Assembly: GCF_006542275.1 (NCBI RefSeq)
Contig: NZ_CP041217.1
Coordinates: 806,001-870,000, forward strand
Source: Saccharibacillus brassicae
GTDB taxonomy: Bacteria; Bacillota; Bacilli; Paenibacillales; Paenibacillaceae
Reading direction: 5' to 3'
DNA length: 64,000 nucleotides
The notes below the pieces were generated by a model, which worked only from the letters and a program-made list of their open reading frames with translations, was not told where the DNA came from and ran no database searches. Numbering within the stretch: the first letter of the stretch is position 1; each line of letters starts with the position of its first letter. This document shows positions 1-64,000 of the stretch, in pieces. The translations under genes and the position numbers were made by a program.

Positions 1-41
1 AATCTTCAAATCGGTTGGCCTACGTATGAAACGGGAAGCGA

Positions 42-962
42 TCAGCCTTTGACCGCGCCTACCGTAATGCCCTTGATGAAGTAACGCTGCACGAACGGGT
101 AGAACAGAATGACCGGCCCTGTCGCGATGACCGCGATCGCCATTTTCATCGTCTCGATCGGGACATCGCTGAGCGGTACGTTCGACGCGGCGGCGGAGTT
201 GCGGATCGCGTCCGCTTTGGTGACCACGTTGTACAGATACAGCTGCAGCGGCCTGTACTCCATGTCCGACGAGAGGAACAGCATGGAATTGTACCATTCG
301 TTCCAGTAGCCCAGAGCGATAAACAATCCGATTGTAGCCAGCGCCGGCGTCGTCATCGGCAGGATCAGCTTGACGAAGATCGTGAAATCGCCGGCGCCGT
401 CGATTTTGGCCGATTCGGTAATCGCATGCGGGATGGAGCGGACGAAGCTTTTCATCATGATGATCAGGAACGGGCTGAGCAGCCCCGGCAGCAGAACGGC
501 CAGATAATTGTCTTTGAGATGCAAATACTGGGTGATCAGCAGGTAGAACGGGACGAGCCCGCCGGAGAACAGCGTCGTGAAGTAGATGAAGAACGAGATT
601 TTGTTGCGGAAAATAAAGTCCGGACGCTGCAGCGCGTAGCCGGTCATCGCCACGATCAGCAGGCCGGCCGCGGTGCCGACGACGGTAATGCCGATCGTGA
701 CCAGGTAGGAACCGAGAATCTGCGCCGGATTTTCGAGCACGATCCGGTAAGCGAACGTACTGAATTCTTTTGGCCAAAAGTTGAATCCGCTCTGCTTGAC
801 CGCGGCTTCGGAAGTGAACGAAGTGCCGAGCACGAGCAGGAACGGCAGCAGGCAGCATAGCGCGAAGCCGCCGATACACACATAACTGATGGCGCGAATG
901 AGGATACTGCTGCGATCGGTCGTTTTGCGGGTGCGGATTCTTTCTTCATCCATAACGCCCAT
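42..962 (-). CDS. Carbohydrate ABC transporter permease (LplC/YtcP type)
   Basis: Inner subunit of a sugar importer of the CUT1 class. About six hydrophobic segments are visible, the first near residues 30-50. The binding-protein-dependent permease signature (ESAKIDGAGD, then a conserved F-x-K-x-I-L-P) lies around residues 180-200, and the C-terminus KGITVGAVKG is typical of LplC-type permeases. The ATG at 962 follows a good GGAGGGG site. It lies 18 bp downstream of the partner permease on the same strand, so the two form one operon. The solute-binding protein is not in the window and probably lies beyond the left edge. Substrate cannot be read from the sequence. Confidence 0.93.
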   Translation of the reverse strand: MGVMDEERIRTRKTTDRSSILIRAISYVCIGGFALCCLLPFLLVLGTSFTSEAAVKQSGFNFWPKEFSTFAYRIVLENPAQILGSYLVTIGITVVGTAAGLLIVAMTGYALQRPDFIFRNKISFFIYFTTLFSGGLVPFYLLITQYLHLKDNYLAVLLPGLLSPFLIIMMKSFVRSIPHAITESAKIDGAGDFTIFVKLILPMTTPALATIGLFIALGYWNEWYNSMLFLSSDMEYRPLQLYLYNVVTKADAIRNSAAASNVPLSDVPIETMKMAIAVIATGPVILFYPFVQRYFIKGITVGAVKG

Positions 963-980
963 AAGAGGCCCCTCCTTTTT

Positions 981-1949
981 TTAAAAGAGTGAATTTTCCG
1001 GCGACAGCTTGCGTACGAGCCAGTTGGCCGTCAGTACGATCGCGAAGCCGAACAACGACTGGTACAAGCTGACCGCGCTGCCCAGCGAGAAGTTGAAGTT
1101 GGTCATCAGGGAACGGAACACATACGTCTCGATAATGTCGGTCGTGGCGTACAGCGCCGTGTTGTTGGCTCCGACCAGATTGTAGATCAGGCCGAAGTTG
1201 CCTTTGAGCACGCCGCCGAGCGAGAACAGCAGCAGGATGATGAACGTCGGTTTGAGCCACGGGAGGACGATGTAGCGAATCCGCTGGAACGCGTTCGCTC
1301 CGTCGATCTCGGACGCTTCCACCACTTCGTTGTCGAGTCCCATAATGGCGGCGAAGTAGATGATGGAGCCGTAACCGGTCGCCTGCCAGAGGTAGGTGAG
1401 CACGATGATGAACGGCCAGGCGTTCGGCGTCGAGTAGACTTTGACCGGTTCCATGCCGAGCGCTTGCAGAATGCCGTTGAGCAGGCCGTAGTCGTAGCTG
1501 AGGATGTTGTAGGCGATCAGGCCGATCAGGACGGCGGAGATGAAATGGGGCAGGAACATGAGCGTCTGGGAAATCTTTTTGAACCATTTGCCTGTGAGTT
1601 CGTTGAGCAGCACCGCCACCGCGATCTGCAGCACGTTGCCCAGCAGGATAAACGCCAGGTTGTACGCGACGGTGTTGAAGGTGAGCTTCCACAAGTCCCC
1701 GGTGATGACGAGGAAGCGGAAGTTCTCGAATCCGACGAACGGGCTGTTGAATATGCCGTCCGAGTAGTTGTACTTGATAAAGGCCAGGTACAGCCCCGGC
1801 ATCGGCAGATACGCGAACACGATGAAAAAGACGAGAGCCGGCACACACATGATCAGCAGCGTACGGTTGTTTTTGAGCTTTTTCCACCAGGAGCCCGCCC
1901 GTTTGTTGGCAAGTTCCACGCTCATTTCTTTCTCGGTCAATACGGACAA
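981..1949 (-). CDS. Carbohydrate ABC transporter permease (LplB type)
   Basis: Second transmembrane subunit of the same importer. It has an N-terminal membrane segment (residues ~28-50) and the EAA-loop signature VEASEIDGANAFQRIRYIVL, about two thirds in. The length (322 aa) is normal for the family. I chose the TTG at 1949 because GGAGGGG lies eight bases upstream; the ATG at 1925 has no such site. It is the first gene after a palindromic operator at 2119-2132 and lies downstream of the LacI gene on the same strand, so control by that LacI protein is likely. Confidence 0.92.
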   Translation of the reverse strand: MSVLTEKEMSVELANKRAGSWWKKLKNNRTLLIMCVPALVFFIVFAYLPMPGLYLAFIKYNYSDGIFNSPFVGFENFRFLVITGDLWKLTFNTVAYNLAFILLGNVLQIAVAVLLNELTGKWFKKISQTLMFLPHFISAVLIGLIAYNILSYDYGLLNGILQALGMEPVKVYSTPNAWPFIIVLTYLWQATGYGSIIYFAAIMGLDNEVVEASEIDGANAFQRIRYIVLPWLKPTFIILLLFSLGGVLKGNFGLIYNLVGANNTALYATTDIIETYVFRSLMTNFNFSLGSAVSLYQSLFGFAIVLTANWLVRKLSPENSLF

Positions 1950-2118
1950 TGCAATCCCCTCCTTCTCTGGTCGACGGCACGGAACTCGAATGAAACCGAT
2001 TACATTTTTGTAGCTGTAAAAAGGGACCTATCCAATCAGGTTTATGCGTCTTCTCATACACAACATACGAGTTAAAGCGATATTCCCGGATAGCTCCCTG
2101 TCCCACTGCCTATTTTTA

Positions 2119-2132
2119 TGAAACCCGTTTCA
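2119..2132. promoter_or_regulatory. LacI-family operator upstream of the permease pair
   Basis: TGAAACCCGTTTCA has perfect 6-bp arms (TGAAAC/GTTTCA) around a CC centre. The same palindrome in the opposite orientation (centre GG) lies upstream of the LacI gene at 3324-3337. The central CG of a canonical CcpA cre site is missing, which favours the local LacI regulator over CcpA. Binding is inferred. Confidence 0.7.
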
Positions 2133-2217
2133 TTTCGAAACAAAATGTAATCGCTCTCTTTTGACATCAGAATAATCCCTGTTCCTGCTCTTGTCAATAT
2201 TTTTTGTGAAAAAAGAT

Positions 2218-3288
2218 TTACAGCGGCGGCCCCGTATAAGGCGCCGTCGTCTCCCGCACGACCAGCTCCGGCATGATCGATTGCAGCCGCGGCACTTTTT
2301 TGCCGGCGATCATTTTGTCGAGCGTTCGCGCGGCCTGGCGGCCGATCTCCTGCGACTGGAGCGAGACGGTCGTCAGTTCCGGGATGCTGTAAGTCGCCTG
2401 CGGAATATCGTCGTAGCCGACGATGGACAGTTCTTCCGGCACGCCGAGACCGACGCGGTGCGCCGCTTTCAGCGCCCCGATCGCGAGCAGGTCGTTCATG
2501 CAGAAAATAGCCGACGGGCGCCGCTTCGCCCCGAGCAGCCTCGACGCGAATTCCCGCCCTTTTTCTACGGAAAAGCCTTCGGTCAGTATCCATTCCTTGC
2601 GCACGGGCAGACCCGCTTCCTTCATCGCCGTGCGGAATCCGAGCAGCCGCTGCTGCGTGTTCGTCATCTTGGCGTAACCGCCGATCGCCGCGATGTCCCG
2701 GTGCCCGAGATCGATCAGATGCTGCACCGCGAGCTGCGCGCCCAGCTTCTGGTCGGCGGAGATCCGGTTCAGCTTCGTCTGCGGCAGATTGCCGTTGAGC
2801 AGCAGCACGGGCACCCGCTTGGACGCTTCTTCCACTTCGCGCTCCAGTTCGCTGCCCGGTTTGGCCAGATCGACGCGCCCGCCGATCATGACGATGCCGT
2901 CGACCTGCTTTTCCATCAGCAGATTCAAATACTGTGATTCGCGCTCGTACTGGCGATCGTACTGCCGCTCGTTTTCTTCGTTCGTGGAGATCGTATCGCA
3001 CAGGAAATACGTATAACCAAGCTTGCGCGCTTCGTAGTCGAACCCGGATAACACTTCGGGGAAAAAAGGATTCGTGATGTCCGGCAAGATGAATCCGATC
3101 ATGCCCGTTTCTTTGCGCGACAGGCTGCGAGCCAGTGCGTTCGGCTGAAACTGATGCTTGTGCATGAGCGCGACGATCCGTTCCCTCGTTTCTTTTTTGA
3201 CGGGCGCGGTATTGTTGAGCACTCGGGATACGGTTGCTACGGACACATTCGCTTCTCTGGCGATATCGTAGACGGTCACCGGTCGCAT
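2218..3288 (-). CDS. LacI-family transcriptional regulator
   Basis: Sugar-responsive repressor. The N-terminus VTVYDIAREANVSVATVSRV is a textbook LacI helix-turn-helix, followed by the hinge and a periplasmic-binding-protein-like effector domain (TGMIGFILPDITNPFFPEV onward). Length is about 356 aa, normal for the family. Two ATGs are possible (3294 and 3288). I prefer 3288 because AGAGGA then sits six bases upstream; an in-frame extension further upstream has no recognisable domain. An operator lies 36 bp upstream of the start and its twin lies in front of the downstream permease genes, which suggests autoregulation and control of the transporter. Confidence 0.93.
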   Translation of the reverse strand: MRPVTVYDIAREANVSVATVSRVLNNTAPVKKETRERIVALMHKHQFQPNALARSLSRKETGMIGFILPDITNPFFPEVLSGFDYEARKLGYTYFLCDTISTNEENERQYDRQYERESQYLNLLMEKQVDGIVMIGGRVDLAKPGSELEREVEEASKRVPVLLLNGNLPQTKLNRISADQKLGAQLAVQHLIDLGHRDIAAIGGYAKMTNTQQRLLGFRTAMKEAGLPVRKEWILTEGFSVEKGREFASRLLGAKRRPSAIFCMNDLLAIGALKAAHRVGLGVPEELSIVGYDDIPQATYSIPELTTVSLQSQEIGRQAARTLDKMIAGKKVPRLQSIMPELVVRETTAPYTGPPL

Positions 3289-3323
3289 CTGCATTCCTCT
3301 TTCCCCTGGGAAATTTGTGTTTG

Positions 3324-3337
3324 TGAAACGGGTTTCA
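3324..3337. promoter_or_regulatory. LacI-family operator upstream of the regulator gene
   Basis: TGAAACGGGTTTCA is a palindrome with 6-bp arms just upstream of the LacI start codon. It is the reverse complement of the site at 2119-2132. The position is suited to autorepression. Inferred from symmetry and context. Confidence 0.7.
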
Positions 3338-3454
3338 TTATGCGTTCGATTATACGCCCCCACCTGGCCGGAAGCAACGAAAAAGAAGGTCGGACAGCCA
3401 TGCTGCCGATAACGGTATCGGCAGCAGCGTTCAACAGGAACGGCGAGCGCCGGT

Positions 3455-4237
3455 TCAGCCCGATCCTTTGCGGCAGGCGCCCGGCGTCGTGCCGGCAAAC
3501 TGCTTGAACTGCCGCATGAAATGGGTCTCGTTCTCGTAGCCGCACAGCCTGCCGATCTCCCCGACCGGCAGCCGCGTGCTGAGCAGCAGGTATTTGGCGT
3601 ATTCCACGCGGCCGCGGATCATGTCGGTGACGACCGAACAGCCGAACGTCTCTTTGTACAAATGCTGAAAATGCGACTTGCTCAAGCTGACCTTCGCCGC
3701 CAGCTCCTCCACCGATACCCGCGCGTCCGGCGAACCGTACAGATCCGCCCGCAGCCGCGACAGCGAGTCCGCGTAGCGCAGCGTCCGGGCCGGCGGAGCC
3801 GGGCGCACGAGCGCGGCGGCAAGCTTGGTCAGCAGGCTGCGCAGTTCGAGTTCGGCGATCTCCGCACAAAACGGTCCTTCTTCCCGCCCGGCGTTTTGCA
3901 GCTCCAAAATATGCCTCGGCACGAGCGCCGGATCGGGAGCGGACAGCAGACGGTCCGTCGGCAGGCCGAGCCGATGCAGCAGCTCCCCGACCCCGCCGCC
4001 TTCGCAGTGAAACCAGTCGTTGACGTACGGCCGTTCCAGATCGCGGTACGCGTGCGGCGTATCCGGCGAGAACAGAATATACGAGCTGCGCTCCGCCTGA
4101 GACGCCCGGCCGTTCACCGTCACTTCGGCCCGCGTGCGAAAAAAGACGAACGCATAATTGCCCGCGCCGTGCGGGCGTTCGATCCAGATCCCTTCGCGGT
4201 GCGTAAAGCGGCAGCCGCAGTTCACCAGCCGTATCAT
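3455..4237 (-). CDS. AraC-family transcriptional regulator
   Basis: Predicted sugar-sensing activator of about 260 aa. The N-terminal half is a cupin-like sensor (motif FSPDTPHAYRDLERPYVNDW). The C-terminal ~100 residues carry two helix-turn-helix motifs (VSVEELAAKVSLSKSHFQHL, and LPVGEIGRLCGYENETHFMR followed by the F-K-x-F-x-G-x-T-P signature). The ATG at 4237 is preceded by GGAGGGAAGAG; an ATG ten codons upstream has no good site. It is divergent from the GH43-like gene at 4361, sharing a 123-bp promoter region, so it probably regulates that gene. A hairpin without a T tract lies downstream at 3403-3424. Confidence 0.92.
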   Translation of the reverse strand: MIRLVNCGCRFTHREGIWIERPHGAGNYAFVFFRTRAEVTVNGRASQAERSSYILFSPDTPHAYRDLERPYVNDWFHCEGGGVGELLHRLGLPTDRLLSAPDPALVPRHILELQNAGREEGPFCAEIAELELRSLLTKLAAALVRPAPPARTLRYADSLSRLRADLYGSPDARVSVEELAAKVSLSKSHFQHLYKETFGCSVVTDMIRGRVEYAKYLLLSTRLPVGEIGRLCGYENETHFMRQFKQFAGTTPGACRKGSG

Positions 4238-4360
4238 CTCTTCCCTCCTCCGTCTCCGATCCAGCACGATCCGTCAGTTTTTAGCCATTATAATTCATTG
4301 TTTCCCTTTTCGGCAAACGGTTATGGTAAACAGATATTCGACGAAGGCGAGGAAACTATT

Positions 4361-5314
4361 TTGGACGCTTACCTATTCGTGCATTTCAAGGAAAAAAAGA
4401 CGCCGGACGGCGAGCAGGTCTATTTTGCGCTCAGCACGGACGGCTTTCATTGGGACACGGTGAATGGCGGACAGCCGGTGCTTGAGAGCAGACTCGGGGA
4501 AAAAGGCGTCCGCGACCACACGATCGTGCGCACGGACGAAGGCAAATTCCATATTCTCGCGACCGACCTCAGCCTGGCGAACTCTTTTCACGGCAAATAC
4601 GAAGGAGATTGGGCCAATATCGGCACCGGCGGAAGCCGTAATCTGTCGCTCTGGTCGTCGGACGATCTCGTGCATTGGTCGGAGCAGCGGCTGATCGAAC
4701 TCGGCGACGACGATTTCGGCTGCCTGTGGGCGCCCGACATCATTCGCGATCCGCAGCAGGGCGACTACGTCGTCCACTGGTCTTCTTCGCACGCGTCCAA
4801 CGGCTACGGGCCGAAAGCGATCTACTACTCCCGCACCCGGGACTTCGAGCAGTTCACCGCACCGAAGCTGCTGCACCGCAAAGCGGACAGCGGCATTATC
4901 GATTCGGCGATCTACGAAGAAGACGGCTATTTCTACCGCTTCCTCAAAAGCGAAAAAAATCCCGAGACGCTGATCCTGGAAAAAGGAGCTTCGCTGACGG
5001 GAGACGACTATGTGCGCAATGATGCTTTTGACGAAGAAATGGCGAAGCTTGAGCAGGGCGTGTACGAAGCGCCGACCGCTTTCCGGCTCCGCGACGGCAA
5101 ATGGTGCCTCATGCTCGACTTCTACGGCGTCGAAGGCGACGGCCAGGGCTACGTCCCGTTTATCGCGGACAGCCTCGCCGACGGACGCTTTATCCGTTCC
5201 GACGCCGACTTCAGCTTCCCGTACGGCTTCAAGCACGGCACGGTGTTAGGGATTACGCAGGAGGAATATGCGCGGATCAAGGAGTATTATGGTGCGGGGC
5301 TTGTGGATGGGTAG
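4361..5314 (+). CDS. GH43-like glycosidase, probable arabinosidase
   Basis: Five-bladed propeller glycosidase of the GH43/GH62 clan, probably releasing L-arabinose or xylose from plant oligosaccharides. Visible features are the N-terminal YLFVHFKEK...GEQVYFALS strand pair, GVRDHTIVRT with a candidate catalytic Asp at residue 52, GCLWAPDIIRD, and VYEAPTAFRL carrying a Glu that could be the acid. Length is 317 aa and there is no signal peptide, so it is likely cytoplasmic. I chose the TTG at 4361, eight bases after GAGG; a longer in-frame extension runs antisense through the AraC gene and is not credible. The stop codon begins a 9-bp tandem repeat. Exact specificity is not readable. Confidence 0.85.
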   Translation: MDAYLFVHFKEKKTPDGEQVYFALSTDGFHWDTVNGGQPVLESRLGEKGVRDHTIVRTDEGKFHILATDLSLANSFHGKYEGDWANIGTGGSRNLSLWSSDDLVHWSEQRLIELGDDDFGCLWAPDIIRDPQQGDYVVHWSSSHASNGYGPKAIYYSRTRDFEQFTAPKLLHRKADSGIIDSAIYEEDGYFYRFLKSEKNPETLILEKGASLTGDDYVRNDAFDEEMAKLEQGVYEAPTAFRLRDGKWCLMLDFYGVEGDGQGYVPFIADSLADGRFIRSDADFSFPYGFKHGTVLGITQEEYARIKEYYGAGLVDG

Positions 5315-5347
5315 ATGGGGTAGATGGGGTAGATGGGGTAGATGGGT
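5312..5347. repeat. 9-bp tandem repeat starting at the stop codon
   Basis: Four units of TAGATGGGG (the last TAGATGGGT). The first unit contains the TAG stop codon of the GH43-like gene. Confidence 0.9.
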
Positions 5348-5355
5348 AAGGTCGA

Positions 5356-5385
5356 AAAAGCCGGAAGATAACTCTTCCGGCTTTT
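5356..5385 (+). terminator. Rho-independent terminator of the GH43-like gene
   Basis: Thirteen-base arms (AAAAGCCGGAAGA / TCTTCCGGCTTTT) around TAAC, ending in T residues. Confidence 0.88.
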
Positions 5386-5525
5386 GTCGATTCGCGGCGC
5401 AGATCGCGGCGCAGACAAACTCGGCGAATCGCGAAAGTTAGAGTATCGTGCAATCTTATAGTTTGATACTCTTAAAACCTTATACTCCCATATCTTCATA
5501 TCCGCACACTCTTACAGCTGTACAT

Positions 5526-5627
5526 CCTTACACCTTTACACCTTTACACCTTTACACCTTTACACCTTTACACTTTTACACTTTTACACTTTTACACTTT
5601 TATATCTTTACACCTTTACACCTTTAC
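5526..5627. repeat. 8-bp tandem repeat array (CCTTTACA and variants)
   Basis: About twelve units with period 8, with CCTTTACA drifting to CTTTTACA in the middle. It is purely simple sequence with no spacers, and directly abuts a different 7-bp array. Confidence 0.9.
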
Positions 5628-5724
<97 letters not shown>

Positions 5725-5734
5725 AGGGGTCGAC

Positions 5735-6024
5735 CGAATTAACGTCCTGATGACACTTATTTTGAGCAAAAAGCCGTCAGAATCGCAAATAATTGCGTAG
5801 CGACACTTAATTGCCAGGAAAACGGGTTTTTCCGTATCTATCAGGCAAAATAACTGCTCTCACGCACTTATTTCGATCGGCAGCTATAGGCGGAGTAAAA
5901 TAACTGCCCTCACGCACTTATTTGGCTCGAAAGCATAAGCAGACTGAAATAACTGCTCTCACGCAGCTATTTCGATCAATACAGCCATAGCAGAGTGAAG
6001 CAACCGTTTCCTCACCGTTATTTT
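5735..6024. repeat. Composite hairpin-repeat element, copy A
   Basis: Six imperfect inverted repeats of the form AAATAACTGC-N6/8-GCACTTATTT. Cores begin near 5735, 5786, 5847, 5897, 5946 and 5996, so spacing is about 51, 61, 50, 49 and 50 bp. The wider gap holds a GGAAAA...TTTTCC stem. No reading frame is kept across the units. A second copy in inverse orientation with the same spacing pattern lies at 59417-59661. The type is unknown to me: it could be a REP-like dispersed palindromic family or a non-autonomous mobile element. Confidence 0.85.
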
Positions 6025-6116
6025 GGAGAGAACGCTCGAAATAACAAACACTGCCTGCCCGCGTTAAAGCTCATTAAGGCTCATTAAAGCTTATTAAATT
6101 TTTTTCACATAAATAG

Positions 6117-6145
6117 TTGACAGCTAAATTAGAAGCGCGTATAAT
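6117..6145 (+). promoter_or_regulatory. Consensus sigma-A promoter for tRNA-Pro
   Basis: TTGACA at 6117-6122 and TATAAT at 6140-6145 with a 17-bp spacer, both perfect consensus. The tRNA starts 26 bp after the -10 box. Confidence 0.93.
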
Positions 6146-6170
6146 CTATTGCTGTAGGAAATAATTGTTA

Positions 6171-6244
6171 CGGGATGTAGCTCAGCTTGGTAGAGCACCT
6201 GGTTTGGGACCAGGGGGTCGCATGTTCAAATCGTGTCATCCCGA
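6171..6244 (+). tRNA. tRNA-Pro (anticodon UGG)
   Basis: All cloverleaf parts are visible. The acceptor arm CGGGATG pairs with the 3' CATCCCG, the D arm is GCTC...GAGC, the anticodon stem CCTGG/CCAGG encloses loop TTTGGGA (anticodon TGG), and the T arm contains GTTCAAATC. The discriminator is A at 6244; CCA is not encoded. It is a single-gene unit with its own promoter and terminator. Confidence 0.96.
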
Positions 6245-6258
6245 TCTAAGTTATACTT

Positions 6259-6294
6259 AAACACCCGGTCGCCTTGGCGACCGGGTGTTTTTGC
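6259..6294 (+). terminator. Terminator of the tRNA-Pro unit
   Basis: Fifteen-base perfect arms (6259-6273 and 6276-6290, core CACCCGGTCGCC) followed by a T run. Confidence 0.92.
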
Positions 6295-6328
6295 GTGTCT
6301 GTTTGCGTCTCCGCTCCGCCCTGCCTGT

Positions 6329-6826
6329 CTAGGAAGAAACTTCCGGCCGTACGCCTTCGTTCGCTTCCGCCCGCGCTTGTCGGATGCGGTCGATTTGACC
6401 GAGATGCCGCTCGACGTGAGCCGCAAAGCCGCGCGCGATATCGGCGACGCTGACCGTTGTGCCCTGGGCGTTCACGCCGCTTTTCGCCCATTCGTGCGGT
6501 TGAAGCCGGGCCAGCAGCCGGGTGTTATACCGCAGCAGCGCTTCGAAATCTTCCAAAATGCCGGCCGCGGAACTTTCGTTCGTCCGCTGCCCGTCTACCC
6601 AGGCATCCTGGGCAAGCGCCGGCAGTCTCTCCGTCGATCCCGCCAGCACGGCGCGAATGCGGAACGATACGACGACGGAATGGTCGGTCAGATGGCCGAG
6701 CACTTCGGCCACGCTCCAGCGGTCCGGCGCCGCTTTCCAGTGGAGAGCCGTTTCGTCCAGCCCTTCGACGGCCTGCCTCAACCGGGGAGAGGTGCCGAGC
6801 ACGTCGGCCACGATTTTTTCGCTCAT
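6329..6826 (-). CDS. DinB-family protein (putative metal-dependent hydrolase)
   Basis: Four-helix-bundle protein of the DinB/YfiT superfamily, 165 aa. The motif WSVAEVLGHLTDH supplies one candidate metal-binding His, and HVERHLGQIDRIR near the C-terminus supplies another pair; this H...H-x-x-x-H arrangement is the usual one. Members are often bacillithiol-dependent transferases or of unknown activity, and no precise reaction can be assigned. The ATG at 6826 follows GGAGGAAG. The gene starts 45 bp from a 193-bp TTTGGG hexamer array, which therefore occupies its expected promoter region. Confidence 0.85.
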   Translation of the reverse strand: MSEKIVADVLGTSPRLRQAVEGLDETALHWKAAPDRWSVAEVLGHLTDHSVVVSFRIRAVLAGSTERLPALAQDAWVDGQRTNESSAAGILEDFEALLRYNTRLLARLQPHEWAKSGVNAQGTTVSVADIARGFAAHVERHLGQIDRIRQARAEANEGVRPEVSS

Positions 6827-6870
6827 CAGGAACTTCCTCCTCGCGACTTTGAATTTGGTTTACACTATTA

Positions 6871-7063
6871 GGGTTTGGGTTTGGGTTTGGTTTGGTTTGG
6901 GTTTGGTTTGGGTTTGGGTTTGGGTTTGGGTTTGGGTTTGGGTTTGGGTTTGGGTTTGGGTTTGGGTTTGGGTTTGGGTTTGGGTTTGGGTTTGGGTTTG
7001 GGTTTGGGTTTGGGTTTGGGTTTGGGTTTGGGTTTGGGTTTGGGTTTGGGTTTGGGTTTGGGT
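6871..7063. repeat. Telomere-like hexamer array (TTTGGG)n
   Basis: About 32 copies of GGGTTT on the + strand, with a few five-base variants (TTTGG) only at the 5' end. The G-rich strand is the template strand for dinB. With three G per repeat it could form G-quadruplexes. Reading it as protein gives a meaningless alternation of two residues. Confidence 0.95.
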
Positions 7064-7154
7064 TATGCTAGCAGGAATTGCTTATTCGGATTACACTCCT
7101 GATTTTCTTTTATGAATTTTTCACATATTGATGTATTCACCTAAAGAAACTCCC

Positions 7155-8381
7155 TTACTGCTTGTCCGACAGTCGGGCCAACGCCCCGAGCGCCAGATCG
7201 GCCAGCAGGGCGGCGGCATCGGGCAGCGCCGAGTCGTCCAGCTCGAACGCCGGGTGATGCCATTCCTGACTGCCCGACGTCCCGACGAACAAGAACAGAC
7301 CGGGCACTTTTTGCTGGTAAAAAGCAAAATCTTCGCTGGCCGGCGAAGTAATGCCGCTCGCGACGTGCAGGCCGAGCCTGTCGGCGCAGGCCCGGGCCAG
7401 TTCGGCAAGTTCCGCGTCGTTCACGACCGGCGGAGGCCCGCCGCTCCAGCGGACGGAAGCTTCCGCGCCGAACGCGGCGGCTACGCCGCCGGCTATCTCC
7501 GCGAAGCGCGCCTTGATCCGGGCATGCACGGACTCGTCGAACGAACGGATCGTGCCGTGCAGCAGGGCCGTATCGGGAATGACGTTCCACGTATTGCCGG
7601 CGTGAAGCTGCGTCACGCTGACGACCGCGCGATCCTGTGCGCTGATACTGCGGCCGGTAATCGTCTGGAGCGCCGTCACCAGATGCGCGGCCGTCACGAT
7701 CGGATCGATGCCGGCTTCCGGCACGGCCGCATGCGTCGCCGTCCCTTTGACGGTCACCGTGAAGCCGTCCGAAGCCGCCATGATCGGGCCGGCCGCGATC
7801 CCGACCGTACCGACCGGCAGATCCGGCTTGTTATGCTGGCCGATCACGGCGCCGACGCCTTCCAGCGCGCCGGCCGCGATAAGCTGCTGCGCGCCTTTGG
7901 CCCGTTCTTCGTCGGGCTGAAACAGCAGCCGGACAGTGCCCGGCAGCTCCGCCTCGCGCAGCTTGAGGCGCTGCGCCGCGCCGATCAGCGCCGCGGCATG
8001 AAAATCATGCCCGCAGGCATGCATCCTGCCCGGATGGATCGAAGCGTACGGCAGGCCCGTCGCTTCTTCGATCGGCAGCGCGTCGATATCGGCGCGCAGC
8101 GCGACGATCGGACCTGCCCCGCTGCCGATCTCGGCGATCAAGCCGGTCTTCAGCCCGGTCTCGACGAGGCGGACGCCGATCCGCGCAAGCTTCGCGCGCA
8201 AATAATCGGTCGTCTCGTATTCTTCGCCCGACAATTCCGGGCGTTGGTGCAGATGGCGCCGGATCGCGATCCATTCTTCCGGCGTCAGCACGCCCGAAGA
8301 CGCGGAGCGCCCAGACAATTTGCCGACGGGATAAGAGCCTTCCGCGGCGAGATGCGATACAGTTTGGGTACGGCGGGTCAT
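7155..8381 (-). CDS. M20-family amidohydrolase (HipO/SndA-like deacylase)
   Basis: Zinc-dependent hydrolase, 408 aa, expected to remove N-acyl groups from amino acids. Visible motifs are the metal-site segment ACGHDFHAA, the catalytic-region EERAKGAQQL, and the dimerisation/lid segment with GTATHAAVPEAGIDPI. The ATG at 8381 follows GGAGG nine bases upstream; the longer in-frame extension covers tandem repeats and is rejected. It is the last gene of an acetyltransferase-ABC transporter-deacylase operon. That gene set resembles the ytmI-tcyJKLMN-ytnL (snaA...sndA) region of Bacillus subtilis, which salvages S-modified cysteines via N-acetylation and deacetylation. The role here is inferred from that parallel. 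Confidence 0.88.
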   Translation of the reverse strand: MTRRTQTVSHLAAEGSYPVGKLSGRSASSGVLTPEEWIAIRRHLHQRPELSGEEYETTDYLRAKLARIGVRLVETGLKTGLIAEIGSGAGPIVALRADIDALPIEEATGLPYASIHPGRMHACGHDFHAAALIGAAQRLKLREAELPGTVRLLFQPDEERAKGAQQLIAAGALEGVGAVIGQHNKPDLPVGTVGIAAGPIMAASDGFTVTVKGTATHAAVPEAGIDPIVTAAHLVTALQTITGRSISAQDRAVVSVTQLHAGNTWNVIPDTALLHGTIRSFDESVHARIKARFAEIAGGVAAAFGAEASVRWSGGPPPVVNDAELAELARACADRLGLHVASGITSPASEDFAFYQQKVPGLFLFVGTSGSQEWHHPAFELDDSALPDAAALLADLALGALARLSDKQ

Positions 8382-8468
8382 CGGCGAAGCCTCCTGTCTG
8401 TGAGGTCGTAAAATAGGCCAAGTCGGCGGATACAAGTACGAGAGAACGCGTCTTTGGAGCGGGCTGGG

Positions 8469-8500
8469 CTGAACTTGGCTGAACTTGGCTGAACTTGGCT
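8469..8500. repeat. 10-bp tandem repeat (GAACTTGGCT)
   Basis: Three perfect copies plus a partial fourth, between the transporter ATPase gene and the deacylase gene. Confidence 0.88.
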
Positions 8501-8537
8501 GGGTCATCTGAAGGCTGCGCAGCCTTCAGATGACCCA
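8500..8537. terminator. Perfect 38-bp palindrome at the 3' end of the ATPase gene
   Basis: Nineteen-base arms (8500-8518 and 8519-8537; outer bases TGGGTCATCTG) overlap the last four codons of the ATPase gene. There is no T tract, so it is more likely an intercistronic stabilising or attenuating hairpin than a full terminator. Confidence 0.6.
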
Positions 8538-9278
8538 GTTCGCCTGCGGCGTGATGCGGCGCAGAAACTGCCTGGTCCGTTCTTCGCGCGGACGCTGGAA
8601 TACGTCGTCCGGCGTACCTTCCTCGACGATAACGCCGCCGTCCATAAACACGACGCGATTGGCGACGTCGCGCGCAAAGCCCATCTCGTGCGTCACGACG
8701 ATCATCGTGATGCCTTCGCGGGCGATATCGCGGATGACTTCCAGCACTTCGCCGACCCGTTCGGGATCGAGCGCGGACGTCGGCTCGTCGAACAGGATCA
8801 CTTCCGGTTCGAGCGCAAGCGCCCGGGCGATGCCGACGCGCTGCTGCTGGCCGCCGGACAGGCGGCTCGGGTACTCGTTCAGCTTGTCGCCGAGGCCGAC
8901 TTTGTCGAGCAGCGCCGCGCTTCGGGCGCGCGCCTCGGCGGCCGGCATTCTTTTGACGACGAGCAGTGCCTCCATCACGTTCTCCAATGCCGTTTTGTGG
9001 CGAAACAGATTGTACTGCTGGAACACCATCGCCGTTTTGCGTCGCAGCTTCAGGATATCGCCGCGTTTGGCCTGCGAGCAGTCCAGCCGGAAATCCCCGA
9101 CCGCGATGGTGCCGCCGAACGGTTTTTCCAAATAGTTCACGCAGCGCAGCAAAGTCGTTTTGCCCGATCCGCTCGGCCCGAGAATGACGACCACCTCGCC
9201 CGTCTTGACGCTCAGGCTGATGTCCCGCAGCACTTCCTGGCGCCCGAACGATTTGGAAATATGGCTTAATTCGATCAT
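8526..9278 (-). CDS. Polar amino-acid ABC transporter ATPase (TcyN/GlnQ type)
   Basis: ATP-hydrolysing subunit of an amino-acid importer, 250 aa. It has Walker [13 protein letters not shown] (residues ~34-45), the Q-loop FQQYNLF, the ABC signature LSGGQQQR, Walker [13 protein letters not shown] and the H-switch VVTHEMGFA. The gene overlaps the upstream permease by four bases and is co-transcribed with two permeases and a lipoprotein. The family transports cystine, glutamine or basic amino acids; the flanking acetyltransferase and deacylase favour cystine or S-modified cysteine. Confidence 0.95.
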
Positions 9279-9985
9279 GCGACACCTCCCCGATTATAAG
9301 CGCCTACCCGCTTCTCGATCATTGCCGCGACGCGCTCGATCAGCACCGTAAGTCCCCAGAAGATCAACGCGGCTGCCAAATACGCTTCGAAAAACTTCCA
9401 GTTCGTCGACGCGACGATCTGCGCTTTGGCATTAATATCGACGACCGATACGGCAAAAGCGAGCGTCGAACCGTGCAGCATGCCGATGACGGAGTTGGCC
9501 AGATTCGGCAGCGCCGCCGCCAGCGCCTGCGGGAACAGGATACGCCGCAGCGTCTGCACCGTCGTCAAGCCGACGGAATACGCCGCTTCCATCTGACCCC
9601 GGTCGACCGCAAGCAGCCCCGCCCGCACCACTTCGGACATGTACGCGCCCGCCGTGATCGAAAACGACAGGTAGGCGAAGCCGATCATCGGAATCGACAC
9701 CGAGCGGAAGCTCCAGCCGAACGTTTCGGCCGCTCCGTCGATCAGCATCGGCAGCCCGAAATAAATGAGCAGCAGATGGGTCAGCATCGGCGTGCCGCGA
9801 ATAAACGTGACGTAAGCGGACGCAAGCTGCGCCAGCACCGGAATCCGGTACAGGCGAACGAGCGCGGTCGCCGTGCCGATCCCGAAGCCAAGCAGCACCG
9901 ATACGGCCGTAATCGACAGCGTTGTCGGGATCGCCCCGAGCAGCTGCCAAAAAGCGGTCCAAATAAACGAAGGATCAAGCTGCAT
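9275..9985 (-). CDS. Amino-acid ABC transporter permease (TcyM type)
   Basis: HisMQ-type permease of 236 aa with about five membrane segments. The conserved segment [20 protein letters not shown] and the EAA loop [20 protein letters not shown] are both visible. It overlaps the neighbouring permease at base 9985 and the ATPase at 9275, which indicates translational coupling. It forms a heterodimer with the 9985-10767 product. Confidence 0.94.
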
Positions 9986-10767
9986 CAGATTTGTCCTCCT
10001 TTTCCGGCGTCGATCTCGGCCAGTACGGCGCGGTACGACCCTTTGCCTCTGCGGCCGAACCGGCGAACCGGCGCTTCTTCGCGCACTTCATGCCGCTTCA
10101 AGCGGCGTTCGGCAGCCGACAGCCCTTTTTCGAGCGTGAAGCTGATTACGAGATAGATCAGGGCCAGCGCGATATACGTCTCGAAAAAATGCTGCGTCAG
10201 CGTGCCGAGCGTCTGCGCTTTGCCGGTCATCTCCATCACCCCGAGTGTAAAAGCAAGCGACGTGTCTTTGAGCAGCGCAATGACCAGATTCGAGAAGACC
10301 GGCACCGCGATCGCGAGCGCCTGCGGCAGGACAATCCGGGCAAACGCCTGATACGCCGTCATGCCCGACGCGTAAGCGGCTTCGACCTGCCCGCGGTCCA
10401 CCGCTTCGACCGACGCGCGAATCATTTCCGCCGCATAAGCGCCGGTGTGCAGCCCGTAGACGAGAATGACGAAGAACAGCACCGGCGTGCGCGTAAGGTC
10501 GAGGCCGAGCGGCTTCAGCAGCTCCGGCAGTCCGTAATAGAACAGAAACAGCTGAATCAGGATCGGTGTTCCGCGAAAAAAAGACAAGTACAAACCGGAC
10601 AGATTGCGCAGTACCGGAATTTTGTACAGGCGGGGCAGGGCGACCAGGAATCCGGCCGCAAGCCCCGTCAACAGCGAGCCGGCTACGATCAGGAGCGTAA
10701 CGCCCAGCGTATCGATCAGCTTCGGCAGAAACGAAAAGACGTAGCCGATCTCAAAAGGCGCGCTCAT
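9985..10767 (-). CDS. Amino-acid ABC transporter permease (TcyL type)
   Basis: Second HisMQ-type permease, 260 aa, with YLSFFRGTPILIQLFLFYYG and the EAA loop EAAYASGMTAYQAFARIVLP. The C-terminus has a basic, non-membrane extension of about 30 residues (RRLKRHEVREEAPVRRFGRR) that is longer than usual. It lies between the lipoprotein gene and the second permease in one operon. Confidence 0.94.
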   Translation of the reverse strand: MSAPFEIGYVFSFLPKLIDTLGVTLLIVAGSLLTGLAAGFLVALPRLYKIPVLRNLSGLYLSFFRGTPILIQLFLFYYGLPELLKPLGLDLTRTPVLFFVILVYGLHTGAYAAEMIRASVEAVDRGQVEAAYASGMTAYQAFARIVLPQALAIAVPVFSNLVIALLKDTSLAFTLGVMEMTGKAQTLGTLTQHFFETYIALALIYLVISFTLEKGLSAAERRLKRHEVREEAPVRRFGRRGKGSYRAVLAEIDAGKGGQI

Positions 10768-10837
10768 CGCAAGTCTCCTTTCCCGAATGCCGGATAGAAT
10801 AGGTAGACCGGTTCGACGGAAGTCGGAAGCGTACGCT

Positions 10838-11707
10838 TCATTTGGCGTGGTCGGCCGTCACGTCGCTGCCGAGCCATTCGACGCTCAAGTCGCTTAACGT
10901 GCCGTCCTCTTTGAGCTGCTTGACCGCGCCGTCGATCGCTGCGGACAGCTTCGCGGAATCGGCGTCGCCTTTTCGCAGCACGTACAAGACGTCGTCCGAC
11001 GTCAATTCTTCGCCCACCTGCTTCAGCTTGCCTGTCGGATCGATGACCGGCACGACGAAATCGGCCGCGATAGTCGCGTCGACGCGCCCGGACACGAGCT
11101 GGCTGACCGTATCGTTCGCCTGGCCGCTCTGATACACGATATCGATTTTGGCGTCGTGTTCCTTGTTGTAGTTCTCAACGATTTGCGCTTCGGCGCTCGT
11201 GGCGCTGGTCAGCACTTTTTTGCCCTGCAGATCGTCGAGCGTCTTAATCGTCTCGTTCGTCTTGGCGACGACGATCCGGTTGCGCCAATGCGCGTACGGC
11301 TCCGAACTGAACGCGTATTTCTGCTCGCGCTCCGGGTTCTTCTCCATGACGTGCGCGACGAGGTCGATCTTGTTCGTCTCCAGACTCAGCAGCAGGTTGC
11401 CGAAATCCATCGTCTGAAACTCGAACGCGTACTCCGGCAGCCGTTCGTCGATCTTGCGCAGCAGTTCCACGTCGAAGCCGGTCAGCTTGCCGTTCTCGTC
11501 GAGAAAGCAGACCTGCGGGAACGCCGTGCACGTGCCGACCACGATCGTCTGGACGCCCGCTTGCGGCTCCGCGCCGCCCGAAGCCTGCGCGGTCGGTTCC
11601 CCGCCCGCGCCGCATCCCGATACGACGATCATGAGGCCGAGCGCGGCCGCGATCCACCCTTGTTGTTTGTTTGGCAGGCTTGTCCGTATTTTCGTCCGTG
11701 TTTTCAT
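10838..11707 (-). CDS. Amino-acid ABC transporter substrate-binding lipoprotein (TcyK type)
   Basis: Extracellular receptor of the importer, 289 aa. A signal sequence ends in the lipobox VSGC, so Cys32 is the lipidated residue, followed by a flexible linker rich in G, A and S. The mature part has the family-3 solute-binding signature GFDVELLRKIDERL and the later LDDLQGKKVLTSATS segment. It lies 6 bp downstream of the acetyltransferase gene. The ligand is inferred to be a cysteine derivative from context only. Confidence 0.93.
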   Translation of the reverse strand: MKTRTKIRTSLPNKQQGWIAAALGLMIVVSGCGAGGEPTAQASGGAEPQAGVQTIVVGTCTAFPQVCFLDENGKLTGFDVELLRKIDERLPEYAFEFQTMDFGNLLLSLETNKIDLVAHVMEKNPEREQKYAFSSEPYAHWRNRIVVAKTNETIKTLDDLQGKKVLTSATSAEAQIVENYNKEHDAKIDIVYQSGQANDTVSQLVSGRVDATIAADFVVPVIDPTGKLKQVGEELTSDDVLYVLRKGDADSAKLSAAIDGAVKQLKEDGTLSDLSVEWLGSDVTADHAK

Positions 11708-11713
11708 GTTCGA

Positions 11714-12241
11714 TTAGCTCCTTTGGATGGCATAGTCGTCGGAATAGCGGGAGTCGGCAATATTTTTGCGAAACAGGTACATGAGGCCGTCCCCGTTTTT
11801 GGCGTCGATCTCCAAAATGCGTGTGTAGCCCCGGCGTTCGTACATCTCGACGAGCCACGGATGTTTCTCCGCCGTCGCCAGCGTCACCTCGCGGTGCCCG
11901 TGCTTGCCCAGCACGATCTCGCGTTCGACCCAGTCGATCAGCCGGCCTCCGTAGCCCCGGCCCGACACGTCGGGATCGGTCGCGAACCATTTGAAAAACG
12001 GCAGCTCGGTGATCGCTTTGCTCTCCCCGTTCGTGGACAGCGTCAGCGTAGCGACCGGCACGCCGTCCGCTTCCAGCAGGTAGCATTCGTTCTCCTCGAT
12101 GTTTTGCAGCACCAGCGGCACGTCTGCATGGGCAGCAGGCCAATGCAGGCCCAACTCGCGAATCAGTTCGTAAGCGCGGTACGTCAGGTCGGCCAGCCGC
12201 TCCGCGTCCCGGGCTTCGGCTCTGCGGTAAACTTCACTCAT
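11714..12241 (-). CDS. GNAT-family N-acetyltransferase (YtmI/SnaA-like position)
   Basis: Acetyl-CoA-dependent N-acetyltransferase, about 175 aa. The acetyl-CoA loop is seen in DVSGRGYGGRLIDWVERE, followed by the YERRGYTRI C-terminal strand typical of the fold. The ATG at 12241 is six bases after GGAGGTG; the codon five residues upstream lies inside that ribosome site. It heads the operon with the cystine-type transporter and deacylase. The same arrangement in Bacillus subtilis N-acetylates imported S-modified cysteines; here the substrate is inferred. Confidence 0.88.
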   Translation of the reverse strand: MSEVYRRAEARDAERLADLTYRAYELIRELGLHWPAAHADVPLVLQNIEENECYLLEADGVPVATLTLSTNGESKAITELPFFKWFATDPDVSGRGYGGRLIDWVEREIVLGKHGHREVTLATAEKHPWLVEMYERRGYTRILEIDAKNGDGLMYLFRKNIADSRYSDDYAIQRS

Positions 12242-12440
12242 GGTCGGCACCTCCATTTTAATTTTTACATCCCCGATTTGTTTAGTCGGAATTGATTGTT
12301 GATAACTGTATCACCTGCGTCGGCATCCGGCTAATCAACTTTTTCGATAGTCTTATACAAAACATTGATAAGCGTCCGCTGCGATCCCCGCAGCCGCAAG
12401 GGTTGTCGTCAAGCCCGGCAAACCGCTGTGCGCGCACGCC

Positions 12441-12466
12441 AAAAAGGCGGGCTCATCGCCCGCCTT
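12441..12466 (-). terminator. Terminator of the partner-switching operon
   Basis: On the minus strand the arms AAGGCGGGC/GCCCGCCTT enclose five bases and run into TTTTT, 38 bp after the stop codon at 12504. Confidence 0.88.
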
Positions 12467-12503
12467 CCCCTGATTCTGCCCGCCCGCTTACACGACCCTG
12501 CCG

Positions 12504-14702
12504 TCAGTTCCGCTCCGCGCCCAGAGGAGCGGCGGCCGCTTCCCCAAGCGAAGAAACGGCCGCAGGCAGCGCAGCCGAGCTTCCATCCTCTACTCCCAGC
12601 TCCCGCATGCCGTCGAATTCGAGCAGCAGCTGCGTGCCGCTCGCATCCGTATGCAGAAACATCCGGTCGGCTGAAGCGTACATGACGCCAAATCCGCGGC
12701 CAAGCGACCGCTTGCTGCTGTACCCGGACCCGACAAACGTTTTCGGCAGTTCGTGCAGCGCGATGCCCGAACCTTCGTCGCGTACGAGCACCTGCAGGGC
12801 GCCTTCGTGCGCGAACACGCTCACCTTGCCGCCCAGCGCGTGCTTGAGCAGGTTGGTCGACGCCTCGGACACGGCAAGCTTGACCTGCATGAGTCGCTTC
12901 GGATCACCCTGCGGCATAAAGCTCGCCGCCAGGTCCCGGCTGCGTCCGACGTCGGAGCGCGCGGCTACCGTCCAGGCGTCGAGGCGCTCGCCCAGACGTG
13001 CGAGCAGCTCTTCTTCGGCCGGGCACAGCGTGACTTTGCCGCCCGACAGCGCGCACATCATCTCCCGGTAAGAGCGCAGCGTCTCCCGCTGCAGCCGCTC
13101 GCGGTAAGCGATCGCCGGCGTAATATCGGTCAGCATGATCCGCACCTCGCCGTGCTCCGGGTCGAAATGCGCTTCGTACGTGCGCTCCCCGCACGGCAGC
13201 AGTTCGTAGAACGCGGTCTGCTCCGCCTCGGCGCGGCGTGCCAGACGGATCACCGGCGCTTCGAGCTCCGGTTCCTCAAGCCCGTACAGCAGCCCGTCGG
13301 ACGACAGCTTGACCTGCATGCTAGCGCCGACGTAGGAACCTTGTTCGTCCGGCGAGGACAGGTCTGTCCCGACAGGCTTGATCGCCCCGGCGCGAGGTTC
13401 CGGCGGCGCGGATGCAGGCGATGCTTCCGCGCCCCGCAGCGCAAGTCTCTCGCGCAGTTCCTGCACCAGCGCAAGGTCGACGACCGCCGCCAGTTCGGGG
13501 TCGATCTCCCGCCCGGCCTGCTTGCGCACGAGGGCGCACACTTCTTCGTCGCCCGGTTCGCGCCGCAGCAGATGGTCGATCCGGCTGCACAGCGACAGGA
13601 CGCGGGATTCGTACGGAATGTCACGCCCTTTCAAGCCGCCGGGAAAGCCTTTGCCGTCCCAGCGCTCGTGATGATGCCGCACCCACTTCGCCGCGCGTTC
13701 GTCTTCGGTCAGCGTGAAGATAATGTCGGCTCCTTTTTCGCTGTGGGAACGGTACTCGTCTTCTTCGGACAGCGACAGCGCTCCGCGCTTATTGAACAGG
13801 TAAGCGGGCAGCGTCGATTTGCCGATATCGTGCTGGATCGCGATCCGCACGAGCATCCGTTTTTTGTCGCGCGGGTAGGACAGGCGGTCCAGCAGATGGT
13901 CGGCGATGACGCCGGTGCGGATGCCGTGTCCTTCCAGCGCGGGCGACAGGCGGGATTCGAACAGCAGGCTGAACCGCTCGAACGTGCGCCGCCAGCCGGC
14001 GGCTTCCCTGCCGTATACGCTGGAAAAATACAGCACGAACACGAGCAGCAGTCCCGTGTAGGCCAGCTCGTAGAACATGTCGCTTCGCGACAGCATGCCG
14101 AGAAAATGCGGGATGACGAGGATGCAGAGCAGGATCGGCACCCGCGTTTCTTTGAGCCGACCGCGGATTCCGGCCAGCAGCTCGATGCCGGTCAGCATCT
14201 TGCGCATGCCGGAATCGAGCGGCAGCTTGACCGCTTTGAACGCCAGCGCCGCGGCGGCCGCCTGCACGTAGGGCGAAGCGCCCGGCCAGACCTGGTGCAG
14301 TCCGGCGAGCGCAAGCGCGGCACCGCAAGTGCTGAGCGTATAGACGGCCAGCCGCGACAGCCAGCGGACAGGATCGAATCCGCCGGCGCGGAAGCCCGCC
14401 TGCCGCGCTTCGTTCGCCAGGCAGCTCATGAACACGCCGAGCAGTGCGGTATACGGGCCGAAGCCGATCAGCAGCGCCAAAAAGCCGATCAGGCCCGCGC
14501 CGAATTCGTCTCCGCTGAGCAGCCGGATCGGGAACAGATCGAGCAGCAGCGTCAGAAGCAGAATCGGCAGCACGAAAGCCCACTCCACGTGCCCGGCTCC
14601 GACGGCGAGGATCGCCCCGTAGAGAAAGCCGGCCAGCGCCCAGAACGGATAAGGAACGTCGTTTTTGCCGTTTGTCGCGTTCGGTAATTGATTCAAGCTC
14701 AT
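12504..14702 (-). CDS. Membrane HD-GYP / PAS-like / anti-sigma-type kinase fusion
   Basis: A 732-aa signalling protein with three parts. Residues ~20-230 hold about six to seven membrane segments. Residues ~260-380 form an HD-GYP-like domain (HDIGK at 291-295; HHERWDGKGFPGG at 344-356), the class that hydrolyses cyclic di-GMP. Residues ~460-540 look like a degenerate PAS domain. Residues ~605-695 are a SpoIIAB/RsbW-type ATPase with N-box EASTNLLKHA, G1 RDEGSGI and G2 LGRGFGVMYA. It is the last of four co-directional genes after a PP2C phosphatase, a FapA protein and a STAS protein. By analogy it should phosphorylate the STAS partner. Whether the HD-GYP part is active is not known. Confidence 0.85.
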   Translation of the reverse strand: MSLNQLPNATNGKNDVPYPFWALAGFLYGAILAVGAGHVEWAFVLPILLLTLLLDLFPIRLLSGDEFGAGLIGFLALLIGFGPYTALLGVFMSCLANEARQAGFRAGGFDPVRWLSRLAVYTLSTCGAALALAGLHQVWPGASPYVQAAAAALAFKAVKLPLDSGMRKMLTGIELLAGIRGRLKETRVPILLCILVIPHFLGMLSRSDMFYELAYTGLLLVFVLYFSSVYGREAAGWRRTFERFSLLFESRLSPALEGHGIRTGVIADHLLDRLSYPRDKKRMLVRIAIQHDIGKSTLPAYLFNKRGALSLSEEDEYRSHSEKGADIIFTLTEDERAAKWVRHHHERWDGKGFPGGLKGRDIPYESRVLSLCSRIDHLLRREPGDEEVCALVRKQAGREIDPELAAVVDLALVQELRERLALRGAEASPASAPPEPRAGAIKPVGTDLSSPDEQGSYVGASMQVKLSSDGLLYGLEEPELEAPVIRLARRAEAEQTAFYELLPCGERTYEAHFDPEHGEVRIMLTDITPAIAYRERLQRETLRSYREMMCALSGGKVTLCPAEEELLARLGERLDAWTVAARSDVGRSRDLAASFMPQGDPKRLMQVKLAVSEASTNLLKHALGGKVSVFAHEGALQVLVRDEGSGIALHELPKTFVGSGYSSKRSLGRGFGVMYASADRMFLHTDASGTQLLLEFDGMRELGVEDGSSAALPAAVSSLGEAAAAPLGAERN

Positions 14703-14791
14703 CGGTTCCTTTCCTGGGAGATGGACGGGCAGGCTCGCGCCTTGCGGCGGCAGCGCTTGAAGCTTCGATCGGTTACGATCTTCCCGGCCGC

Positions 14792-15103
14792 TTAATCGAA
14801 CACTTCTTCGCCGAGAATTTCGCGGATTTGCAGCAGTTCGAACACTTCCATCACTTCGGGGCGCACGTCGCGGATCTTCACGGAACGTCCGCCTTCGCGC
14901 AGCTCGTCCACCGTGCGGATAATCAAGCCGATCCCCGACGAATCGACGAAGTACACTTCGCCGAAATTCAGCAGCACGTTCGGGTATTCGGACACGACGG
15001 GCAAAATATCTTCTTCCAGTACGTCGCCGCTTTCGATATCGAGGTCGCCCTCGAAGATGACGACGGCTTCGTCCTCGCTTTTATGAATCCGGTAAGCAAA
15101 CAT
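14792..15103 (-). CDS. STAS-domain anti-sigma factor antagonist (SpoIIAA/RsbV-like)
   Basis: A 103-aa single STAS domain. The phosphorylation loop FVDSSGIGL places the likely target at Ser55 or Ser56, and FEGDLDIESG fits the N-terminal strand. The ATG at 15103 follows AGGAGGA; a much longer in-frame extension runs antisense through the FapA gene and is rejected. In partner switching this protein is phosphorylated by an anti-sigma-type kinase (here the 12504 product) and dephosphorylated by a PP2C phosphatase (here the 17260 product). Confidence 0.92.
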   Translation of the reverse strand: MFAYRIHKSEDEAVVIFEGDLDIESGDVLEEDILPVVSEYPNVLLNFGEVYFVDSSGIGLIIRTVDELREGGRSVKIRDVRPEVMEVFELLQIREILGEEVFD

Positions 15104-15123
15104 GACGTTCCTCCTGTTGTCGA

Positions 15124-17199
15124 TCAAAATAAAAGCATTTCGCCCGCCGGACCGAGCCGCGCATGCACGTTCGAGGCCGCTTCGACGAATTGGAACGAAC
15201 GCCGGCCGATCTGCACGACCGTGCCTTCCATCACCCGGCCGGCGCGGATCGAAGATTGCTCCAGCACCTGAAGCTTCGTCGCCACGCCGCCCATCGCGCC
15301 GACTTCCTTGACGTTGATCCCTTTGCCGGCGAAGTATACGCCGCCCCGCAGCGTTCCGCCGCAGTCCAGCACGCCCTGGCAGTAGATCGTCGTATTGTAG
15401 CTGCCTTTCGCCGCGCGGACGTTCCCGCCGCAGTAGATATGGCTGTTCTGCGCATATTGGAAATCCGCGAACACCGGCCGGTCTTCCGGCCCGCAGACCG
15501 ACTCGTACAATTCGAGCGTCCGCAGGCGGAAAGCGTTCATCGCTTCGCCGTCGCGGAATCCGCCCTGCCGCAGGTCGAGAAACCCGAACTTGAGGCGTTC
15601 GGCATAGTCCCGCCATTCTTCGTCAAGCTGCGCTTCGTTTCTGGCGGCCTGTTCGGAGAAGCGCAGCAGCACCGCGTGCAGCGCTTTGAACTTGCCGCGC
15701 AGCAGCACGCTCAGCAGCGTGCCGAGCCCGGTCCGCTGCAGGTCGTTCAGCTTGAACGCGGCCGTCTGGCCGAGCTGGTCGATCGCCGCCTGCAGCATAT
15801 GCATCTGCGAAGCGATCTCCAGCAGCAGCGGTTCGGCCTGGTCGGCAAACTCGTCGCGCTTGCCGATATTGACCCGCGCCCCGATCAGGCTGCCGGACGC
15901 GATCAGCGAATACGCGGCGTCAAGCGACGCCGATCCGACCGCGCCCCGAACCGTGATGCTGCCGAACGCTTCCACTTTCATGCCGTTTTGGACGCCGCCG
16001 GATATTTCAACATCGCCCCGAAACCGGATATTGCCCGATTTGAGATCGACGTCGCCCCGATGCGACAATTTGGGCAGCACCGACAGATGGACGCGGAAGC
16101 CCTGCTGCTTGAGCTTGGGCATGCCCGGACGCGTCGATACTGCGCGGCGCCCGTCTTCCGTAATCGAGACGCCTTCGCCGGCCGCAAGTTCGATCGAATG
16201 GACCGCGCGCGGCTCGATCGGACGATCCAGCAGGTCGCGCCCCGGGCGCCCCGGCTTCGCCGGCAGCGTCCGCACGAGCACCTGCCCTTCGGTCACGGTC
16301 GGAAATTCGACGATCTCCCGGTAGTCGATCGTGCCGTCTTCGCGGCTCTGCGGGCTGAGCCGCTTCGTCTCGGTCTCGAAGTTCGTCTCGAACCGGCCGT
16401 CCGCGCCTTGAACGGCCGGCGTTCCTTCGGCGATGACGAACACGCCCGGCTGCGCCGCAGCGCAGCCCTGCGCGATCGCTTCGGCGCGAATGCCGTAGAC
16501 GACGCCGAGTTCCCGCAGCCGGGCCGCAACTTCGGCCGGCTCGATGCGCAGCGGCGTCCGATGCTCCTTGACCGGCACGGTCAGCGGCGACTGATCCTGG
16601 CAGTCGAGCAGTTCGTACCGGCTCTCGAAGCCGGGACGTACGTACAGGTCGGCGCGCAGACACGCTTCGTCGAATTCGATGCGCCAGACAGGCGCTTCGA
16701 TCCGCGGCGACGGGTCGAGTTCCAGTCGGTCTTCGGCCGCGACGGACACCCGTTCTTCGACCGGTACGCCGCCCCGAAGGAGCACCGCGCCGGCAGGCGG
16801 GATCAGCACAGGCAGCTTTCCGCCCAGCACGCGAACGCGGAAAAGGCCGTTTTCGATCCCGATGCCACTGACCGGCTCGCCGGCCGCTTCCGAACCGGTA
16901 CCGCTCAAGCCTGCTTCCCCGGCTTCACCCGGCAGTCGCTCTTGCCCAGGCAGGCCGGGCGCTTCCCGCAAGCCGGAAGCTTCGCCGCCGGGTTCCGGCC
17001 CGGTATTCTCCGTGCGCCGCGCTTCGTCCATCACGGTCACTTTGACGACCGCAAGCCGTCCTCCGAGCCCCAACACCCCGCGGCCGCCCGGTTCCAATAT
17101 TTCGATCTGCACGGACTCGCGCGGCACCGACAACAATTTAAGCGCTTCCCCGACTGCAAGTTCGGCGCTTTTGGCTCGCGTAATAATCGATCGTTCCAT
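15124..17199 (-). CDS. FapA/DUF342-family protein with N-terminal Jag_N domain
   Basis: A 691-aa protein. Residues 1-55 match the Jag_N fold (ALKLLSVPRESVQIEILEPG then GRGVLGLGG), best known from RNA-binding Jag/KhpB proteins. Residues ~190-690 match DUF342/FapA: a beta-helix-like repeat region with GDVDLKSGNIRFRGDVEISG and a coiled middle segment (~440-560). An acidic, low-complexity linker lies near residues 60-110. FapA relatives are often found in motility or cell-surface loci, with little known biochemistry. It lies 20 bp upstream of the STAS gene, inside a partner-switching operon. Confidence 0.85.
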   Translation of the reverse strand: MERSIITRAKSAELAVGEALKLLSVPRESVQIEILEPGGRGVLGLGGRLAVVKVTVMDEARRTENTGPEPGGEASGLREAPGLPGQERLPGEAGEAGLSGTGSEAAGEPVSGIGIENGLFRVRVLGGKLPVLIPPAGAVLLRGGVPVEERVSVAAEDRLELDPSPRIEAPVWRIEFDEACLRADLYVRPGFESRYELLDCQDQSPLTVPVKEHRTPLRIEPAEVAARLRELGVVYGIRAEAIAQGCAAAQPGVFVIAEGTPAVQGADGRFETNFETETKRLSPQSREDGTIDYREIVEFPTVTEGQVLVRTLPAKPGRPGRDLLDRPIEPRAVHSIELAAGEGVSITEDGRRAVSTRPGMPKLKQQGFRVHLSVLPKLSHRGDVDLKSGNIRFRGDVEISGGVQNGMKVEAFGSITVRGAVGSASLDAAYSLIASGSLIGARVNIGKRDEFADQAEPLLLEIASQMHMLQAAIDQLGQTAAFKLNDLQRTGLGTLLSVLLRGKFKALHAVLLRFSEQAARNEAQLDEEWRDYAERLKFGFLDLRQGGFRDGEAMNAFRLRTLELYESVCGPEDRPVFADFQYAQNSHIYCGGNVRAAKGSYNTTIYCQGVLDCGGTLRGGVYFAGKGINVKEVGAMGGVATKLQVLEQSSIRAGRVMEGTVVQIGRRSFQFVEAASNVHARLGPAGEMLLF

Positions 17200-17259
17200 C
17201 GGCTTTCCTTCCTTTCCCGCCGCATCTTGGCTTCCGCCCGTTCCATCCGTTCGATGACG

Positions 17260-18393
17260 TTATTCGTTCAATTGAATGGATACGATGCACACATCGTCTT
17301 TTTTGCCTTGTCCCAGCACCGCGAGCTTTTCGGTAAAACGGTCGTTCGGCAGATAACGAAAACGGGACGCGTACTCTTCCAACCGGCCGATGCCGTCTCG
17401 GATCGACTCCCGCGGCGTCTCGACGAGGCCGTCGGTGTACAGCACGATCTTGCCGGGCCCGTCGTAGCGGCACACGCCGCTGCCGCGGCCGATCGATTTG
17501 CGGATGCCCAGCGGCACGCCGGTATGTTCCATGTAATGCGCCTGACGATCCGACGGGAAAAAGAGCCCCGGCGGATGTCCCGCGTTGAAGTAACGAATCT
17601 CCCGCGCCTGCTGATCGATCAGCAGGTAGATCGCGGTCAGGTAAATCGAGCCGCGGCTGCCGCCGAACAGGCTGCAGATCTGCTTGTTCAATTCCTGGCA
17701 CACTTCTTCCGGTTCCGACAGGCGCTTGACCATGCCGTCGAGCAGCGAGCGGACCGACATGCTGATCAGCGCCGAAGACAAACCGTGCCCGGCCACGTCG
17801 ATCAGCATGACCCCGCAGCGATGTTCGTCGATCCGCGTCCAGTAGAACATATCGCCGGACACTTCGTCCGACTGGATATACTGGGCGTGGATCTCGATGC
17901 TCGGCTCGATCATCGGCGGCGGCAGCACCGTTTTCTGGACCCGCTTCGCCAGCTGCAGTTCCTTGAGCAGGCCGATCTCCCGGGCTTTGCGGATATCGGT
18001 CTCTTTTTTGAGCCGGATCGCCGACTGCACGCGCGCGAGCAGTTCGTATTCCGGCGCTCCTTTTTCGATAAAATCCATGCCGCCGGCTCCGAACGCTTCC
18101 TTGAAATGCCTTCGGTCCCCGGTCAGGAAAATGATCGGCAGATCGACGTACGCGGGGCAGTCCTTGATCAGGCGGCACGCTTCGATTCCGTCCATGTCCG
18201 GCATGACGATATCGAGTAAAATCAGGTCGAACGCGGCCGCTTTGCGCGGTACGCGTCCGTGGCTCATGCCGAGCCGTCCAAGCGCTTCCTCCGCGGAAGC
18301 GGCCGTCTCGATGCCCGAGTAACCGGCTTCCGACAGCACCTGCTTGAAATAGGCGAGGTTCATCATCGAGTCGTCGACGATCAATAGGCTCAT
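17260..18393 (-). CDS. Response regulator with PP2C/SpoIIE-type phosphatase domain
   Basis: A 377-aa two-domain protein. The receiver domain (1-125) has acidic residues D7 and D8, phosphoacceptor D61 in LLDIVMPDMDG, T91, and K111. After a coiled linker, residues ~180-375 form a SpoIIE-type PP2C phosphatase: GDMFYW, MLIDVAGHGLSSAL, FNAGHPPGLF, LYTDGLVE and KDDVCIV carry the metal-binding aspartates. It is predicted to dephosphorylate the STAS protein when the receiver is phosphorylated. First gene of the four-gene operon. No cognate histidine kinase lies nearby, so the input is unknown. Confidence 0.94.
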   Translation of the reverse strand: MSLLIVDDSMMNLAYFKQVLSEAGYSGIETAASAEEALGRLGMSHGRVPRKAAAFDLILLDIVMPDMDGIEACRLIKDCPAYVDLPIIFLTGDRRHFKEAFGAGGMDFIEKGAPEYELLARVQSAIRLKKETDIRKAREIGLLKELQLAKRVQKTVLPPPMIEPSIEIHAQYIQSDEVSGDMFYWTRIDEHRCGVMLIDVAGHGLSSALISMSVRSLLDGMVKRLSEPEEVCQELNKQICSLFGGSRGSIYLTAIYLLIDQQAREIRYFNAGHPPGLFFPSDRQAHYMEHTGVPLGIRKSIGRGSGVCRYDGPGKIVLYTDGLVETPRESIRDGIGRLEEYASRFRYLPNDRFTEKLAVLGQGKKDDVCIVSIQLNE

Positions 18394-18551
18394 GGCGTGT
18401 CTCCTTCGCGCGAATCATCGTGGTCGATCGCCTGCCCCACGTTCGGGATCAAGCCTAAACAGGGTTAGTTATATCATCGACGACGAACCGGCGATTGTTA
18501 AGATGCGGGAGACCCATTCTTTTTTTAAAAAAATTTCCAGACGTTCCACAC

Positions 18552-18597
18552 AAAAAAGGCTCCGCTTCCGAACGGATGTCCGGATAAGCAAAGCCTT
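18552..18597 (-). terminator. Putative terminator after the chromate transporter genes
   Basis: On the minus strand, an imperfect stem AAGGC...GCTT / AAGC...GCCTT with an inner TCCGGA/TCCG pairing leads into TTTTTT, just after the stop codon at 18600. Confidence 0.65.
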
Positions 18598-18599
18598 GT

Positions 18600-19136
18600 T
18601 CAAAACAGGACGATTCCGGCCGCGGCGGAAAGCAAAATGACCGCAAGCGGGTGCAGCTTCCATTTGACGAGCGCGATCAGCCCGCCCGCTCCGATCAGCA
18701 GCATGCCGATCGTCGGCCAGCCGAGCAGCGTCTGCGCGGTCAGGCCGCCGAACCCGAAATGGATGCCCGCATACACAATGAGCGCGACGACGACCGGGCG
18801 CAGCCCGTAGAAGACCGCTTTGACGCCGAGTTTGTCATGCAGCCGCACGAAAAAGGCGGTCAGCACGACGACGAGCAGCAGCGACGGCAGCACGATGCCG
18901 AGCGTCGCCGCGATCGCGCCCGCCGGTCCCGCCTGCGCGTATCCGATCAGCGTCGCGCTGTTCGTCGCGATCGACCCGGGTGCCATGCCCGACAGCGAGC
19001 CGATTTCGCGAAACGCGGGCGTATCGATCCAGCCCCGTTCCGCCGTTTCCCGCTGGATCAGGCTCATGACCGCGTAGCCTCCGCCGAAGGCCATACAGCC
19101 CACTTTGAAAAAAAGGGCGAACAGCTCCCACAGCAT
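18600..19136 (-). CDS. Chromate transporter, half-size subunit (second gene)
   Basis: A 178-aa membrane protein of the CHR family (chromate efflux type). It carries the family signature FGGGYAVMSLIQRE, then SLSGMAPGSIATNSATLIGY, and about five membrane segments. It is the short-chain form (one CHR domain, not two). It lies 65 bp downstream of a second half-size gene, and the two probably act as a heterodimer, as described for paired short CHR genes. Actual substrate (chromate or another anion) is not proven by the sequence. Confidence 0.92.
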   Translation of the reverse strand: MLWELFALFFKVGCMAFGGGYAVMSLIQRETAERGWIDTPAFREIGSLSGMAPGSIATNSATLIGYAQAGPAGAIAATLGIVLPSLLLVVVLTAFFVRLHDKLGVKAVFYGLRPVVVALIVYAGIHFGFGGLTAQTLLGWPTIGMLLIGAGGLIALVKWKLHPLAVILLSAAAGIVLF

Positions 19137-19201
19137 AACGTTTCTCCTGCCTTCCTATAGTAGGGATAGCGCGTAAATAGCCTATAGACCGCGTATCCGG
19201 A

Positions 19202-19843
19202 TCAGATATAGTATTCCGGCAGCATCGCTTCCGGTTCTTCGACGCTCCGTTTCGGTTCCGTGCGTGCCTGCGCGCCGGCATGCCGCCGATACAGCGTCGC
19301 GGCCAGGCCGACAGCCGGTCCGCCCGCGATCAGCCAGAGCGAATGCAGATTCGTCAGCAGCAGCAGCGCGAGCGCCGCGGCCGCGATGCCGAACGTTACC
19401 GCGTCGAACAGCGACGTTTTGGCCATTTTCCATGCTGCCAGCAGGATCAGCGCGGTCACCGCCGCATGCACGCCTTTGAGCGCCGCTTCCACTTTCGGAT
19501 TTTCCCGAAAAAAAGCGTACAGCAGACTGAGCGCCAGCACGATCGCAAGCGTCGGCAGCGTGATGCCGAGCACCGCCGCGGCCGCTCCGGCGACGCCGCC
19601 GAGCCGGTAGCCGACAAAAGCCGCCGAGTTCACCGCCACGCCGCCCGGCGCCGAACCCGCTACCGACACCATGTCGCTCATCTCTTCCCGGCGCATCCAG
19701 CCCCGGCGTTCCACGATTTCGCGTTCGATCGTCGCAATCATTGCGTAGCCTCCGCCGAACGTGGACGGTCCGATTTTGAGAAACGCGACAAAAATGGCCG
19801 GGACCTGCCGCAGCCGGCTTTTCGTTCCCGCCGTCAAGTTCAT
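19202..19843 (-). CDS. Chromate transporter, half-size subunit (first gene)
   Basis: A 213-aa CHR-family membrane protein with FLKIGPSTFGGGYAMIATIE, then SVAGSAPGGVAVNSAAFVGY. About five membrane segments and a basic C-terminal tail are visible. Same strand as the second half-size subunit downstream. The ATG at 19843 is preceded by a GAAAGGAG site. Confidence 0.92.
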   Translation of the reverse strand: MNLTAGTKSRLRQVPAIFVAFLKIGPSTFGGGYAMIATIEREIVERRGWMRREEMSDMVSVAGSAPGGVAVNSAAFVGYRLGGVAGAAAAVLGITLPTLAIVLALSLLYAFFRENPKVEAALKGVHAAVTALILLAAWKMAKTSLFDAVTFGIAAAALALLLLTNLHSLWLIAGGPAVGLAATLYRRHAGAQARTEPKRSVEEPEAMLPEYYI

Positions 19844-20108
19844 GGGACAGGCTCCTTTCTCGCCTCATATTCAACTTGTCCAGTATAACACATTTTCTCA
19901 TTATGAATTTAAGTTGAGGTAAAATAACTGAAAAAAGGTGTGAAAATCACTCAAAAAGCCGTATATTGATAAAATAAAGATGACTAATTACCAAACCGAA
20001 TATAAGTCGAGTATTCCTATGTTTTTTGTGCAGAAAGTAGAAATAAGCGGAAGGCTCCTTTATACTGAAGAATAACCTACCTACATACTCGGAAATGGAG
20101 AGATTCGA

Positions 20109-21299
20109 TTGACGATCGCCCGTGCTCAAACTTCGATTCGCAAAGACGTTTACCAACGCATTCTGGAGCTCGGCCCTGTCTCCAAAGCCGAACTGATGCG
20201 GGACTTCGCGCTGACCAGCAGCAGCATGACCCGCCTGCTCGACGACCTGACCGACCAGGACATCATCCGGGTATCGGGACTCGGCACTTCCACCGGCGGA
20301 CGCAAGCCGATCCTGTTCCAGGCCAATCCTACGTACCGCTATTTGCTCGGACTGGAAATTTCCCGCATCTATTCGACGCTCGGCCTGTACGATATGCAGC
20401 TCAATCCGCTCTCGTCCATCCGCTGGAAAATGGATGCGGACACGACGCCGGAACGCTTGACGGAACGCGTCGGCGTCGAAACGGAACGCTTTCTGGCGCA
20501 GCACGGCCTGCAGCCCGGCAGCCTGCTCGGCATCGGGGTCGGCGCGGTCGGACCGCTCGACCGGGAGCGGGGCCTGATTCGCAGCCCCGAATTTTTCCCG
20601 GCCGCCGGCTGGGACGAAGTGCCGATCTGCGAGCTGCTGGAGCGGCGCCTGCGCCTCCCGGCGCGGCTCGACAACGGATCGAATACGGCGCTGCTCGGCG
20701 AACATTGGGCGCTGCGCGGCCAAAGCCCCCGGCATCTGCTCTATGTGCATGCCGGCGTCGGCCTGCGGGCGGCGATGATGTCCGACGGACGGTTGATCCG
20801 CGGCGCGGCGGACGCCGAAGGCGCCGTCGGACAGATGATCATCGCCACGGACGGGCCGCGCTTCGAAGGACGCGGCAACCACGGCGCGTGGGAAGCGTTC
20901 GTCTCGGTACGCGCACTGGAGAACCGGGTACGGACCCAGCTCAAAATCGGCCGTCCCAGCCTGCTCGCCGGCCGGCATCCGGACACGGTCACGTTTGCCG
21001 ATCTGACGGAAGCGCTCGAAGCCGACGACGCGCTGGTGAAGGAACAATTCGACGAAGCGGCCGCTTATCTCGGCATCGGACTCGCCAATCTGATCAACGT
21101 GCTGCATCCCGACGTCGTCGTGCTCGGCGGGCCGCTGATCGAAGCGCATCCGCTCGTGTACGAGACGGCCGTAGCGACCGCGCTCAAAAATATCGTCAGC
21201 GGACATGAATACAGCCCCGCCTTTTCTTTGGCGGAGCTGAAAGAAAACGCGGTCGCGGCAGGCGCCGCTTTCATGCTGCTGCAGGAATGGACCGTCTGA
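20109..21299 (+). CDS. ROK-family transcriptional regulator lacking the zinc motif
   Basis: A 396-aa NagC/XylR-type regulator. The N-terminal winged helix is seen in SKAELMRDFALTSSSMTRLL followed by STGGRKPILF. The C-terminal ROK fold has GIGVGAVGPLD, LDNGSNTALLGEHWAL and VVVLGGPLI. The usual zinc site (a His plus C-x-C-G-x-x-G-C) is replaced by GQMIIATDGPRFEGRGNHGA, so every zinc ligand is lost. The TTG start follows GGAGAG. It is convergent with an AraC gene and precedes the arabinofuranosidase genes, so a sugar ligand is likely but not identified. Confidence 0.9.
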   Translation: MTIARAQTSIRKDVYQRILELGPVSKAELMRDFALTSSSMTRLLDDLTDQDIIRVSGLGTSTGGRKPILFQANPTYRYLLGLEISRIYSTLGLYDMQLNPLSSIRWKMDADTTPERLTERVGVETERFLAQHGLQPGSLLGIGVGAVGPLDRERGLIRSPEFFPAAGWDEVPICELLERRLRLPARLDNGSNTALLGEHWALRGQSPRHLLYVHAGVGLRAAMMSDGRLIRGAADAEGAVGQMIIATDGPRFEGRGNHGAWEAFVSVRALENRVRTQLKIGRPSLLAGRHPDTVTFADLTEALEADDALVKEQFDEAAAYLGIGLANLINVLHPDVVVLGGPLIEAHPLVYETAVATALKNIVSGHEYSPAFSLAELKENAVAAGAAFMLLQEWTV

Positions 21300-21312
21300 C
21301 GCGGCTTCCCGC

Positions 21313-22191
21313 TCAGCGCCGGTGCCGCTGGCGAAAGCGCAGCGGCGAGACGCCGAACCGTTCGGAGAAACGGCGCGAGAAATACGGCGCCGTCTCGAAG
21401 CCGACCCGTTCGGCGACGGACGCGATCGGATGCTCGGTCCGCAGCAGCAGCAGCCGGGCTTGTTCGAGCCGGCATTCTTCCAGATATTCCATCGGCGTCA
21501 AGCCGTTCACCCGTTTCATGCAGCGCGTCAAGTAATTGTAATGAAAATGCAGCGCTTCGGACAGCGCCGTCCCGGTCAGCGGCTCGGCGTAATGGGCCCG
21601 GATATAGCTCTCGGTCCGTTCGGCGATACTCTCCGCCGGGCTGCCCGAAGGATCGCGGCGGCGCAGGTCGAGCGAACGCAGCAGCTGTTCGAACAGCCGC
21701 TGGCGTTCCCAGACCGCGCCGGACAGGCTGCGTTCTTCCAGCCGCAGCAGCTGCTCCCCTTCGCCGCTGCCGCCCGGCGCGCCGGGCAGCATGCCCAGCT
21801 GGGGCAGCCGGATCGTGTACGGCGCCGTCGCGAAGCGGCCCATATGCCCGTCCCGGTCGGCAAAAGCCGGCTCGCCGCCTTCGTCCGCGGCGCCCCACTG
21901 GCCGAGCGCGCGAAAATGAATCCAGACAAAACTCGTGAGCTCCTCGCAGGGCCGGACCGCGTAATGATAACGGTCCGGCAGCAGCAGCAGCGCGTTCCCC
22001 GCCCGCACGTCCCAGTGCCGATGCTCTTCCCCGACAAACAGCGTGCCCCGTTCCACGAGAATAAGATCGAACATGCCCAGATCACGGCGATTCGGGTGGC
22101 TCTCCCCCGGTTCGTACAAGCTGCGGCCGCATTCCATAAAATACGGAAACGGCGGCGCCGCCAAATAAATGACCGATTCTCCCTGCTGCAT
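21313..22191 (-). CDS. AraC-family transcriptional regulator
   Basis: About 292 aa. The cupin-like N-terminal sensor is seen in DLILVERGTLFVGEEHRHWD and NALLLLPDRYHYAV. The C-terminal double helix-turn-helix has LTGTALSEALHFHYNYLTRC, and later IASVAERVGFETAPYFSRRF with F-G-V-S-P. I chose the ATG at 22191 because a purine-rich AAGGGGAAGAAG site is just upstream; the extension before it is not conserved-looking. It is divergent from the GH127 gene at 22353 (161-bp shared region), which it probably activates. Confidence 0.92.
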   Translation of the reverse strand: MQQGESVIYLAAPPFPYFMECGRSLYEPGESHPNRRDLGMFDLILVERGTLFVGEEHRHWDVRAGNALLLLPDRYHYAVRPCEELTSFVWIHFRALGQWGAADEGGEPAFADRDGHMGRFATAPYTIRLPQLGMLPGAPGGSGEGEQLLRLEERSLSGAVWERQRLFEQLLRSLDLRRRDPSGSPAESIAERTESYIRAHYAEPLTGTALSEALHFHYNYLTRCMKRVNGLTPMEYLEECRLEQARLLLLRTEHPIASVAERVGFETAPYFSRRFSERFGVSPLRFRQRHRR

Positions 22192-22352
22192 CACTCTTCT
22201 TCCCCTTCTTCCGTTCCGTTTTTGGGTAACGCTTTCATTGAGTGTGAAATCCGACAAGAATCCGGGCGCTTTCCTTAATCGTCTCCTTTGATTCTAAGGC
22301 ATATAATAACGTTGTACAGACCTAAATCCGATAAGCGAAAGGAAGAACCCCT

Positions 22353-24350
22353 ATGTCCCCGATCCCGAACCCGTCCGAACGGGCGGCTTCCGCCGCTGCC
22401 GTTCCGGCAGGCGTCACCCTCAGCGATCCGTTTTGGTCCGATTATACCGAGCGGGTACAAAACGTCGTTATTCCTTACCAATATGAAGCGCTGCACGACC
22501 GCGCTCCGGGCGCGGAGCCGAGCGGCGCCGTCCGCAATTTCCGCATCGCCGCCGGGCAGGCGGAAGGGGCATTCGTCGGCTGGGTATTCCAGGACAGCGA
22601 CGTGGCCAAATGGCTCGAAGCGGTCGGCTACTCGCTGCAAATCCGGCGCGATGCCGAGCTCGAACGCCGCGCCGACGAATTGATCGACCTGATCGGCGCG
22701 GCCCAGCAGCCGGACGGTTACCTGAATACGTATTTTACGATCAAGGAACCGGGCAAACGCTGGACCAACCTGACCGACTGCCACGAATTGTACTGCGCCG
22801 GACATATGATCGAAGCGGCGGTCGCTTATTACGAAGCGACCGGCAAAGACAAGCTGCTGCGGATCATGCAGCGCATGATCGACCATGTCGAAACGGTATT
22901 CGGCCCCGAAGAAGGCAAGCTGCGCGGCTACGACGGCCACCAGGAGATCGAACTTGCGCTCGTGAAGCTGTACAAGCTGACCGGCGAAGAACGCTATTTG
23001 AAGCTTGCGGCTTTCTTCATTAACGAACGCGGCCGGGAACCGAACTTCCTGCGCGAGGAATGGAAAAGCCGCGGCCGCCGCGGCCATTTCGAACCGAATG
23101 TGCGGCAAAATCTCGACCTGTCGTATTTCCAGGCGCACAAGCCGGTGCGCGAACAGTCCGAAGCGGTCGGACATGCCGTTCGGGCCGTCTATATGTATAC
23201 GGCGATGGCCGATCTGGCCCGGTTGACCGACGACGAACAATTGCGGCAGGCCTGCATCCGGCTCTGGCATAACGTGACGCGCACGCAGATGTACGTGATC
23301 GGCGGGATCGGCTCGACCCATCACGGCGAAGCGTTCACGTTCGATTACGACCTGCCGAACGATACGGTCTACGCCGAGACGTGCGCGGCGATCGGCCTGA
23401 TCTTCTTCGCCCAGCGCATGCTGCTGCTGGAGCCGAAGTCCGAATATGCCGACGTGATGGAACGCGCGCTGTACAACAACGTGCTCGGCTCGATGGCGCA
23501 GGACGGCAAACATTATTTCTACGTCAATCCGCTGGAAGTGTGGCCGCAGGCGTGCGCCCACAATCCGGGCAAGCATCACGTCAAGTCCGAACGCCAGGCC
23601 TGGTTCGGCTGCGCCTGCTGCCCGCCGAACGTGGCGCGGCTGCTGACGTCGCTTGGCCGCTATATCTATACGCAGCACGGCGACACGCTGTACACCAACT
23701 TGTATATCGGCAGCGAGCTGTCCGCCGAACTTGGCGGCGCGCAGGTGCGGATCAAGCAGCAGGCGGCGCTGCCGTGGAGCGGCGACGTCTCGTTCGAGAT
23801 CGCCGCGGATCGGGCGGGCGAGTTCGCGCTCGGACTGCGCGTGCCGTCGTGGAGCCCGGACATGACGGCAGCCGTCAACGGCGAGCCGGTCTCCTTCTCG
23901 CGCGAAGATCTTGAGCACGGCTATCTGATTCTGCGCCGCGAATGGGCCGACGGCGACGTCGTTACCGTCTCGCTGCGGATGTCGACCGTGCTCGTCTACG
24001 CCGACGCACGGGTCAGAGCCGATGCGCACAAAGCGGCGATCCAGCGCGGGCCGTTGGTCTACTGCGCGGAGAGCATTGACAACGGCGAGCCGATCTCTTC
24101 GCTGCGGCTGCCGCAGACGGCCGTATTCTCGGAGCGCGGCGCCGACGATCTGCCCGGCGGCGCGATTGCCGTCGAGACGCAGGCGCTGCGCAGCGTGACC
24201 GTCTCGCCGGACGCAGGCGAAGAGAAGGCCGCCCTGTACGGCACCGTCCCTCCCCGCCTGGAGCCGGTCCGCCTGACGGCCGTGCCTTATTATCTGTGGG
24301 GCAACCGCGGCACGGGCGAGATGGCGGTCTGGTTGACGACGTCGGATTAA
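22353..24350 (+). CDS. GH127 beta-L-arabinofuranosidase (HypBA1-like)
   Basis: A 665-aa enzyme expected to release L-arabinose from beta-linked arabino-oligosaccharides such as those on hydroxyproline-rich plant proteins. The (alpha/alpha)6 core and active site are recognisable. E326 in HHGEAFTF is the likely acid/base. E342 and C344 (AETCAA), with C422 and C423 in FGCACCPPN, match the zinc/cysteine site described for the Bifidobacterium enzyme, making C422 the likely nucleophile. There is no signal peptide, so it is likely cytoplasmic. ATG at 22353 with a GGAAG site. The last codons begin a 13-bp tandem repeat. Confidence 0.93.
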   Translation: MSPIPNPSERAASAAAVPAGVTLSDPFWSDYTERVQNVVIPYQYEALHDRAPGAEPSGAVRNFRIAAGQAEGAFVGWVFQDSDVAKWLEAVGYSLQIRRDAELERRADELIDLIGAAQQPDGYLNTYFTIKEPGKRWTNLTDCHELYCAGHMIEAAVAYYEATGKDKLLRIMQRMIDHVETVFGPEEGKLRGYDGHQEIELALVKLYKLTGEERYLKLAAFFINERGREPNFLREEWKSRGRRGHFEPNVRQNLDLSYFQAHKPVREQSEAVGHAVRAVYMYTAMADLARLTDDEQLRQACIRLWHNVTRTQMYVIGGIGSTHHGEAFTFDYDLPNDTVYAETCAAIGLIFFAQRMLLLEPKSEYADVMERALYNNVLGSMAQDGKHYFYVNPLEVWPQACAHNPGKHHVKSERQAWFGCACCPPNVARLLTSLGRYIYTQHGDTLYTNLYIGSELSAELGGAQVRIKQQAALPWSGDVSFEIAADRAGEFALGLRVPSWSPDMTAAVNGEPVSFSREDLEHGYLILRREWADGDVVTVSLRMSTVLVYADARVRADAHKAAIQRGPLVYCAESIDNGEPISSLRLPQTAVFSERGADDLPGGAIAVETQALRSVTVSPDAGEEKAALYGTVPPRLEPVRLTAVPYYLWGNRGTGEMAVWLTTSD

Positions 24351-24389
24351 GACGTCGGATTAAGACGTCGGATTAAGACATCGGATTGA
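24338..24389. repeat. 13-bp tandem repeat spanning the GH127 stop codon
   Basis: Four units of GACGTCGGATTAA (the last diverged). The first unit supplies the final codons and TAA stop of the GH127 gene; the next two units carry the same stop-bearing sequence. Confidence 0.92.
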
Positions 24390-24799
24390 ACGCGGCGGAT
24401 CGCTTCCCACTTTCTTTCCGGCATTCTTTTCCGTATTCGAGCATAACCTGACGTTTTGACACCTGTATGCAAGTTCCTTACCGAACACCTTTCAAGCCAA
24501 ACAGGCAGGAAATGCGCAGCTGCGCCTCTCCTGCCTGTTTTGTCTTTTTCCCATGCTGGTCTCGCTTGTTCCTTGCCTAACGTTTTGACACTCATTCGAA
24601 CGTTGGACCATTTACCGGACTGTCCGCTCCCGCTAAGCTGGATCTAAGAGAAGCTGGCCCGATACAGATACCGATAACGATGCCGATCCGGCTTCCTCTA
24701 TGCTGCACGTATCCATGTATCCTCTTCTATCCATGTATCCCTACATCCGGCCCAGGCCTATCCATTCTACATCCATCCTGCCCAACGAGGAGAACTGCC
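24390..24799. other. Intergenic region between the two beta-L-arabinofuranosidase genes
   Basis: It holds a terminator at 24499-24541 and a short direct repeat of TATCCATGTATCC around 24710-24745. I see no convincing gene or consensus promoter. Confidence 0.6.
24499..24541 (+). terminator. Terminator after the GH127 gene
   Basis: Arms AAACAGGCAG/CTGCCTGTTT with an inner GCGCAGCTGCGC palindrome, followed by a T-rich stretch. Confidence 0.85.
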
Positions 24800-27391
24800 A
24801 TGCCAACCGAATTTTCCGCCTTTTCCGCGCCCGCAGCGCTGCTGAACGATTACCCGCTTGATCGCGTACGGATCAACGATCCTTATTTGCAAAATGCTTT
24901 TGCCAACGAAGTCCGCTATTTGCGGCAGTACGAGCCGGACCGGCTGCTGGCCGGGTTCCGCGAGACGCGCGGCCTTGCGCCGCTCGCCGAGCCCTATCCC
25001 GGCTGGGAAAGCACCGAGATTCGCGGCCATACGCTCGGCCATTACCTCAAATCGCTGGCCCAGGCGTGCGCAAGCTCCGGCGATCCCGAACTGCATGAGC
25101 GGTTGGAGACGCTGATCGCCGGACTCGCCGAATGCCAGTTCGAGAACGGGTACCTGTCCGCTTTTCCCGAAGAGCTGTTCGACCGGATCGAACGCCGGCA
25201 GCCGGCCTGGGTGCCGTGGTACACGATGCACAAGATCGTCGCGGGGCTGACGGCCGCGTTCGAATATGCCGGCAGTGAACGCGCGCTGGCGCTCGCTGCG
25301 AAGCTCGGCGACTGGATCGCCGGCCGGGCGCTGGCATGGACGCCGGAGATCCGCTTGGCCGTACTGGCCGTCGAATACGGCGGGATGAACGACTGCCTCT
25401 ACGACCTGTACCGGCTGACGGGCCAGACGGCGCATGTCGAAGCCGCGCACCTCTTCGACGAAGAGACGCTGTTCGGTCCGATCCGCGAAGGCCGCGACAT
25501 TTTGCGCGGCAAGCACGCGAACACGACCATCCCGAAATTTCTCGGCGCCCTGAACCGCTATCGCACGCTCGGCGAGAGCGAACGCTTCTATCTCGAAGCG
25601 GCGGAACGTTTCTGGGAGATGGTCGTGCACCATCACAGCTATATTACGGGCGGCAACAGCGAATGGGAACATTTCGGCGAGCCGGACCTGCTGGACCGCG
25701 AACGTTCCAACTTCACGGCCGAGACGTGCAACACGTACAATATGCTCAAGCTGTCGCGCGAGCTGTTCAAGCTGAGCGGCGACGTCAAATACGCCGATTT
25801 CTACGAAAATACGTTCCTGAACGCGATCCTCTCGTCGCAGCATCCGCATACCGGCATGACGATGTATTTCCAGCCGATGGCGACCGGCTATTTCAAAGTG
25901 TACAGTTCTCCGTTCGACCATTTCTGGTGCTGCACCGGTACCGGCATGGAGAGCTTCACCAAGCTGAACGACAGCTTGTACTTCCAGGCCGCGGACGGCA
26001 TCTTCGTCCACCAGTATGTCTCCTCGGAACTGGACGCCGAGGCGTTCGGCCTGAAGCTGCTCCAGCGCTCCGCCCTGCCGGAAGGCGATACGGCGTCCTT
26101 CGCCGTATCCCTGACCCGCCCGCAGTCCGGCCGGGTGTCGCTGCGCTTCCGCCTGCCGGCCTGGCTGGCCGGCGAGGCCGAGCTGACGCTCAACGGCGAA
26201 CGACTGGATATCCAGTCGCACGGCGGCTTCGCCGTCGTCGACCGCGTCTGGAGCGACGGCGACGAGGTCGAGCTGCGCCTGCCGATGACGCTGCGCGCGG
26301 TCGGCCTGCCCGACGCGCCGCATGCCGTCGCGTTCAAGTACGGCCCGCTCGTGCTCAGCGCGGGACTCGGCCAGGAAGACATGGCCGAGTCCGCCACCGG
26401 CGTGGCGGTGAGCGTGCCGACGAGGCCTATGCTCGTCAAGGACTTCCTGACGGTACCCGGCAGCCCCGACGAATGGCTGCGCTCTTTCGCTTCGCGCTGG
26501 GAACGGCGCGGCGAAGATCTCGAATTCGTCCTGCGCGGCACGGACGAAGACGAGCACTTGACGTTCACGCCGCATTACAAGCGGCACGGCGAGCGCTACG
26601 GCATCTACTGGCGCATCGTCGAAGCCGATTCGCCGGAGATGCAGCGGCATATTCTGGACGCGAAGCGCAGCAGCCGCGTGGAAGACCGGACCGTCGACAG
26701 CCTGCCGGTCGGCAACGACCAGTACGAGCTGGAGCATAAAGTCCGCGGCGAGCGGACGTTCGTCGACGTCTGGGACGGCAGCACGACCCGCCGCGCCGAG
26801 ACGGGCGGCTGGTTCGGCTATACGCTGTCGGTGCGTCCGCGCGAAGAGCAGGTGCTGGAAGCGACGTTTTTCTCCGGTCACCGCGGCGACCGGCCGATCA
26901 CGATCGAAGCCGGCGGAACGCTGCTCTTCGAAGGCGTCCCGGCGTCCGACGTCGAACGCGGGTTCCATACGCATCGCTATCCGCTGCCGGCGGACCTGAT
27001 CGGCGAGCGCGATACGCTCGACGTGATCTTCCGCGTCGCCGGCGAAGAGACAGGCATTTTCGGCATCCTGCGCGTCCTGATTCCGTTCGACACCGAAGCT
27101 TCGCTGCGGCGGCTTGAATTCAGTGCCGGCACGCTCGAACCGCCGTTCGAACCGGCGCGTATGCGCTACGCGCTGCATCTGCCGGCGGAGTCGGAGACGG
27201 CCGAGTACCTCGCCGTGCCGAGCCGCAGAAACGGCCTCGTGTACGAAAGCGGCGTACTGATCGAAGACACGATGCGCCGCACGGTCAAGCTCGGCGGCGC
27301 CCGCACGACGCTGCGCCTGACGTCCAAAGCCGAAGATCATACGGCAGCCCGCGATTACGTCATCGAAATCGTGAAGGCGGACACCAACTGA
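24800..27391 (+). CDS. Beta-L-arabinofuranosidase, GH127/GH146-like, long form
   Basis: An 863-aa DUF1680-type enzyme, distinct from the shorter neighbour. The catalytic (alpha/alpha)6 domain covers roughly residues 20-500. EWEHFGEP (E288/E290) is the likely acid/base region. E308 and C310 (AETCNTYNM) with the pair C377-C378 in FWCCTGTGMES form the expected zinc/cysteine site. Beta-sandwich regions follow, ending in a cadherin-like strand domain (~770-860). The ATG at 24800 follows GAGGAG; an upstream in-frame extension has no ribosome site. No signal peptide. Probable substrate is arabinan or arabinogalactan-type side chains; linkage is inferred. Confidence 0.9.
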   Translation: MPTEFSAFSAPAALLNDYPLDRVRINDPYLQNAFANEVRYLRQYEPDRLLAGFRETRGLAPLAEPYPGWESTEIRGHTLGHYLKSLAQACASSGDPELHERLETLIAGLAECQFENGYLSAFPEELFDRIERRQPAWVPWYTMHKIVAGLTAAFEYAGSERALALAAKLGDWIAGRALAWTPEIRLAVLAVEYGGMNDCLYDLYRLTGQTAHVEAAHLFDEETLFGPIREGRDILRGKHANTTIPKFLGALNRYRTLGESERFYLEAAERFWEMVVHHHSYITGGNSEWEHFGEPDLLDRERSNFTAETCNTYNMLKLSRELFKLSGDVKYADFYENTFLNAILSSQHPHTGMTMYFQPMATGYFKVYSSPFDHFWCCTGTGMESFTKLNDSLYFQAADGIFVHQYVSSELDAEAFGLKLLQRSALPEGDTASFAVSLTRPQSGRVSLRFRLPAWLAGEAELTLNGERLDIQSHGGFAVVDRVWSDGDEVELRLPMTLRAVGLPDAPHAVAFKYGPLVLSAGLGQEDMAESATGVAVSVPTRPMLVKDFLTVPGSPDEWLRSFASRWERRGEDLEFVLRGTDEDEHLTFTPHYKRHGERYGIYWRIVEADSPEMQRHILDAKRSSRVEDRTVDSLPVGNDQYELEHKVRGERTFVDVWDGSTTRRAETGGWFGYTLSVRPREEQVLEATFFSGHRGDRPITIEAGGTLLFEGVPASDVERGFHTHRYPLPADLIGERDTLDVIFRVAGEETGIFGILRVLIPFDTEASLRRLEFSAGTLEPPFEPARMRYALHLPAESETAEYLAVPSRRNGLVYESGVLIEDTMRRTVKLGGARTTLRLTSKAEDHTAARDYVIEIVKADTN

Positions 27392-27533
27392 AGTCCGTCC
27401 CTTTGCCGCCCGCCGCTGTGCACCCGCCTAAGCCGGCCGGAATCTTCCCCGGCTGCACGCTTTCCCGGCCGCAGCGGGTCCGATCCGGCTCTGCTTGGCT
27501 CCGCCCGTTCCCTGCACCCCTGATTCCGCACAC

Positions 27534-27571
27534 AAAAAGCGCTTTGCCCGATCAAGGGCAAAGCGCTTTTT
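27534..27571 (+). terminator. Terminator after the long arabinofuranosidase gene
   Basis: Perfect 16-base arms (AAAAAGCGCTTTGCCC and complement) around GATCAA. The A/T flanks let it work in both directions, so it may also end the convergent GH43 gene. Confidence 0.93.
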
Positions 27572-27727
27572 CACCTGTTCGTTTTCCGATTTCTATTCCG
27601 TTTTCCGGGTTCTATTCCGTTTTCCGATTTCATCCCGTTTCCGATCCTTATTCGGGTTTCCGATTCTATCCCTTTTCCGATTACTTTTCCGGTTGCAGAC
27701 TTCCGCGGCTCGATGCCCGTACCCCGC
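27572..27727. repeat. Degenerate TTCCG-rich repeat zone
   Basis: Irregular repeats of a ~17-base unit built on CCGTTTTCCGATT fill 27580-27700, between a terminator and the convergent GH43 stop codon. No coding signal. Confidence 0.65.
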
Positions 27728-28726
27728 TTACCGGTCGCTGCCGATCTCCGCAGCCGGAGCCGCCGCCGTATCCGCTTCCGGCACGCCGAAGTCCGGCAGC
27801 CCGTCTTCCGTCCAGCCGAAAGCTTTGACGCGCGCATGGCGGTTCGGATCGTACAGCGGATCGCCCTGGATGTCTTTGTAACTCCGGGCGTGGTAGACGA
27901 GCAGCGGTTCGCCGCCCTCGCCGGTCGTAAAGCAGTTGTGGCCCGGCCCGTACTGCCCGTTCTCCTCGCTGGTCGCGAAGACGGGACGGTCCAGCTTCGT
28001 CCATGCAGCCGGCGACAGCAGATCGGCGTCTTCGTCCGCGAACAGCAGGCCCATACAGTAATGATGGTCCGTCGCGCTGCCCGAGAACGTGATCCATATC
28101 CGGCCTCCGTGCTTCAAGACCGCCGCGCCTTCATTGACCGAAAAGCCGATCTTTTCCCAGTCATGCTGCGGCGTGCTGATCATGATCTGCGGACCTTTGA
28201 GCGTCCAGCCGTTCTCCATCTCCGACAGGTACAGATTCGAATTGCCGGGAATGTTCGGGTCCTGCTGTGCCCATACGTAATAACGTTTGCCCCGGTGCTC
28301 GAACGACGTCGCATCCAGCGCGAACGATTCCCAGGCAGTGATCATCTGGCCTTTTTCTGTCCACGTTCCTTCGAGCGGGTTATCCGACGCATTTTCCAGC
28401 ACGTACATCCGGTGATCGAACAGTCCTTCGTTCGTCTCCGTCGTATGCGCCGCCGCGAAATACATATACCATTTGCCGTCGATCCGGTGCAGCTCGGGAG
28501 CCCAGATGTTGGCGCTCATCGGTCCGCTTTGCCGTTTGGTCCAGATTACGACGGGCTCTGCTGTCCGCAGCCCTTCGATCGTCCGGGCCCGTCTGAGTTC
28601 GAGTCGATCGTATTCCGGCACCGAAGCGGTAAAATAGTAATAGCCGTCGTCGTGCTTGTGAATATACGGGTCGGCCCGCTGCTCGATCAGGGGATTGCTG
28701 TACCTTTTCGTCTCGTCCATGTCCAT
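27728..28726 (-). CDS. GH43-family glycosidase (probable alpha-L-arabinofuranosidase)
   Basis: A 332-aa five-bladed beta-propeller glycosidase. The three expected acidic residues are visible: base Asp19 in RADPYIH, the pKa-modulating Asp in FALDATSF, and the acid Glu in VNEGAAVL. IWAPELHRIDGKWYMYFAAA is the typical second-blade motif. No signal peptide. Two ATGs (28726 and 28720) share an AGGAG site; I keep the longer. The stop codon is followed by a terminator shared with the convergent arabinofuranosidase gene. It is 33 bp downstream of a sugar permease gene, so it is probably the last gene of that transporter operon. Confidence 0.92.
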   Translation of the reverse strand: MDMDETKRYSNPLIEQRADPYIHKHDDGYYYFTASVPEYDRLELRRARTIEGLRTAEPVVIWTKRQSGPMSANIWAPELHRIDGKWYMYFAAAHTTETNEGLFDHRMYVLENASDNPLEGTWTEKGQMITAWESFALDATSFEHRGKRYYVWAQQDPNIPGNSNLYLSEMENGWTLKGPQIMISTPQHDWEKIGFSVNEGAAVLKHGGRIWITFSGSATDHHYCMGLLFADEDADLLSPAAWTKLDRPVFATSEENGQYGPGHNCFTTGEGGEPLLVYHARSYKDIQGDPLYDPNRHARVKAFGWTEDGLPDFGVPEADTAAAPAAEIGSDR

Positions 28727-28759
28727 GTCTCTCCTTGTGTCCTTGAATAGGGATCGTGC

Positions 28760-29641
28760 TCAGCCTTTGACCGCGCCGGCCGTCATGCCGTCGATGAAAT
28801 ATTTCTGGAAGGCGACGAACAGCAGGAAAATCGGGATGATCGAGAAAAACGAACCGACGATCAGCAGATCGTAGTTGTTGCCATACGGCGTCAGCAGCGT
28901 CTTGAGTCCGATCGGCAGCGTATATTTGCGTTCGTCGCTCAGCACCATGAACGGCCAGAGGAAATTGTTCCAGCTGTTCATTCCGTTCAGGATCGCCATC
29001 GCCGCGAACGAAGGCTTCATGATCGGCAGGATCAATCTCCAGTAGATGCCGTATTCGCTCGCTCCGTCGACGCGGCCCGCCGCGATGATCTCTTTCGGAA
29101 TGCCGCTCAAATACTGCCGGAAAAAGAAGATCGTCGCCGCGCTCGCGATACCGGGCAAAATGATCGCCGAATACGTATTCATCAGCTTGAGGTTGAAGAT
29201 GAGGGTGTACAGCGGAAGCAGCAAAATTTCGAACGGCACCATCATGATCAGCAGCACGCAGATGAACAAAAAGTTTTTGCCTTTGAATTCATAGGCGGAA
29301 AAGCCGTAGGCGACCGTCGCGCTGACGATCAGCGTAAGTGCCACCTGAACGACCGTCAGCAGCAGCGAATTGAAAAACCAGATAAAATACGAATGGTCGC
29401 CCGTAAACAGATAGGTATAATTGTCGAAGCTCATGACCGACAAATCGAACTTCAGATTCAGGCCGTAGCGGATCAGCTCTTCGCCGGGCTTGAACGAAGC
29501 AAGCGCGATCGCGTAAAAAGGAATCAGGATCACTCCGCACAGCAGCGTAAACAGAACGAACAGCAAAATTTTGAGCGGAATGTCTTTTTTGACCGACAGG
29601 CCCGAGCGTTCGTTCATTTTGAGCGTCGTCTCTTTCTTCAT
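28760..29641 (-). CDS. Carbohydrate ABC transporter permease (MalG/AraQ type)
   Basis: A 293-aa CUT1 permease with six membrane segments and the EAA loop AAGRVDGASEYGIYWRLILP. The C-terminus FIDGMTAGAVKG is typical. Its start lies directly after the stop of the partner permease, with AGGAGG upstream. It forms one operon with the binding protein at 30669, the partner permease and the GH43 enzyme at 27728, which points to arabino-oligosaccharide uptake. Confidence 0.95.
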   Translation of the reverse strand: MKKETTLKMNERSGLSVKKDIPLKILLFVLFTLLCGVILIPFYAIALASFKPGEELIRYGLNLKFDLSVMSFDNYTYLFTGDHSYFIWFFNSLLLTVVQVALTLIVSATVAYGFSAYEFKGKNFLFICVLLIMMVPFEILLLPLYTLIFNLKLMNTYSAIILPGIASAATIFFFRQYLSGIPKEIIAAGRVDGASEYGIYWRLILPIMKPSFAAMAILNGMNSWNNFLWPFMVLSDERKYTLPIGLKTLLTPYGNNYDLLIVGSFFSIIPIFLLFVAFQKYFIDGMTAGAVKG

Positions 29642-29642
29642 C

Positions 29643-30536
29643 TTAATCCTCCTTCTTGAACAGTCCGGAGAAGGCGAGCTGGATCATGTTGATCGTCATC
29701 GCCAGCACCAGCAGCACGATGCCGACCGCCGCCGCGTAACCGAGATTGCTTTTCTCGATCCCTTGGCGATACAAATAGCCGACGATCGTCAGACCGATAT
29801 TTTTCGGAGAATTGTTGCCGTTCCAGATCATCAGACTTTCGATAAACATCGCAAGTCCCGCGTAGATGCTGATCGTCAGCACGTAGATCGTCGTCGGCTT
29901 GAGCAGCGGCATCGTGATCATGCGGAATTTCTGCCACGCCGAAGCGCCGTCGATCGAAGCGGCTTCGTAATAATCTTCCGGTATGCTTTTGAGTCCCGAC
30001 AGGAAATACAGGATATTCACACCGAGCCAGCGCCACGTCGCAAGCGCCAGCAGCGCGATAAAGCCGGTCACCTGCCCTTTGAGGAACTTGACCGGTTCGA
30101 TGCCGAACAGGCCGAGGAAGCTGTTGATCAGCGATCCGTCCATTTCCCCGAACATGAGGCGGAAGATCGTGCCGGCCACGACGACCGAAGTCAGCGCGGG
30201 GAAAAACAGCGACGATTTGAAAAATTCGCGGCCCCACATGAATTTGTTGTTGATCAGTACCGCCAGCAGCATCGGCAGCGGAATAAGGATCAGCAGCGTG
30301 CAGAGCATGTACACGGCGCTGTTCATGACCGCTTTGAGGAAGATCGTATCGCCGAGCAGCTTCGTATAATTGTCCAGTCCTATCCACTGCGCTTCCTGTC
30401 CGAGCGACAGCTTCTGGAAGCTCATCGTGAACGAACTGCCGAGCGGATATACCCAGAAGACCAGGAATACCAGAATGAACGGCATTACGAACACGTAGGG
30501 AGCGACTTTTTGCGAGTACAGGAATCGTTTGATCAT
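29643..30536 (-). CDS. Carbohydrate ABC transporter permease (MalF/AraP type)
   Basis: A 297-aa CUT1 permease. It starts with a basic region and a membrane segment at ~13-35, and has the EAA loop EAASIDGASAWQKFRMITMP. It is separated from the binding-protein gene by a 132-bp gap with a hairpin, as is common where the receptor must be made in excess. Confidence 0.95.
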   Translation of the reverse strand: MIKRFLYSQKVAPYVFVMPFILVFLVFWVYPLGSSFTMSFQKLSLGQEAQWIGLDNYTKLLGDTIFLKAVMNSAVYMLCTLLILIPLPMLLAVLINNKFMWGREFFKSSLFFPALTSVVVAGTIFRLMFGEMDGSLINSFLGLFGIEPVKFLKGQVTGFIALLALATWRWLGVNILYFLSGLKSIPEDYYEAASIDGASAWQKFRMITMPLLKPTTIYVLTISIYAGLAMFIESLMIWNGNNSPKNIGLTIVGYLYRQGIEKSNLGYAAAVGIVLLVLAMTINMIQLAFSGLFKKED

Positions 30537-30564
30537 TTCTCGGCACCTTCTTTGAATAGAGAAC

Positions 30565-30604
30565 CCCGCCTCCGCGCAAAAGGAAATCTTTCGCGGCAGG
30601 CGGG
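30565..30604 (-). terminator. Intercistronic hairpin between binding protein and permease genes
   Basis: CCCGCCTCCGCG pairs with CGCGGCAGGCGGG (one bulge) around a 15-base loop and lacks a T tract. It probably limits read-through or protects the upstream mRNA rather than ending transcription fully. Confidence 0.55.
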
Positions 30605-30668
30605 AGCTCGTTAGAATGGAAAACGCGGCTTGCAGGCTTGTTCAGCTGCATGCGGATCGGTAAGCGGT

Positions 30669-32003
30669 CTATTGAAGTTCCTGCTCGATCTGCGCCTGGG
30701 CATCGTTCAGCGCCTGTTCGATGTCTTTGTCGTCTTCGAAAATCTCATTCAGCGTTACGGTACTGAATACGTTGTTGATCGTCGGGGAAGCGGGTACCGA
30801 TTTGACGAATTTGATTTCGTCGCGAATCTCGTTCAACACGTCGAACGGATTGTTTTTGAAATATTTCACGAATTCGTTGTCCGGGTTATGCGTCACTTCT
30901 TTCATGTCCCACACTTTCATGTTGACCGGATCGAAGCCGAGCGTGTTCCAGATTTCGATGTTCGCGTCTTCGGACAGTTTGGCGAAGGCGAGGAAGTCTT
31001 TGGCGAGCTGTACGTCTTTGGCCGTCTTGGTCACGACCGTGCCTGTTCCGCCGCCGCCGACCGAACGCGGCATGCCTTTTTCGAACACGGGAATCGGCGC
31101 GATCGCGATCTTGCCTGCGAGGTCCGGCATGTAGTTCGTAAAGCGGGACATCATCCACAGCGGCATGAAAGCGGTAGCGTAATTGCCGGAGTTGTATTCG
31201 CCGTAAGCTTCTTCCGTATCCGGCTGTCCGCCGGCGATCGTCGCGATGACGTTGCTGGCCTGAAGGTCTTTGAGCATCTTAAGCGCTTTGGCCATCTCCG
31301 GTGTGTTCACCTGCGGCTTGCCGTCGGCATCCGTGTAATCGGAACCCTGCTGGGCCAGCAGCATCGATTCTTGCCACGGCGCGCTCGTGTCGGCGGTGCC
31401 CATGTATTTGCCGGTTTTTTCGTAGACCTGCTGGCCGGCTTTTTTGAAATCGTCCCATGTCTCGATCTTCGTGTAGTCGACGCCGGCTTCATCCAGAATT
31501 TCGGTATTGTAAAAAGCGACCGAAGCGCCGACGTGGGTCGGAATGCCGTAATTTTGTCCGTCTTTGGTATAGATATCGATACGGGATTTGACGATGGTGT
31601 CGCGGTAAGGATCGATAACGTCGTTCAGCGGTTCAAGCTGCGGGGTGCCTTTGAGGAAATCGGGGAATTTGCCGAGCTCGATATCGGCGATGTCCGGCGC
31701 GCCCGTGCCGGTCTGCAGCGCGATCGACAGCTTGTTGTGCATATCGTCGTAAGGCATGACCGTAACGTTGAGCTTGATCTGGCGGTCGGCGTTTTCCTTG
31801 TTCCACTTTTCGAGCATCTTCTCGAAATGCTTGCCGTGCAGTTCGACGAACGTCCAATAGGACAGCTCGGTGGCGCCTTCGCCCGCTCCCGCGTCGATGA
31901 CCGACTTCTCGCCCGACGACGCGCTGCTCGGCGTATTGCCGCAGCCCGACATCACGAGCAGCAGCGCGCACAGCGTTAACAGGATCCATCCTTTTTTCAT
32001 CAT
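30669..32003 (-). CDS. Extracellular sugar-binding lipoprotein
   Basis: A 444-aa family-1 solute-binding protein. The signal peptide ends at the lipobox MSGC, with Cys21 lipidated, and is followed by an S/G-rich linker. The mature part shows IADIELGKFPDFLKG and the VVTKTAKDVQLAKDFLAFAK segment typical of oligosaccharide receptors. It is first in the operon with two permeases and a GH43 enzyme, and divergent from an ArsR-type regulator. The ligand is inferred to be arabinan-derived. Confidence 0.94.
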   Translation of the reverse strand: MMKKGWILLTLCALLLVMSGCGNTPSSASSGEKSVIDAGAGEGATELSYWTFVELHGKHFEKMLEKWNKENADRQIKLNVTVMPYDDMHNKLSIALQTGTGAPDIADIELGKFPDFLKGTPQLEPLNDVIDPYRDTIVKSRIDIYTKDGQNYGIPTHVGASVAFYNTEILDEAGVDYTKIETWDDFKKAGQQVYEKTGKYMGTADTSAPWQESMLLAQQGSDYTDADGKPQVNTPEMAKALKMLKDLQASNVIATIAGGQPDTEEAYGEYNSGNYATAFMPLWMMSRFTNYMPDLAGKIAIAPIPVFEKGMPRSVGGGGTGTVVTKTAKDVQLAKDFLAFAKLSEDANIEIWNTLGFDPVNMKVWDMKEVTHNPDNEFVKYFKNNPFDVLNEIRDEIKFVKSVPASPTINNVFSTVTLNEIFEDDKDIEQALNDAQAQIEQELQ

Positions 32004-32419
32004 CTTTTTTGACCCTCCCGAATAATAAGAATATGTAACGCAAATACGCTTCTCTGTTGATCCCCCTTTGTTTTAGATAAATCCAAAACGATTAATCAAT
32101 GATTGAATGTATACGCTTGCAGGAATAAAATAACATAGGAATCCCCCGTTGTAAACTACAAGTTTCAAAACGTTCGCGAACGAAAATCCTATAGGAAAGG
32201 CTTTGCAGTAGCGTTTTCAGATTAATATCCGAAAACGGGGTACTTTTTATTTTAGTTTAGATAAATCTATAATTAAATGCCTGTTTTGCGTATATTTCTG
32301 CTTCCAAATGTATCTTTTTCCTTTCGACAGGGTCCGAATTCCTTTTTTTCGTGCTTTATGTTTATAATGATCTAAACTAGTGAACCGTTTCAGGACAACT
32401 TGGGAAAGTGGGAACCGAC
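32004..32419. promoter_or_regulatory. Divergent regulatory region with repeated operator-like sites
   Basis: A 416-bp AT-rich region between the binding-protein gene and the ArsR-type gene. The 12-mer TTTAGATAAATC occurs twice in the same orientation (32072-32083 and 32256-32267). The second copy is preceded by TAGTTTAGAT, whose reverse complement ATCTAAACTA lies at 32370-32379. That last site sits just after a TATAAT box (32363-32368), where a repressor would block the regulator gene. A perfect palindrome CGTTCGCGAACG lies at 32171-32182. Which protein binds these sites is inferred, most simply the adjacent ArsR-type regulator. Confidence 0.6.
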
Positions 32420-33379
32420 ATGATCTACATCAAAGAGCTGATGAACGGCATCGATATCTTTAAAGCGTTAAGCTCGGAAATCCGCATACAAATCCTCGAA
32501 CTGCTGGCGCGCCACGGCGAACTGAACCTGAACGAACTGGCCAAAAAGCTCAAACTGAGCAACGGCGCGATCACCCCGCATATCAAAAAGCTCGAAGACT
32601 GCGGACTGATCGAGATCCGGACGGCGGGCGGCAAGCACGGCCTGCAGAAGCTGTGTTACCTGAACAAAGACAAACTCATGGTCGACCTGCGCAGCAAGGA
32701 AGCCGACAATCTGTACGAAGTCGAGCTTCAGGTCGGGCATTACAGCGACTACAAAGCGGTCCCGACGTGCGGCCTCGCGACCAAGGACAGCATCATCGGC
32801 GATTTCGACGACCCGCGCTATTTTGCCGATCCCCAGCGGATCCACGCCGAGATTATCTGGCTGGCCGAAGGCTTCGTGGAATACCGGATTCCGAATTACC
32901 TCAAAGCCAACCACAGCTTCCGCGAGATCCAGTTTTCGATGGAGATCGCTTCGGAGGCGCCCGGCTATAACGATTTTTATCCGTCGGACATCGATTTTTC
33001 GCTCAATGGCATTCCGATCGGGACCTGGACGAGCCCCGGCGATTACGGCGACGTGCGCGGCACATTCAATCCCGATTGGTGGCCGCCGCATCTTAACCAG
33101 TACGGCATGCTCAAGCTGATCCGCGTCAACGGCGAAGGCAGCTTCGTCGACGGCTGCCGCATCTCGGACGTGACGCTGGCCGATATCCGGCTCGATTACC
33201 GGAGCGAACTCACTTTCCGTATGGCCGTCACCGAAGGACCGCTGAACAAGCGCGGCCTGACGCTGTTCGGCCGGCATTTCGGCAATTACGCCCAACATCT
33301 GCTCGCGCGCGTGCTGTACGACGTGCACGACAGCGAAGCGCCGGCCGAAGAATCTCCCGCCGCGGCTTCGGCGACCTGA
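32420..33379 (+). CDS. ArsR-type winged-helix regulator with large C-terminal domain
   Basis: About 319 aa, three times the usual ArsR length. Residues ~5-75 form the winged helix (ALSSEIRIQILELLARHGEL, then LSNGAITPHIKKLEDCGLIE). The rest (~95-300) is an uncharacterised domain with beta-rich motifs such as FSLNGIPIGTWTSPGDYGDV and FNPDWWPPHLNQYGMLKLI, which may sense a sugar or other small ligand. I see no metal-binding ArsR motif. I prefer the ATG at 32420; a GTG four codons upstream is also possible. Divergent from the transporter operon, sharing repeated operator-like sites. Confidence 0.85.
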   Translation: MIYIKELMNGIDIFKALSSEIRIQILELLARHGELNLNELAKKLKLSNGAITPHIKKLEDCGLIEIRTAGGKHGLQKLCYLNKDKLMVDLRSKEADNLYEVELQVGHYSDYKAVPTCGLATKDSIIGDFDDPRYFADPQRIHAEIIWLAEGFVEYRIPNYLKANHSFREIQFSMEIASEAPGYNDFYPSDIDFSLNGIPIGTWTSPGDYGDVRGTFNPDWWPPHLNQYGMLKLIRVNGEGSFVDGCRISDVTLADIRLDYRSELTFRMAVTEGPLNKRGLTLFGRHFGNYAQHLLARVLYDVHDSEAPAEESPAAASAT

Positions 33380-33424
33380 CGGCGCCGGGTTGGCGCAGAC
33401 GAAGCTTCACGTACAATCAAGCCT

Positions 33425-33464
33425 GCACGACGAAGAGGCCGGAGATCCGGCCTCTTCGTCGTGC
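33425..33464. terminator. Bidirectional hairpin between convergent genes
   Basis: Perfect 18-base arms (33425-33442, 33447-33464; core GACGAAGAGGCCGG) around AGAT, between the ArsR-type gene and a convergent permease gene. The T tract is weak on both sides. Confidence 0.75.
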
Positions 33465-33500
33465 ACTTTGCAGGCTTCAACGCCGCCGCGGCAGCTTCGG

Positions 33501-34421
33501 TCAGCCTTTGACCGAGCCGATCATGACGCCTTTGTCGAAATACTTTTGCAGGAACGGATACACGAGCAGGATCGGCAGCGTCGAGACGATAATGACGCCG
33601 TATTTGACCTGGTCGGCATACTGCTGGGCATAGCCGCCCGACGCTCCGCCGGCACCGGCGCCCTGGGAGAACACCTGGTTGGACAGCAAAATGTCGCGCA
33701 GTACGATTTGCAGCGGCTGAAGATCGTTGCTGCGAATATAGATCAGGCCCGTGAAGAAATCGTTCCAGTGCGCGACCAGGTAATACAGCCCGATGACCGA
33801 CACGATCGCTTTGGACAGCGGCAGCACGACCGAACCGAAATACCGGAAGTGCGAGCAGCCGTCCATCGCCGCCGCTTCGTACAGCTCTTTCGGGATCGAA
33901 CTTTCGAAAAAGGACCGCGCAATGATCAGGTTGTACACGTTCACGCTGAACGGCAGGATGAACACCCAGATCGTGTTGAGCATGTTCAGGTCTTTCATCA
34001 GCAGGTAAGTCGGAATCAGCCCGCCGCCGAAAAACAGCGTGACGACGAACGCGAACATGATAAAGCGCCGGGCGCGGAACTCGTGCCGGGACAGCACGTA
34101 GGCCGCCGGCAGCGTGAACAGCAGGTTTACCGCCGTCCCGAGCACCGTATACAGGATCGTGTTGCCGTAGCCGGTCCAGATCCGCTGGTCTTTGAAGATT
34201 TCCGTGTAGCCGAAAAAGCTGATGTCTTTCGGAAAAATCGTCACCTGCCCTGTCGAGACGAGCGTCGAATTGCTGATCGAAGCGATGACGACAAAATACA
34301 GCGGATAGACGATACTGAGGAAGATCAGCAGACAGATCGTCAGCACGACCGCGTCGAACACCCACTCGCCGGGGCTTCGTTTATGCACGACTTCTTTTTG
34401 TTTTTTATGCGCAAGCTGCAT
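33501..34421 (-). CDS. Carbohydrate ABC transporter permease (LplC/YtcP type)
   Basis: A 306-aa CUT1 permease with the EAA loop YEAAAMDGCSHFRYFGSVVL and C-terminus FDKGVMIGSVKG. A small insert rich in G and A (FSQGAGAGGASGGYAQQYAD) near residues 245-265 is common in this subgroup. It lies 36 bp downstream of the partner permease in a three-gene operon headed by the binding protein at 35496. Confidence 0.95.
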   Translation of the reverse strand: MQLAHKKQKEVVHKRSPGEWVFDAVVLTICLLIFLSIVYPLYFVVIASISNSTLVSTGQVTIFPKDISFFGYTEIFKDQRIWTGYGNTILYTVLGTAVNLLFTLPAAYVLSRHEFRARRFIMFAFVVTLFFGGGLIPTYLLMKDLNMLNTIWVFILPFSVNVYNLIIARSFFESSIPKELYEAAAMDGCSHFRYFGSVVLPLSKAIVSVIGLYYLVAHWNDFFTGLIYIRSNDLQPLQIVLRDILLSNQVFSQGAGAGGASGGYAQQYADQVKYGVIIVSTLPILLVYPFLQKYFDKGVMIGSVKG

Positions 34422-34457
34422 GGTGATTCCGCTCCTTTCGTCCCCGGCCTGCCGGCG

Positions 34458-35420
34458 TTACCACAGGCTGGTCTCCGACGTTCTTCTGGCTACCAGGTTC
34501 ATGGTGTACAGGAAGAAGAAATTGATCAGCGTATTGAACAGCCCGATCGCCGCCGAATAGCTGAATTGGTTGCTCACGATCCCGATCTTGTACACATACG
34601 TCGCGATGACTTCCGATACGGGAAGGTTCAGCGAGTTCTGCATCAGGAATATTTTCTCGAAGCCGGTACTGAGCACGCTGCCCATGCTAAGCACGAACAA
34701 GATGATGATCGTCGGAATCAGCGCCGGAATCTCGATATTGCGGATCGTCTGCCAGCGGCTGGCCCCGTCGATCTTCGACGCGTCGTACAGCTGCGGATCG
34801 ACGGTCGAGAGCGCCGCCAGATAGATGATGCTGTTCCAGCCGCAGTGCTGCCAGATCTCGGAGATGACATATACGGGCACGAACGTCGAGGTGGAACCGA
34901 TCAGATTGACGTCGCCGAGGCCAAGCGATTGCAGCAGGTGGCCGATCACGCCGGAGTTCGGCGACAGCAGCACGTTCAGCAGGCCGACCATGACGACGAT
35001 CGAAATAAAGTGCGGCAGGTAGACGGTCGTTTGCAGCGCTTTTTTGGCCCGTTTCCACCGCAGCTGATTGATCAGCAGCGCCAGGATGATCGGTGCCGGG
35101 AAGCTGAGCACGACGGTGGACAGACTGATTACAATCGTGTTTTTCATCAAATCCGCGAACTGGTAACTCTCGAAAAACTGCTTGAAATAAAACAGTCCGC
35201 GCCATTCGCCGCCTGTCAGCCCTTTGGCAAAATTGTAATCGCGGAACGCAAGCTGAATGCCGTACATCGGAATGTAATTGAACACGAAAATGACGGCGAT
35301 CGCCGGAAAAATCATGATCCACAGCTGATAGTCCCGTCTGAACGTATTGAGGACCGTCGGCTTTTTGCGTTTGTACGCTCTCAGGTTGACTGGATTTTCG
35401 TAGGGATTTTTGGGAACCAT
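34458..35420 (-). CDS. Carbohydrate ABC transporter permease (LplB type)
   Basis: A 320-aa CUT1 permease with the first membrane segment at ~32-55 and the EAA loop YDASKIDGASRWQTIRNIEI. The C-terminus NLVARRTSETSLW is typical of LplB relatives. It is the middle gene between the binding protein and the second permease. Confidence 0.95.
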   Translation of the reverse strand: MVPKNPYENPVNLRAYKRKKPTVLNTFRRDYQLWIMIFPAIAVIFVFNYIPMYGIQLAFRDYNFAKGLTGGEWRGLFYFKQFFESYQFADLMKNTIVISLSTVVLSFPAPIILALLINQLRWKRAKKALQTTVYLPHFISIVVMVGLLNVLLSPNSGVIGHLLQSLGLGDVNLIGSTSTFVPVYVISEIWQHCGWNSIIYLAALSTVDPQLYDASKIDGASRWQTIRNIEIPALIPTIIILFVLSMGSVLSTGFEKIFLMQNSLNLPVSEVIATYVYKIGIVSNQFSYSAAIGLFNTLINFFFLYTMNLVARRTSETSLW

Positions 35421-35450
35421 CCGCCTATCCGCTCCTTTCGCGAATGGGGG

Positions 35451-35479
35451 AGCCGCTTTCGCTCGGCGCGAAAACGGCT
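35451..35479 (-). terminator. Intercistronic hairpin after the binding-protein gene
   Basis: AGCCG-C-TTTCGC pairs with GCGAAA-A-CGGCT (one mismatch) around a five-base loop, in the 75-bp gap before the permeases. No T tract, so partial read-through is expected. Confidence 0.5.
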
Positions 35480-35495
35480 TCTCCGCCGCAAACGA

Positions 35496-37115
35496 TTAAT
35501 TTTGGCTCATATACTCGTCGTAATATTTTTGCATAATTTCGATATTGCGCTCGATGCCGGTTTTTTTGACGTCTTCGGCGTAGCCGGCCCATTGGTCTTC
35601 GACGCCGCCTTTGGTAATCCATTCCGCCCATTTGGACAGCGTGAGCGACAGCATCGCCGTGTTGTTCAACGTCATCGCGTTATTGTCTTCGACACTGTAT
35701 TTGATAAACAGGCTCGGCAGCACGTCCTGGTCCTTGTCGACGTTTTCCAGCGCCGCTTTGAGCGGTTCCGTCTGCTTGCCGACCGACTGCATGTCCGTGC
35801 CGAGCTTGAGCTTGAGCGCATCGGAGATATACATCGGACCGTTGTCGGCCCAGGTCGTCGTCCATTTCCACGTGCCCGGGTCCATCGCGGCGTCTTCCGG
35901 AGGCAGCACTTCGTACGTGTCGTCGCCGTTGTCTTTGATATTCGTGCCGAGCGAGCCGAACAGCACCTGCATGCTCACTTCCGGATCGTACAGTTCGTTG
36001 ATGAACTTCACGGCCGCTTCCTTGTTCTTCGACGTCGAAGCGAGCGAGACCATGTTCACGCCGTAGTTCAGCGAATTGTAATCGTACGACCAGGACACCG
36101 GATCGGTCGAGGAAGCGCTCTCTTTAAGCGGCGCGATCGACTCGTACTGCGGCGCCAGCGCGTTGCCGAAACGGTCGGTCACTTCCCAGCCCCATGTGAA
36201 GCCGACAGCCGCCGTGTCTCCGCTGCCGCGGGCCACCGACTGGTACTTCGTGTAGTCCTGCGTGAACACTTCCTTGTTGATCAGGCCGGCCGCGTAACAT
36301 TTGTGCAAAAAAGCGACCAGGTCTTTGTAGCGCTCGTCGACGAAAAAGTTTTTGACCTTACCGTCTTCCACGAAATAGCCCTGCCCGCTCGTGTCGGTGA
36401 GCGTGATGCCCTGGCTGCCGAGCAGCACCGTCGGCATGAACGGACCGAACCCGCCTGTTCCGCTCGGCGCGAAGTCCATCGGAATCTCGTCGTTGGCGTC
36501 TCCGTTGCCGTTGGCGTCCTGTTCCTTGAACGCGAGCAGCACGTCGTACAGTTCATCCCAGTTCGTCGGTTCTTGCAGGCCCAGATTGTCGAGCCACTGC
36601 TTGTTAATGAACTGCCGCGTCGTCGTCTCGGGCCAGAACCGCTGATACTTCGGCAGGCCGTAGATTTTCCCGTCCAGTTGGGTCGAGATCGCTTTGGTCT
36701 CCGGTTTCTCTTCGAACATCTTCTTGATATTCGGCGCGTTCGTGTCCAGCAGCGGCGTCAGGTCTTCGAACAGCCCGGGGAACTGCGCGTAATCCGCGTC
36801 GGTGATCGCATTCGGGCCGATGATCAGGTCGGGCACGTCACCGCCCGCGAGCAGCGCCCCTTTTTTCTGGCCCCAGTCCGCGCTGACTTCCTGCCATTCG
36901 ATCTCGACGCCGGCCCGCTCCTGCGCTTCCTGCAGCCATTTCATTTTGGAAAATTCCTGGGTCAGCGGGTGCTTGGTCATGATCGCCGTCAGCTTGACCT
37001 TGCCGTCCGGCGTCGTCTGCCCGCTGTCTCCGCTGCCTTCTTCCGAACCGCCGCAGCCTGCGAGCAGTCCCGCGCCGAGCGTCAGGACCGCCATCATCGC
37101 CATACTTTTTTTCAT
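35496..37115 (-). CDS. Extracellular solute-binding lipoprotein (LipO/YtcQ type)
   Basis: A 539-aa large receptor of the LplA/LipO group. The signal peptide MKKSMAMMAVLTLGAG ends at lipobox LAGC, followed by a G/S/E linker. Recognisable are SADWGQKKGALLAGGDVPDL and DIIFGPNAI-like segments (here DLIIGPNAI). The ATG at 37115 follows GGAGGAG; the longer in-frame start has no ribosome site. It heads a three-gene importer operon and is divergent from an AraC regulator. Such sets in Paenibacillus import complex oligosaccharides or aldouronates; the ligand here is unknown. Confidence 0.93.
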   Translation of the reverse strand: MKKSMAMMAVLTLGAGLLAGCGGSEEGSGDSGQTTPDGKVKLTAIMTKHPLTQEFSKMKWLQEAQERAGVEIEWQEVSADWGQKKGALLAGGDVPDLIIGPNAITDADYAQFPGLFEDLTPLLDTNAPNIKKMFEEKPETKAISTQLDGKIYGLPKYQRFWPETTTRQFINKQWLDNLGLQEPTNWDELYDVLLAFKEQDANGNGDANDEIPMDFAPSGTGGFGPFMPTVLLGSQGITLTDTSGQGYFVEDGKVKNFFVDERYKDLVAFLHKCYAAGLINKEVFTQDYTKYQSVARGSGDTAAVGFTWGWEVTDRFGNALAPQYESIAPLKESASSTDPVSWSYDYNSLNYGVNMVSLASTSKNKEAAVKFINELYDPEVSMQVLFGSLGTNIKDNGDDTYEVLPPEDAAMDPGTWKWTTTWADNGPMYISDALKLKLGTDMQSVGKQTEPLKAALENVDKDQDVLPSLFIKYSVEDNNAMTLNNTAMLSLTLSKWAEWITKGGVEDQWAGYAEDVKKTGIERNIEIMQKYYDEYMSQN

Positions 37116-37437
37116 ATTGAATCTCCTCCGTTTTCTGAATGCCGGATGCAGCGGGAAAGCGGTAAAGGCTGTATGTATGACACTTTTCCCTGCTGCCGTT
37201 CCGATCCCCTTTGAGTGGTGGAAGCGGTATGCGCGTAGTTTGAATCCGCTTACAAATCGATTTGATGCTCTTAGATTAATCGTATTTTGCATACTAAAAA
37301 ATAGCTTAAAGTTAGAATAAGTGTCAAAAAGTCAGCTTTCGGATAAAAACAATTTGGCACGATTAGGGGTTTTATGATAGCTTTGTCTTAACCCTAATCA
37401 TTCGTAAAAGAACAAATCAGAAAAGGAGGCCGCGTTG
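37116..37437. promoter_or_regulatory. Divergent promoter region with inverted repeat
   Basis: A 322-bp region between the binding-protein gene and the AraC gene. An inverted repeat GATTAGGG (37361-37368) / CCCTAATC (37392-37399) with a 23-bp gap lies just upstream of the AraC start and could be an operator. The region also has an AT-rich stretch at 37270-37320 that may hold the minus-strand promoter. No perfect consensus promoter was found. Confidence 0.5.
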
Positions 37438-38301
37438 ATGATTGCGTACGAACTGGCCATCGACACTCCCGTAGAGCTTGCGATTACCGGAAAATTCGTC
37501 GCTCCCGACGCCAACTGGATACACTTGAGCCGCACGCTGACCGACTACGAACTGATGGTGGTCACCGAAGGCGTGCTGCATCTTGCGGACGGCAAACAGC
37601 GCTTCGACGTCGCCGAAGGCGAATATTTGCTGCTGCCGCCGTCGACCGAGCAGTACGGCTACAAAGGATCGGCCTGCAGCTTTTACTGGCTGCATTTCTC
37701 GGCCAGGGAACAGACGGTCCGGATCGTCGATTCGGAGTGCAAACTGCCGGACAAGCAGGAGCCGAAGATCGTCCTGCCTCGCTACGGCAAAGTCAAAAGC
37801 TTGGAGAAAATGATCGTCATGATGAAGCAGCTGCAGGATTCCGTGCGCAGCTACAGCACGTCGACGCTCAACGATTACATGTCCACCGTCATTTTGTGCG
37901 AACTGTACAGCCAGCTGTTCCATACGGAAACAAGTCTCGGTTCGATCAAAAAAACCCGGCAGGAACAGCTCTACCACGACATCGTCGACTATATCAAATG
38001 GAGCCGCGGCGAGACCGTCAAAGTGTCGCAGATCGCGCAGCTGTTCGGCTACAACGAGAAATATTTGTCGCATCTGTTTTCTTCGATCGCCGGCGTGTCG
38101 CTCAAGCAGTATATTTTGCAGCAAAAGATGGAACTCGCCAAATTTCTGCTGACCGACACGAACCAGAATATTAGCGAGGTGTCGGTCAAGCTCGGCTACA
38201 GCGACTCGCATAATTTCATGAAAGCGTTTAAAAAAATCGTGGGACTGACGCCAAGCGATTTCCGCAACGCGTATGCCAAAAGGCTGCTGTTCTACGAATG
38301 A
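37438..38301 (+). CDS. AraC-family transcriptional regulator
   Basis: About 287 aa. The sensor half has HLADGKQRFDVAEGEYLLLP and a C-S-F-Y-W-L-H-F strand typical of AraC proteins beside LplABC-type transporters. The DNA-binding half has VKVSQIAQLFGYNEKYLSHL, then ISEVSVKLGYSDSHNFMKAF with G-L-T-P-S-D-F-R. AGGAGG lies nine bases before the ATG at 37438. Probably activates the divergent transporter operon. Confidence 0.93.
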   Translation: MIAYELAIDTPVELAITGKFVAPDANWIHLSRTLTDYELMVVTEGVLHLADGKQRFDVAEGEYLLLPPSTEQYGYKGSACSFYWLHFSAREQTVRIVDSECKLPDKQEPKIVLPRYGKVKSLEKMIVMMKQLQDSVRSYSTSTLNDYMSTVILCELYSQLFHTETSLGSIKKTRQEQLYHDIVDYIKWSRGETVKVSQIAQLFGYNEKYLSHLFSSIAGVSLKQYILQQKMELAKFLLTDTNQNISEVSVKLGYSDSHNFMKAFKKIVGLTPSDFRNAYAKRLLFYE

Positions 38302-38442
38302 TCGGCAGGTCCGCTTGAAGCGGACACTTGATCGACCTTTTTCCCGCAAAATGTCGCGCAACCAAGCGAAGCGACAAAAACTTCCCGGCTTGCGGCGCGT
38401 ATACGTAAGACAAGGGTATGCGGAAAGGGGTTGGTCATCATC

Positions 38443-38646
38443 ATGTTCCTGCTTTTTCTTGCGCTGGTCGCGATCGGGGCGGTAAACGTCCTGGCTCCGC
38501 ACTGGATATGGCGCAGCCGATACGAAGGCAATCGCGAAGATCGCGCGGCCGAAGCGCAGACGCCCCCGGCTCCGGTCACGCTGAGCCGGCTGGCCGGTAT
38601 GGCGGCCCTGCTGGCCGCGCTGATGCTGCTGATCAACGGGCTGTGA
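38443..38646 (+). CDS. Small two-segment membrane protein
   Basis: About 67 aa with a membrane segment at each end (FLLFLALVAIGAVNVLAPHW and LSRLAGMAALLAALMLLING) separated by a polar loop of about 25 residues. This resembles the DUF6199-type small membrane proteins common in Bacilli; no function is known. A GGAAAGGGG site precedes either a TTG at 38431 or the ATG at 38443; I chose the ATG. It ends before a strong terminator. Confidence 0.7.
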   Translation: MFLLFLALVAIGAVNVLAPHWIWRSRYEGNREDRAAEAQTPPAPVTLSRLAGMAALLAALMLLINGL

Positions 38647-38700
38647 ACGAAAGTTCCCGGCACAAGTCCGATTCCACTGTCCCCTGCGCCGACAAGCCAA

Positions 38701-38739
38701 AAAAAAACGGATCTCCCGTCTACCGGGAGATCCGTTTTT
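38701..38739. terminator. Bidirectional terminator
   Basis: Perfect 17-base arms (AAAAAACGGATCTCCCG and complement) around TCTAC, with A and T runs at the two ends. It serves the small membrane protein gene and the convergent yqeM gene. Confidence 0.95.
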
Positions 38740-38769
38740 TGCCGATCCGGGGCTGTTCCTCATTTGATC

Positions 38770-38809
38770 GCTTTATTTGATCATTTTATTTGATCATTTT
38801 ATTTGATCG
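38770..38809. repeat. 13-bp tandem repeat at the yqeM stop codon
   Basis: On the minus strand three units of ATCAAATAAAATG. The first contains the last two codons and TAA stop of yqeM. Confidence 0.9.
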
Positions 38810-39575
38810 CGACGCCGAACAGCCGCACCGTGTCTTCCCCCGGCGCTTCCCATTCGAAGTCGGCATAAAATTCCGCGCCGGAGAAGCCGGCACGCAGCAG
38901 CGCTTCGCGCAGCCACTGCGGCTCGTACGCCCGCTCGACATGCACTTCGTCGAAGCGGTCGTAGACGTCCGAAGAGGCTCCGCCGCCGCTTCGCCGCACG
39001 AAGATGCGCAGATGATGCTCGATCTCTGTCCGCTCTTCGTCAAGTCCGCACGTCCAAATATAGGACACCCCTTCTTCGTCGAGCACGAACGGCTGCTCTT
39101 CCTCGTAGCGGCGCAGCGTGTTCGGATGATGCACGTCGAACAGGAACGTCCCGCCCGGCTTCAGCCCGGCGTACGTCGCGCGGAACGCCGCTTCGACCTG
39201 CTCCGGCTCGGTCAGGTAATTCAGGCAGTCGCAGAACGAGATGACCGAATCGACCGGCGCCGGCGCCGCCCACTCCGTCATGTCCTGCCGCACGAACTGC
39301 AGGCTTCCGCTGCGCAGCAGCCCTTGCAGCGGCGGACGTTCGTCCGCTTTGCCGCGCGCGACCGCCAGCATGTCTTCCGACAGGTCGATTCCCGTCAGGC
39401 GATACCCTTCTTCGGCCAGCATCGTCGTCAGCGTGCCGGTACCGCAGCCCAGTTCGACGACTTCGCCGGGCTGTCCGTGCTTCTCCCACACTTCGAGCGC
39501 GAATCTTTTCCATTTGGCATAAGGCATATCCTGCATCAGCTCGTCGTAGACGTAAGCGAATTTTCCGTAAGACAT
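38799..39575 (-). CDS. yqeM: Class I SAM-dependent methyltransferase YqeM
   Basis: A 258-aa Rossmann-fold methyltransferase. SAM-binding motif I is VVELGCGTGTLTTMLAEEGY, motif II is TGIDLSEDMLAVARGKA, and VDSVISFCDCLNYL follows. Its place at the end of the yqe cluster matches yqeM. The substrate is unknown. A terminator between cvfB and this gene suggests it also has its own promoter. Confidence 0.9.
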   Translation of the reverse strand: MSYGKFAYVYDELMQDMPYAKWKRFALEVWEKHGQPGEVVELGCGTGTLTTMLAEEGYRLTGIDLSEDMLAVARGKADERPPLQGLLRSGSLQFVRQDMTEWAAPAPVDSVISFCDCLNYLTEPEQVEAAFRATYAGLKPGGTFLFDVHHPNTLRRYEEEQPFVLDEEGVSYIWTCGLDEERTEIEHHLRIFVRRSGGGASSDVYDRFDEVHVERAYEPQWLREALLRAGFSGAEFYADFEWEAPGEDTVRLFGVAIK

Positions 39576-39610
39576 GTCACTTGCCCCTTTACCCTTTTAT
39601 TTTTCCCGCA

Positions 39611-39646
39611 AAAAAACGGCTCTTTTCCTACCCGGAAAAGAGCCGT
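39611..39646 (-). terminator. Terminator after cvfB
   Basis: On the minus strand the arms ACGGCTCTTTTCC/GGAAAAGAGCCGT enclose five bases and run into six T residues. Confidence 0.9.
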
Positions 39647-39677
39647 GGTCGATCAATGCCTCTCGCCTGCACAGACC

Positions 39678-40622
39678 TTACTGCTGCGGGCCGGAAGACT
39701 TTTCATTGGAAGGCTTCTCATTAATGGCTTCGTCGCCCGTCTGCTTGAGGCGCGTCCAGTTGTCGTCCTGCTCGATCAGCCCGTTCTTCATCAGGCGGCC
39801 AAGCGCCCGCTTGAACGCCGACTTGCTGATGCCGAAGCGCAGCTTGATGATGTCCGGCGCCGTGCTGTCGGAATAAGGCATCGCGCCGCCGTCGCGGCCG
39901 CGCATGAATTCCAGAATCCGCTCCGCGTCTTCGTCCATGCCGATTTCTTTGGGCTTGGCCATCGACAGATTGACGCGGCCGTCTTCTTCGCGCACGCGCG
40001 CGACGCGGACGTCGATCACTTCGCCCAGGCGCAGCGGCCGCGGACGTTCCGTCGAATGGATAAGGCCCAGCGCGCCGAAGCCCAGAACGCCGCCGTCGAC
40101 GACGACGAACGTGCCCATCTGCAACGGACGGTAGACCGTCGCTTTCATCCATTGGTTTTTCCACGATTCCGGTGCCTGGAAGCACAGCGGCGACAGTTCT
40201 TCCTCGCCCGAGGCGCGGGCGAGCAGACGTCCCTGCTTGTCACGGTCCATGCGCACGAAGACGCGGTCGCCGATCTCCGGCTGCAGTTCCGGCGTTTCCG
40301 GCAGCTCGCGCTTCGGAAGCAGCAGCTGGCGGCCGAGACCCATTTCGAGGAAGCAGCCGAGCCGCGGATGAATATCCGCGACTTCCAGCGCGCCGATCTC
40401 GCCGAACGTCAGCAGCGGTCTTTTCATCGTGGCGATCAGACGGTCTTCGGAGTCGTGGTGAATAAACACCTCGGTGTCCTGGCCGTTGCGGAATTTCATA
40501 TTGCCGGTGCGCTCCGTGTAGGGCAGCAGCACTTCGTTCACGCCGTCGGTCATGAAAAATCCGTGCGGAGACACTTCACGGGCCACCTTCAGCGTAACGA
40601 TCGTACCCGCTTCGAGACTCAT
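39678..40622 (-). CDS. cvfB: S1 RNA-binding domain protein CvfB
   Basis: A 314-aa protein of the CvfB/YitL family, linked to virulence gene expression in staphylococci. Several S1-type beta-barrel segments are visible (GTIVTLKVAREVSPHGFFM; EIGDRVFVRMDRDKQGRLLA; GEVIDVRVARVREEDGRVNL), followed by a C-terminal winged helix (LRFGISKSAFKRALGRLMKN) and a short disordered tail. The start ATG overlaps the rsfS stop as ATGA, indicating translational coupling. In Bacillus subtilis the homologue lies elsewhere. Confidence 0.9.
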   Translation of the reverse strand: MSLEAGTIVTLKVAREVSPHGFFMTDGVNEVLLPYTERTGNMKFRNGQDTEVFIHHDSEDRLIATMKRPLLTFGEIGALEVADIHPRLGCFLEMGLGRQLLLPKRELPETPELQPEIGDRVFVRMDRDKQGRLLARASGEEELSPLCFQAPESWKNQWMKATVYRPLQMGTFVVVDGGVLGFGALGLIHSTERPRPLRLGEVIDVRVARVREEDGRVNLSMAKPKEIGMDEDAERILEFMRGRDGGAMPYSDSTAPDIIKLRFGISKSAFKRALGRLMKNGLIEQDDNWTRLKQTGDEAINEKPSNEKSSGPQQ

Positions 40623-40966
40623 ACCGTCGTCACCACTTTGGCGTCCGACCAGACGCGCTCGATATTGTAATATTCGCGTTCGTCGCGGTGGAAAATATGC
40701 ACGACGACGTCGCCGAGATCCATCAGCACCCAACGTGCCGAATCCATGCCTTCGATGCCGCGAATAGGCGCGCCGGCGTCAATAGCGTGCTTGCGCACTT
40801 CCGCCGCGATCGCCTGAACCTGCGTATCGGAATTACCGTGGCATACCACGAAATAATCGGCGACCATCGAGATGCCGGTCAAGTCCAGAGCCACGACGTT
40901 CATCGCCTTTTTCTCCGCTGCGGCCTCCATCGCGAGATGAAGCAGTTCTTTTGGTTTTACACTCAT
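40619..40966 (-). CDS. rsfS: Ribosome silencing factor RsfS
   Basis: A 115-aa protein that binds ribosomal protein L14 and blocks subunit joining under starvation. Family features are VVALDLTGISMVADYFVVCH (residues ~23-42), GMDSARWVLMDLGDVVVHIF and EREYYNIERVW. It lies between yqeK and cvfB, matching the conserved order. Confidence 0.96.
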   Translation of the reverse strand: MSVKPKELLHLAMEAAAEKKAMNVVALDLTGISMVADYFVVCHGNSDTQVQAIAAEVRKHAIDAGAPIRGIEGMDSARWVLMDLGDVVVHIFHRDEREYYNIERVWSDAKVVTTV

Positions 40967-40969
40967 TCG

Positions 40970-41590
40970 TTAGCCTCCCTTTTTTTCGGATACCGGCTTG
41001 TTCTGCCGCGCCGACTCGCGCTGCGCGAGCTGGCGAATCAGATCGTTGCGGGCCAGTACCGTTGTCGGAAATATCGTTTGTCCCCGTTCGACCAACACAC
41101 GCAGCGTGGAGTCGAATCCGGCGACCAGTCCTTCTTCCAAGCTGAGACGCGCTTTTTCGCGGATCAGTTCCACGCCCGGAAAATCGCGTCCCGGCTCGAT
41201 ATAATCGGCCAGGCAGACCACTTTGTCGAGCAGGGTCATGCCTTCGCGGCCGGAGGTGTGATACCGGATCGCGTCGATCACTTCGCGGTCTTCGATGCCG
41301 TATTCGTGTTCCGCCACGTAGGCGCCCACTTCCGAATGCCACATCGGCGCGTCGTAATTCAGCAGATCGGCGTTCATGCCGTTCTCGGCGATGACCGCCG
41401 ACTGGCGCTGGACGGGCCAATATTTGGCCACGTCGTGAATGATGGCGGCAAGCTCCGCCCGGGCGGGATCGGCGCCGTAGCGCTCGGCAAGTTCGATCGC
41501 CGAGTGCATGACGCCGAGCGTATGCTGCCATCTGCGCGCCGGCATCTGCGCCGAGACGCGATCAATCAGTTCCTGGCGCGTGTACCGCAT
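40970..41590 (-). CDS. yqeK: HD-domain nucleotide hydrolase YqeK (symmetrical Ap4A hydrolase)
   Basis: About 206 aa. HD-domain residues are seen in RRWQHTLGVMHSAIELAERY, AAIIHDVAKYWP and MWHSEVGAYVAE. The family hydrolyses diadenosine tetraphosphate to two ADP. I chose the ATG at 41590 because GGAGGAG is then eight bases upstream; an ATG two codons earlier is too close. It overlaps the nadD 3' end by 29 bp. Confidence 0.93.
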   Translation of the reverse strand: MRYTRQELIDRVSAQMPARRWQHTLGVMHSAIELAERYGADPARAELAAIIHDVAKYWPVQRQSAVIAENGMNADLLNYDAPMWHSEVGAYVAEHEYGIEDREVIDAIRYHTSGREGMTLLDKVVCLADYIEPGRDFPGVELIREKARLSLEEGLVAGFDSTLRVLVERGQTIFPTTVLARNDLIRQLAQRESARQNKPVSEKKGG

Positions 41591-42164
41591 GCGCATCGCT
41601 CCTCCGCAAATAATCGTAGACGTTATCGGGCACAAGATAGCGCGCGGACACGCCTTTCTTGAGCCGGTCGCGGATTTCCGTCGAAGAAATTTCGAGCTGC
41701 GGCATGTCGACATGGTCGATCCGCTCCGCGACGAGCGCGTCGAGTCCCGACGTATCGAGCTTGTACCCGGCCCGGCCGACGGCCGCGAAGCGGGTCAGCA
41801 GAGCCAGCTTTTCGATCCGTTCCCACTTGGGCAAGTAGTTGACCATATCCGTGCCGACGATGAAATGAAAAGACGCGTGCGGATATTTCGCCACAAGCTC
41901 GCCCATCGTATCCGCCGAATAAGAGACGCCTCCGCGCCGAAGCTCGATATCGAGCGTCCGGAACGCCGGCTGCGTGCCGATGGCGAGCTCCACCATATGC
42001 AGCCGTTCCTCGCCCGAGAAGCCGGCTTCGGCTTTGTGCGGAGGGATATGGGACGGCATGAACCAGACTTCGTCCAGGCCAAGCGCCTCGCGCGCCGTCT
42101 CGGCGGCGACCAAATGCCCGATATGGATCGGGTCGAACGTTCCGCCCATGATTCCGATCTTCAC
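41562..42164 (-). CDS. nadD: Nicotinate-nucleotide adenylyltransferase NadD
   Basis: A 200-aa enzyme making deamido-NAD from nicotinate mononucleotide and ATP. The nucleotidyltransferase motif GGTFDPIHIGHL is at residues ~8-19, and the second signature ISSTEIRDRLKKG is near the C-terminus. The start is GTG at 42164, nine bases after GGAGGAG. Confidence 0.96.
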   Translation of the reverse strand: MKIGIMGGTFDPIHIGHLVAAETAREALGLDEVWFMPSHIPPHKAEAGFSGEERLHMVELAIGTQPAFRTLDIELRRGGVSYSADTMGELVAKYPHASFHFIVGTDMVNYLPKWERIEKLALLTRFAAVGRAGYKLDTSGLDALVAERIDHVDMPQLEISSTEIRDRLKKGVSARYLVPDNVYDYLRRSDAHAVHAPGTD

Positions 42165-42219
42165 AATCTTTCACTCCTCCGCTTCGCTTCAAGGCCGCCG
42201 CATTCGCGGCGCCGCCGGA

Positions 42220-42510
42220 TTACGGCAGTACGATTTGCTTGTTTTCTTTCGATTCTTTGTACAGCACGATCGTGCGGCCGATAACCTGTACCAATTCCGC
42301 TTCCGCGGCTTCGGCCAGTTTCGATCCGAGTTCCTTCGGCTCTTCGTCGCAGTTTTTGAGCACCGTGATTTTGAGCAGTTCGCGGGTCTCGATCGCTTCG
42401 TTGATATGCCGAACGAGCTGATCGTTGAATCCGCCTTTGCCGATCTGGAAGATCGCGTTCAGATGATGCGCCTCGGAGCGCAAATAACGTTTTTGTTTGC
42501 CTGTCAGCAT
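42220..42510 (-). CDS. yhbY: Ribosome assembly RNA-binding protein YhbY
   Basis: A 96-aa CRM-domain protein that associates with the large ribosomal subunit precursor. It begins MLTGKQKRYLRSEAHHLNAI, with the conserved GKGGFNDQLV loop and an alpha/beta KITVLKNC strand. Confidence 0.95.
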   Translation of the reverse strand: MLTGKQKRYLRSEAHHLNAIFQIGKGGFNDQLVRHINEAIETRELLKITVLKNCDEEPKELGSKLAEAAEAELVQVIGRTIVLYKESKENKQIVLP

Positions 42511-42609
42511 AAGTTTGATAAACTCCTCTTTTTGGAAAATGCCGCCCGCACGGCGGGGTTCGCCCCCAAGGCGGACGGCCGTTCTTATTCATTCTTTACC
42601 CATTTTGCG

Positions 42610-43455
42610 TCAAATCTCCATGCTTGCCAGCACCGCGCGGCGCATGGCAGAGACCGGTGCCGGCACGCCCGTCCAATATTCCAGCGCATAAGCGCCCTGG
42701 TAGACGAACATGCCGAGTCCGCCGTGCGTCCGGCAGCCGCGCTCGCGCGCAAGGCGCAGCAGGCGCGTCTCCAGCGGGTTGTAGATCAGGTCGCTGACGA
42801 TTTCCGTCCCGCGCAGAAGCGCGGGATCGAGCGGCAGTCCGTCCACGTGCGGATGCATCCCGACCGACGTCGTGTTAATGACGAGATCCGCGCTTTCGAG
42901 CGCCTGCGCCGCACGGTCCGCCGGCAGCGCGACCAGGTCGATCAGGTCGCTCCACTCGCGCGCCAGTTCTTCGGCCCGCTGCGTCGTCCGGTTCAGCAGC
43001 GTGATCCGGTCCGGCGCTTCGGCCGCGAGCGCATGCACGATGCCTCTTGCGGCGCCGCCCGCCCCGATCACGACGATGCGGCGGCCCGTCAATTCGGCCG
43101 CCGCCTCTTCCTTCAGGGAGCGGACATACCCGATCCCGTCCGTATTGCGGCCGATCAACCGGCCGTTCTCGTTCACGATCGTGTTGACCGCGCCGATCCG
43201 CCGGGCGTCTTCGCCCAGCTCGTCGAGGTAGGGCATGACGTTTTCCTTGTGCGGGATCGTCACGTTGATGCCCCGGTAGCCGTCTTCGCGCACGGAACGG
43301 ATCATGTCCCCGAGCCGCTGCGGCGTCACATGGATCGCCGCGTACTCGCCTTCGAGGCCCAGTTCCCGCAGCGCGGCGTTATGCATCGCCGGGGATTTGG
43401 AATGCGCGATCGGATCTCCGATCACGCCAAGCTTGAGCGCACGCTGTCGATTCAC
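42610..43455 (-). CDS. aroE: Shikimate dehydrogenase AroE
   Basis: A 281-aa NADPH-dependent enzyme of aromatic amino-acid synthesis. The shikimate-binding motif GDPIAHSKSPAMHNAAL is near the N-terminus, GINVTIPHKENV carries the catalytic Lys, the NADP-binding GAGGAARGIVHALA lies around residue 130, and VINTTSVGMHP follows. Normal length and conserved position between yqeH and yhbY. Confidence 0.97.
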   Translation of the reverse strand: MNRQRALKLGVIGDPIAHSKSPAMHNAALRELGLEGEYAAIHVTPQRLGDMIRSVREDGYRGINVTIPHKENVMPYLDELGEDARRIGAVNTIVNENGRLIGRNTDGIGYVRSLKEEAAAELTGRRIVVIGAGGAARGIVHALAAEAPDRITLLNRTTQRAEELAREWSDLIDLVALPADRAAQALESADLVINTTSVGMHPHVDGLPLDPALLRGTEIVSDLIYNPLETRLLRLARERGCRTHGGLGMFVYQGAYALEYWTGVPAPVSAMRRAVLASMEI

Positions 43456-43485
43456 GGCTTATTCCTCCCGAACGCGCGCCGGTCG

Positions 43486-44610
43486 TCAGACCAGCGAACC
43501 GCGCATAATGACTTTTACGCCTTTCGGCGCGTGAACGGCCGCTTTGGCGCCGCTCTCCCCGTTCGCTTTGATCCAGCCGAGACCGGAGATGAACAGATCC
43601 TGGGCGCCGCCTTTGGGAATGCGGAATTCGTGCCGCGTCCAGGCCGGGATATTCTGCCCGCTTTCGAGCGACGGCGGCGTCAGCAGCTCGCCCAGATGAT
43701 CGGCGTACAGCTCATCGGCGCGGCCGAGCTTCGTCCGGTGCAGCTTGAGCGCTCCGCTCGTATAGAAAGTGAACGATTGGCGTTCGCCTTCGACGAAGTC
43801 GAACCGCGCCAGTCCGCCGATAAACAGCGTCTGGCCTTCGTTGAGCTGGTACACGGCCGGCTTGAGCGGCTTCTCGGGCATGATCTTGACCATATCGCCC
43901 GGCGTCACCAGTTCCGTGTAGCGGGACGGGTAGACAATCCCCGGCGTATCGACGATGTATTTGCCGTCGTCGAGCGGGATATTGACCATATCGAGCGTCG
44001 TGCCCGGATACCGGGACGTCGTCAACTCTTCGTCGAGATCGCTGTAGTCGGTAATTAGGCGGTTAATGAGCGTGGACTTGCCCACGTTCGTCGCGCCGAC
44101 GACATAGACGTCGCGATCGCCGCGGCGATCAGCGACTTCCTGAAGCAGACGATCGAAGCCCAGATTTTTTTTGGCGCTGCACAGCACGATCTCTTCGGTC
44201 TTGAGACCGGCTTCCTTCGCCTGCTTCTGCACCCAGTTGCGCACTTTGTTCCAGTTCGTCACTTTCGGCAGCAGGTCGATTTTGTTGACCGCGAGAATAA
44301 CCGGATTGCTGCCGACAAAGCGCTGCAGTCCGGTAATGATGCTGCCGTCAAAGTCGAACAGGTCCACGATGTGGATCACCAGCGCCTTGCGGTCGCCGAT
44401 CTGGCTGAGCATGCGCAGGAACTCGTCCTGGTTGACCGCAACCGAAGCCACTTCGTTGTAATTTTTGATCCGGAAGCAGCGGCGGCAGATCTGCGCGCCT
44501 TCTTCCTTCAACTGCGGAATATAGCCCAGTCCCGCCGGGTCTTCCGTTTGAAGCGCGGCTCCGCATCCGCTGCAGCGGACGACGGCCGAGCCTTCGAGTC
44601 TTTCCGTCAT
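43486..44610 (-). CDS. yqeH: Ribosome biogenesis GTPase YqeH
   Basis: A circularly permuted GTPase of about 374 aa required for 30S assembly. The N-terminal zinc finger has C-x-G-C (CSGCGAALQ) and C-R-R-C. The G motifs occur in permuted order: NKIDLL (G4) first, then GATNVGKSTLINRL (G1) and DTPGI (G3). The ATG at 44610 overlaps the yqeG stop as ATGA and has GAGGAGG upstream, so I prefer it to the upstream in-frame ATG at 44634. Confidence 0.95.
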   Translation of the reverse strand: MTERLEGSAVVRCSGCGAALQTEDPAGLGYIPQLKEEGAQICRRCFRIKNYNEVASVAVNQDEFLRMLSQIGDRKALVIHIVDLFDFDGSIITGLQRFVGSNPVILAVNKIDLLPKVTNWNKVRNWVQKQAKEAGLKTEEIVLCSAKKNLGFDRLLQEVADRRGDRDVYVVGATNVGKSTLINRLITDYSDLDEELTTSRYPGTTLDMVNIPLDDGKYIVDTPGIVYPSRYTELVTPGDMVKIMPEKPLKPAVYQLNEGQTLFIGGLARFDFVEGERQSFTFYTSGALKLHRTKLGRADELYADHLGELLTPPSLESGQNIPAWTRHEFRIPKGGAQDLFISGLGWIKANGESGAKAAVHAPKGVKVIMRGSLV

Positions 44611-45134
44611 TTCTTCTTTTCCTCCTCGAGCCATTTGCCCATTTTGCGCAGGCGTCCGATCGCGACGCGTTCGACCCTGCGGTTGAACCGGGTGCGCCAG
44701 CCTTCGTCGCCGATCGCGATCGGCAGCACCAATACGGTGTACAGGCCCAGCCGGTTGCCGCCGAGCACGTCGGTAAGCAGCTGGTCGCCGACGACGATCG
44801 TCTGCTTCTCGCTGAGCTTCATCAGCTCCATCGCTTTGCGAAACGGAGCATGGGACGGCTTGCGGGCCGCATGCACGAAACGAATATCGAGCGGCGTAGC
44901 GAATACGGACACGCGGTTCATATTATTGTTGGATACGATCACCAGTTGAAAACCGAGCTCTTTCACTTTCGCAAACCAGGCGATCAGTTCGGGCGTGGCG
45001 TTCGGGGCTTTGGCGCCGACCAGCGTGTTGTCCAGGTCGGTCACGATGCCGCGATAGCCGCGCTTATACAAATCTTCCAGGTCGATATCGAATACCGTAT
45101 CGACTTGAAGCTTGGGCAGCAGTGTTTGAAACAA
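44607..45134 (-). CDS. yqeG: HAD-superfamily phosphatase YqeG
   Basis: A 175-aa HAD subfamily IIIA phosphatase. The catalytic motif VTDLDNTLVG supplies the nucleophilic Asp, and VVGDQLLTDVLGGNRLG is the metal-binding motif IV. First gene of the yqe cluster; translationally coupled to yqeH. Substrate unknown. Confidence 0.94.
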   Translation of the reverse strand: MFQTLLPKLQVDTVFDIDLEDLYKRGYRGIVTDLDNTLVGAKAPNATPELIAWFAKVKELGFQLVIVSNNNMNRVSVFATPLDIRFVHAARKPSHAPFRKAMELMKLSEKQTIVVGDQLLTDVLGGNRLGLYTVLVLPIAIGDEGWRTRFNRRVERVAIGRLRKMGKWLEEEKKK

Positions 45135-45244
45135 CGTCTTGTCACCTCTTCGAAAGACTCCACCCCCGCACGGCAGCGAGGCTTCGTTCGGGGATAGCCT
45201 TTTTAGTCTTTAAGTTCAAACTATATCACAGCGAACGCTTCGCG

Positions 45245-47485
45245 TCAGCTATTGGATTGAGGCAGCGGCGGCGTAACCGGATAGTACCCTTTCCAGTTCT
45301 TCTTGAGCTCCGACGTCAGGCGCTGCATTTCGGCCCATTCGTCGTCCGTAATCCGCTCGGGGCTGTACCGGGCTTTCTCGAACAGGGCCAGGATCGGCGC
45401 CGTGACGGCTTCCGCCCCGGTCACTTTGCGTTCCCAGCGCGCAAGCGATTCGCGCAGCGTCTCGTGTTGTTCGCGCTTCATGCCTTTGCGGCCGAGGAAG
45501 CGCAGGAAACGTTCCATTTCCAGCACGATTTTCTGATCGGACGTCAGCGGGCCGCCCATGCGCAGGCCCATCACGAAGAAGTAGATCGAACGGCGGCGTA
45601 CCCAGAGCAGGAACGCGCCCCAGGCGGCAACGATAACCGCAGCGGCCGTCACGATGATCGGTACGAGCGGCGAATCGGAATCCGTCGGCGCGGCCGCATC
45701 GGCCGGCAGCACTTCTTCTTCCTCTTCTTCCGGCTGCTGTTCCGGCTCTTCCACCGGATCGGGTTGATCCGGCGCGGCCGAGTCTTGCAGCAGCGGCATG
45801 CTGAAGCCTCTGGTCGCTTCGACCGGCACCCAGCCGTAATCGCCGAAATACACTTCCGCCCACGAATGGGCGTTGGCGTTCGTGACTTCATACTCGGCGC
45901 TGTTCTCGCTGAAGCGCTCGGGAATCTCGCCCGTCGAATTGCCGGGCGCATAGCCTTTGACCCAGCGGGCCGGAATCCCCTGCGAACGGGCCATCATGAC
46001 CATCGCGGTCGAGAAATAATCGCAGTAGCCTTCTTTGATATCGAACAGGAATCCTTCGACGAAGTCGTCGCTTTGGCGGCGCGACAGCGTCGGGTTGTTC
46101 GTATACAGGTAGTTTTGCTGCAAATGCTGCTGCAGCAAATACACTTTCTCGTACGGCGTCTTGCCCGAAGAGGTCACTTCCGAAGCGAGATCCGTGACGC
46201 GCTGCGGGAATCCGCGCGGAACCTGCACGTAACGCGGATCGACGCCGTCCGGATACAGCTGGGTATAAGTCGCCTTCTGCAGGGCGTCTACCGGCACGAT
46301 CGGCACTTCCGACGTGATCGTATACGTCTTCGGATAGATCGTCGCGCCGCGGCCGGCGCGCTCCTGCCAATGCAGCTCGCCCTGTTCGGGCTTCCACTGC
46401 ATGCGCGATTCGCCGTTTTCGATATCGACGTTCTCCACCCGGTTGATGGAATACGCCCCGAACAGAACGGGATACGTCGAATCGGACTGCATGGTAACGC
46501 GCTGGCGCACGGTCTGGGTCGGCGTCAGCGGCGCTTCTTCTTCCGCTTCGAGTTCGCGGTCGCGGGCCACTTCGTCGAGCGATCCCCAACCGCTGTCGGC
46601 ATCCCAGCCGCTGCCGGTATACGTCATGCGCGTCTCGCCGCGCCAGTAGCTGCGCTCCGTCGATTCGATAGTCATGACCGGCGTATAGTCGAAATTGAAC
46701 CCGCCGCCGAGCTGGCCGTCTTCCCGGCTGTAACCGGAAGACGAAGCCTGGTTTTGCAGCAGGCCGTTTCCGTTGAACGCCGTGGTCGACGTGCCCTGGA
46801 TCTGTCTCCAGGCCGTGTACGGATCGGTCAGGATCGGCTGCACGAACGGCATGTTGATGCCGGCCAGAATCACGAGCGAGAACACGACCGCGGTGTTGAT
46901 CAGCAGCTTGAACGGATTGCGGCGGATCGCGGTCCAGCCTCTGGGAAAACGGGTCTGGAAGCGGCGGAAGTGATCGCACACCAGCCAGCCCATCGTCGCG
47001 AAGACGATCCACGCCACCTGTTTCCACAAGCTGACGACCGTGAACGAATCCAGCGCCGCCATCGGCACGATGTTCAGAAAAGCGAAAATCAAAATCCGCC
47101 GCTGGCTGTTCACCGCGCGAATACAAAATTCGAACAGCAGCCAGGCAATCAGGGCGAACCAGACGTACGGGAACATGGCCGCGGAGAACTGCTCCGCTCT
47201 TGACGCCAGCGTTCCGGTCGGTTCGAATACGCCGTAGCGGCGCAGCACGCTGTACATGACGACGACGAAAGCGATCGCCTTCAGCCCGAGCCTGAACCAG
47301 GAAACGTTCGGCAGCAGCACGTGGATCACGGCTACCGTGGCCAGCACGGCCAGCACGAGAGCATTGGTCTCGTCAAACCACAGGGTGCGCGTATACGTCA
47401 ACCATTGCAGGGCGAAGATCATCAGCCAGACGGCAGCGACCGCCGTATACCAGGACGACTTGAACGATTCGGCCCATTTCTTCAT
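45245..47485 (-). CDS. Membrane transglutaminase-like protein (YebA/TgpA type)
   Basis: A 746-aa protein with about six N-terminal membrane segments (~15-215), a large extracytoplasmic domain, one further membrane segment near residue 620 and a cytoplasmic tail. The transglutaminase-like catalytic triad is indicated by C488 in KEGYCDYFS and H540 in NAHSWAEV, then FGDYGWVPVEAT. An acidic EEEEEE-type linker precedes the last membrane segment. It forms an operon with a DUF58 protein and a MoxR ATPase, a widespread combination with a cell-envelope role that is poorly understood. Confidence 0.92.
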   Translation of the reverse strand: MKKWAESFKSSWYTAVAAVWLMIFALQWLTYTRTLWFDETNALVLAVLATVAVIHVLLPNVSWFRLGLKAIAFVVVMYSVLRRYGVFEPTGTLASRAEQFSAAMFPYVWFALIAWLLFEFCIRAVNSQRRILIFAFLNIVPMAALDSFTVVSLWKQVAWIVFATMGWLVCDHFRRFQTRFPRGWTAIRRNPFKLLINTAVVFSLVILAGINMPFVQPILTDPYTAWRQIQGTSTTAFNGNGLLQNQASSSGYSREDGQLGGGFNFDYTPVMTIESTERSYWRGETRMTYTGSGWDADSGWGSLDEVARDRELEAEEEAPLTPTQTVRQRVTMQSDSTYPVLFGAYSINRVENVDIENGESRMQWKPEQGELHWQERAGRGATIYPKTYTITSEVPIVPVDALQKATYTQLYPDGVDPRYVQVPRGFPQRVTDLASEVTSSGKTPYEKVYLLQQHLQQNYLYTNNPTLSRRQSDDFVEGFLFDIKEGYCDYFSTAMVMMARSQGIPARWVKGYAPGNSTGEIPERFSENSAEYEVTNANAHSWAEVYFGDYGWVPVEATRGFSMPLLQDSAAPDQPDPVEEPEQQPEEEEEEVLPADAAAPTDSDSPLVPIIVTAAAVIVAAWGAFLLWVRRRSIYFFVMGLRMGGPLTSDQKIVLEMERFLRFLGRKGMKREQHETLRESLARWERKVTGAEAVTAPILALFEKARYSPERITDDEWAEMQRLTSELKKNWKGYYPVTPPLPQSNS

Positions 47486-48741
47486 CTAATGCCTCCTTCC
47501 AAAACGGACGGCAGCTCATCCAGGCTGCCGACGCGGTAAGCGGCGACTCCTTTGGCACGCAGCGAAGACACCCACTGCTTCGACGCGGCTTCGCTTTCTT
47601 TGGCCGGAGCCTCCGTAATTTGAACCTGGCAAAAACTCATCTGGTGCGTCTGCGCGAAGCGCATCAGTTCCGTGACCGGTCCTTCGGACAGCGGCGTCAC
47701 GAGCACCAGAACCGCTCCTCTCGGGAGACGGCTCCGGGCGGACTCCAGCGAAGAGAGCAGCGAGCCGCTGCCCTTCGAGTCCAGGTCGACCAGATGATCC
47801 ATCATCTCGTGCAGCTTGGAACGGCCCTGCCCCGGCTCGAACACGCGCACTTCGCTGCCGAGCGAGCACAATCCGATCGGAATCGATTCGCGCCCGCCGT
47901 ATTCCAAAATCGAAGCGGCTGTCGAGACGGCCGTTTCGAATTGTCTCGGGGAGCGATAATGTTCTTCGAACGTGTCGAGCACGAGCATCGTTTTGGGAAT
48001 CGATTCGTATTCGAATTCTTTCGATTTCCATTCTCCGGTCCGGGCGGTCGCGTTCCAGTGGATACGCGAGATCCGGTCGCCGTAGACGTAGTCGCGCACG
48101 CCGCCGACCTGATTGGTCTCGCGGCCGGACACATTGCCGACCGACTGCGGCCCGAGCAGCCGGTTGCGGCGGTCGAGCAGCTGCCATTTGGCGATTGGGG
48201 CCGTGCGCGGCCGGACGCGGAATTCGCCGCGGGCCGAGAAAGCGCCGCGATGCTCGATCAGGCCGAAAATGTCTTCGGTGACGCATTCCGTCTCCGAAAA
48301 AGCGTACCGGCCGCGTTCGAGCGGCGGCGTCTGAAACAGCAGTTCGCCCCGGCCGTTCATGCCCGGCACGAGACTTTCTTCGAACGACCACGTTTCTCCG
48401 CTGTGGCGTTTGAGCGTCTCGCGCACGATGACGTACGGCAGAGGCAGAAATCCGGGGATTTCCAGCCGCAGCCGGACCCGGATCTGGTCGCCGGCGTGCA
48501 GCACGCCGCCCCATTCGCCCACGTCGCCCGAGAAGCTGCGTTCTCCCCGCGTCCGGCCGATGCCGTTAAGGCCGCCGAACAGCAGGTACAGACCGAACAG
48601 CGTGACCATCGCGAACAGCATGACCGACGTTTTGCCGCCCTGGAACAGCAGGTAGAACAGGCAGCACATCCAGACCGAGATCAGCATCGACATTTTGGCG
48701 GGAGACAGCTTGGGCTTGAAAAGGCTCCAGATTTCCCGCAT
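47482..48741 (-). CDS. DUF58-domain protein (YeaD-like)
   Basis: A 419-aa protein with two membrane segments near residues 15-50, a beta-rich region, then the DUF58 motif VRDYVYGDRISRIHWNATAR and a von Willebrand A-like C-terminal half. The start overlaps nothing upstream, but its stop overlaps the transglutaminase start by four bases (ATGA type), so translation is coupled. Confidence 0.92.
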   Translation of the reverse strand: MREIWSLFKPKLSPAKMSMLISVWMCCLFYLLFQGGKTSVMLFAMVTLFGLYLLFGGLNGIGRTRGERSFSGDVGEWGGVLHAGDQIRVRLRLEIPGFLPLPYVIVRETLKRHSGETWSFEESLVPGMNGRGELLFQTPPLERGRYAFSETECVTEDIFGLIEHRGAFSARGEFRVRPRTAPIAKWQLLDRRNRLLGPQSVGNVSGRETNQVGGVRDYVYGDRISRIHWNATARTGEWKSKEFEYESIPKTMLVLDTFEEHYRSPRQFETAVSTAASILEYGGRESIPIGLCSLGSEVRVFEPGQGRSKLHEMMDHLVDLDSKGSGSLLSSLESARSRLPRGAVLVLVTPLSEGPVTELMRFAQTHQMSFCQVQITEAPAKESEAASKQWVSSLRAKGVAAYRVGSLDELPSVLEGGIR

Positions 48742-48744
48742 GCG

Positions 48745-49701
48745 TTAGCGTCCCATCGATACCGGAACGCTGCTGGCGGCCAGCAGATTGCGAATCAGCG
48801 ATTCGGCGTTCAGGCTGTCGAGACGGGCTTCCGGACGGATCAGAACGCGGTGCGGCAGCACGAAAGGCGCCAATTCCTTGATATCGTCGGGCAGCACGAA
48901 ATCGCGTTCGTTAATGAAGGCGTACGCTTTGGCCGCCAGAGCGAACGAAATCGAAGCGCGCGGGCTTGCGCCCAGCAGCACGGACGGATGTTCGCGCGTG
49001 GCGCGGATGATGCCGAGCATATACGACGTGACGGCTTCGCTCATATGCACGTCGCGCACTTCGCGCTGGATAGCGGCGATCTGCGCCATGTCGGTCACCG
49101 CATGCAGCTGGTCGGCCGGCTGGCCGATCCGGTTGGCGCTGATCAGGCTTTTCTCCGTCTCCAGATCGGGATAACCCATATGCAGCTTCATCATGAAGCG
49201 GTCGAGCTGGGCTTCCGGCAGCACGTACGTGCCTTCGAAATCGATCGGATTCTGCGTGGCGCACAGCATGAACGGATGCGGCAGCGGATGCGTCTCCCCG
49301 TCGACCGTCACGCTGCGTTCTTCCATCGCTTCGAGCAGCGCGGACTGCGTCTTGGTCGTGGCGCGGTTGATCTCGTCGGCGAGCAAAATATGCGACATGA
49401 TCGGACCCGGACGGAACTGGAACCGCTCTTCGCGCGGATGGTAGATCGATACGCCGGTGATGTCGGTCGGCAGCAGGTCGGGGTTGCACTGCACGCGGCG
49501 GTAGACGCCTTCCATCGAACGGGCCAGCGCTTTGATCAGCTGCGTTTTGCCCGTGCCGGGCACGTCTTCGATCAGCACGTGTCCCCCGGCGAGCAGAGCG
49601 GTCATCAACAATTTTATTTCAAAGGTTTTCCCTAATATGCAAGTCTCAAGATTGGATCTTACGGCGGTAACGATCTGCATGGATTCGGAACTTACGGACA
49701 T
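48745..49701 (-). CDS. MoxR-family AAA ATPase (YeaC-like)
   Basis: A 318-aa AAA+ ATPase, likely a chaperone for the DUF58/transglutaminase pair. Walker A is EDVPGTGKTQLIKALA (residues ~44-59), Walker B is ILLADEINRA, and sensor 1 ATQNPIDFEGTY follows. First gene of the three-gene operon, three bases upstream of the DUF58 gene. Confidence 0.95.
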   Translation of the reverse strand: MSVSSESMQIVTAVRSNLETCILGKTFEIKLLMTALLAGGHVLIEDVPGTGKTQLIKALARSMEGVYRRVQCNPDLLPTDITGVSIYHPREERFQFRPGPIMSHILLADEINRATTKTQSALLEAMEERSVTVDGETHPLPHPFMLCATQNPIDFEGTYVLPEAQLDRFMMKLHMGYPDLETEKSLISANRIGQPADQLHAVTDMAQIAAIQREVRDVHMSEAVTSYMLGIIRATREHPSVLLGASPRASISFALAAKAYAFINERDFVLPDDIKELAPFVLPHRVLIRPEARLDSLNAESLIRNLLAASSVPVSMGR

Positions 49702-49940
49702 GTGGACAACCTCCTAAGTCATTCTCCTACGGACGCGCAAACCGTTTTTCAAAAAGTAAGATGCTTCTGAAAAGGTACGCTAGTATATTGTACATGATCG
49801 AAGCACCGAACGCACATATCCGGCTGGAAAAAACGGGATTATGCCGGCAGTCGTGACAATTGCTGCCTGAGCCTGCATACTTATAAGGAAGAGCGGGCAC
49901 GGCGTTCCCGCGGTCATATTCAAGAATGGAGAGTGCGAAC

Positions 49941-51014
49941 ATGAATAACGAAACCTTGGCTTTATTCAAAGAACTAACGGAATTCCCGGCGGCTCCGGGA
50001 TTTGAGCGCGAACTGCGCGCCCTCGTCAAGGAGAAGCTGTCGGCGTATACGCAGGAGTTCGTCCAGGACCGGATCGGCAGTTTGTTCGGCGTTATGCGCG
50101 GCCAGGAAGACGGACCGAAAGTCATGGTTGCCGGACACTTCGACGAAGTCGGCTTCCTCGTCAACGGCATTACGCCGACCGGCCTCGTGCGCTTCCAGCC
50201 GCTCGGCGGCTGGTGGAGCCAGGTCGTGCTCGGGCAGCGGTTGCAGATCATCACCGAAAACGGTCCCGTTACCGGCGTCGTCGGCTCGACGCCGAAGCAT
50301 CTGCTCGGCGAAGCGGAAGCGAACCGTCCGGCGGACCTCAAGTCGATGTATATCGACCTCGGCGCCGACGACCGCGCGGAAGCGGAAAGCTTCGGCATCA
50401 AGGTCGGCCAGCAGGTGCTGCCGATCTGCGATTTCACCCCGCTGTCCAATCCGAAGAAAATTATGGCCAAAGCGTGGGACAACCGCTACGGCGTGGGCCT
50501 CGCTATCGAACTGCTCAAGGAACTGCAGGGCGAGCAGCTGCCGAATACGGTCTACAGCGGCGCTACCGTGCAGGAAGAAGTCGGGCTGCGCGGCGCCAGA
50601 ACGGCGGCCAACCTGATCCAGCCGGACATCTTCTTCGCGCTCGATTGCAGCGCGGCGAATGATATGACGGGCGACCGCAGCCTGTTCGGCCATCTCGGCG
50701 AAGGCGCGCTGCTGCGCATTTTCGATCCGACGATGATCACGCACCGCGGCCTGCTTGAATACGTGCAGGATACGGCATCCACCCACAAGGTCAAAGTCCA
50801 GCCGTTTATTTCCCCGGGCGGCACCGACGCCGGCCAGGTGCATCTGAGCGGAATCGGCGTCCCTTCGACCGTCATCGGCATCTGCGGACGCTATATCCAT
50901 ACGTCTTCGTCGATCATTCATACCGACGACTACGCAGCGGCCAAAGAACTGCTCGTGCGCCTCGTCAAAGGCCTCGATCGCACGACGATGAACACGATCA
51001 TCGAACGTGCCTGA
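49941..51014 (+). CDS. M42-family aminopeptidase (FrvX/YsdC type)
   Basis: About 357 aa. A cobalt/zinc aminopeptidase of the tetrahedral M42 group. Metal-binding motifs are [43 protein letters not shown] (with the catalytic Glu pair) and ALDCS, with the last His in [13 protein letters not shown]. The ATG at 49941 is preceded by GGAGAG. Monocistronic and divergent from the MoxR operon. Confidence 0.94.
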
Positions 51015-51134
51015 CTTCGTTTCTGTCGACGCTCCGGCCGAAATATAGCGCCAAAAAATATTTTTCCCTTTTCGCTGTCAAAACCATCAGAAAAAACATC
51101 CACCGTCCGATATAAGTCTTAAGGGGTGGTTTTA

Positions 51135-51395
51135 GTGGCAACTAAGGGACAAACATTTTGCAAGTACAGCTATGAAACGAAGCTTAGAGCCGTTCAAATG
51201 CGTATGGACGGAATGACAAAAAAGCAGGTGGCGAAAGAGCTCGGCATTTACGATCTCAATCGTCTAAAGATCTGGATGCGTAAATATAAGGCTGAAGGTG
51301 AACTAGGTCTAATTGACCACAGAGGTAGACGTGAAGATGCTTTTATGGAGCAGGAATTCGTTGAAAACGAGCTGAGCGCCCAGAGCGTTGGATGA
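51135..51395 (+). pseudogene. Truncated IS3-type orfA (transposase helix-turn-helix)
   Basis: An 86-codon fragment whose first ~75 residues match the helix-turn-helix half of IS3-family OrfA (YETKLRAVQMRMDGMTKKQV, then ELGIYDLNRLKIWMRKYKAE). The leucine-zipper part is replaced by an unrelated tail after RGRREDAFMEQEF, and no OrfB follows. The base composition is more AT-rich than its neighbours. GTG at 51135 has GGGGTGG upstream. No terminal inverted repeats were recognised. Probably a decayed insertion remnant. Confidence 0.75.
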
Positions 51396-51417
51396 GTCGT
51401 TCGACCGTTTCATGCGC

Positions 51418-51471
51418 AAAAAGCGGCATCCCCGAATTTGAGCCGAAAGGCTGCCGGGAATGCCGCTTTTT
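51418..51471 (+). terminator. Terminator after the IS3 remnant
   Basis: AAAAAGCGGCAT-c-CCCG pairs with CGGG-a-ATGCCGCTTTTT (one mismatch) and ends in T residues. A- and T-rich flanks would allow it to work both ways. Confidence 0.8.
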
Positions 51472-51579
51472 GGCGTGCATGGCGAACTCTGTGTGCGGTC
51501 GGCCATTGACGAATGTCCGGCAATCCCCGAAGATCAAATCAAGAGCTGCATCATTCGTTCAGAAATGGAGGCTGTCCAA

Positions 51580-52314
51580 GTGTCCGCTGCTTTTTTCTCT
51601 TCTTCCGGCTCCGAGCCGTTTGCCGCGTTCGCGCCCGCCCATCTGCTCGCGCTGGCACTGTTCGTACTCGCAGCTTCGCTGCTGTTCGCCTTCCGCCGGC
51701 GTATTCGCTCAAGTCCCCGGCTGACGCTCGGCCTGCGCCTTGCGCTGCTGGCCGCGCTTGCGGCGTCCGAAATATCCCTACATATCTGGTATGTGACGCA
51801 GGACGCCTGGAACGCCCGCTTCACGCTGCCGCTTGAGCTGTGCAGCCTGATGCTGCTTGCCGCGATCCTCATGCTGATTACGCGCAGCCGGTTTCTGGCC
51901 GGACTACTCTTTTTCGCCGGGATCGGCGGCGCGCTGCAGGCACTGATCACGCCGAACCTGGCGTACGCTTATCCGCATTTTCGCTTCGTGCAATTTTTCG
52001 TAGCCCATGCAGCCATTATCTTGTCCGCGCTGTACATAGTCTGGATCGAGCGTTTCCACGCGACGTGGAGAACGGTGCTGACGGCTATGCTGTCACTGAA
52101 CGCCATCGCGCTTGCCGTCTACGTGCTCGACGGGCTGCTCGGCGCCAATTACATGTTTTTGCGCGGCAAGCCGGACACGCCGTCGGTGCTCGACCTGTTC
52201 GGCGACTATCCGCTGTATCTGATCGCGGAAGAACTGCTCGCGCTGCTTACGTTCACGACGCTGCACCTGATCTTCTTCGTTATTCCGGATGCGCTGCGGC
52301 GCGGACGGGGCTGA
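51580..52314 (+). CDS. YwaF/TIGR02206-family membrane protein
   Basis: About 244 aa with seven predicted membrane segments. Family features are FSSSGSEPFAAFAPAHLLAL at the start, LPLELCSLMLLAAILML, PHFRFVQFFVAHAAIILSAL (conserved His), and LDLFGDYPLYLI near the end. I chose the GTG at 51580 because GGAG is eight bases upstream and homologous proteins begin near this point. Function unknown. Confidence 0.88.
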   Translation: MSAAFFSSSGSEPFAAFAPAHLLALALFVLAASLLFAFRRRIRSSPRLTLGLRLALLAALAASEISLHIWYVTQDAWNARFTLPLELCSLMLLAAILMLITRSRFLAGLLFFAGIGGALQALITPNLAYAYPHFRFVQFFVAHAAIILSALYIVWIERFHATWRTVLTAMLSLNAIALAVYVLDGLLGANYMFLRGKPDTPSVLDLFGDYPLYLIAEELLALLTFTTLHLIFFVIPDALRRGRG

Positions 52315-52342
52315 CGCTTCGGAGCCGCGATGCACGCCGTGA

Positions 52343-53128
52343 TCAGAGCAGCGATTCCGCGCCGTCGACGTAGATCTCGGTGCCGCTGACATGCGAAGAC
52401 TCGTCGGAAGCGAGGAACAGCACGAGCTTGGCGACTTCTTCCGGCTTGCCCGGTTTGCCTTTGAGTGGATGGCTGCCTTCCGGATATTCGACCGGAATCG
52501 CGATTTCTTGCAGGTCGTCGCTCGGGAACGTATTTTTGCCGATATTCGTGTCGATTGCGCCCGGGCAGATAACGTTGACCCGGATTTTGTACCGGCCGAG
52601 CTCAAGCGCCGCCATTTTGGCAAAAGCGACCTGTCCGGCTTTGGAAGACGAATACGCCGCGAAGCCGGTGCCGGAAAAGTCGCGGTTGCCGTTGATCGAG
52701 CTTGTGATCACGACGCTGCCTCCTTCTTTTTTCAAAAAAGGAATAGCGTATTTGACCGTGGCGAACGTGCCGCGCAGATTGGTCTCGAGCGTCTTGTTCC
52801 AGTCTTCGATCTCCATCGTCTCGATCGGGGCCGCCGCTCCGTTGATGCCGGCGTTGGCGAACACGACGTCGATGCGTCCCCAGGCCGCGCCGACTTCTCC
52901 GATTGCCCGGCGTACCGATTCCGGGTCCGACACGTCGCATTCCAGCACAAGCGCTTCGCCGCCGGCCTGCTCGATCTCCCGCTTCGTCTCCTGCGCCGTA
53001 TCCGACGTCAGCTCCAGAACGGCCACTCTGGCCCCTTCCTGCGCGAAGCGAATCGCGCTCGCTTTGCCGATCCCCGAACCCGCTCCCGTTACTACCGCCA
53101 CTTTGCCTGCCAATGCTTTTGTCGTCAT
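52343..53128 (-). CDS. SDR-family oxidoreductase
   Basis: A 261-aa short-chain dehydrogenase. The NAD(P)-binding TGAGSGIG is at residues ~13-20, NAGING follows, and the catalytic Ser lies in VITSSINGNRDF with Y-S-S-S-K in AAYSSSKAGQVAF. The C-terminal SSHVSGTEIYVDGAESLL is typical. The ATG at 53128 follows GGAGGAG; an upstream in-frame extension is not domain-like. The Asp-containing GRIDVVFAN is normal. Substrate not readable. Confidence 0.92.
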   Translation of the reverse strand: MTTKALAGKVAVVTGAGSGIGKASAIRFAQEGARVAVLELTSDTAQETKREIEQAGGEALVLECDVSDPESVRRAIGEVGAAWGRIDVVFANAGINGAAAPIETMEIEDWNKTLETNLRGTFATVKYAIPFLKKEGGSVVITSSINGNRDFSGTGFAAYSSSKAGQVAFAKMAALELGRYKIRVNVICPGAIDTNIGKNTFPSDDLQEIAIPVEYPEGSHPLKGKPGKPEEVAKLVLFLASDESSHVSGTEIYVDGAESLL

Positions 53129-53338
53129 GCTGCGTCTCCTCCTCGGTTCCATTCGTATTGGGCTGGATCGATTTGCTGTATGGACTTGCTGCATGGATTT
53201 GTTTTCCATTATCTATTGCGTAACCGCCCCGCTTTTCCGTGAAACCGCTTCGAAAACACAAAACCGAAAATGTTTTCCGAATCCGCGGTTTACGGTTGAA
53301 CATTCCAAAACGATGTGCTAAATTAAAAAGAGCAGTTT
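53129..53338. other. Upstream region of the SDR gene
   Basis: No gene seen. It is GC-rich near the SDR start and becomes AT-rich from about 53260, leading into the Fur-like box array at 53339. Confidence 0.5.
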
Positions 53339-53420
53339 GAGACTGAGTCTCATTCTCCCGAGAGTGACTCTCATTATCTTGACAATGAAATTCATTATCC
53401 AGACAATGACTATCATCCTC
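53339..53420. promoter_or_regulatory. Four tandem Fur-like 19-bp boxes with 21-bp period
   Basis: Imperfect palindromes start at 53339, 53360, 53381 and 53402, exactly 21 bp apart. The third, GACAATGAAATTCATTATC, matches the classic Fur box (GATAATGATAATCATTATC) at 16 of 19 positions; the others share GA-x-A-x-TGA and TCAT-x-x-TC. A candidate promoter TTGACA-N17-GACAAT (53379-53407) overlaps the third and fourth boxes, pointing to the DUF1540 gene. A Fur-family repressor is inferred; Zur or PerR are alternatives. Confidence 0.6.
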
Positions 53421-53504
53421 ACTAAAACCGAACATTCCGAGCGTTTTTTATAAATAATATTCATATTTTTTTAAAAACGCGGGTTGCGGACCCGCTTATT
53501 CGTG

Positions 53505-53567
53505 TTATATTGGTTTTACAAGATTTGTTGCCCTGACAGACGGTTCGCAGCAAAAAAACCAATATAA
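53505..53567 (+). promoter_or_regulatory. Inverted repeat just upstream of the DUF1540 ribosome site
   Basis: Perfect 13-base arms TTATATTGGTTTT (53505-53517) and AAAACCAATATAA (53555-53567) with a 37-base gap. The 3' arm ends two bases before the GGAGG of the DUF1540 gene, so in an mRNA it would make a long-loop stem next to the ribosome site. It could alternatively be a DNA operator. Confidence 0.6.
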
Positions 53568-53582
53568 ACGGAGGTTATCATC

Positions 53583-53720
53583 ATGTCTGATATCAAATGC
53601 CAAGTTTCGGATTGCACCAACTGGGACGACAACACCTGCACAGCCGAGAAGATCGAAGTCGTCTTCGCTCCCGACCACACGGCGGAATGCACGACGTTCG
53701 AAGAAAAGCAGACCGCGTAA
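53583..53720 (+). CDS. DUF1540-domain small cysteine protein
   Basis: A 45-aa protein beginning MSDIKCQVSDCTNW. Cysteines at positions 6, 11, 19 and 36 match the DUF1540 pattern, which probably binds a metal ion. An asparagine- and aspartate-rich loop (WDDNTCTAEKIEV) lies between the second and third cysteines. GGAGG is eight bases before the ATG. It is preceded by Fur-like boxes and a 13-bp inverted repeat and followed by a strong terminator, so it is a complete, separately regulated gene. Function of the family is unknown. Confidence 0.9.
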   Translation: MSDIKCQVSDCTNWDDNTCTAEKIEVVFAPDHTAECTTFEEKQTA

Positions 53721-53768
53721 TTCAAGTCTCTGACCGAACGCAGCTGTTCATCGCCTGCACGCCATACG

Positions 53769-53803
53769 AAAAAGCGGTCCCCTTACCGGGGACCGCTTTT
53801 TTT
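53769..53803. terminator. Bidirectional terminator between DUF1540 and alpha-glucosidase genes
   Basis: Fourteen-base arms AAAAAGCGGTCCCC/GGGGACCGCTTTTT around TTACC, then more T residues. Confidence 0.93.
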
Positions 53804-53861
53804 GCGTATGGATACGGAATGCGCGATCGGAATCCGCGATCGGGACAATCGGCTGCTGCGC

Positions 53862-55688
53862 TTACAGCGGTTCCGGCGCCGCGTCGGCGCGGTCGCCGTC
53901 CAGCCGGTATACGGCCGATTGGTACGGCAGCAGATGCAGCCGGTATTGGCCCGCGCTCAGCCGGAACGGAGCGCCTGCCCCGGCGCTGCCCGCATGCGCC
54001 GGAGCGCTGCCGAGCAGCAGCTCGCCCGCTTCGGCGAGTCTGGCCCATTCGGCGTTGACCGGGCATTCCCGGGGCTCGGCCGAGAAATTGACCAGCATCA
54101 TCCAGCGCTCCCCTTCCGCTTCGCGGATATAGGCGAAGATCCAGTCGTCTTCCAGCGGAAGCATCGTCAGGTCGCCGTGCGCCGGCACGGGAGACTGCTT
54201 GCGCAGTTCGATCAGCCGGCGGTAATGGTGGAACACGGAATTCCGGTCGGCGCGTTCGTCTTCCGCGTTCGCTTCGACCCCGTCCGGCGACAGCGGAATC
54301 CACGGCGTGCCGGTCGTGAATCCGCGCCGCTCGCCGCCGGTCCAGTGCATCGGCGAACGCGCGCCGTCCCGGCTGCGCGCATGCAGGCTGCGCAGTACGT
54401 CTTCCGGCGCTTCGCCTTCGTCCGTGCGCCGCTTGTACGCGGCGACCGTCGCTTTGTCGCGATAATCGTCCGGCGAGCCGTAATTGGCGTTCGGCATGCC
54501 CAGTTCTTCGCCCTGATACACGAGCGGGGTGCCGGGCAGCGTATGCAGGAACGTGCCGATCGCTTTGGCCGCCGCCTGGTTCAGGTCGCCGGCCTGCGCT
54601 TCGGACTTCCCGGCCGCGCCGCCGAACAAAGTCCCGATCATGCGCGGATGGTCGTGCGTGTTCAGGTAAGTGGCGTACGCGCCCTGCCCGAACACTTCCG
54701 CGTGCCAGCGGACGACGCTCTCCTTGAGCGTCACGGGCGACCAATCGGGATCGATTTTCCACGGATTGCCGAAATCTTTGCCCAGCCGGATCAGCTCCAT
54801 CTGAAGCACCATATCCATTTCGCGCCGCTCCGGCGCCGTGTAGCGGACGACTTCGTCCATCGTGACCGTCGGCGCTTCGCCGAGCGACAGCGTGCCCGGA
54901 TACCGGCCGAACGTCTCTTCGTGCAGCTCGCGCAGCATCTCGTGAATACGCGGACCGTTTTTGTAAAACTGCTGCCCTCTCGGGTGACGGGCTTCTTCCG
55001 GCGCATTCGGAAAAGACGGGTCTTTCGAAATCATGTTGATCGCGTCCAACCGGAACCCGTCCACGCCTTTGTCGAGCCAGAAGCGGATCATTTCGTACAG
55101 ATCGCGGCGCATGTCCGCGTTTTCCCAATTCAGGTCGGGCTGTTTTTTATCGAAAATATGCAGGTAGTATTCGCCCGTCGCTTCGTCGAGCTCCCAGGCC
55201 GATTCTTCGGAGAAGGAACGCCAGTTGTTCGGTGGTCCTCCGTCTTCGCCCGGCGGCTTCCAGATATAGTAATCACGATACGGATTGTCGATAGACGACC
55301 GGGACGCTTCGAACCACGGATGTTCGTCCGACGTATGGTTGATGACCATGTCCATAATCAGCCGGATGTCGCGCTCGTGCAGCTTGGCGATCAATTCTTC
55401 GAGCTGCTCCATCGTGCCGTACGCGTCGTGAATCTTATAGTAATCGCGAATATCGTAGCCGTTGTCTTCCATCGGCGAATCGCATACCGGTCCGATCCAG
55501 ACGGCGCCGACGCCGAGTTCCGCCAAATAATCTACTTTTTCCAGCATGCCGCCGAGATCGCCCCAGCCGTCGCCGTCGCTGTCTTTGAAGCTTGGCGGAT
55601 ACAGCTGGTACAGCACGCTTTCCTTCCAGTCATCGCCGCTGCCCGGCTGTTCGCGTTCCCCTGTTCGTTTTTGCTGCTGCGACTCCAT
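53862..55688 (-). CDS. GH13 alpha-glucosidase (oligo-1,6-glucosidase type)
   Basis: A 608-aa GH13 enzyme releasing glucose from alpha-glucosides, probably cytoplasmic (no signal peptide). The four conserved regions are seen: DMVINHTS (region I), DGFRLDAINM with nucleophile D215 (II), LSLGEAP with acid E271 (III) and NTHDHPRM with D346 (IV). YPPSFKDSDGDGWGDLGG near the N-terminus is typical of the oligo-1,6-glucosidase/trehalose-6-phosphate hydrolase subgroup. The alpha-amylase C domain follows. A polar, disordered N-terminal extension of ~20 residues is unusual. ATG at 55688 with GGAGG. Confidence 0.93.
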   Translation of the reverse strand: MESQQQKRTGEREQPGSGDDWKESVLYQLYPPSFKDSDGDGWGDLGGMLEKVDYLAELGVGAVWIGPVCDSPMEDNGYDIRDYYKIHDAYGTMEQLEELIAKLHERDIRLIMDMVINHTSDEHPWFEASRSSIDNPYRDYYIWKPPGEDGGPPNNWRSFSEESAWELDEATGEYYLHIFDKKQPDLNWENADMRRDLYEMIRFWLDKGVDGFRLDAINMISKDPSFPNAPEEARHPRGQQFYKNGPRIHEMLRELHEETFGRYPGTLSLGEAPTVTMDEVVRYTAPERREMDMVLQMELIRLGKDFGNPWKIDPDWSPVTLKESVVRWHAEVFGQGAYATYLNTHDHPRMIGTLFGGAAGKSEAQAGDLNQAAAKAIGTFLHTLPGTPLVYQGEELGMPNANYGSPDDYRDKATVAAYKRRTDEGEAPEDVLRSLHARSRDGARSPMHWTGGERRGFTTGTPWIPLSPDGVEANAEDERADRNSVFHHYRRLIELRKQSPVPAHGDLTMLPLEDDWIFAYIREAEGERWMMLVNFSAEPRECPVNAEWARLAEAGELLLGSAPAHAGSAGAGAPFRLSAGQYRLHLLPYQSAVYRLDGDRADAAPEPL

Positions 55689-55843
55689 CGCGCTCCTCCT
55701 TCTTGCCGCGGCCTGCCGCCTGCATAGACGTCCGGGCCGGGCTGCTTGTGTCCAAGTACCTACCTTTAGGGGATAACCGCAAACGCGCGACTTTAAACAA
55801 AAGGCACGGCAGCGATCGCGGTTTGCGCCGCGGTTCGAAATTC

Positions 55844-55875
55844 ATGTCGCGATATTGAACAGGAAATGTCGCGAC
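55844..55875. promoter_or_regulatory. Direct repeats ATGTCGCGA, 22 bp apart
   Basis: ATGTCGCGA at 55844-55852 and again at 55866-55874, about two helical turns apart, upstream of the dehydrogenase-AraC-dehydrogenase operon. This arrangement suits an AraC-family activator, most simply the one encoded in the operon. Inferred. Confidence 0.45.
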
Positions 55876-55960
55876 GTTTTAGTGAATTCGGAAGAACGCT
55901 ATGCTATTTTAAGGAGGGAAATGTCAGAATTTTAGATACGGATTACAGGAGGACGACACA

Positions 55961-56962
55961 TTGACGATTCGCATAGGCAAAGCCAGTCTCTGGCACGTGC
56001 ACGCCTGGGATTATATCGGTCAGGCTCAAGAACACGGCGATACGGAAATAACGGCCGTCTGGGACGAAGTGCCGCAGCGCGGACGCGAAGCGGCCGAGAA
56101 ACTCGGCGTGCCTTATTACGAGACGCTTGAAGACATGCTGTCTTCCGGCAGCGTGGACGCGGTGATCGTCGACGCGCCGACGAACCGCCACAAAGAAGTG
56201 ATCGTCGCGGCGGCGCGGGCGGGCAAGCATGTGTTTACGGAAAAAGTCATTGCGACGACCGCGGCGGAGACAGCGGACATCGTGGCCGAAATCGAACGTG
56301 CCGGCGTCAAATTGACCGTCTCGCTGCCGCGCCTGAACGACGGCTACACGCTTGCGATCTCGGACATCCTCGAACGCGGGCTGCTCGGCCGGGTCACGTA
56401 CGTGCGGGTGCGGCTCTCCCACGACGGGGCGCTGGCCGGCTGGCTGCCCGAACACTTCTACGATGCCCGGCAGTGCGGCGGAGGCGCGCTGATCGATCTC
56501 GGCTGCCACCCGATGTACCTGTCCGCCCTGTTCCTCGGCGAACCGGTCACCGGCGTCAGCGCAAACTTCGGCTATGTCACGGACCGCGAAGTCGAAGACA
56601 ATGCCCTGGCGACGCTGTTCACGGCCTCCGGCGCGATCGCTTCGGTCGAAGCGGGCTTCGTCAACGCGCATTCGCCGTTCACGATCGAAGTGCACGGCAC
56701 GGAAGGGACGCTTCTGTACGGCACGCCAGACAGCAAGCTGCTGCTTCGTTCCAAACGCGACGAGAGTCTTGCCGACTGGACCGAGCAGATTCTGCCGCCG
56801 AATCGGGAGAGCGCTTTCGAGCAGTGGGTGCGGCATATTCAGACCGGTACGACCGCTGCGGAAAACATGGCCGCGGCCGTCGAACTCTCTTCGCTGATGG
56901 AAGCTTCCAACCGTTCCGCGCGCGAAAAACGCGTCGTGTCGCCGAGGGAGCTGGATCTGTAG
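55961..56962 (+). CDS. Gfo/Idh/MocA-family oxidoreductase
   Basis: A 333-aa NAD(P)-dependent sugar or inositol dehydrogenase-like protein. The N-terminal Rossmann part has ITAVWDEVPQRGREAAEKLG, then VDAVIVDAPTNRHKEVIVAA and KHVFTEKVIATT, where the family's EK-P motif is changed to EKVI. The C-terminal domain has CGGGALIDLGCHPMYLSALF. TTG start at 55961 with AGGAGG seven bases upstream. Directly followed, with no gap, by an AraC gene. Confidence 0.9.
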   Translation: MTIRIGKASLWHVHAWDYIGQAQEHGDTEITAVWDEVPQRGREAAEKLGVPYYETLEDMLSSGSVDAVIVDAPTNRHKEVIVAAARAGKHVFTEKVIATTAAETADIVAEIERAGVKLTVSLPRLNDGYTLAISDILERGLLGRVTYVRVRLSHDGALAGWLPEHFYDARQCGGGALIDLGCHPMYLSALFLGEPVTGVSANFGYVTDREVEDNALATLFTASGAIASVEAGFVNAHSPFTIEVHGTEGTLLYGTPDSKLLLRSKRDESLADWTEQILPPNRESAFEQWVRHIQTGTTAAENMAAAVELSSLMEASNRSAREKRVVSPRELDL

Positions 56963-57979
56963 ATGACAGTACGTTTCGCGCGCGCCGGGTTCCCTTACGA
57001 AGCCATGTTCGACAAAGGGGACATTCTGGAGCGGCTTGATATTGCGGTCCATTGGGGCCATTACGAAATCCGCGTGCTGCGCTTCCATCTGACGTCGTTC
57101 GAGCCGGGGCGCATCATCAATTTCCATAATCATTCGACGTACGAGTTCCATTTCATTCCGCGCGGAGCGGGCCGGGTCATTCTCGGCGACCAGCCGCACT
57201 CGCTGTCGGAAGGGCTGCTGTATCTGACCGGGCCGGGCGTCATGCATTATCAGGAAGCCGACGGCGCCCAGGCGATGGACGAGCTGTGCCTGCACGTCGA
57301 TATCGTGCGCCGGCCCAATCCTTCCGTCGATCCGTGGGAAGCGGCGGAAGCCGAAGAATGCATGCAGAAGCTCAATGCGCTGCCGCTGCGTCCCGCCGCC
57401 GACAGCCACGGCGCCATGCCGTGCTTCCTGCAGGCGTACGAAGCGTGCGAGAGCAAACGGATCGGCTATTATACCGATATCCGCATGCAGGTGATCGGCA
57501 TTCTGCTCAAAACGATTCAGGCGTACGATTCCGGCGATACCGGCACGGAAGCGCCCAGCCGCGACATGGCGGCTTACCGTTACGATTACGCTGTCCGCTA
57601 CATGGAAGCGAATTACACGTCCGGCCTGCGGTTGGAAGACGTCGCGGAGAAGCTGGATCTCAGCCCGCGGCAGCTGCAGCGCATTTTCCGCGGCGTCGAT
57701 CGCGAGCGGCCGTTCAGCCGCGTGCTGGAAGACATCCGTCTTCAGGCCGTCTGCGACCGGCTGCGGACCGGCAGCTTGTCGATCGAGCGGATCGCGGAAC
57801 TCGAAGGCTTCTCGACCGCCGCTTACCTGCATACCGTTTTTCGCAAACGAATGGGGTCGTCCCCGTCCGTCTACCGCAAAGCCAAGCAATCCGAGCTGCA
57901 CCGGCATCCCGCCGACACGCCGCCCGGACAGATCGACCACTCCCCAAACGAGGTGAATATCTATGAGCCAAACGTATAA
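56963..57979 (+). CDS. AraC-family transcriptional regulator
   Basis: A 338-aa regulator. Cupin sensor: NFHNHSTYEFHFIPRGAGRV and LLYLTGPGVMHYQEAD, with conserved histidines. The DNA-binding part has GLRLEDVAEKLDLSPRQLQR, then SIERIAELEGFSTAAYLHTV with G-S-S-P-S-V-Y-R-K. ATG immediately follows the stop of the upstream dehydrogenase gene, and its 3' end overlaps the next dehydrogenase by 17 bases, so all three are one operon. Confidence 0.93.
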   Translation: MTVRFARAGFPYEAMFDKGDILERLDIAVHWGHYEIRVLRFHLTSFEPGRIINFHNHSTYEFHFIPRGAGRVILGDQPHSLSEGLLYLTGPGVMHYQEADGAQAMDELCLHVDIVRRPNPSVDPWEAAEAEECMQKLNALPLRPAADSHGAMPCFLQAYEACESKRIGYYTDIRMQVIGILLKTIQAYDSGDTGTEAPSRDMAAYRYDYAVRYMEANYTSGLRLEDVAEKLDLSPRQLQRIFRGVDRERPFSRVLEDIRLQAVCDRLRTGSLSIERIAELEGFSTAAYLHTVFRKRMGSSPSVYRKAKQSELHRHPADTPPGQIDHSPNEVNIYEPNV

Positions 57980-59057
57980 AATCGGCATCGTCGGCTGCGG
58001 CGGAATCGCCAACGGCAAACATCTGCCGAGCCTGAGCAAATTGAACAACGTCGAACTGGTCGCTTTCTGCGATCTGGTGCCGGAACGCGCAGCCGAAGCG
58101 GCATCCCGATACGGAGCCGAAGGCGCCGCCGTCTATACCGATTACGCCGAACTGCTGCGCGACGCTTCGATCGATATCGTGCACGTCCTGACGCCGAACG
58201 AATCGCATGCGACGATCTCGATCGCCGCGCTCGAAGCGGACAAGCACGTCATGTGCGAAAAACCGATGGCCAAAACGGCCGCCGAAGCGCGCCGCATGGT
58301 ACAGGCGGCGGAGCGCAGCGGCAAAAAGCTGACGATCGGCTACAATAACCGGTTCCGCCCGGACAGCCAGCATCTGAAAAAAGCGTGCGAAGCCGGCACG
58401 CTCGGCCATATCTACTACGCCAAAGCCCACGCGATCCGCCGCCGCGCGGTTCCGACCTGGGGCGTATTCCTCGACGAAGAGAAGCAGGGCGGCGGCCCGC
58501 TGATCGATATCGGCACCCACGCGCTCGACCTGACGCTGTGGATGATGGACAATTACAAGCCCAAAGTCGTGCTCGGCACGAAGTACCACGAGCTGTCCCA
58601 ACGCGAGAACGCGGCCAACGCCTGGGGACCGTGGAACCCGGCCGAATTCAAGGTCGAAGATTCGGCGTTCGGCATGATCGTCATGGAGAACGGCGCGACG
58701 GTCACGCTGGAATCCAGCTGGGCGCTGAACTCGCTCGACGTGGACGAAGCCAAATGCAGCCTGAGCGGCAGCGAAGGCGGCGCGGACATGAAGAATGGCC
58801 TGCGCATCAACGGCGAAGAATTCGGCCGACTGTACACGAAGGAAGTCGACCTCTCCGCCGGCGGCGCAGCCTTCTACGAAGGCAGCGCGCAAAGCGATGC
58901 CGACGTGGAAATGTTCCGCTGGATCGAAGCGATCCAGCACGACCTGACGCCGACGGTCACGCCGGAACAGGCGTGCGTCGTCTCGGAAATTTTGGAAGCG
59001 ATCTACGAATCGGCCCGTACGGGCAAAGCGGTGTATTTTGACGAGTCGGAAGGGTAA
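57963..59057 (+). CDS. Gfo/Idh/MocA-family oxidoreductase
   Basis: A 364-aa NAD(P)-dependent dehydrogenase. The N-terminal GIVGCGGIANGKHLPSLSKL is the dinucleotide fold, VHVLTPNESHATISIAALEA and CEKPMAKTAAEARRM (the EKP motif with the catalytic Lys) follow, and GGGPLIDIGTHALDLTLWMM carries the conserved His. The ATG has GAGGTGA upstream, inside the AraC gene. It may act in sequence with the first dehydrogenase of the operon; no transporter or kinase gives the substrate. Confidence 0.94.
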   Translation: MSQTYKIGIVGCGGIANGKHLPSLSKLNNVELVAFCDLVPERAAEAASRYGAEGAAVYTDYAELLRDASIDIVHVLTPNESHATISIAALEADKHVMCEKPMAKTAAEARRMVQAAERSGKKLTIGYNNRFRPDSQHLKKACEAGTLGHIYYAKAHAIRRRAVPTWGVFLDEEKQGGGPLIDIGTHALDLTLWMMDNYKPKVVLGTKYHELSQRENAANAWGPWNPAEFKVEDSAFGMIVMENGATVTLESSWALNSLDVDEAKCSLSGSEGGADMKNGLRINGEEFGRLYTKEVDLSAGGAAFYEGSAQSDADVEMFRWIEAIQHDLTPTVTPEQACVVSEILEAIYESARTGKAVYFDESEG

Positions 59058-59076
59058 AGGCCTGCTGAAGCGGCGG

Positions 59077-59252
59077 GACTGGGGACGCGGCGGCGCGGGT
59101 GGCGCGACAGGCACGGGGACGCGGCGGCGCGGGTGGCGCGACAGGCACGGGGACGTGGCGGCGCGGGTAGCGCGACAGGCACGGGGACGTGGCAGCGCGG
59201 GGGACGCGACAAGCACGGGGACTCGGCGGCGCGAGTAGCGCGACAGGCACGG
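59077..59252. repeat. 34-bp GC-rich minisatellite
   Basis: About five copies with an exact 34-bp period; the GCACGG anchor recurs at 59111, 59145, 59179, 59213 and 59247. It starts 20 bp after the dehydrogenase stop codon. The period is not a multiple of three, which argues against a coding role. Confidence 0.9.
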
Positions 59253-59261
59253 TTTATAGGC

Positions 59262-59306
59262 AAACAAGAAGCAGGCTCTTTGGAAGAGCCTGCTTCTTGT
59301 TTTTTC
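59262..59306 (+). terminator. Terminator of the dehydrogenase operon
   Basis: Nineteen-base perfect arms (59262-59280, 59284-59302; core GAAGCAGGCTCTT) around TGG, then a T run. Confidence 0.95.
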
Positions 59307-59416
59307 ATTATTAGACGATTGTGTAAAAAGAAGATTATCTAAGGGCGGATTTCCCAATTCTAAAGTGGGTGTAGGCAAATTTTGTACTTGCACGTGTTCT
59401 TTTCCAAACAGACACG

Positions 59417-59661
59417 AGAAATAGATGCGTGGGAGCAGCTAATTTCTTCCGTCCGCTAGTACTGTGAGAAATAACTGCGTGAGGGCAGTTATTTTCTTCG
59501 GGCCGCCTACGCCGCGAGAAATAACTGCGAGAGAGCAGTTATTTCATCGCTCGGGCAGCGAAAAGCTCTTTTTTCCGCAAAATAAGTGGATCTGTGCAGT
59601 TATTTTCGATCCGGGCGGCTTTTGAGCGAAAATAAGTGGATTTACGCAGTTATTGCTGCTG
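59417..59661. repeat. Composite hairpin-repeat element, copy B (inverted)
   Basis: Five units begin near 59417, 59467, 59517, 59578 and 59628, so spacing is 50, 50, 61 and 50 bp. Units two and three are perfect hairpins: AAATAACTGC, six bases, GCAGTTATTT. Read on the minus strand, the order (two AAATAACTGC...CCACTTATTTT units, a 61-bp step holding GGAAAA...TTTTC, then B-type units) mirrors copy A at 5735-6024. Confidence 0.85.
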
Positions 59662-59672
59662 CGGATCAAGAT

Positions 59673-59753
59673 TGAGGAGATCAGACAAAGACTTCACGCT
59701 CGATCAGGCCGTCTTCGCACGGAACGTGATCGGGCTGCCGAAGTTTGCGTAAC
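59673..59753 (+). pseudogene. Possible C-terminal gene remnant
   Basis: The frame ending in TAA at 59751-59753 reads SDKDFTLDQAVFARNVIGLP then KFA, which looks like a natural protein end. It is cut off upstream by the hairpin-repeat element. I do not recognise the family. Confidence 0.3.
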
Positions 59754-59793
59754 GTCGCAGCCCTGTGCGATCTTCTTCGTTACGGAATACGCC

Positions 59794-59828
59794 AAAAAAA
59801 CCCGACTCTCCATATGGAGAGTCGGGTT
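59794..59828 (-). terminator. Terminator of the pullulanase gene
   Basis: A perfect 30-bp palindrome (59799-59828, AACCCGACTCTCCAT and complement). On the minus strand it runs into seven T residues, 48 bp after the stop codon. Confidence 0.93.
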
Positions 59829-59875
59829 GTTCGATATTTGGAACGCCGCCTGTCGGGCAGCTCTCCGGCCGCCGC

Positions 59876-62800
59876 TTAGATGCCTGCGCCGCGGTCTTGG
59901 CCGTCTTTTGGCGCTTCGGTGCCGTCATTCGCGCCTTCGCCGGCCTGTTCGTCGGCTGCAGGGCGTTCCCCTTCACCGGCAGTGTGTTCGGACTCCGGCT
60001 GCTGCGAAGCCCGGCGCTGCGCGCCTTCGCCGTCGGCGTGATCGGAGCCGGCCGCGCTCGGCTGTGCCGGTTCGCTGTAGCCTTCGTCGGCCTGAACAGA
60101 CGACAGTTCGGCTTCGGAGACCCGAGCGAACTGGGCTTCCGCTTCGGCCGCTGCATCCGTGACGTGCGGATCTGCCGAGGCCGCTTCCGCGCCTTCGACA
60201 TTCGGCCCGGTCGAGCCGTGCTCGTCAGCCCGAGCCGGATCTTCAGTCAGATCCGCCGATTCGGCTTGTTCGGTCCGATCCGCGCCTTCGATCCGACCTG
60301 CCTGTTCGGCCTCGTCCGTCCAATCGGCCTCTTCGACCCAATCCGACTGTTCACCATCCTCAGCCTGATCCACCTCTTCGACCCAATCCGCCTGTTCGGC
60401 CGCTTCGGTTCGATCAGCGCCTTCAACCCAGTCCGCCTGTTCGCCCTCCTTGGCCCGGCCGAAATCTCCGCTCTCCCCGGCTGCATCGCCGGTTCCCGCT
60501 TCGCCATCTCCGCCCGTGTCTTCAACCCGGTCTCCAGTCGCCTCGCCGACTCCATCTCCGCCCGCGTCTTCAACCCGGTCTCCAGTCGCCTCGCCGACTT
60601 CATCTCCGCCCGCGTCTTCAACCCGGTCTCCAGTCGCCTCGCCGACTTCATCTCCGCCCGCGTCTTCAACCCGGTCTCCGGTCGCGTCGCCGTATCCAGT
60701 CGCCTCGCCGACTTCATCTCCGTCTCCGCCCACTTCGCTATCCGATTCGCGATCCGCCGCCGCTTCCGCAGCTTCGGCCGCTCGGGCCGCCTGCTCCGCG
60801 CGCTCGTCGGCTTCGAGCTGCCAGCGCTCGAACTTCTCCTGCTCCGCCGGAATATCGGCTTCGTTCAGCGCTTCGGCGGAGACGCGGAATTCGCCGCTGC
60901 GAATCCGGATGCGGACCCAGCCTCCGGTAATGACGCCGAGGTCGATGTAGCGGTCGGCGGCGATGTCTTTTTTCTCCCATTCTTCATGCCGGACGATAAA
61001 GCCGAGGCTCGCAGCATCGGGTGCCACTTCCAGCAGCACCGACGCCACGCCGCCCTGCTCGCCGAGGAAATCGACGCGCCGGCTGCCGAAGGAAGCGCCC
61101 CACATCCACAGATTCCAGCCCGCGTAATCGAGATCTTCGCGCTCGTATTCCAGAATGAGCTTGCGCGGCGTATATTCGCGCACTTTCAGCGCCAGCTGCG
61201 CCTGCACGCCGTCGCCGGACACCGAGATAACCGCGCGGCCCGGGCGCATGCCCGTTACGCGGCCGGCCTGATTGACGGTCGCGATGCCGACATCGCTCGA
61301 ACGCCATTCCAGGCGCGAAGCGGACATCGGGTTGCCGAACGGATCTTTCGGTTCGGCCCGCAGCTTGAGGCTGCGCCCGACGTACAGGCGGCGCACTTCG
61401 TCTTCCATGGCGATGCCGAGCTGGTGCAGCGTGCGGCGCTCGATCAGAATCGCCGTGCTGCTCTGCATATCGCCGCAGACCGCGGTGATCAGCGCCCGGC
61501 CCTGCCCGATCGTCCAGGCCGAACCGTCGCGCCGGATGATGATCTTCTCGGGATCGGAAGACAGGTACGAGACCGGCACTTCGGGCATGCGGCGCCCGCG
61601 CTGATCCCGCACGGTCGCGTGCAGGAACACTTTCTCGCCGGGCTGGACAACGCCCGGCATGTTTTCCCATTCGAGCTGCGCCGGCTCCGGCACGTAATCG
61701 TCTTCTTCGTCGTACAGCACCAGGCTCGACAGCGGCGGCACGCTTATGTAATCGCCCGTCTCGCCCAGCACCTGCGTGCCGGCCCGGCGTCCGTCGACGA
61801 CGATCTTCCACGGCCGTCCGCGCGCCGGCAGTTCGATGCCCTGCTCCGATTCCGTCGCGTTGTGCACAACGGCGATCGTCCGCCACAAGTCGCCGCCGGC
61901 ATGGTCGTTCAGCGTAAAGCCGACCACTCCGCCGTGCATGCGGAACACGTCCATATGTTTTTCGATATCGCCGCGCGTCTTGAGGCGGAACGCCCGGTGC
62001 GAGCGTCTCAGCTCGATCAGTCCCCGGATATAATCCGTGACCGGATAGAACCGGTCTTTGTTGTTCCAGCGGATCGCGTTGACCGCGTCCGGGCTGCGAT
62101 AGCTGTTATGGTCGCCGAATTTGCTGCGCAGCAGCTCGTCGCCCGCGCTGATAAACGGAATGCCCTGCGAAGTGAGCACGAGCCCGTAGGCGAGCAGCTG
62201 TCTTTTGACCAGATCATGTTCCAGCGGATCTTCGCCGAGCATACGGTGCGGATCGCAGGCCGCGACCGCTTCGGCCGCCGTCTGGCCCGACGCCGGCTTG
62301 CCGTTGTCGAATTCGATCAGCCCCGCCGCTTCCCACTGTCCGCGCGACTTGACCAGCTTGTCCCACAGAATCAGGTTGTCATGCGCAGTGACGTAATTGA
62401 CGCTCTCCGCCGGTTCCGCCGCGAAATCGTGGACCGATCCGCGCAGTCCCTGCGCAACCTCGCCTTCCTTGCCGGGCGCGCCGCTGATAAAGCCGGTTCC
62501 CCAGCCGTCGCCGTCGCCTTTGAGCGCGTTGCGGAAGTTGTCGTTGAACACGGCGAAGCCTCCGCCCTGCTGGGACCCTTTGAGCGTCAGCTCGCGCAGC
62601 GGCGAATCCAGCGCGGTCCACGGCTCGCCGTAGATCAGAATCGTCGGATCGACTTTCTCGTGCAGCACCGACGCGACCGTGCGCATCGTCGTCGTGTCGA
62701 TCAGGCCCATCAGGTCGAACCGGAACCCGTCGATATGGTATTCTTCCGCCCAGTACAGCAGCGAATCGAGAATGTATTTGCGCACCATCGGGCGTTCGGT

Positions 62801-63748
62801 CGCCAGTTCGTTGCCGACGCCGGAACCGTTGCTGAGCTGCCCGTATTTGTTGAACCGGTAATAATAGCCCGGCACCACCGGATCGAACGGCCCGTCTTCG
62901 ACCGAAAACGTATGGTTGAACACGACGTCCACGACGACGCGGATGCCCCGGGCATGCAGCGCCTGTACCATCTTTTTCAACTCGCGGATCCGGGCTTCCG
63001 GATTGTGCGGGTCGGACGAATACGAACCTTCCGGCACGTTGTAGTTTTGCGGATCGTACCCCCAGTTGTACGCATCGGGCGTCACGTCGCATTCGTTGAG
63101 CGTGCAGTAATCGTACACGGGCAGCAGATGGACGTGCGTCACGCCCAGTTCTTCCAGATGGTCGATCCCGATCTTGCGGCCTTCACGGGTCCGGATGCCG
63201 CTCTCGGCAAACGCCAGATACTGGCCGGAATGGTTCATCTTCGCGTCTTCCGAAGAAGAAAAGTCCCGCACATGCAGCTCGTAGACGACCGAATCGACCG
63301 CATGCCGAAGCGGCGGGCGAAGATCGTTCTCCCAATTCTCGGGATCGGTACGCTTCATGTTGACGATCGCGCCGCGCTGGCCGTTGGCCGACGAAGCTTT
63401 GGCGTACGGATCGACCACGTACCGGCTGTTCTCGTGTTCGCCGATTTTGTACGTAATGTGATAGAGGTAATAATGTCCTTCGAGATCGCCCGGCACGACG
63501 ATGCTCCATACCCCGTACTCGTCTTCTTCCATCGTCAGTTCGCGTCCGCCGGAATGGTCGGTCACCCGCCCGTCGGCTCCGTACGTGCCCGCGTCTTCGT
63601 AAATCGCGATCCGCACCTGTTCCGCGCCGGGCACCCACACCTTGAACGTGCAGTACTGCGGCGAAAACGTCAGTCCCAAATCCCCGTAGGGATAAGCTTC
63701 GAAATCGGGACAGTCCAGCGTATCGTTAAAGTTCAGCATATCGGTCAT
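59876..63748 (-). CDS. pulA: Type I pullulanase with Ig-like, CBM41-like and acidic repeat tail
   Basis: About 1290 aa, debranching alpha-1,6 bonds of pullulan, starch or glycogen. An N-terminal early-set domain (~15-115) precedes the GH13 barrel with the type I motif YNWGYDP (227-233), nucleophile D345 in DGFRFDLMGL, acid E375 in YGEPW and D457 in VTAHDN. After the C domain comes a Big_2-type Ig-like region (WRSSDVGIATVNQAGRVTGM), then a CBM41-like module (LEYEREDLDYAGWNLWMWG). The last ~290 residues are acidic and disordered, with four 16-residue repeats (VEDAGGDEVGEATGDR). No signal peptide is seen. The ATG at 63748 has a GGGGGAAGGG site. Confidence 0.9.
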   Translation of the reverse strand: MTDMLNFNDTLDCPDFEAYPYGDLGLTFSPQYCTFKVWVPGAEQVRIAIYEDAGTYGADGRVTDHSGGRELTMEEDEYGVWSIVVPGDLEGHYYLYHITYKIGEHENSRYVVDPYAKASSANGQRGAIVNMKRTDPENWENDLRPPLRHAVDSVVYELHVRDFSSSEDAKMNHSGQYLAFAESGIRTREGRKIGIDHLEELGVTHVHLLPVYDYCTLNECDVTPDAYNWGYDPQNYNVPEGSYSSDPHNPEARIRELKKMVQALHARGIRVVVDVVFNHTFSVEDGPFDPVVPGYYYRFNKYGQLSNGSGVGNELATERPMVRKYILDSLLYWAEEYHIDGFRFDLMGLIDTTTMRTVASVLHEKVDPTILIYGEPWTALDSPLRELTLKGSQQGGGFAVFNDNFRNALKGDGDGWGTGFISGAPGKEGEVAQGLRGSVHDFAAEPAESVNYVTAHDNLILWDKLVKSRGQWEAAGLIEFDNGKPASGQTAAEAVAACDPHRMLGEDPLEHDLVKRQLLAYGLVLTSQGIPFISAGDELLRSKFGDHNSYRSPDAVNAIRWNNKDRFYPVTDYIRGLIELRRSHRAFRLKTRGDIEKHMDVFRMHGGVVGFTLNDHAGGDLWRTIAVVHNATESEQGIELPARGRPWKIVVDGRRAGTQVLGETGDYISVPPLSSLVLYDEEDDYVPEPAQLEWENMPGVVQPGEKVFLHATVRDQRGRRMPEVPVSYLSSDPEKIIIRRDGSAWTIGQGRALITAVCGDMQSSTAILIERRTLHQLGIAMEDEVRRLYVGRSLKLRAEPKDPFGNPMSASRLEWRSSDVGIATVNQAGRVTGMRPGRAVISVSGDGVQAQLALKVREYTPRKLILEYEREDLDYAGWNLWMWGASFGSRRVDFLGEQGGVASVLLEVAPDAASLGFIVRHEEWEKKDIAADRYIDLGVITGGWVRIRIRSGEFRVSAEALNEADIPAEQEKFERWQLEADERAEQAARAAEAAEAAADRESDSEVGGDGDEVGEATGYGDATGDRVEDAGGDEVGEATGDRVEDAGGDEVGEATGDRVEDAGGDGVGEATGDRVEDTGGDGEAGTGDAAGESGDFGRAKEGEQADWVEGADRTEAAEQADWVEEVDQAEDGEQSDWVEEADWTDEAEQAGRIEGADRTEQAESADLTEDPARADEHGSTGPNVEGAEAASADPHVTDAAAEAEAQFARVSEAELSSVQADEGYSEPAQPSAAGSDHADGEGAQRRASQQPESEHTAGEGERPAADEQAGEGANDGTEAPKDGQDRGAGI
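60505..60710. repeat. 48-bp in-frame tandem repeat in the pullulanase tail
   Basis: GTCTTCAACCCGGTCTCC recurs at 60518, 60566, 60614 and 60662, an exact 48-bp period coding 16 residues. The near-identity at DNA level points to recent duplication. Confidence 0.93.
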
Positions 63749-63918
63749 ATCCCTTCCCCCTCGCTCCAAAATCTTGTTTGTCCATGCGATATTGCGGGCA
63801 TGCGGCGCAGCGGCTGCGCACGCCGCCCGGCTTCCTAGTTATATTGGACGCAAATCGCCTAACGGACGCACTTTTTCTACACTTTTTGCCTAAAAAAAAC
63901 CTCCTGCGCCTATGAAAA

Positions 63919-63943
63919 AACGGAGTGTCGTCGACACTCCGTT
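63919..63943 (-). terminator. Terminator of the gene entering from the right edge
   Basis: Twelve-base arms AACGGAGTGTCG/CGACACTCCGTT around one base. On the minus strand it runs into six T residues. Confidence 0.88.
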
Positions 63944-63969
63944 CTTTTGCCGCGGTCTTCGGACCGCCG

Positions 63970-64000
63970 TTACGGGTTGAGGCGCAGCCCCAAAATGACG
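63970..64000 (-). CDS. Partial gene, C-terminus only
   Basis: On the minus strand the frame reads VILGLRLNP then TAA (63970-63972), followed 27 bp later by a strong terminator. Only ten codons are visible, so no family can be named. Confidence 0.4.
   Translation of the reverse strand, partial: VILGLRLNP

Follow-up and report, generated by a model that had tools for sequence, protein, structure and literature searches.

The window, which is the whole 64-kb stretch of the Saccharibacillus chromosome under analysis, contained two noncoding arrays of 26-bp dyads, designated A and B (Table 1). Array A, with steps of 50, 61, 50, 49, and 51 bp between unit starts, was flanked on the left by a glycoside hydrolase-like gene and on the right by a tRNA gene and a DinB-like gene, and array B, with steps of 50, 50, 61, and 50 bp, was located between convergent genes. 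The flanking genes were called by a codon model that had been trained on reading frames rich in third-position GC, and their product names were assigned by reading the sequences.

An earlier note on this DNA had described two inverted copies of a hairpin array with the same internal architecture, and the observation was confirmed overall, with units and steps remapped. Read on the minus strand, copy B had the order 50, 61, 50, 50, as in copy A, and the units at 59469 and 59519 were indeed perfect 10-bp stems with 6-nt loops. The GGAAAA...TTTTC stem assigned to the 61-bp step lay within the central 35-bp linker in copies A and B alike but was not conserved across the wider family. Of the interpretation offered at the time, the proposal of a selected, repeated, noncoding element with fixed internal spacing and copies elsewhere was supported; the readings as hairpins or structured RNA and as a REP/BIME-like family were not. 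The 26-bp pattern had 7 matches in the window versus 0 in each of 100 shuffles, and 183 matches in the genome versus 0 for a reversed-pattern control, so chance is excluded.

Other repeats and signals were seen close to the arrays. Immediately to the left of array A, two simple arrays (5512-5724) shared its intergenic region, TTACACCT in 14.5 copies (5512-5627) and CTCGCAT in 13.9 copies (5628-5724, 100% match), which are likely fast-mutating repeats. A strong sigma-70-like promoter of the tRNA gene (TTGACA...TATAAT; 6116-6145) was recognized by eye about 90 bp beyond the end of array A. A 34-bp GC-rich tandem repeat (59081-59252; 5.1 copies, 89%) was located between the gene at 57963-59057 and array B, just right of that gene's 3' end. 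Toward its 3' end, the pullulanase-like gene contained 45- and 48-bp repeats (60273-60692) encoding a repetitive acidic C-terminal tail, GDRVEDAGGDEVGEAT, and matches to this gene in relatives began outside the repeat region.

Table 1. Arrays A and B, their units, and the neighboring genes (positions in the window)
Feature	Position	Strand	Remarks
Glycoside hydrolase-like gene	4361..5314	+	Codon-model call; named by sequence look; 3' end facing A
Array A, six units, 287 bp	5737..6023	.	Defined by units and spacings; top-ranking 10-bp A/T periodicity in window
A unit 1, AATTAACGTCCTGATGACACTTATTT	5737..5762	-	26-bp imperfect dyad; array oriented minus by consensus
A unit 2, AAATAATTGCGTAGCGACACTTAATT	5787..5812	-	
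A central 35-bp linker	5813..5847	.	Makes the 61-bp step; contains GGAAAACGGGTTTTTCC; dyad center of element
A unit 3, AAATAACTGCTCTCACGCACTTATTT	5848..5873	-	
A unit 4, AAATAACTGCCCTCACGCACTTATTT	5898..5923	-	Closes 187-bp core
A unit 5	5947..5972	-	Extra unit, 49-bp step
A unit 6	5998..6023	-	Weak extra unit, 51-bp step
tRNA gene	6171..6244	+	Rfam RF00005; 147 bp right of A
DinB-like gene	6329..6826	-	Codon-model call; 3' end facing A
Gfo/Idh-type oxidoreductase-like gene	57963..59057	+	Codon-model call; 3' end facing B
Array B, five units, 237 bp	59419..59655	.	
B extra unit, AAATAGATGCGTGGGAGCAGCTAATT	59419..59444	+	Outside core
B core unit 1	59469..59494	+	Perfect dyad
B core unit 2	59519..59544	+	Perfect dyad
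B central 35-bp linker	59545..59579	.	Makes the 61-bp step; dyad center
B core unit 3	59580..59605	+	
B core unit 4	59630..59655	+	
Pullulanase-like gene	59876..63748	-	Codon-model call; repetitive C-terminus; 3' end facing B

Family size, core frame, and distribution

Further copies were found both in the genome and in relatives, and the earlier count of two was a large underestimate: at least 59 arrays were mapped in the chromosome (5,619,468 bp, one contig), and a profile search showed a few more. The core of these arrays was nearly invariant and consisted of four 26-bp dyads whose start positions were separated by 50, 61, and 50 bp, for a total length of 187 bp. Among 204 steps in the window's own genome, 141 were 49 to 51 bp and 62 were 60 to 62 bp, with nearly the same distribution in other genera; spacing was thus rigid while linker sequence was free. 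The number of units per array ranged from 3 to 23 and was mostly 3 to 8, extra units being added at 49 to 51 bp, and the 23-unit locus was found at chromosome positions 1379910-1381059. Conservation fell at the outer boundaries of the first and fourth units, and the flanks had no common terminal sequence. A CRISPR array was rejected as an identity for the element, given the diverged repeats, the 3 to 8 units in most arrays, the single fixed 61-bp step, and the many loci.

The half-site consensus was RAATARNTGC, and each unit combined one strong and one weak half. The strong half-site, AAATAACTGCG, was on the left in units 1 and 2 and on the right in units 3 and 4, with uncertain orientation in some diverged copies, so that the core reads -> -> <- <- and is dyad symmetric about the 35-bp linker. 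A giant palindrome formed by long-range pairing of unit 1 with unit 4 and unit 2 with unit 3 was also considered and rejected, as such pairing was little above independence.

In a pattern scan of named genomes, the family was present in Saccharibacillus, Paenibacillus, and Cohnella among the matches listed, and the single match to a Porphyromonadaceae MAG among them is probably due to chance or contamination. The profile search detected the family in 48 of 120 sampled Paenibacillaceae genomes, representing 16 of 19 genera in a patchy distribution; the profile was derived from Saccharibacillus, and the counts for distant genera are therefore lower bounds. A two-unit pattern matched only the window's own genome among 151 genomes sampled across the class, this stricter pattern also missing some family members. 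Within Saccharibacillus, 9 of 17 genomes carried the family and the other 8 had no detected match, and the carriers were the genomes nearest that of the window by flank-gene identity.

The arrays of Paenibacillus and Cohnella kept the 50/51-61-50/51 frame with unrelated linkers, and the core letters differed by lineage (P. sacheonensis, AAATAAGTGC; elsewhere, AAATACCTGC and AAATAACTGG). Some species had plain 51-bp arrays without the 61-bp step. A separate 51-bp repeat with CAAAAGCTGCATATCAGCAGCTTTTC cores in Paenibacillus sacheonensis (L242:5199-5530) mimics the unit and its spacing; it is probably a 17-codon coding repeat and was omitted from the unit statistics as a chance match. A literature search with the unit sequence and for Paenibacillus or Saccharibacillus repeats returned no relevant match. 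The arrays make up a genuine family of DNA elements in bacteria that has no description in the literature searched or in Rfam.

Stem arms, A/T phasing, and inheritance

A functional hairpin would require its two arms to change together, and the arms were found to vary independently in five genome groups. Across the ten stem pairs of 235 distinct units from the window's genome, 1732 matches were observed versus 1744 expected from independent arms; one pair (5/20) exceeded expectation, at 170 versus 146. Four other groups behaved alike: P. sacheonensis; P. timonensis, P. phocaensis, and P. rubinfantis; P. terrigena; and Cohnella. Compensatory changes, which the earlier note had suggested looking for, were thus absent overall from the stems of all five groups. 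RNAalifold predicted 0 pairs in a consensus of 44 elements, and an Rfam search of the window returned only the tRNA gene (RF00005) and no match for the arrays. The hairpin reading therefore fails. Arrays of structured RNA or REP-like hairpins working in mRNA 3' ends would be in keeping with the hairpin-like appearance of the units, some of them perfect, and with their location 3' of genes, but the pairing results oppose them and RNA hairpins have no need of a fixed helical spacing; we consider such a function extremely improbable. The lack of overall covariation is as expected of protein half-sites, and independent half-sites are the mode used by dimeric DNA-binding proteins.

The REP/BIME elements of enterobacteria (RAYT, Y1 transposases) are likewise short imperfect palindromes in oriented clusters, with tens to hundreds of extragenic copies located 3' of genes, and the placement of the present family agrees with theirs. 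Unlike them, however, it had no arm covariation, a rigid 50-61-50 helical frame, and no near-identical dispersed copies. Furthermore, the REP transposase family PF01797 (Y1, RAYT/IS200-like) was detected in control genomes but neither in the window genome nor in any of the nine Saccharibacillus carriers. Membership in REP/BIME thus fails on both the hairpin and the transposase, and a RAYT transposase was rejected as a partner of the elements.

A strict 10-bp phasing of A/T content, which had been missed in the earlier note, ran through the elements. The period was 10.00 ± 0.01 bp across the whole element and about 30 bp outside it, and 9.90 ± 0.02 bp in the linkers alone. In the family as a whole, A/T peaks were located at the dyad and one turn to each side of it, symmetric about the central base pair. 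The amplitude was about 0.3 in the center, 0.10 at 100 to 130 bp, and zero by about 140 bp from the center, and flanks at 160 to 250 bp from the element center had no 10-bp A/T periodicity. The 50- and 61-bp steps correspond to 5 and 6 turns of the 10-bp register, and for approximately 19 to 24 turns, in units and linkers alike, the A/T-rich steps were on a single helical face. In an unsupervised scan of the 64-kb window, 187-mers overlapping arrays A and B ranked first for 10-bp periodicity. The plain 51-bp arrays of other species, lacking the 61-bp step, were also periodic.

The phasing was shared between genera to a greater extent than the bases were. None of 1000 within-linker shuffles reached the observed phasing, either for the linkers of the window's genome or for those of other genera, and the linker phase was -0.110 rad in the former versus -0.103 rad in 32 elements of the latter. 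Between-genus base identity of linkers was 0.297, 0.304, and 0.257 versus an A/T-class agreement of 0.588, 0.577, and 0.525; identity was thus about half of class agreement, indicating that little beyond the A/T pattern is common to the genera. Descent of the linkers from a common ancestor could account for part of the periodicity within one genome, but the cross-genus test opposes this as the whole story.

The earlier note had also raised the possibility of a mobile element, and current mobility was not supported. Dispersed copies had a maximum identity of 80% and a mean of 68%, and the near-identical copies were local tandem duplicates. In one relative (G002), 17 of 25 arrays examined were, by both flanks, at the locus of an element of the window genome, and in a second (G009), 6 of 8 arrays were at such loci. 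Orthologous elements were compared by gapped alignment with a nonorthologous baseline, since 1-bp spacing changes make ungapped comparison misleading. At common loci, units were 0.72 identical (baseline for unrelated pairs, 0.67) and linkers 0.61 (baseline, 0.51), and flanking intergenic identity was 0.57, close to its baseline of 0.53. Some loci, such as that of array B, had no units in the relatives checked, and at two loci compared genus-wide, several relatives had none, the flanking intergenic DNA being too diverged for clean junctions. Together, the common loci, the local duplicates, and the loci without units indicate that the elements have for the most part been passed on at fixed positions, with local duplication and occasional loss or gain.

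These observations bear on an old nonautonomous mobile element, similar to a MITE or an attachment site, in which the dyads would be sites of a recombinase or transposase formerly responsible for spreading the element, and its synaptic complex would be served by the phasing. The dispersal in tens of copies, the patchy occurrence in close relatives and in the family, the tandem duplications, and the 10-6-10 dyads, whose layout is similar to that of recombinase core sites, would fit such an origin. However, the low identity of dispersed pairs, the shared loci in G002, the end of conservation at the outer units, the nearness of the Saccharibacillus carriers to the window's genome, and a unit number that varies from 3 to 23, unlike that of a bounded transposon, speak against it, and we regard it as unlikely.

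The family is repeat-like by dispersal, protein-site-like by sequence, and nucleosome-like by phasing. Pneumococcal BOX/RUP and similar small bacterial repeats are also modular and intergenic, with a variable internal unit number and tens of copies, but BOX/RUP modules are not known to follow the helical pitch strictly or to have a single frame in different genera. Eukaryotic nucleosome-positioning sequences share the A/T steps every ~10 bp over 150 to 200 bp, symmetric and otherwise free in sequence; the present elements differ from them in being bacterial, in having four specific dyads at discrete loci, and in being known from sequence rather than from histone binding.

Gene ends and candidate wrapping proteins

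The elements were located mostly 3' of genes. Among 48 element-bearing intergenic regions with both neighbors assigned (a 49th, which had one neighbor unassigned, was left out), 23 were convergent, 24 codirectional, and 1 divergent. Convergent regions were overrepresented relative to a 400-kb background (23/48 versus 27/249; Fisher P = 2e-8), and divergent regions were underrepresented relative to long background regions (1/48 versus 15/59; P = 7e-4). Array A, 147 bp upstream of a tRNA gene, indicates that the 3' placement rule is not absolute. A divergent, promoter-side placement was rejected: it came from a gene caller that picked antisense shadow open reading frames in this GC-rich genome, 40 of whose proteins had no Pfam match, and retraining, which yielded plausible genes, reversed it. 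Operator arrays of a large regulon would typically have tandem dyad sites with cooperative spacing, as seen here, but with a single divergent region, most arrays downstream of genes, and functionally diverse genes among the flanking ones examined, this function is highly improbable.

From GC skew, the origin lies at about 2.4 Mb and the terminus at about 5.3 Mb. As 33 of 51 loci were in the origin-proximal half (P about 0.05), there was no terminus bias, and clustering at the terminus was rejected. Two low-GC islands of the same chromosome, at 600001-620000 (41%) and 1960001-1980000 (44%) versus about 58%, had few codon-model genes and are possible acquired or phage-like regions (G000:C1; L284 and L288, respectively).

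On the basis of these features, we consider it somewhat probable that the elements are binding sites at gene ends for a DNA-wrapping protein assembly. Each element would be a double-stranded DNA site on which a protein assembly wraps about 190 to 240 bp, with protein dimers recognizing the 26-bp dyads, the AT minor grooves turned inward to face the protein surface, and the DNA curved through about one turn of a superhelix. When the sequence period falls short of the helical repeat of 10.5 bp, a left-handed path is indicated, as it is for nucleosomes, and the 10.0-bp period thus suggests such a nucleosome-like path here; both wrapping and handedness are read from sequence periodicity. Such a complex may form a boundary of an architectural or topological kind, in which a block of nucleoprotein would limit transcription read-through or constrain supercoils where transcription units converge. 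Given the location of the elements 3' of genes, with convergent neighbors in half of the cases, a boundary would be the most likely job, although a 3' location is also one in which any insertion that is tolerated survives.

Gyrase (or topoisomerase IV) was weighed as the protein, the elements then being loading sites equivalent to BIME-2 or strong gyrase sites that absorb positive supercoils at gene ends. Escherichia coli gyrase prefers phased G/C content, its motif has arms with a 10.75-bp period and a nonperiodic 36-bp center, and BIME-2 elements are enriched in gyrase cleavage (PMC6379681). Like the E. coli motif and strong gyrase sites (Mu SGS, BIME-2), the elements have a long degenerate motif, phased A/T-G/C content, and dyad symmetry about a center; furthermore, their 35-bp center with 50-bp arms recalls the 36+47+47 layout, and the 3' and convergent location fits. 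However, relative to the E. coli reference motif, their period is 10.00 rather than 10.75 bp, their center is as periodic as the arms, and they extend over 190 to 240 rather than 130 bp with four sequence-specific dyads. In addition, gyrase is present universally, whereas no element was detected in 8 of 17 congeners. Loading sites of this kind are very unlikely, and gyrase fits poorly as the wrapping protein, given its motif period.

A RemA-type ring is the best lead for the wrapping protein. Bacillus subtilis RemA footprints comprise at least six AT-rich 7-bp protections with 3-bp gaps (a 10-bp register) and are modestly conserved, and DNA is proposed to wrap around the octameric ring (PMC8481266). 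The elements, as putative sites of RemA or a relative in which an octamer or 16-mer would touch the AT-rich minor groove at each turn, share with the RemA-bound repeats of B. subtilis (PepsA) poorly conserved AT-rich segments in a 10-bp register, and RemA is encoded in all 17 congeners. However, RemA sites are promoter-upstream direct repeats and RemA is a known promoter activator, whereas the elements avoid promoters, being 26-bp dyads in a fixed frame 3' of genes. RemA was also nearly identical in carriers and noncarriers, so it explains neither the presence or absence of elements nor the half-site shift between genera, and it was rejected as a carrier-specific partner. That the elements are sites for RemA or a relative is quite unlikely; more generally, one universal wrapping protein would not explain the congeners without a detected element.

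A more specific form of the wrapping proposal, which is doubtful and is offered tentatively, is that the family is a nucleosome-positioning counterpart in Paenibacillaceae: dispersed, partly position-conserved sites of ~190 to 240 bp in which the A/T phase and the four-dyad frame would program left-handed wrapping on a dedicated chromatin protein and form topological boundaries at gene ends. Dispersed bacterial repeats are usually taken as palindromes or transposon debris; the signal common to genera here is DNA geometry, and element positions persist while the surrounding intergenic DNA diverges. The split between carriers and noncarriers within one genus constitutes a natural comparison for finding the protein. 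If a protein does wrap these sites, they would amount to a bacterial nucleosome-like particle programmed by sequence and would offer a defined substrate for studying the insulation of transcription-unit ends.
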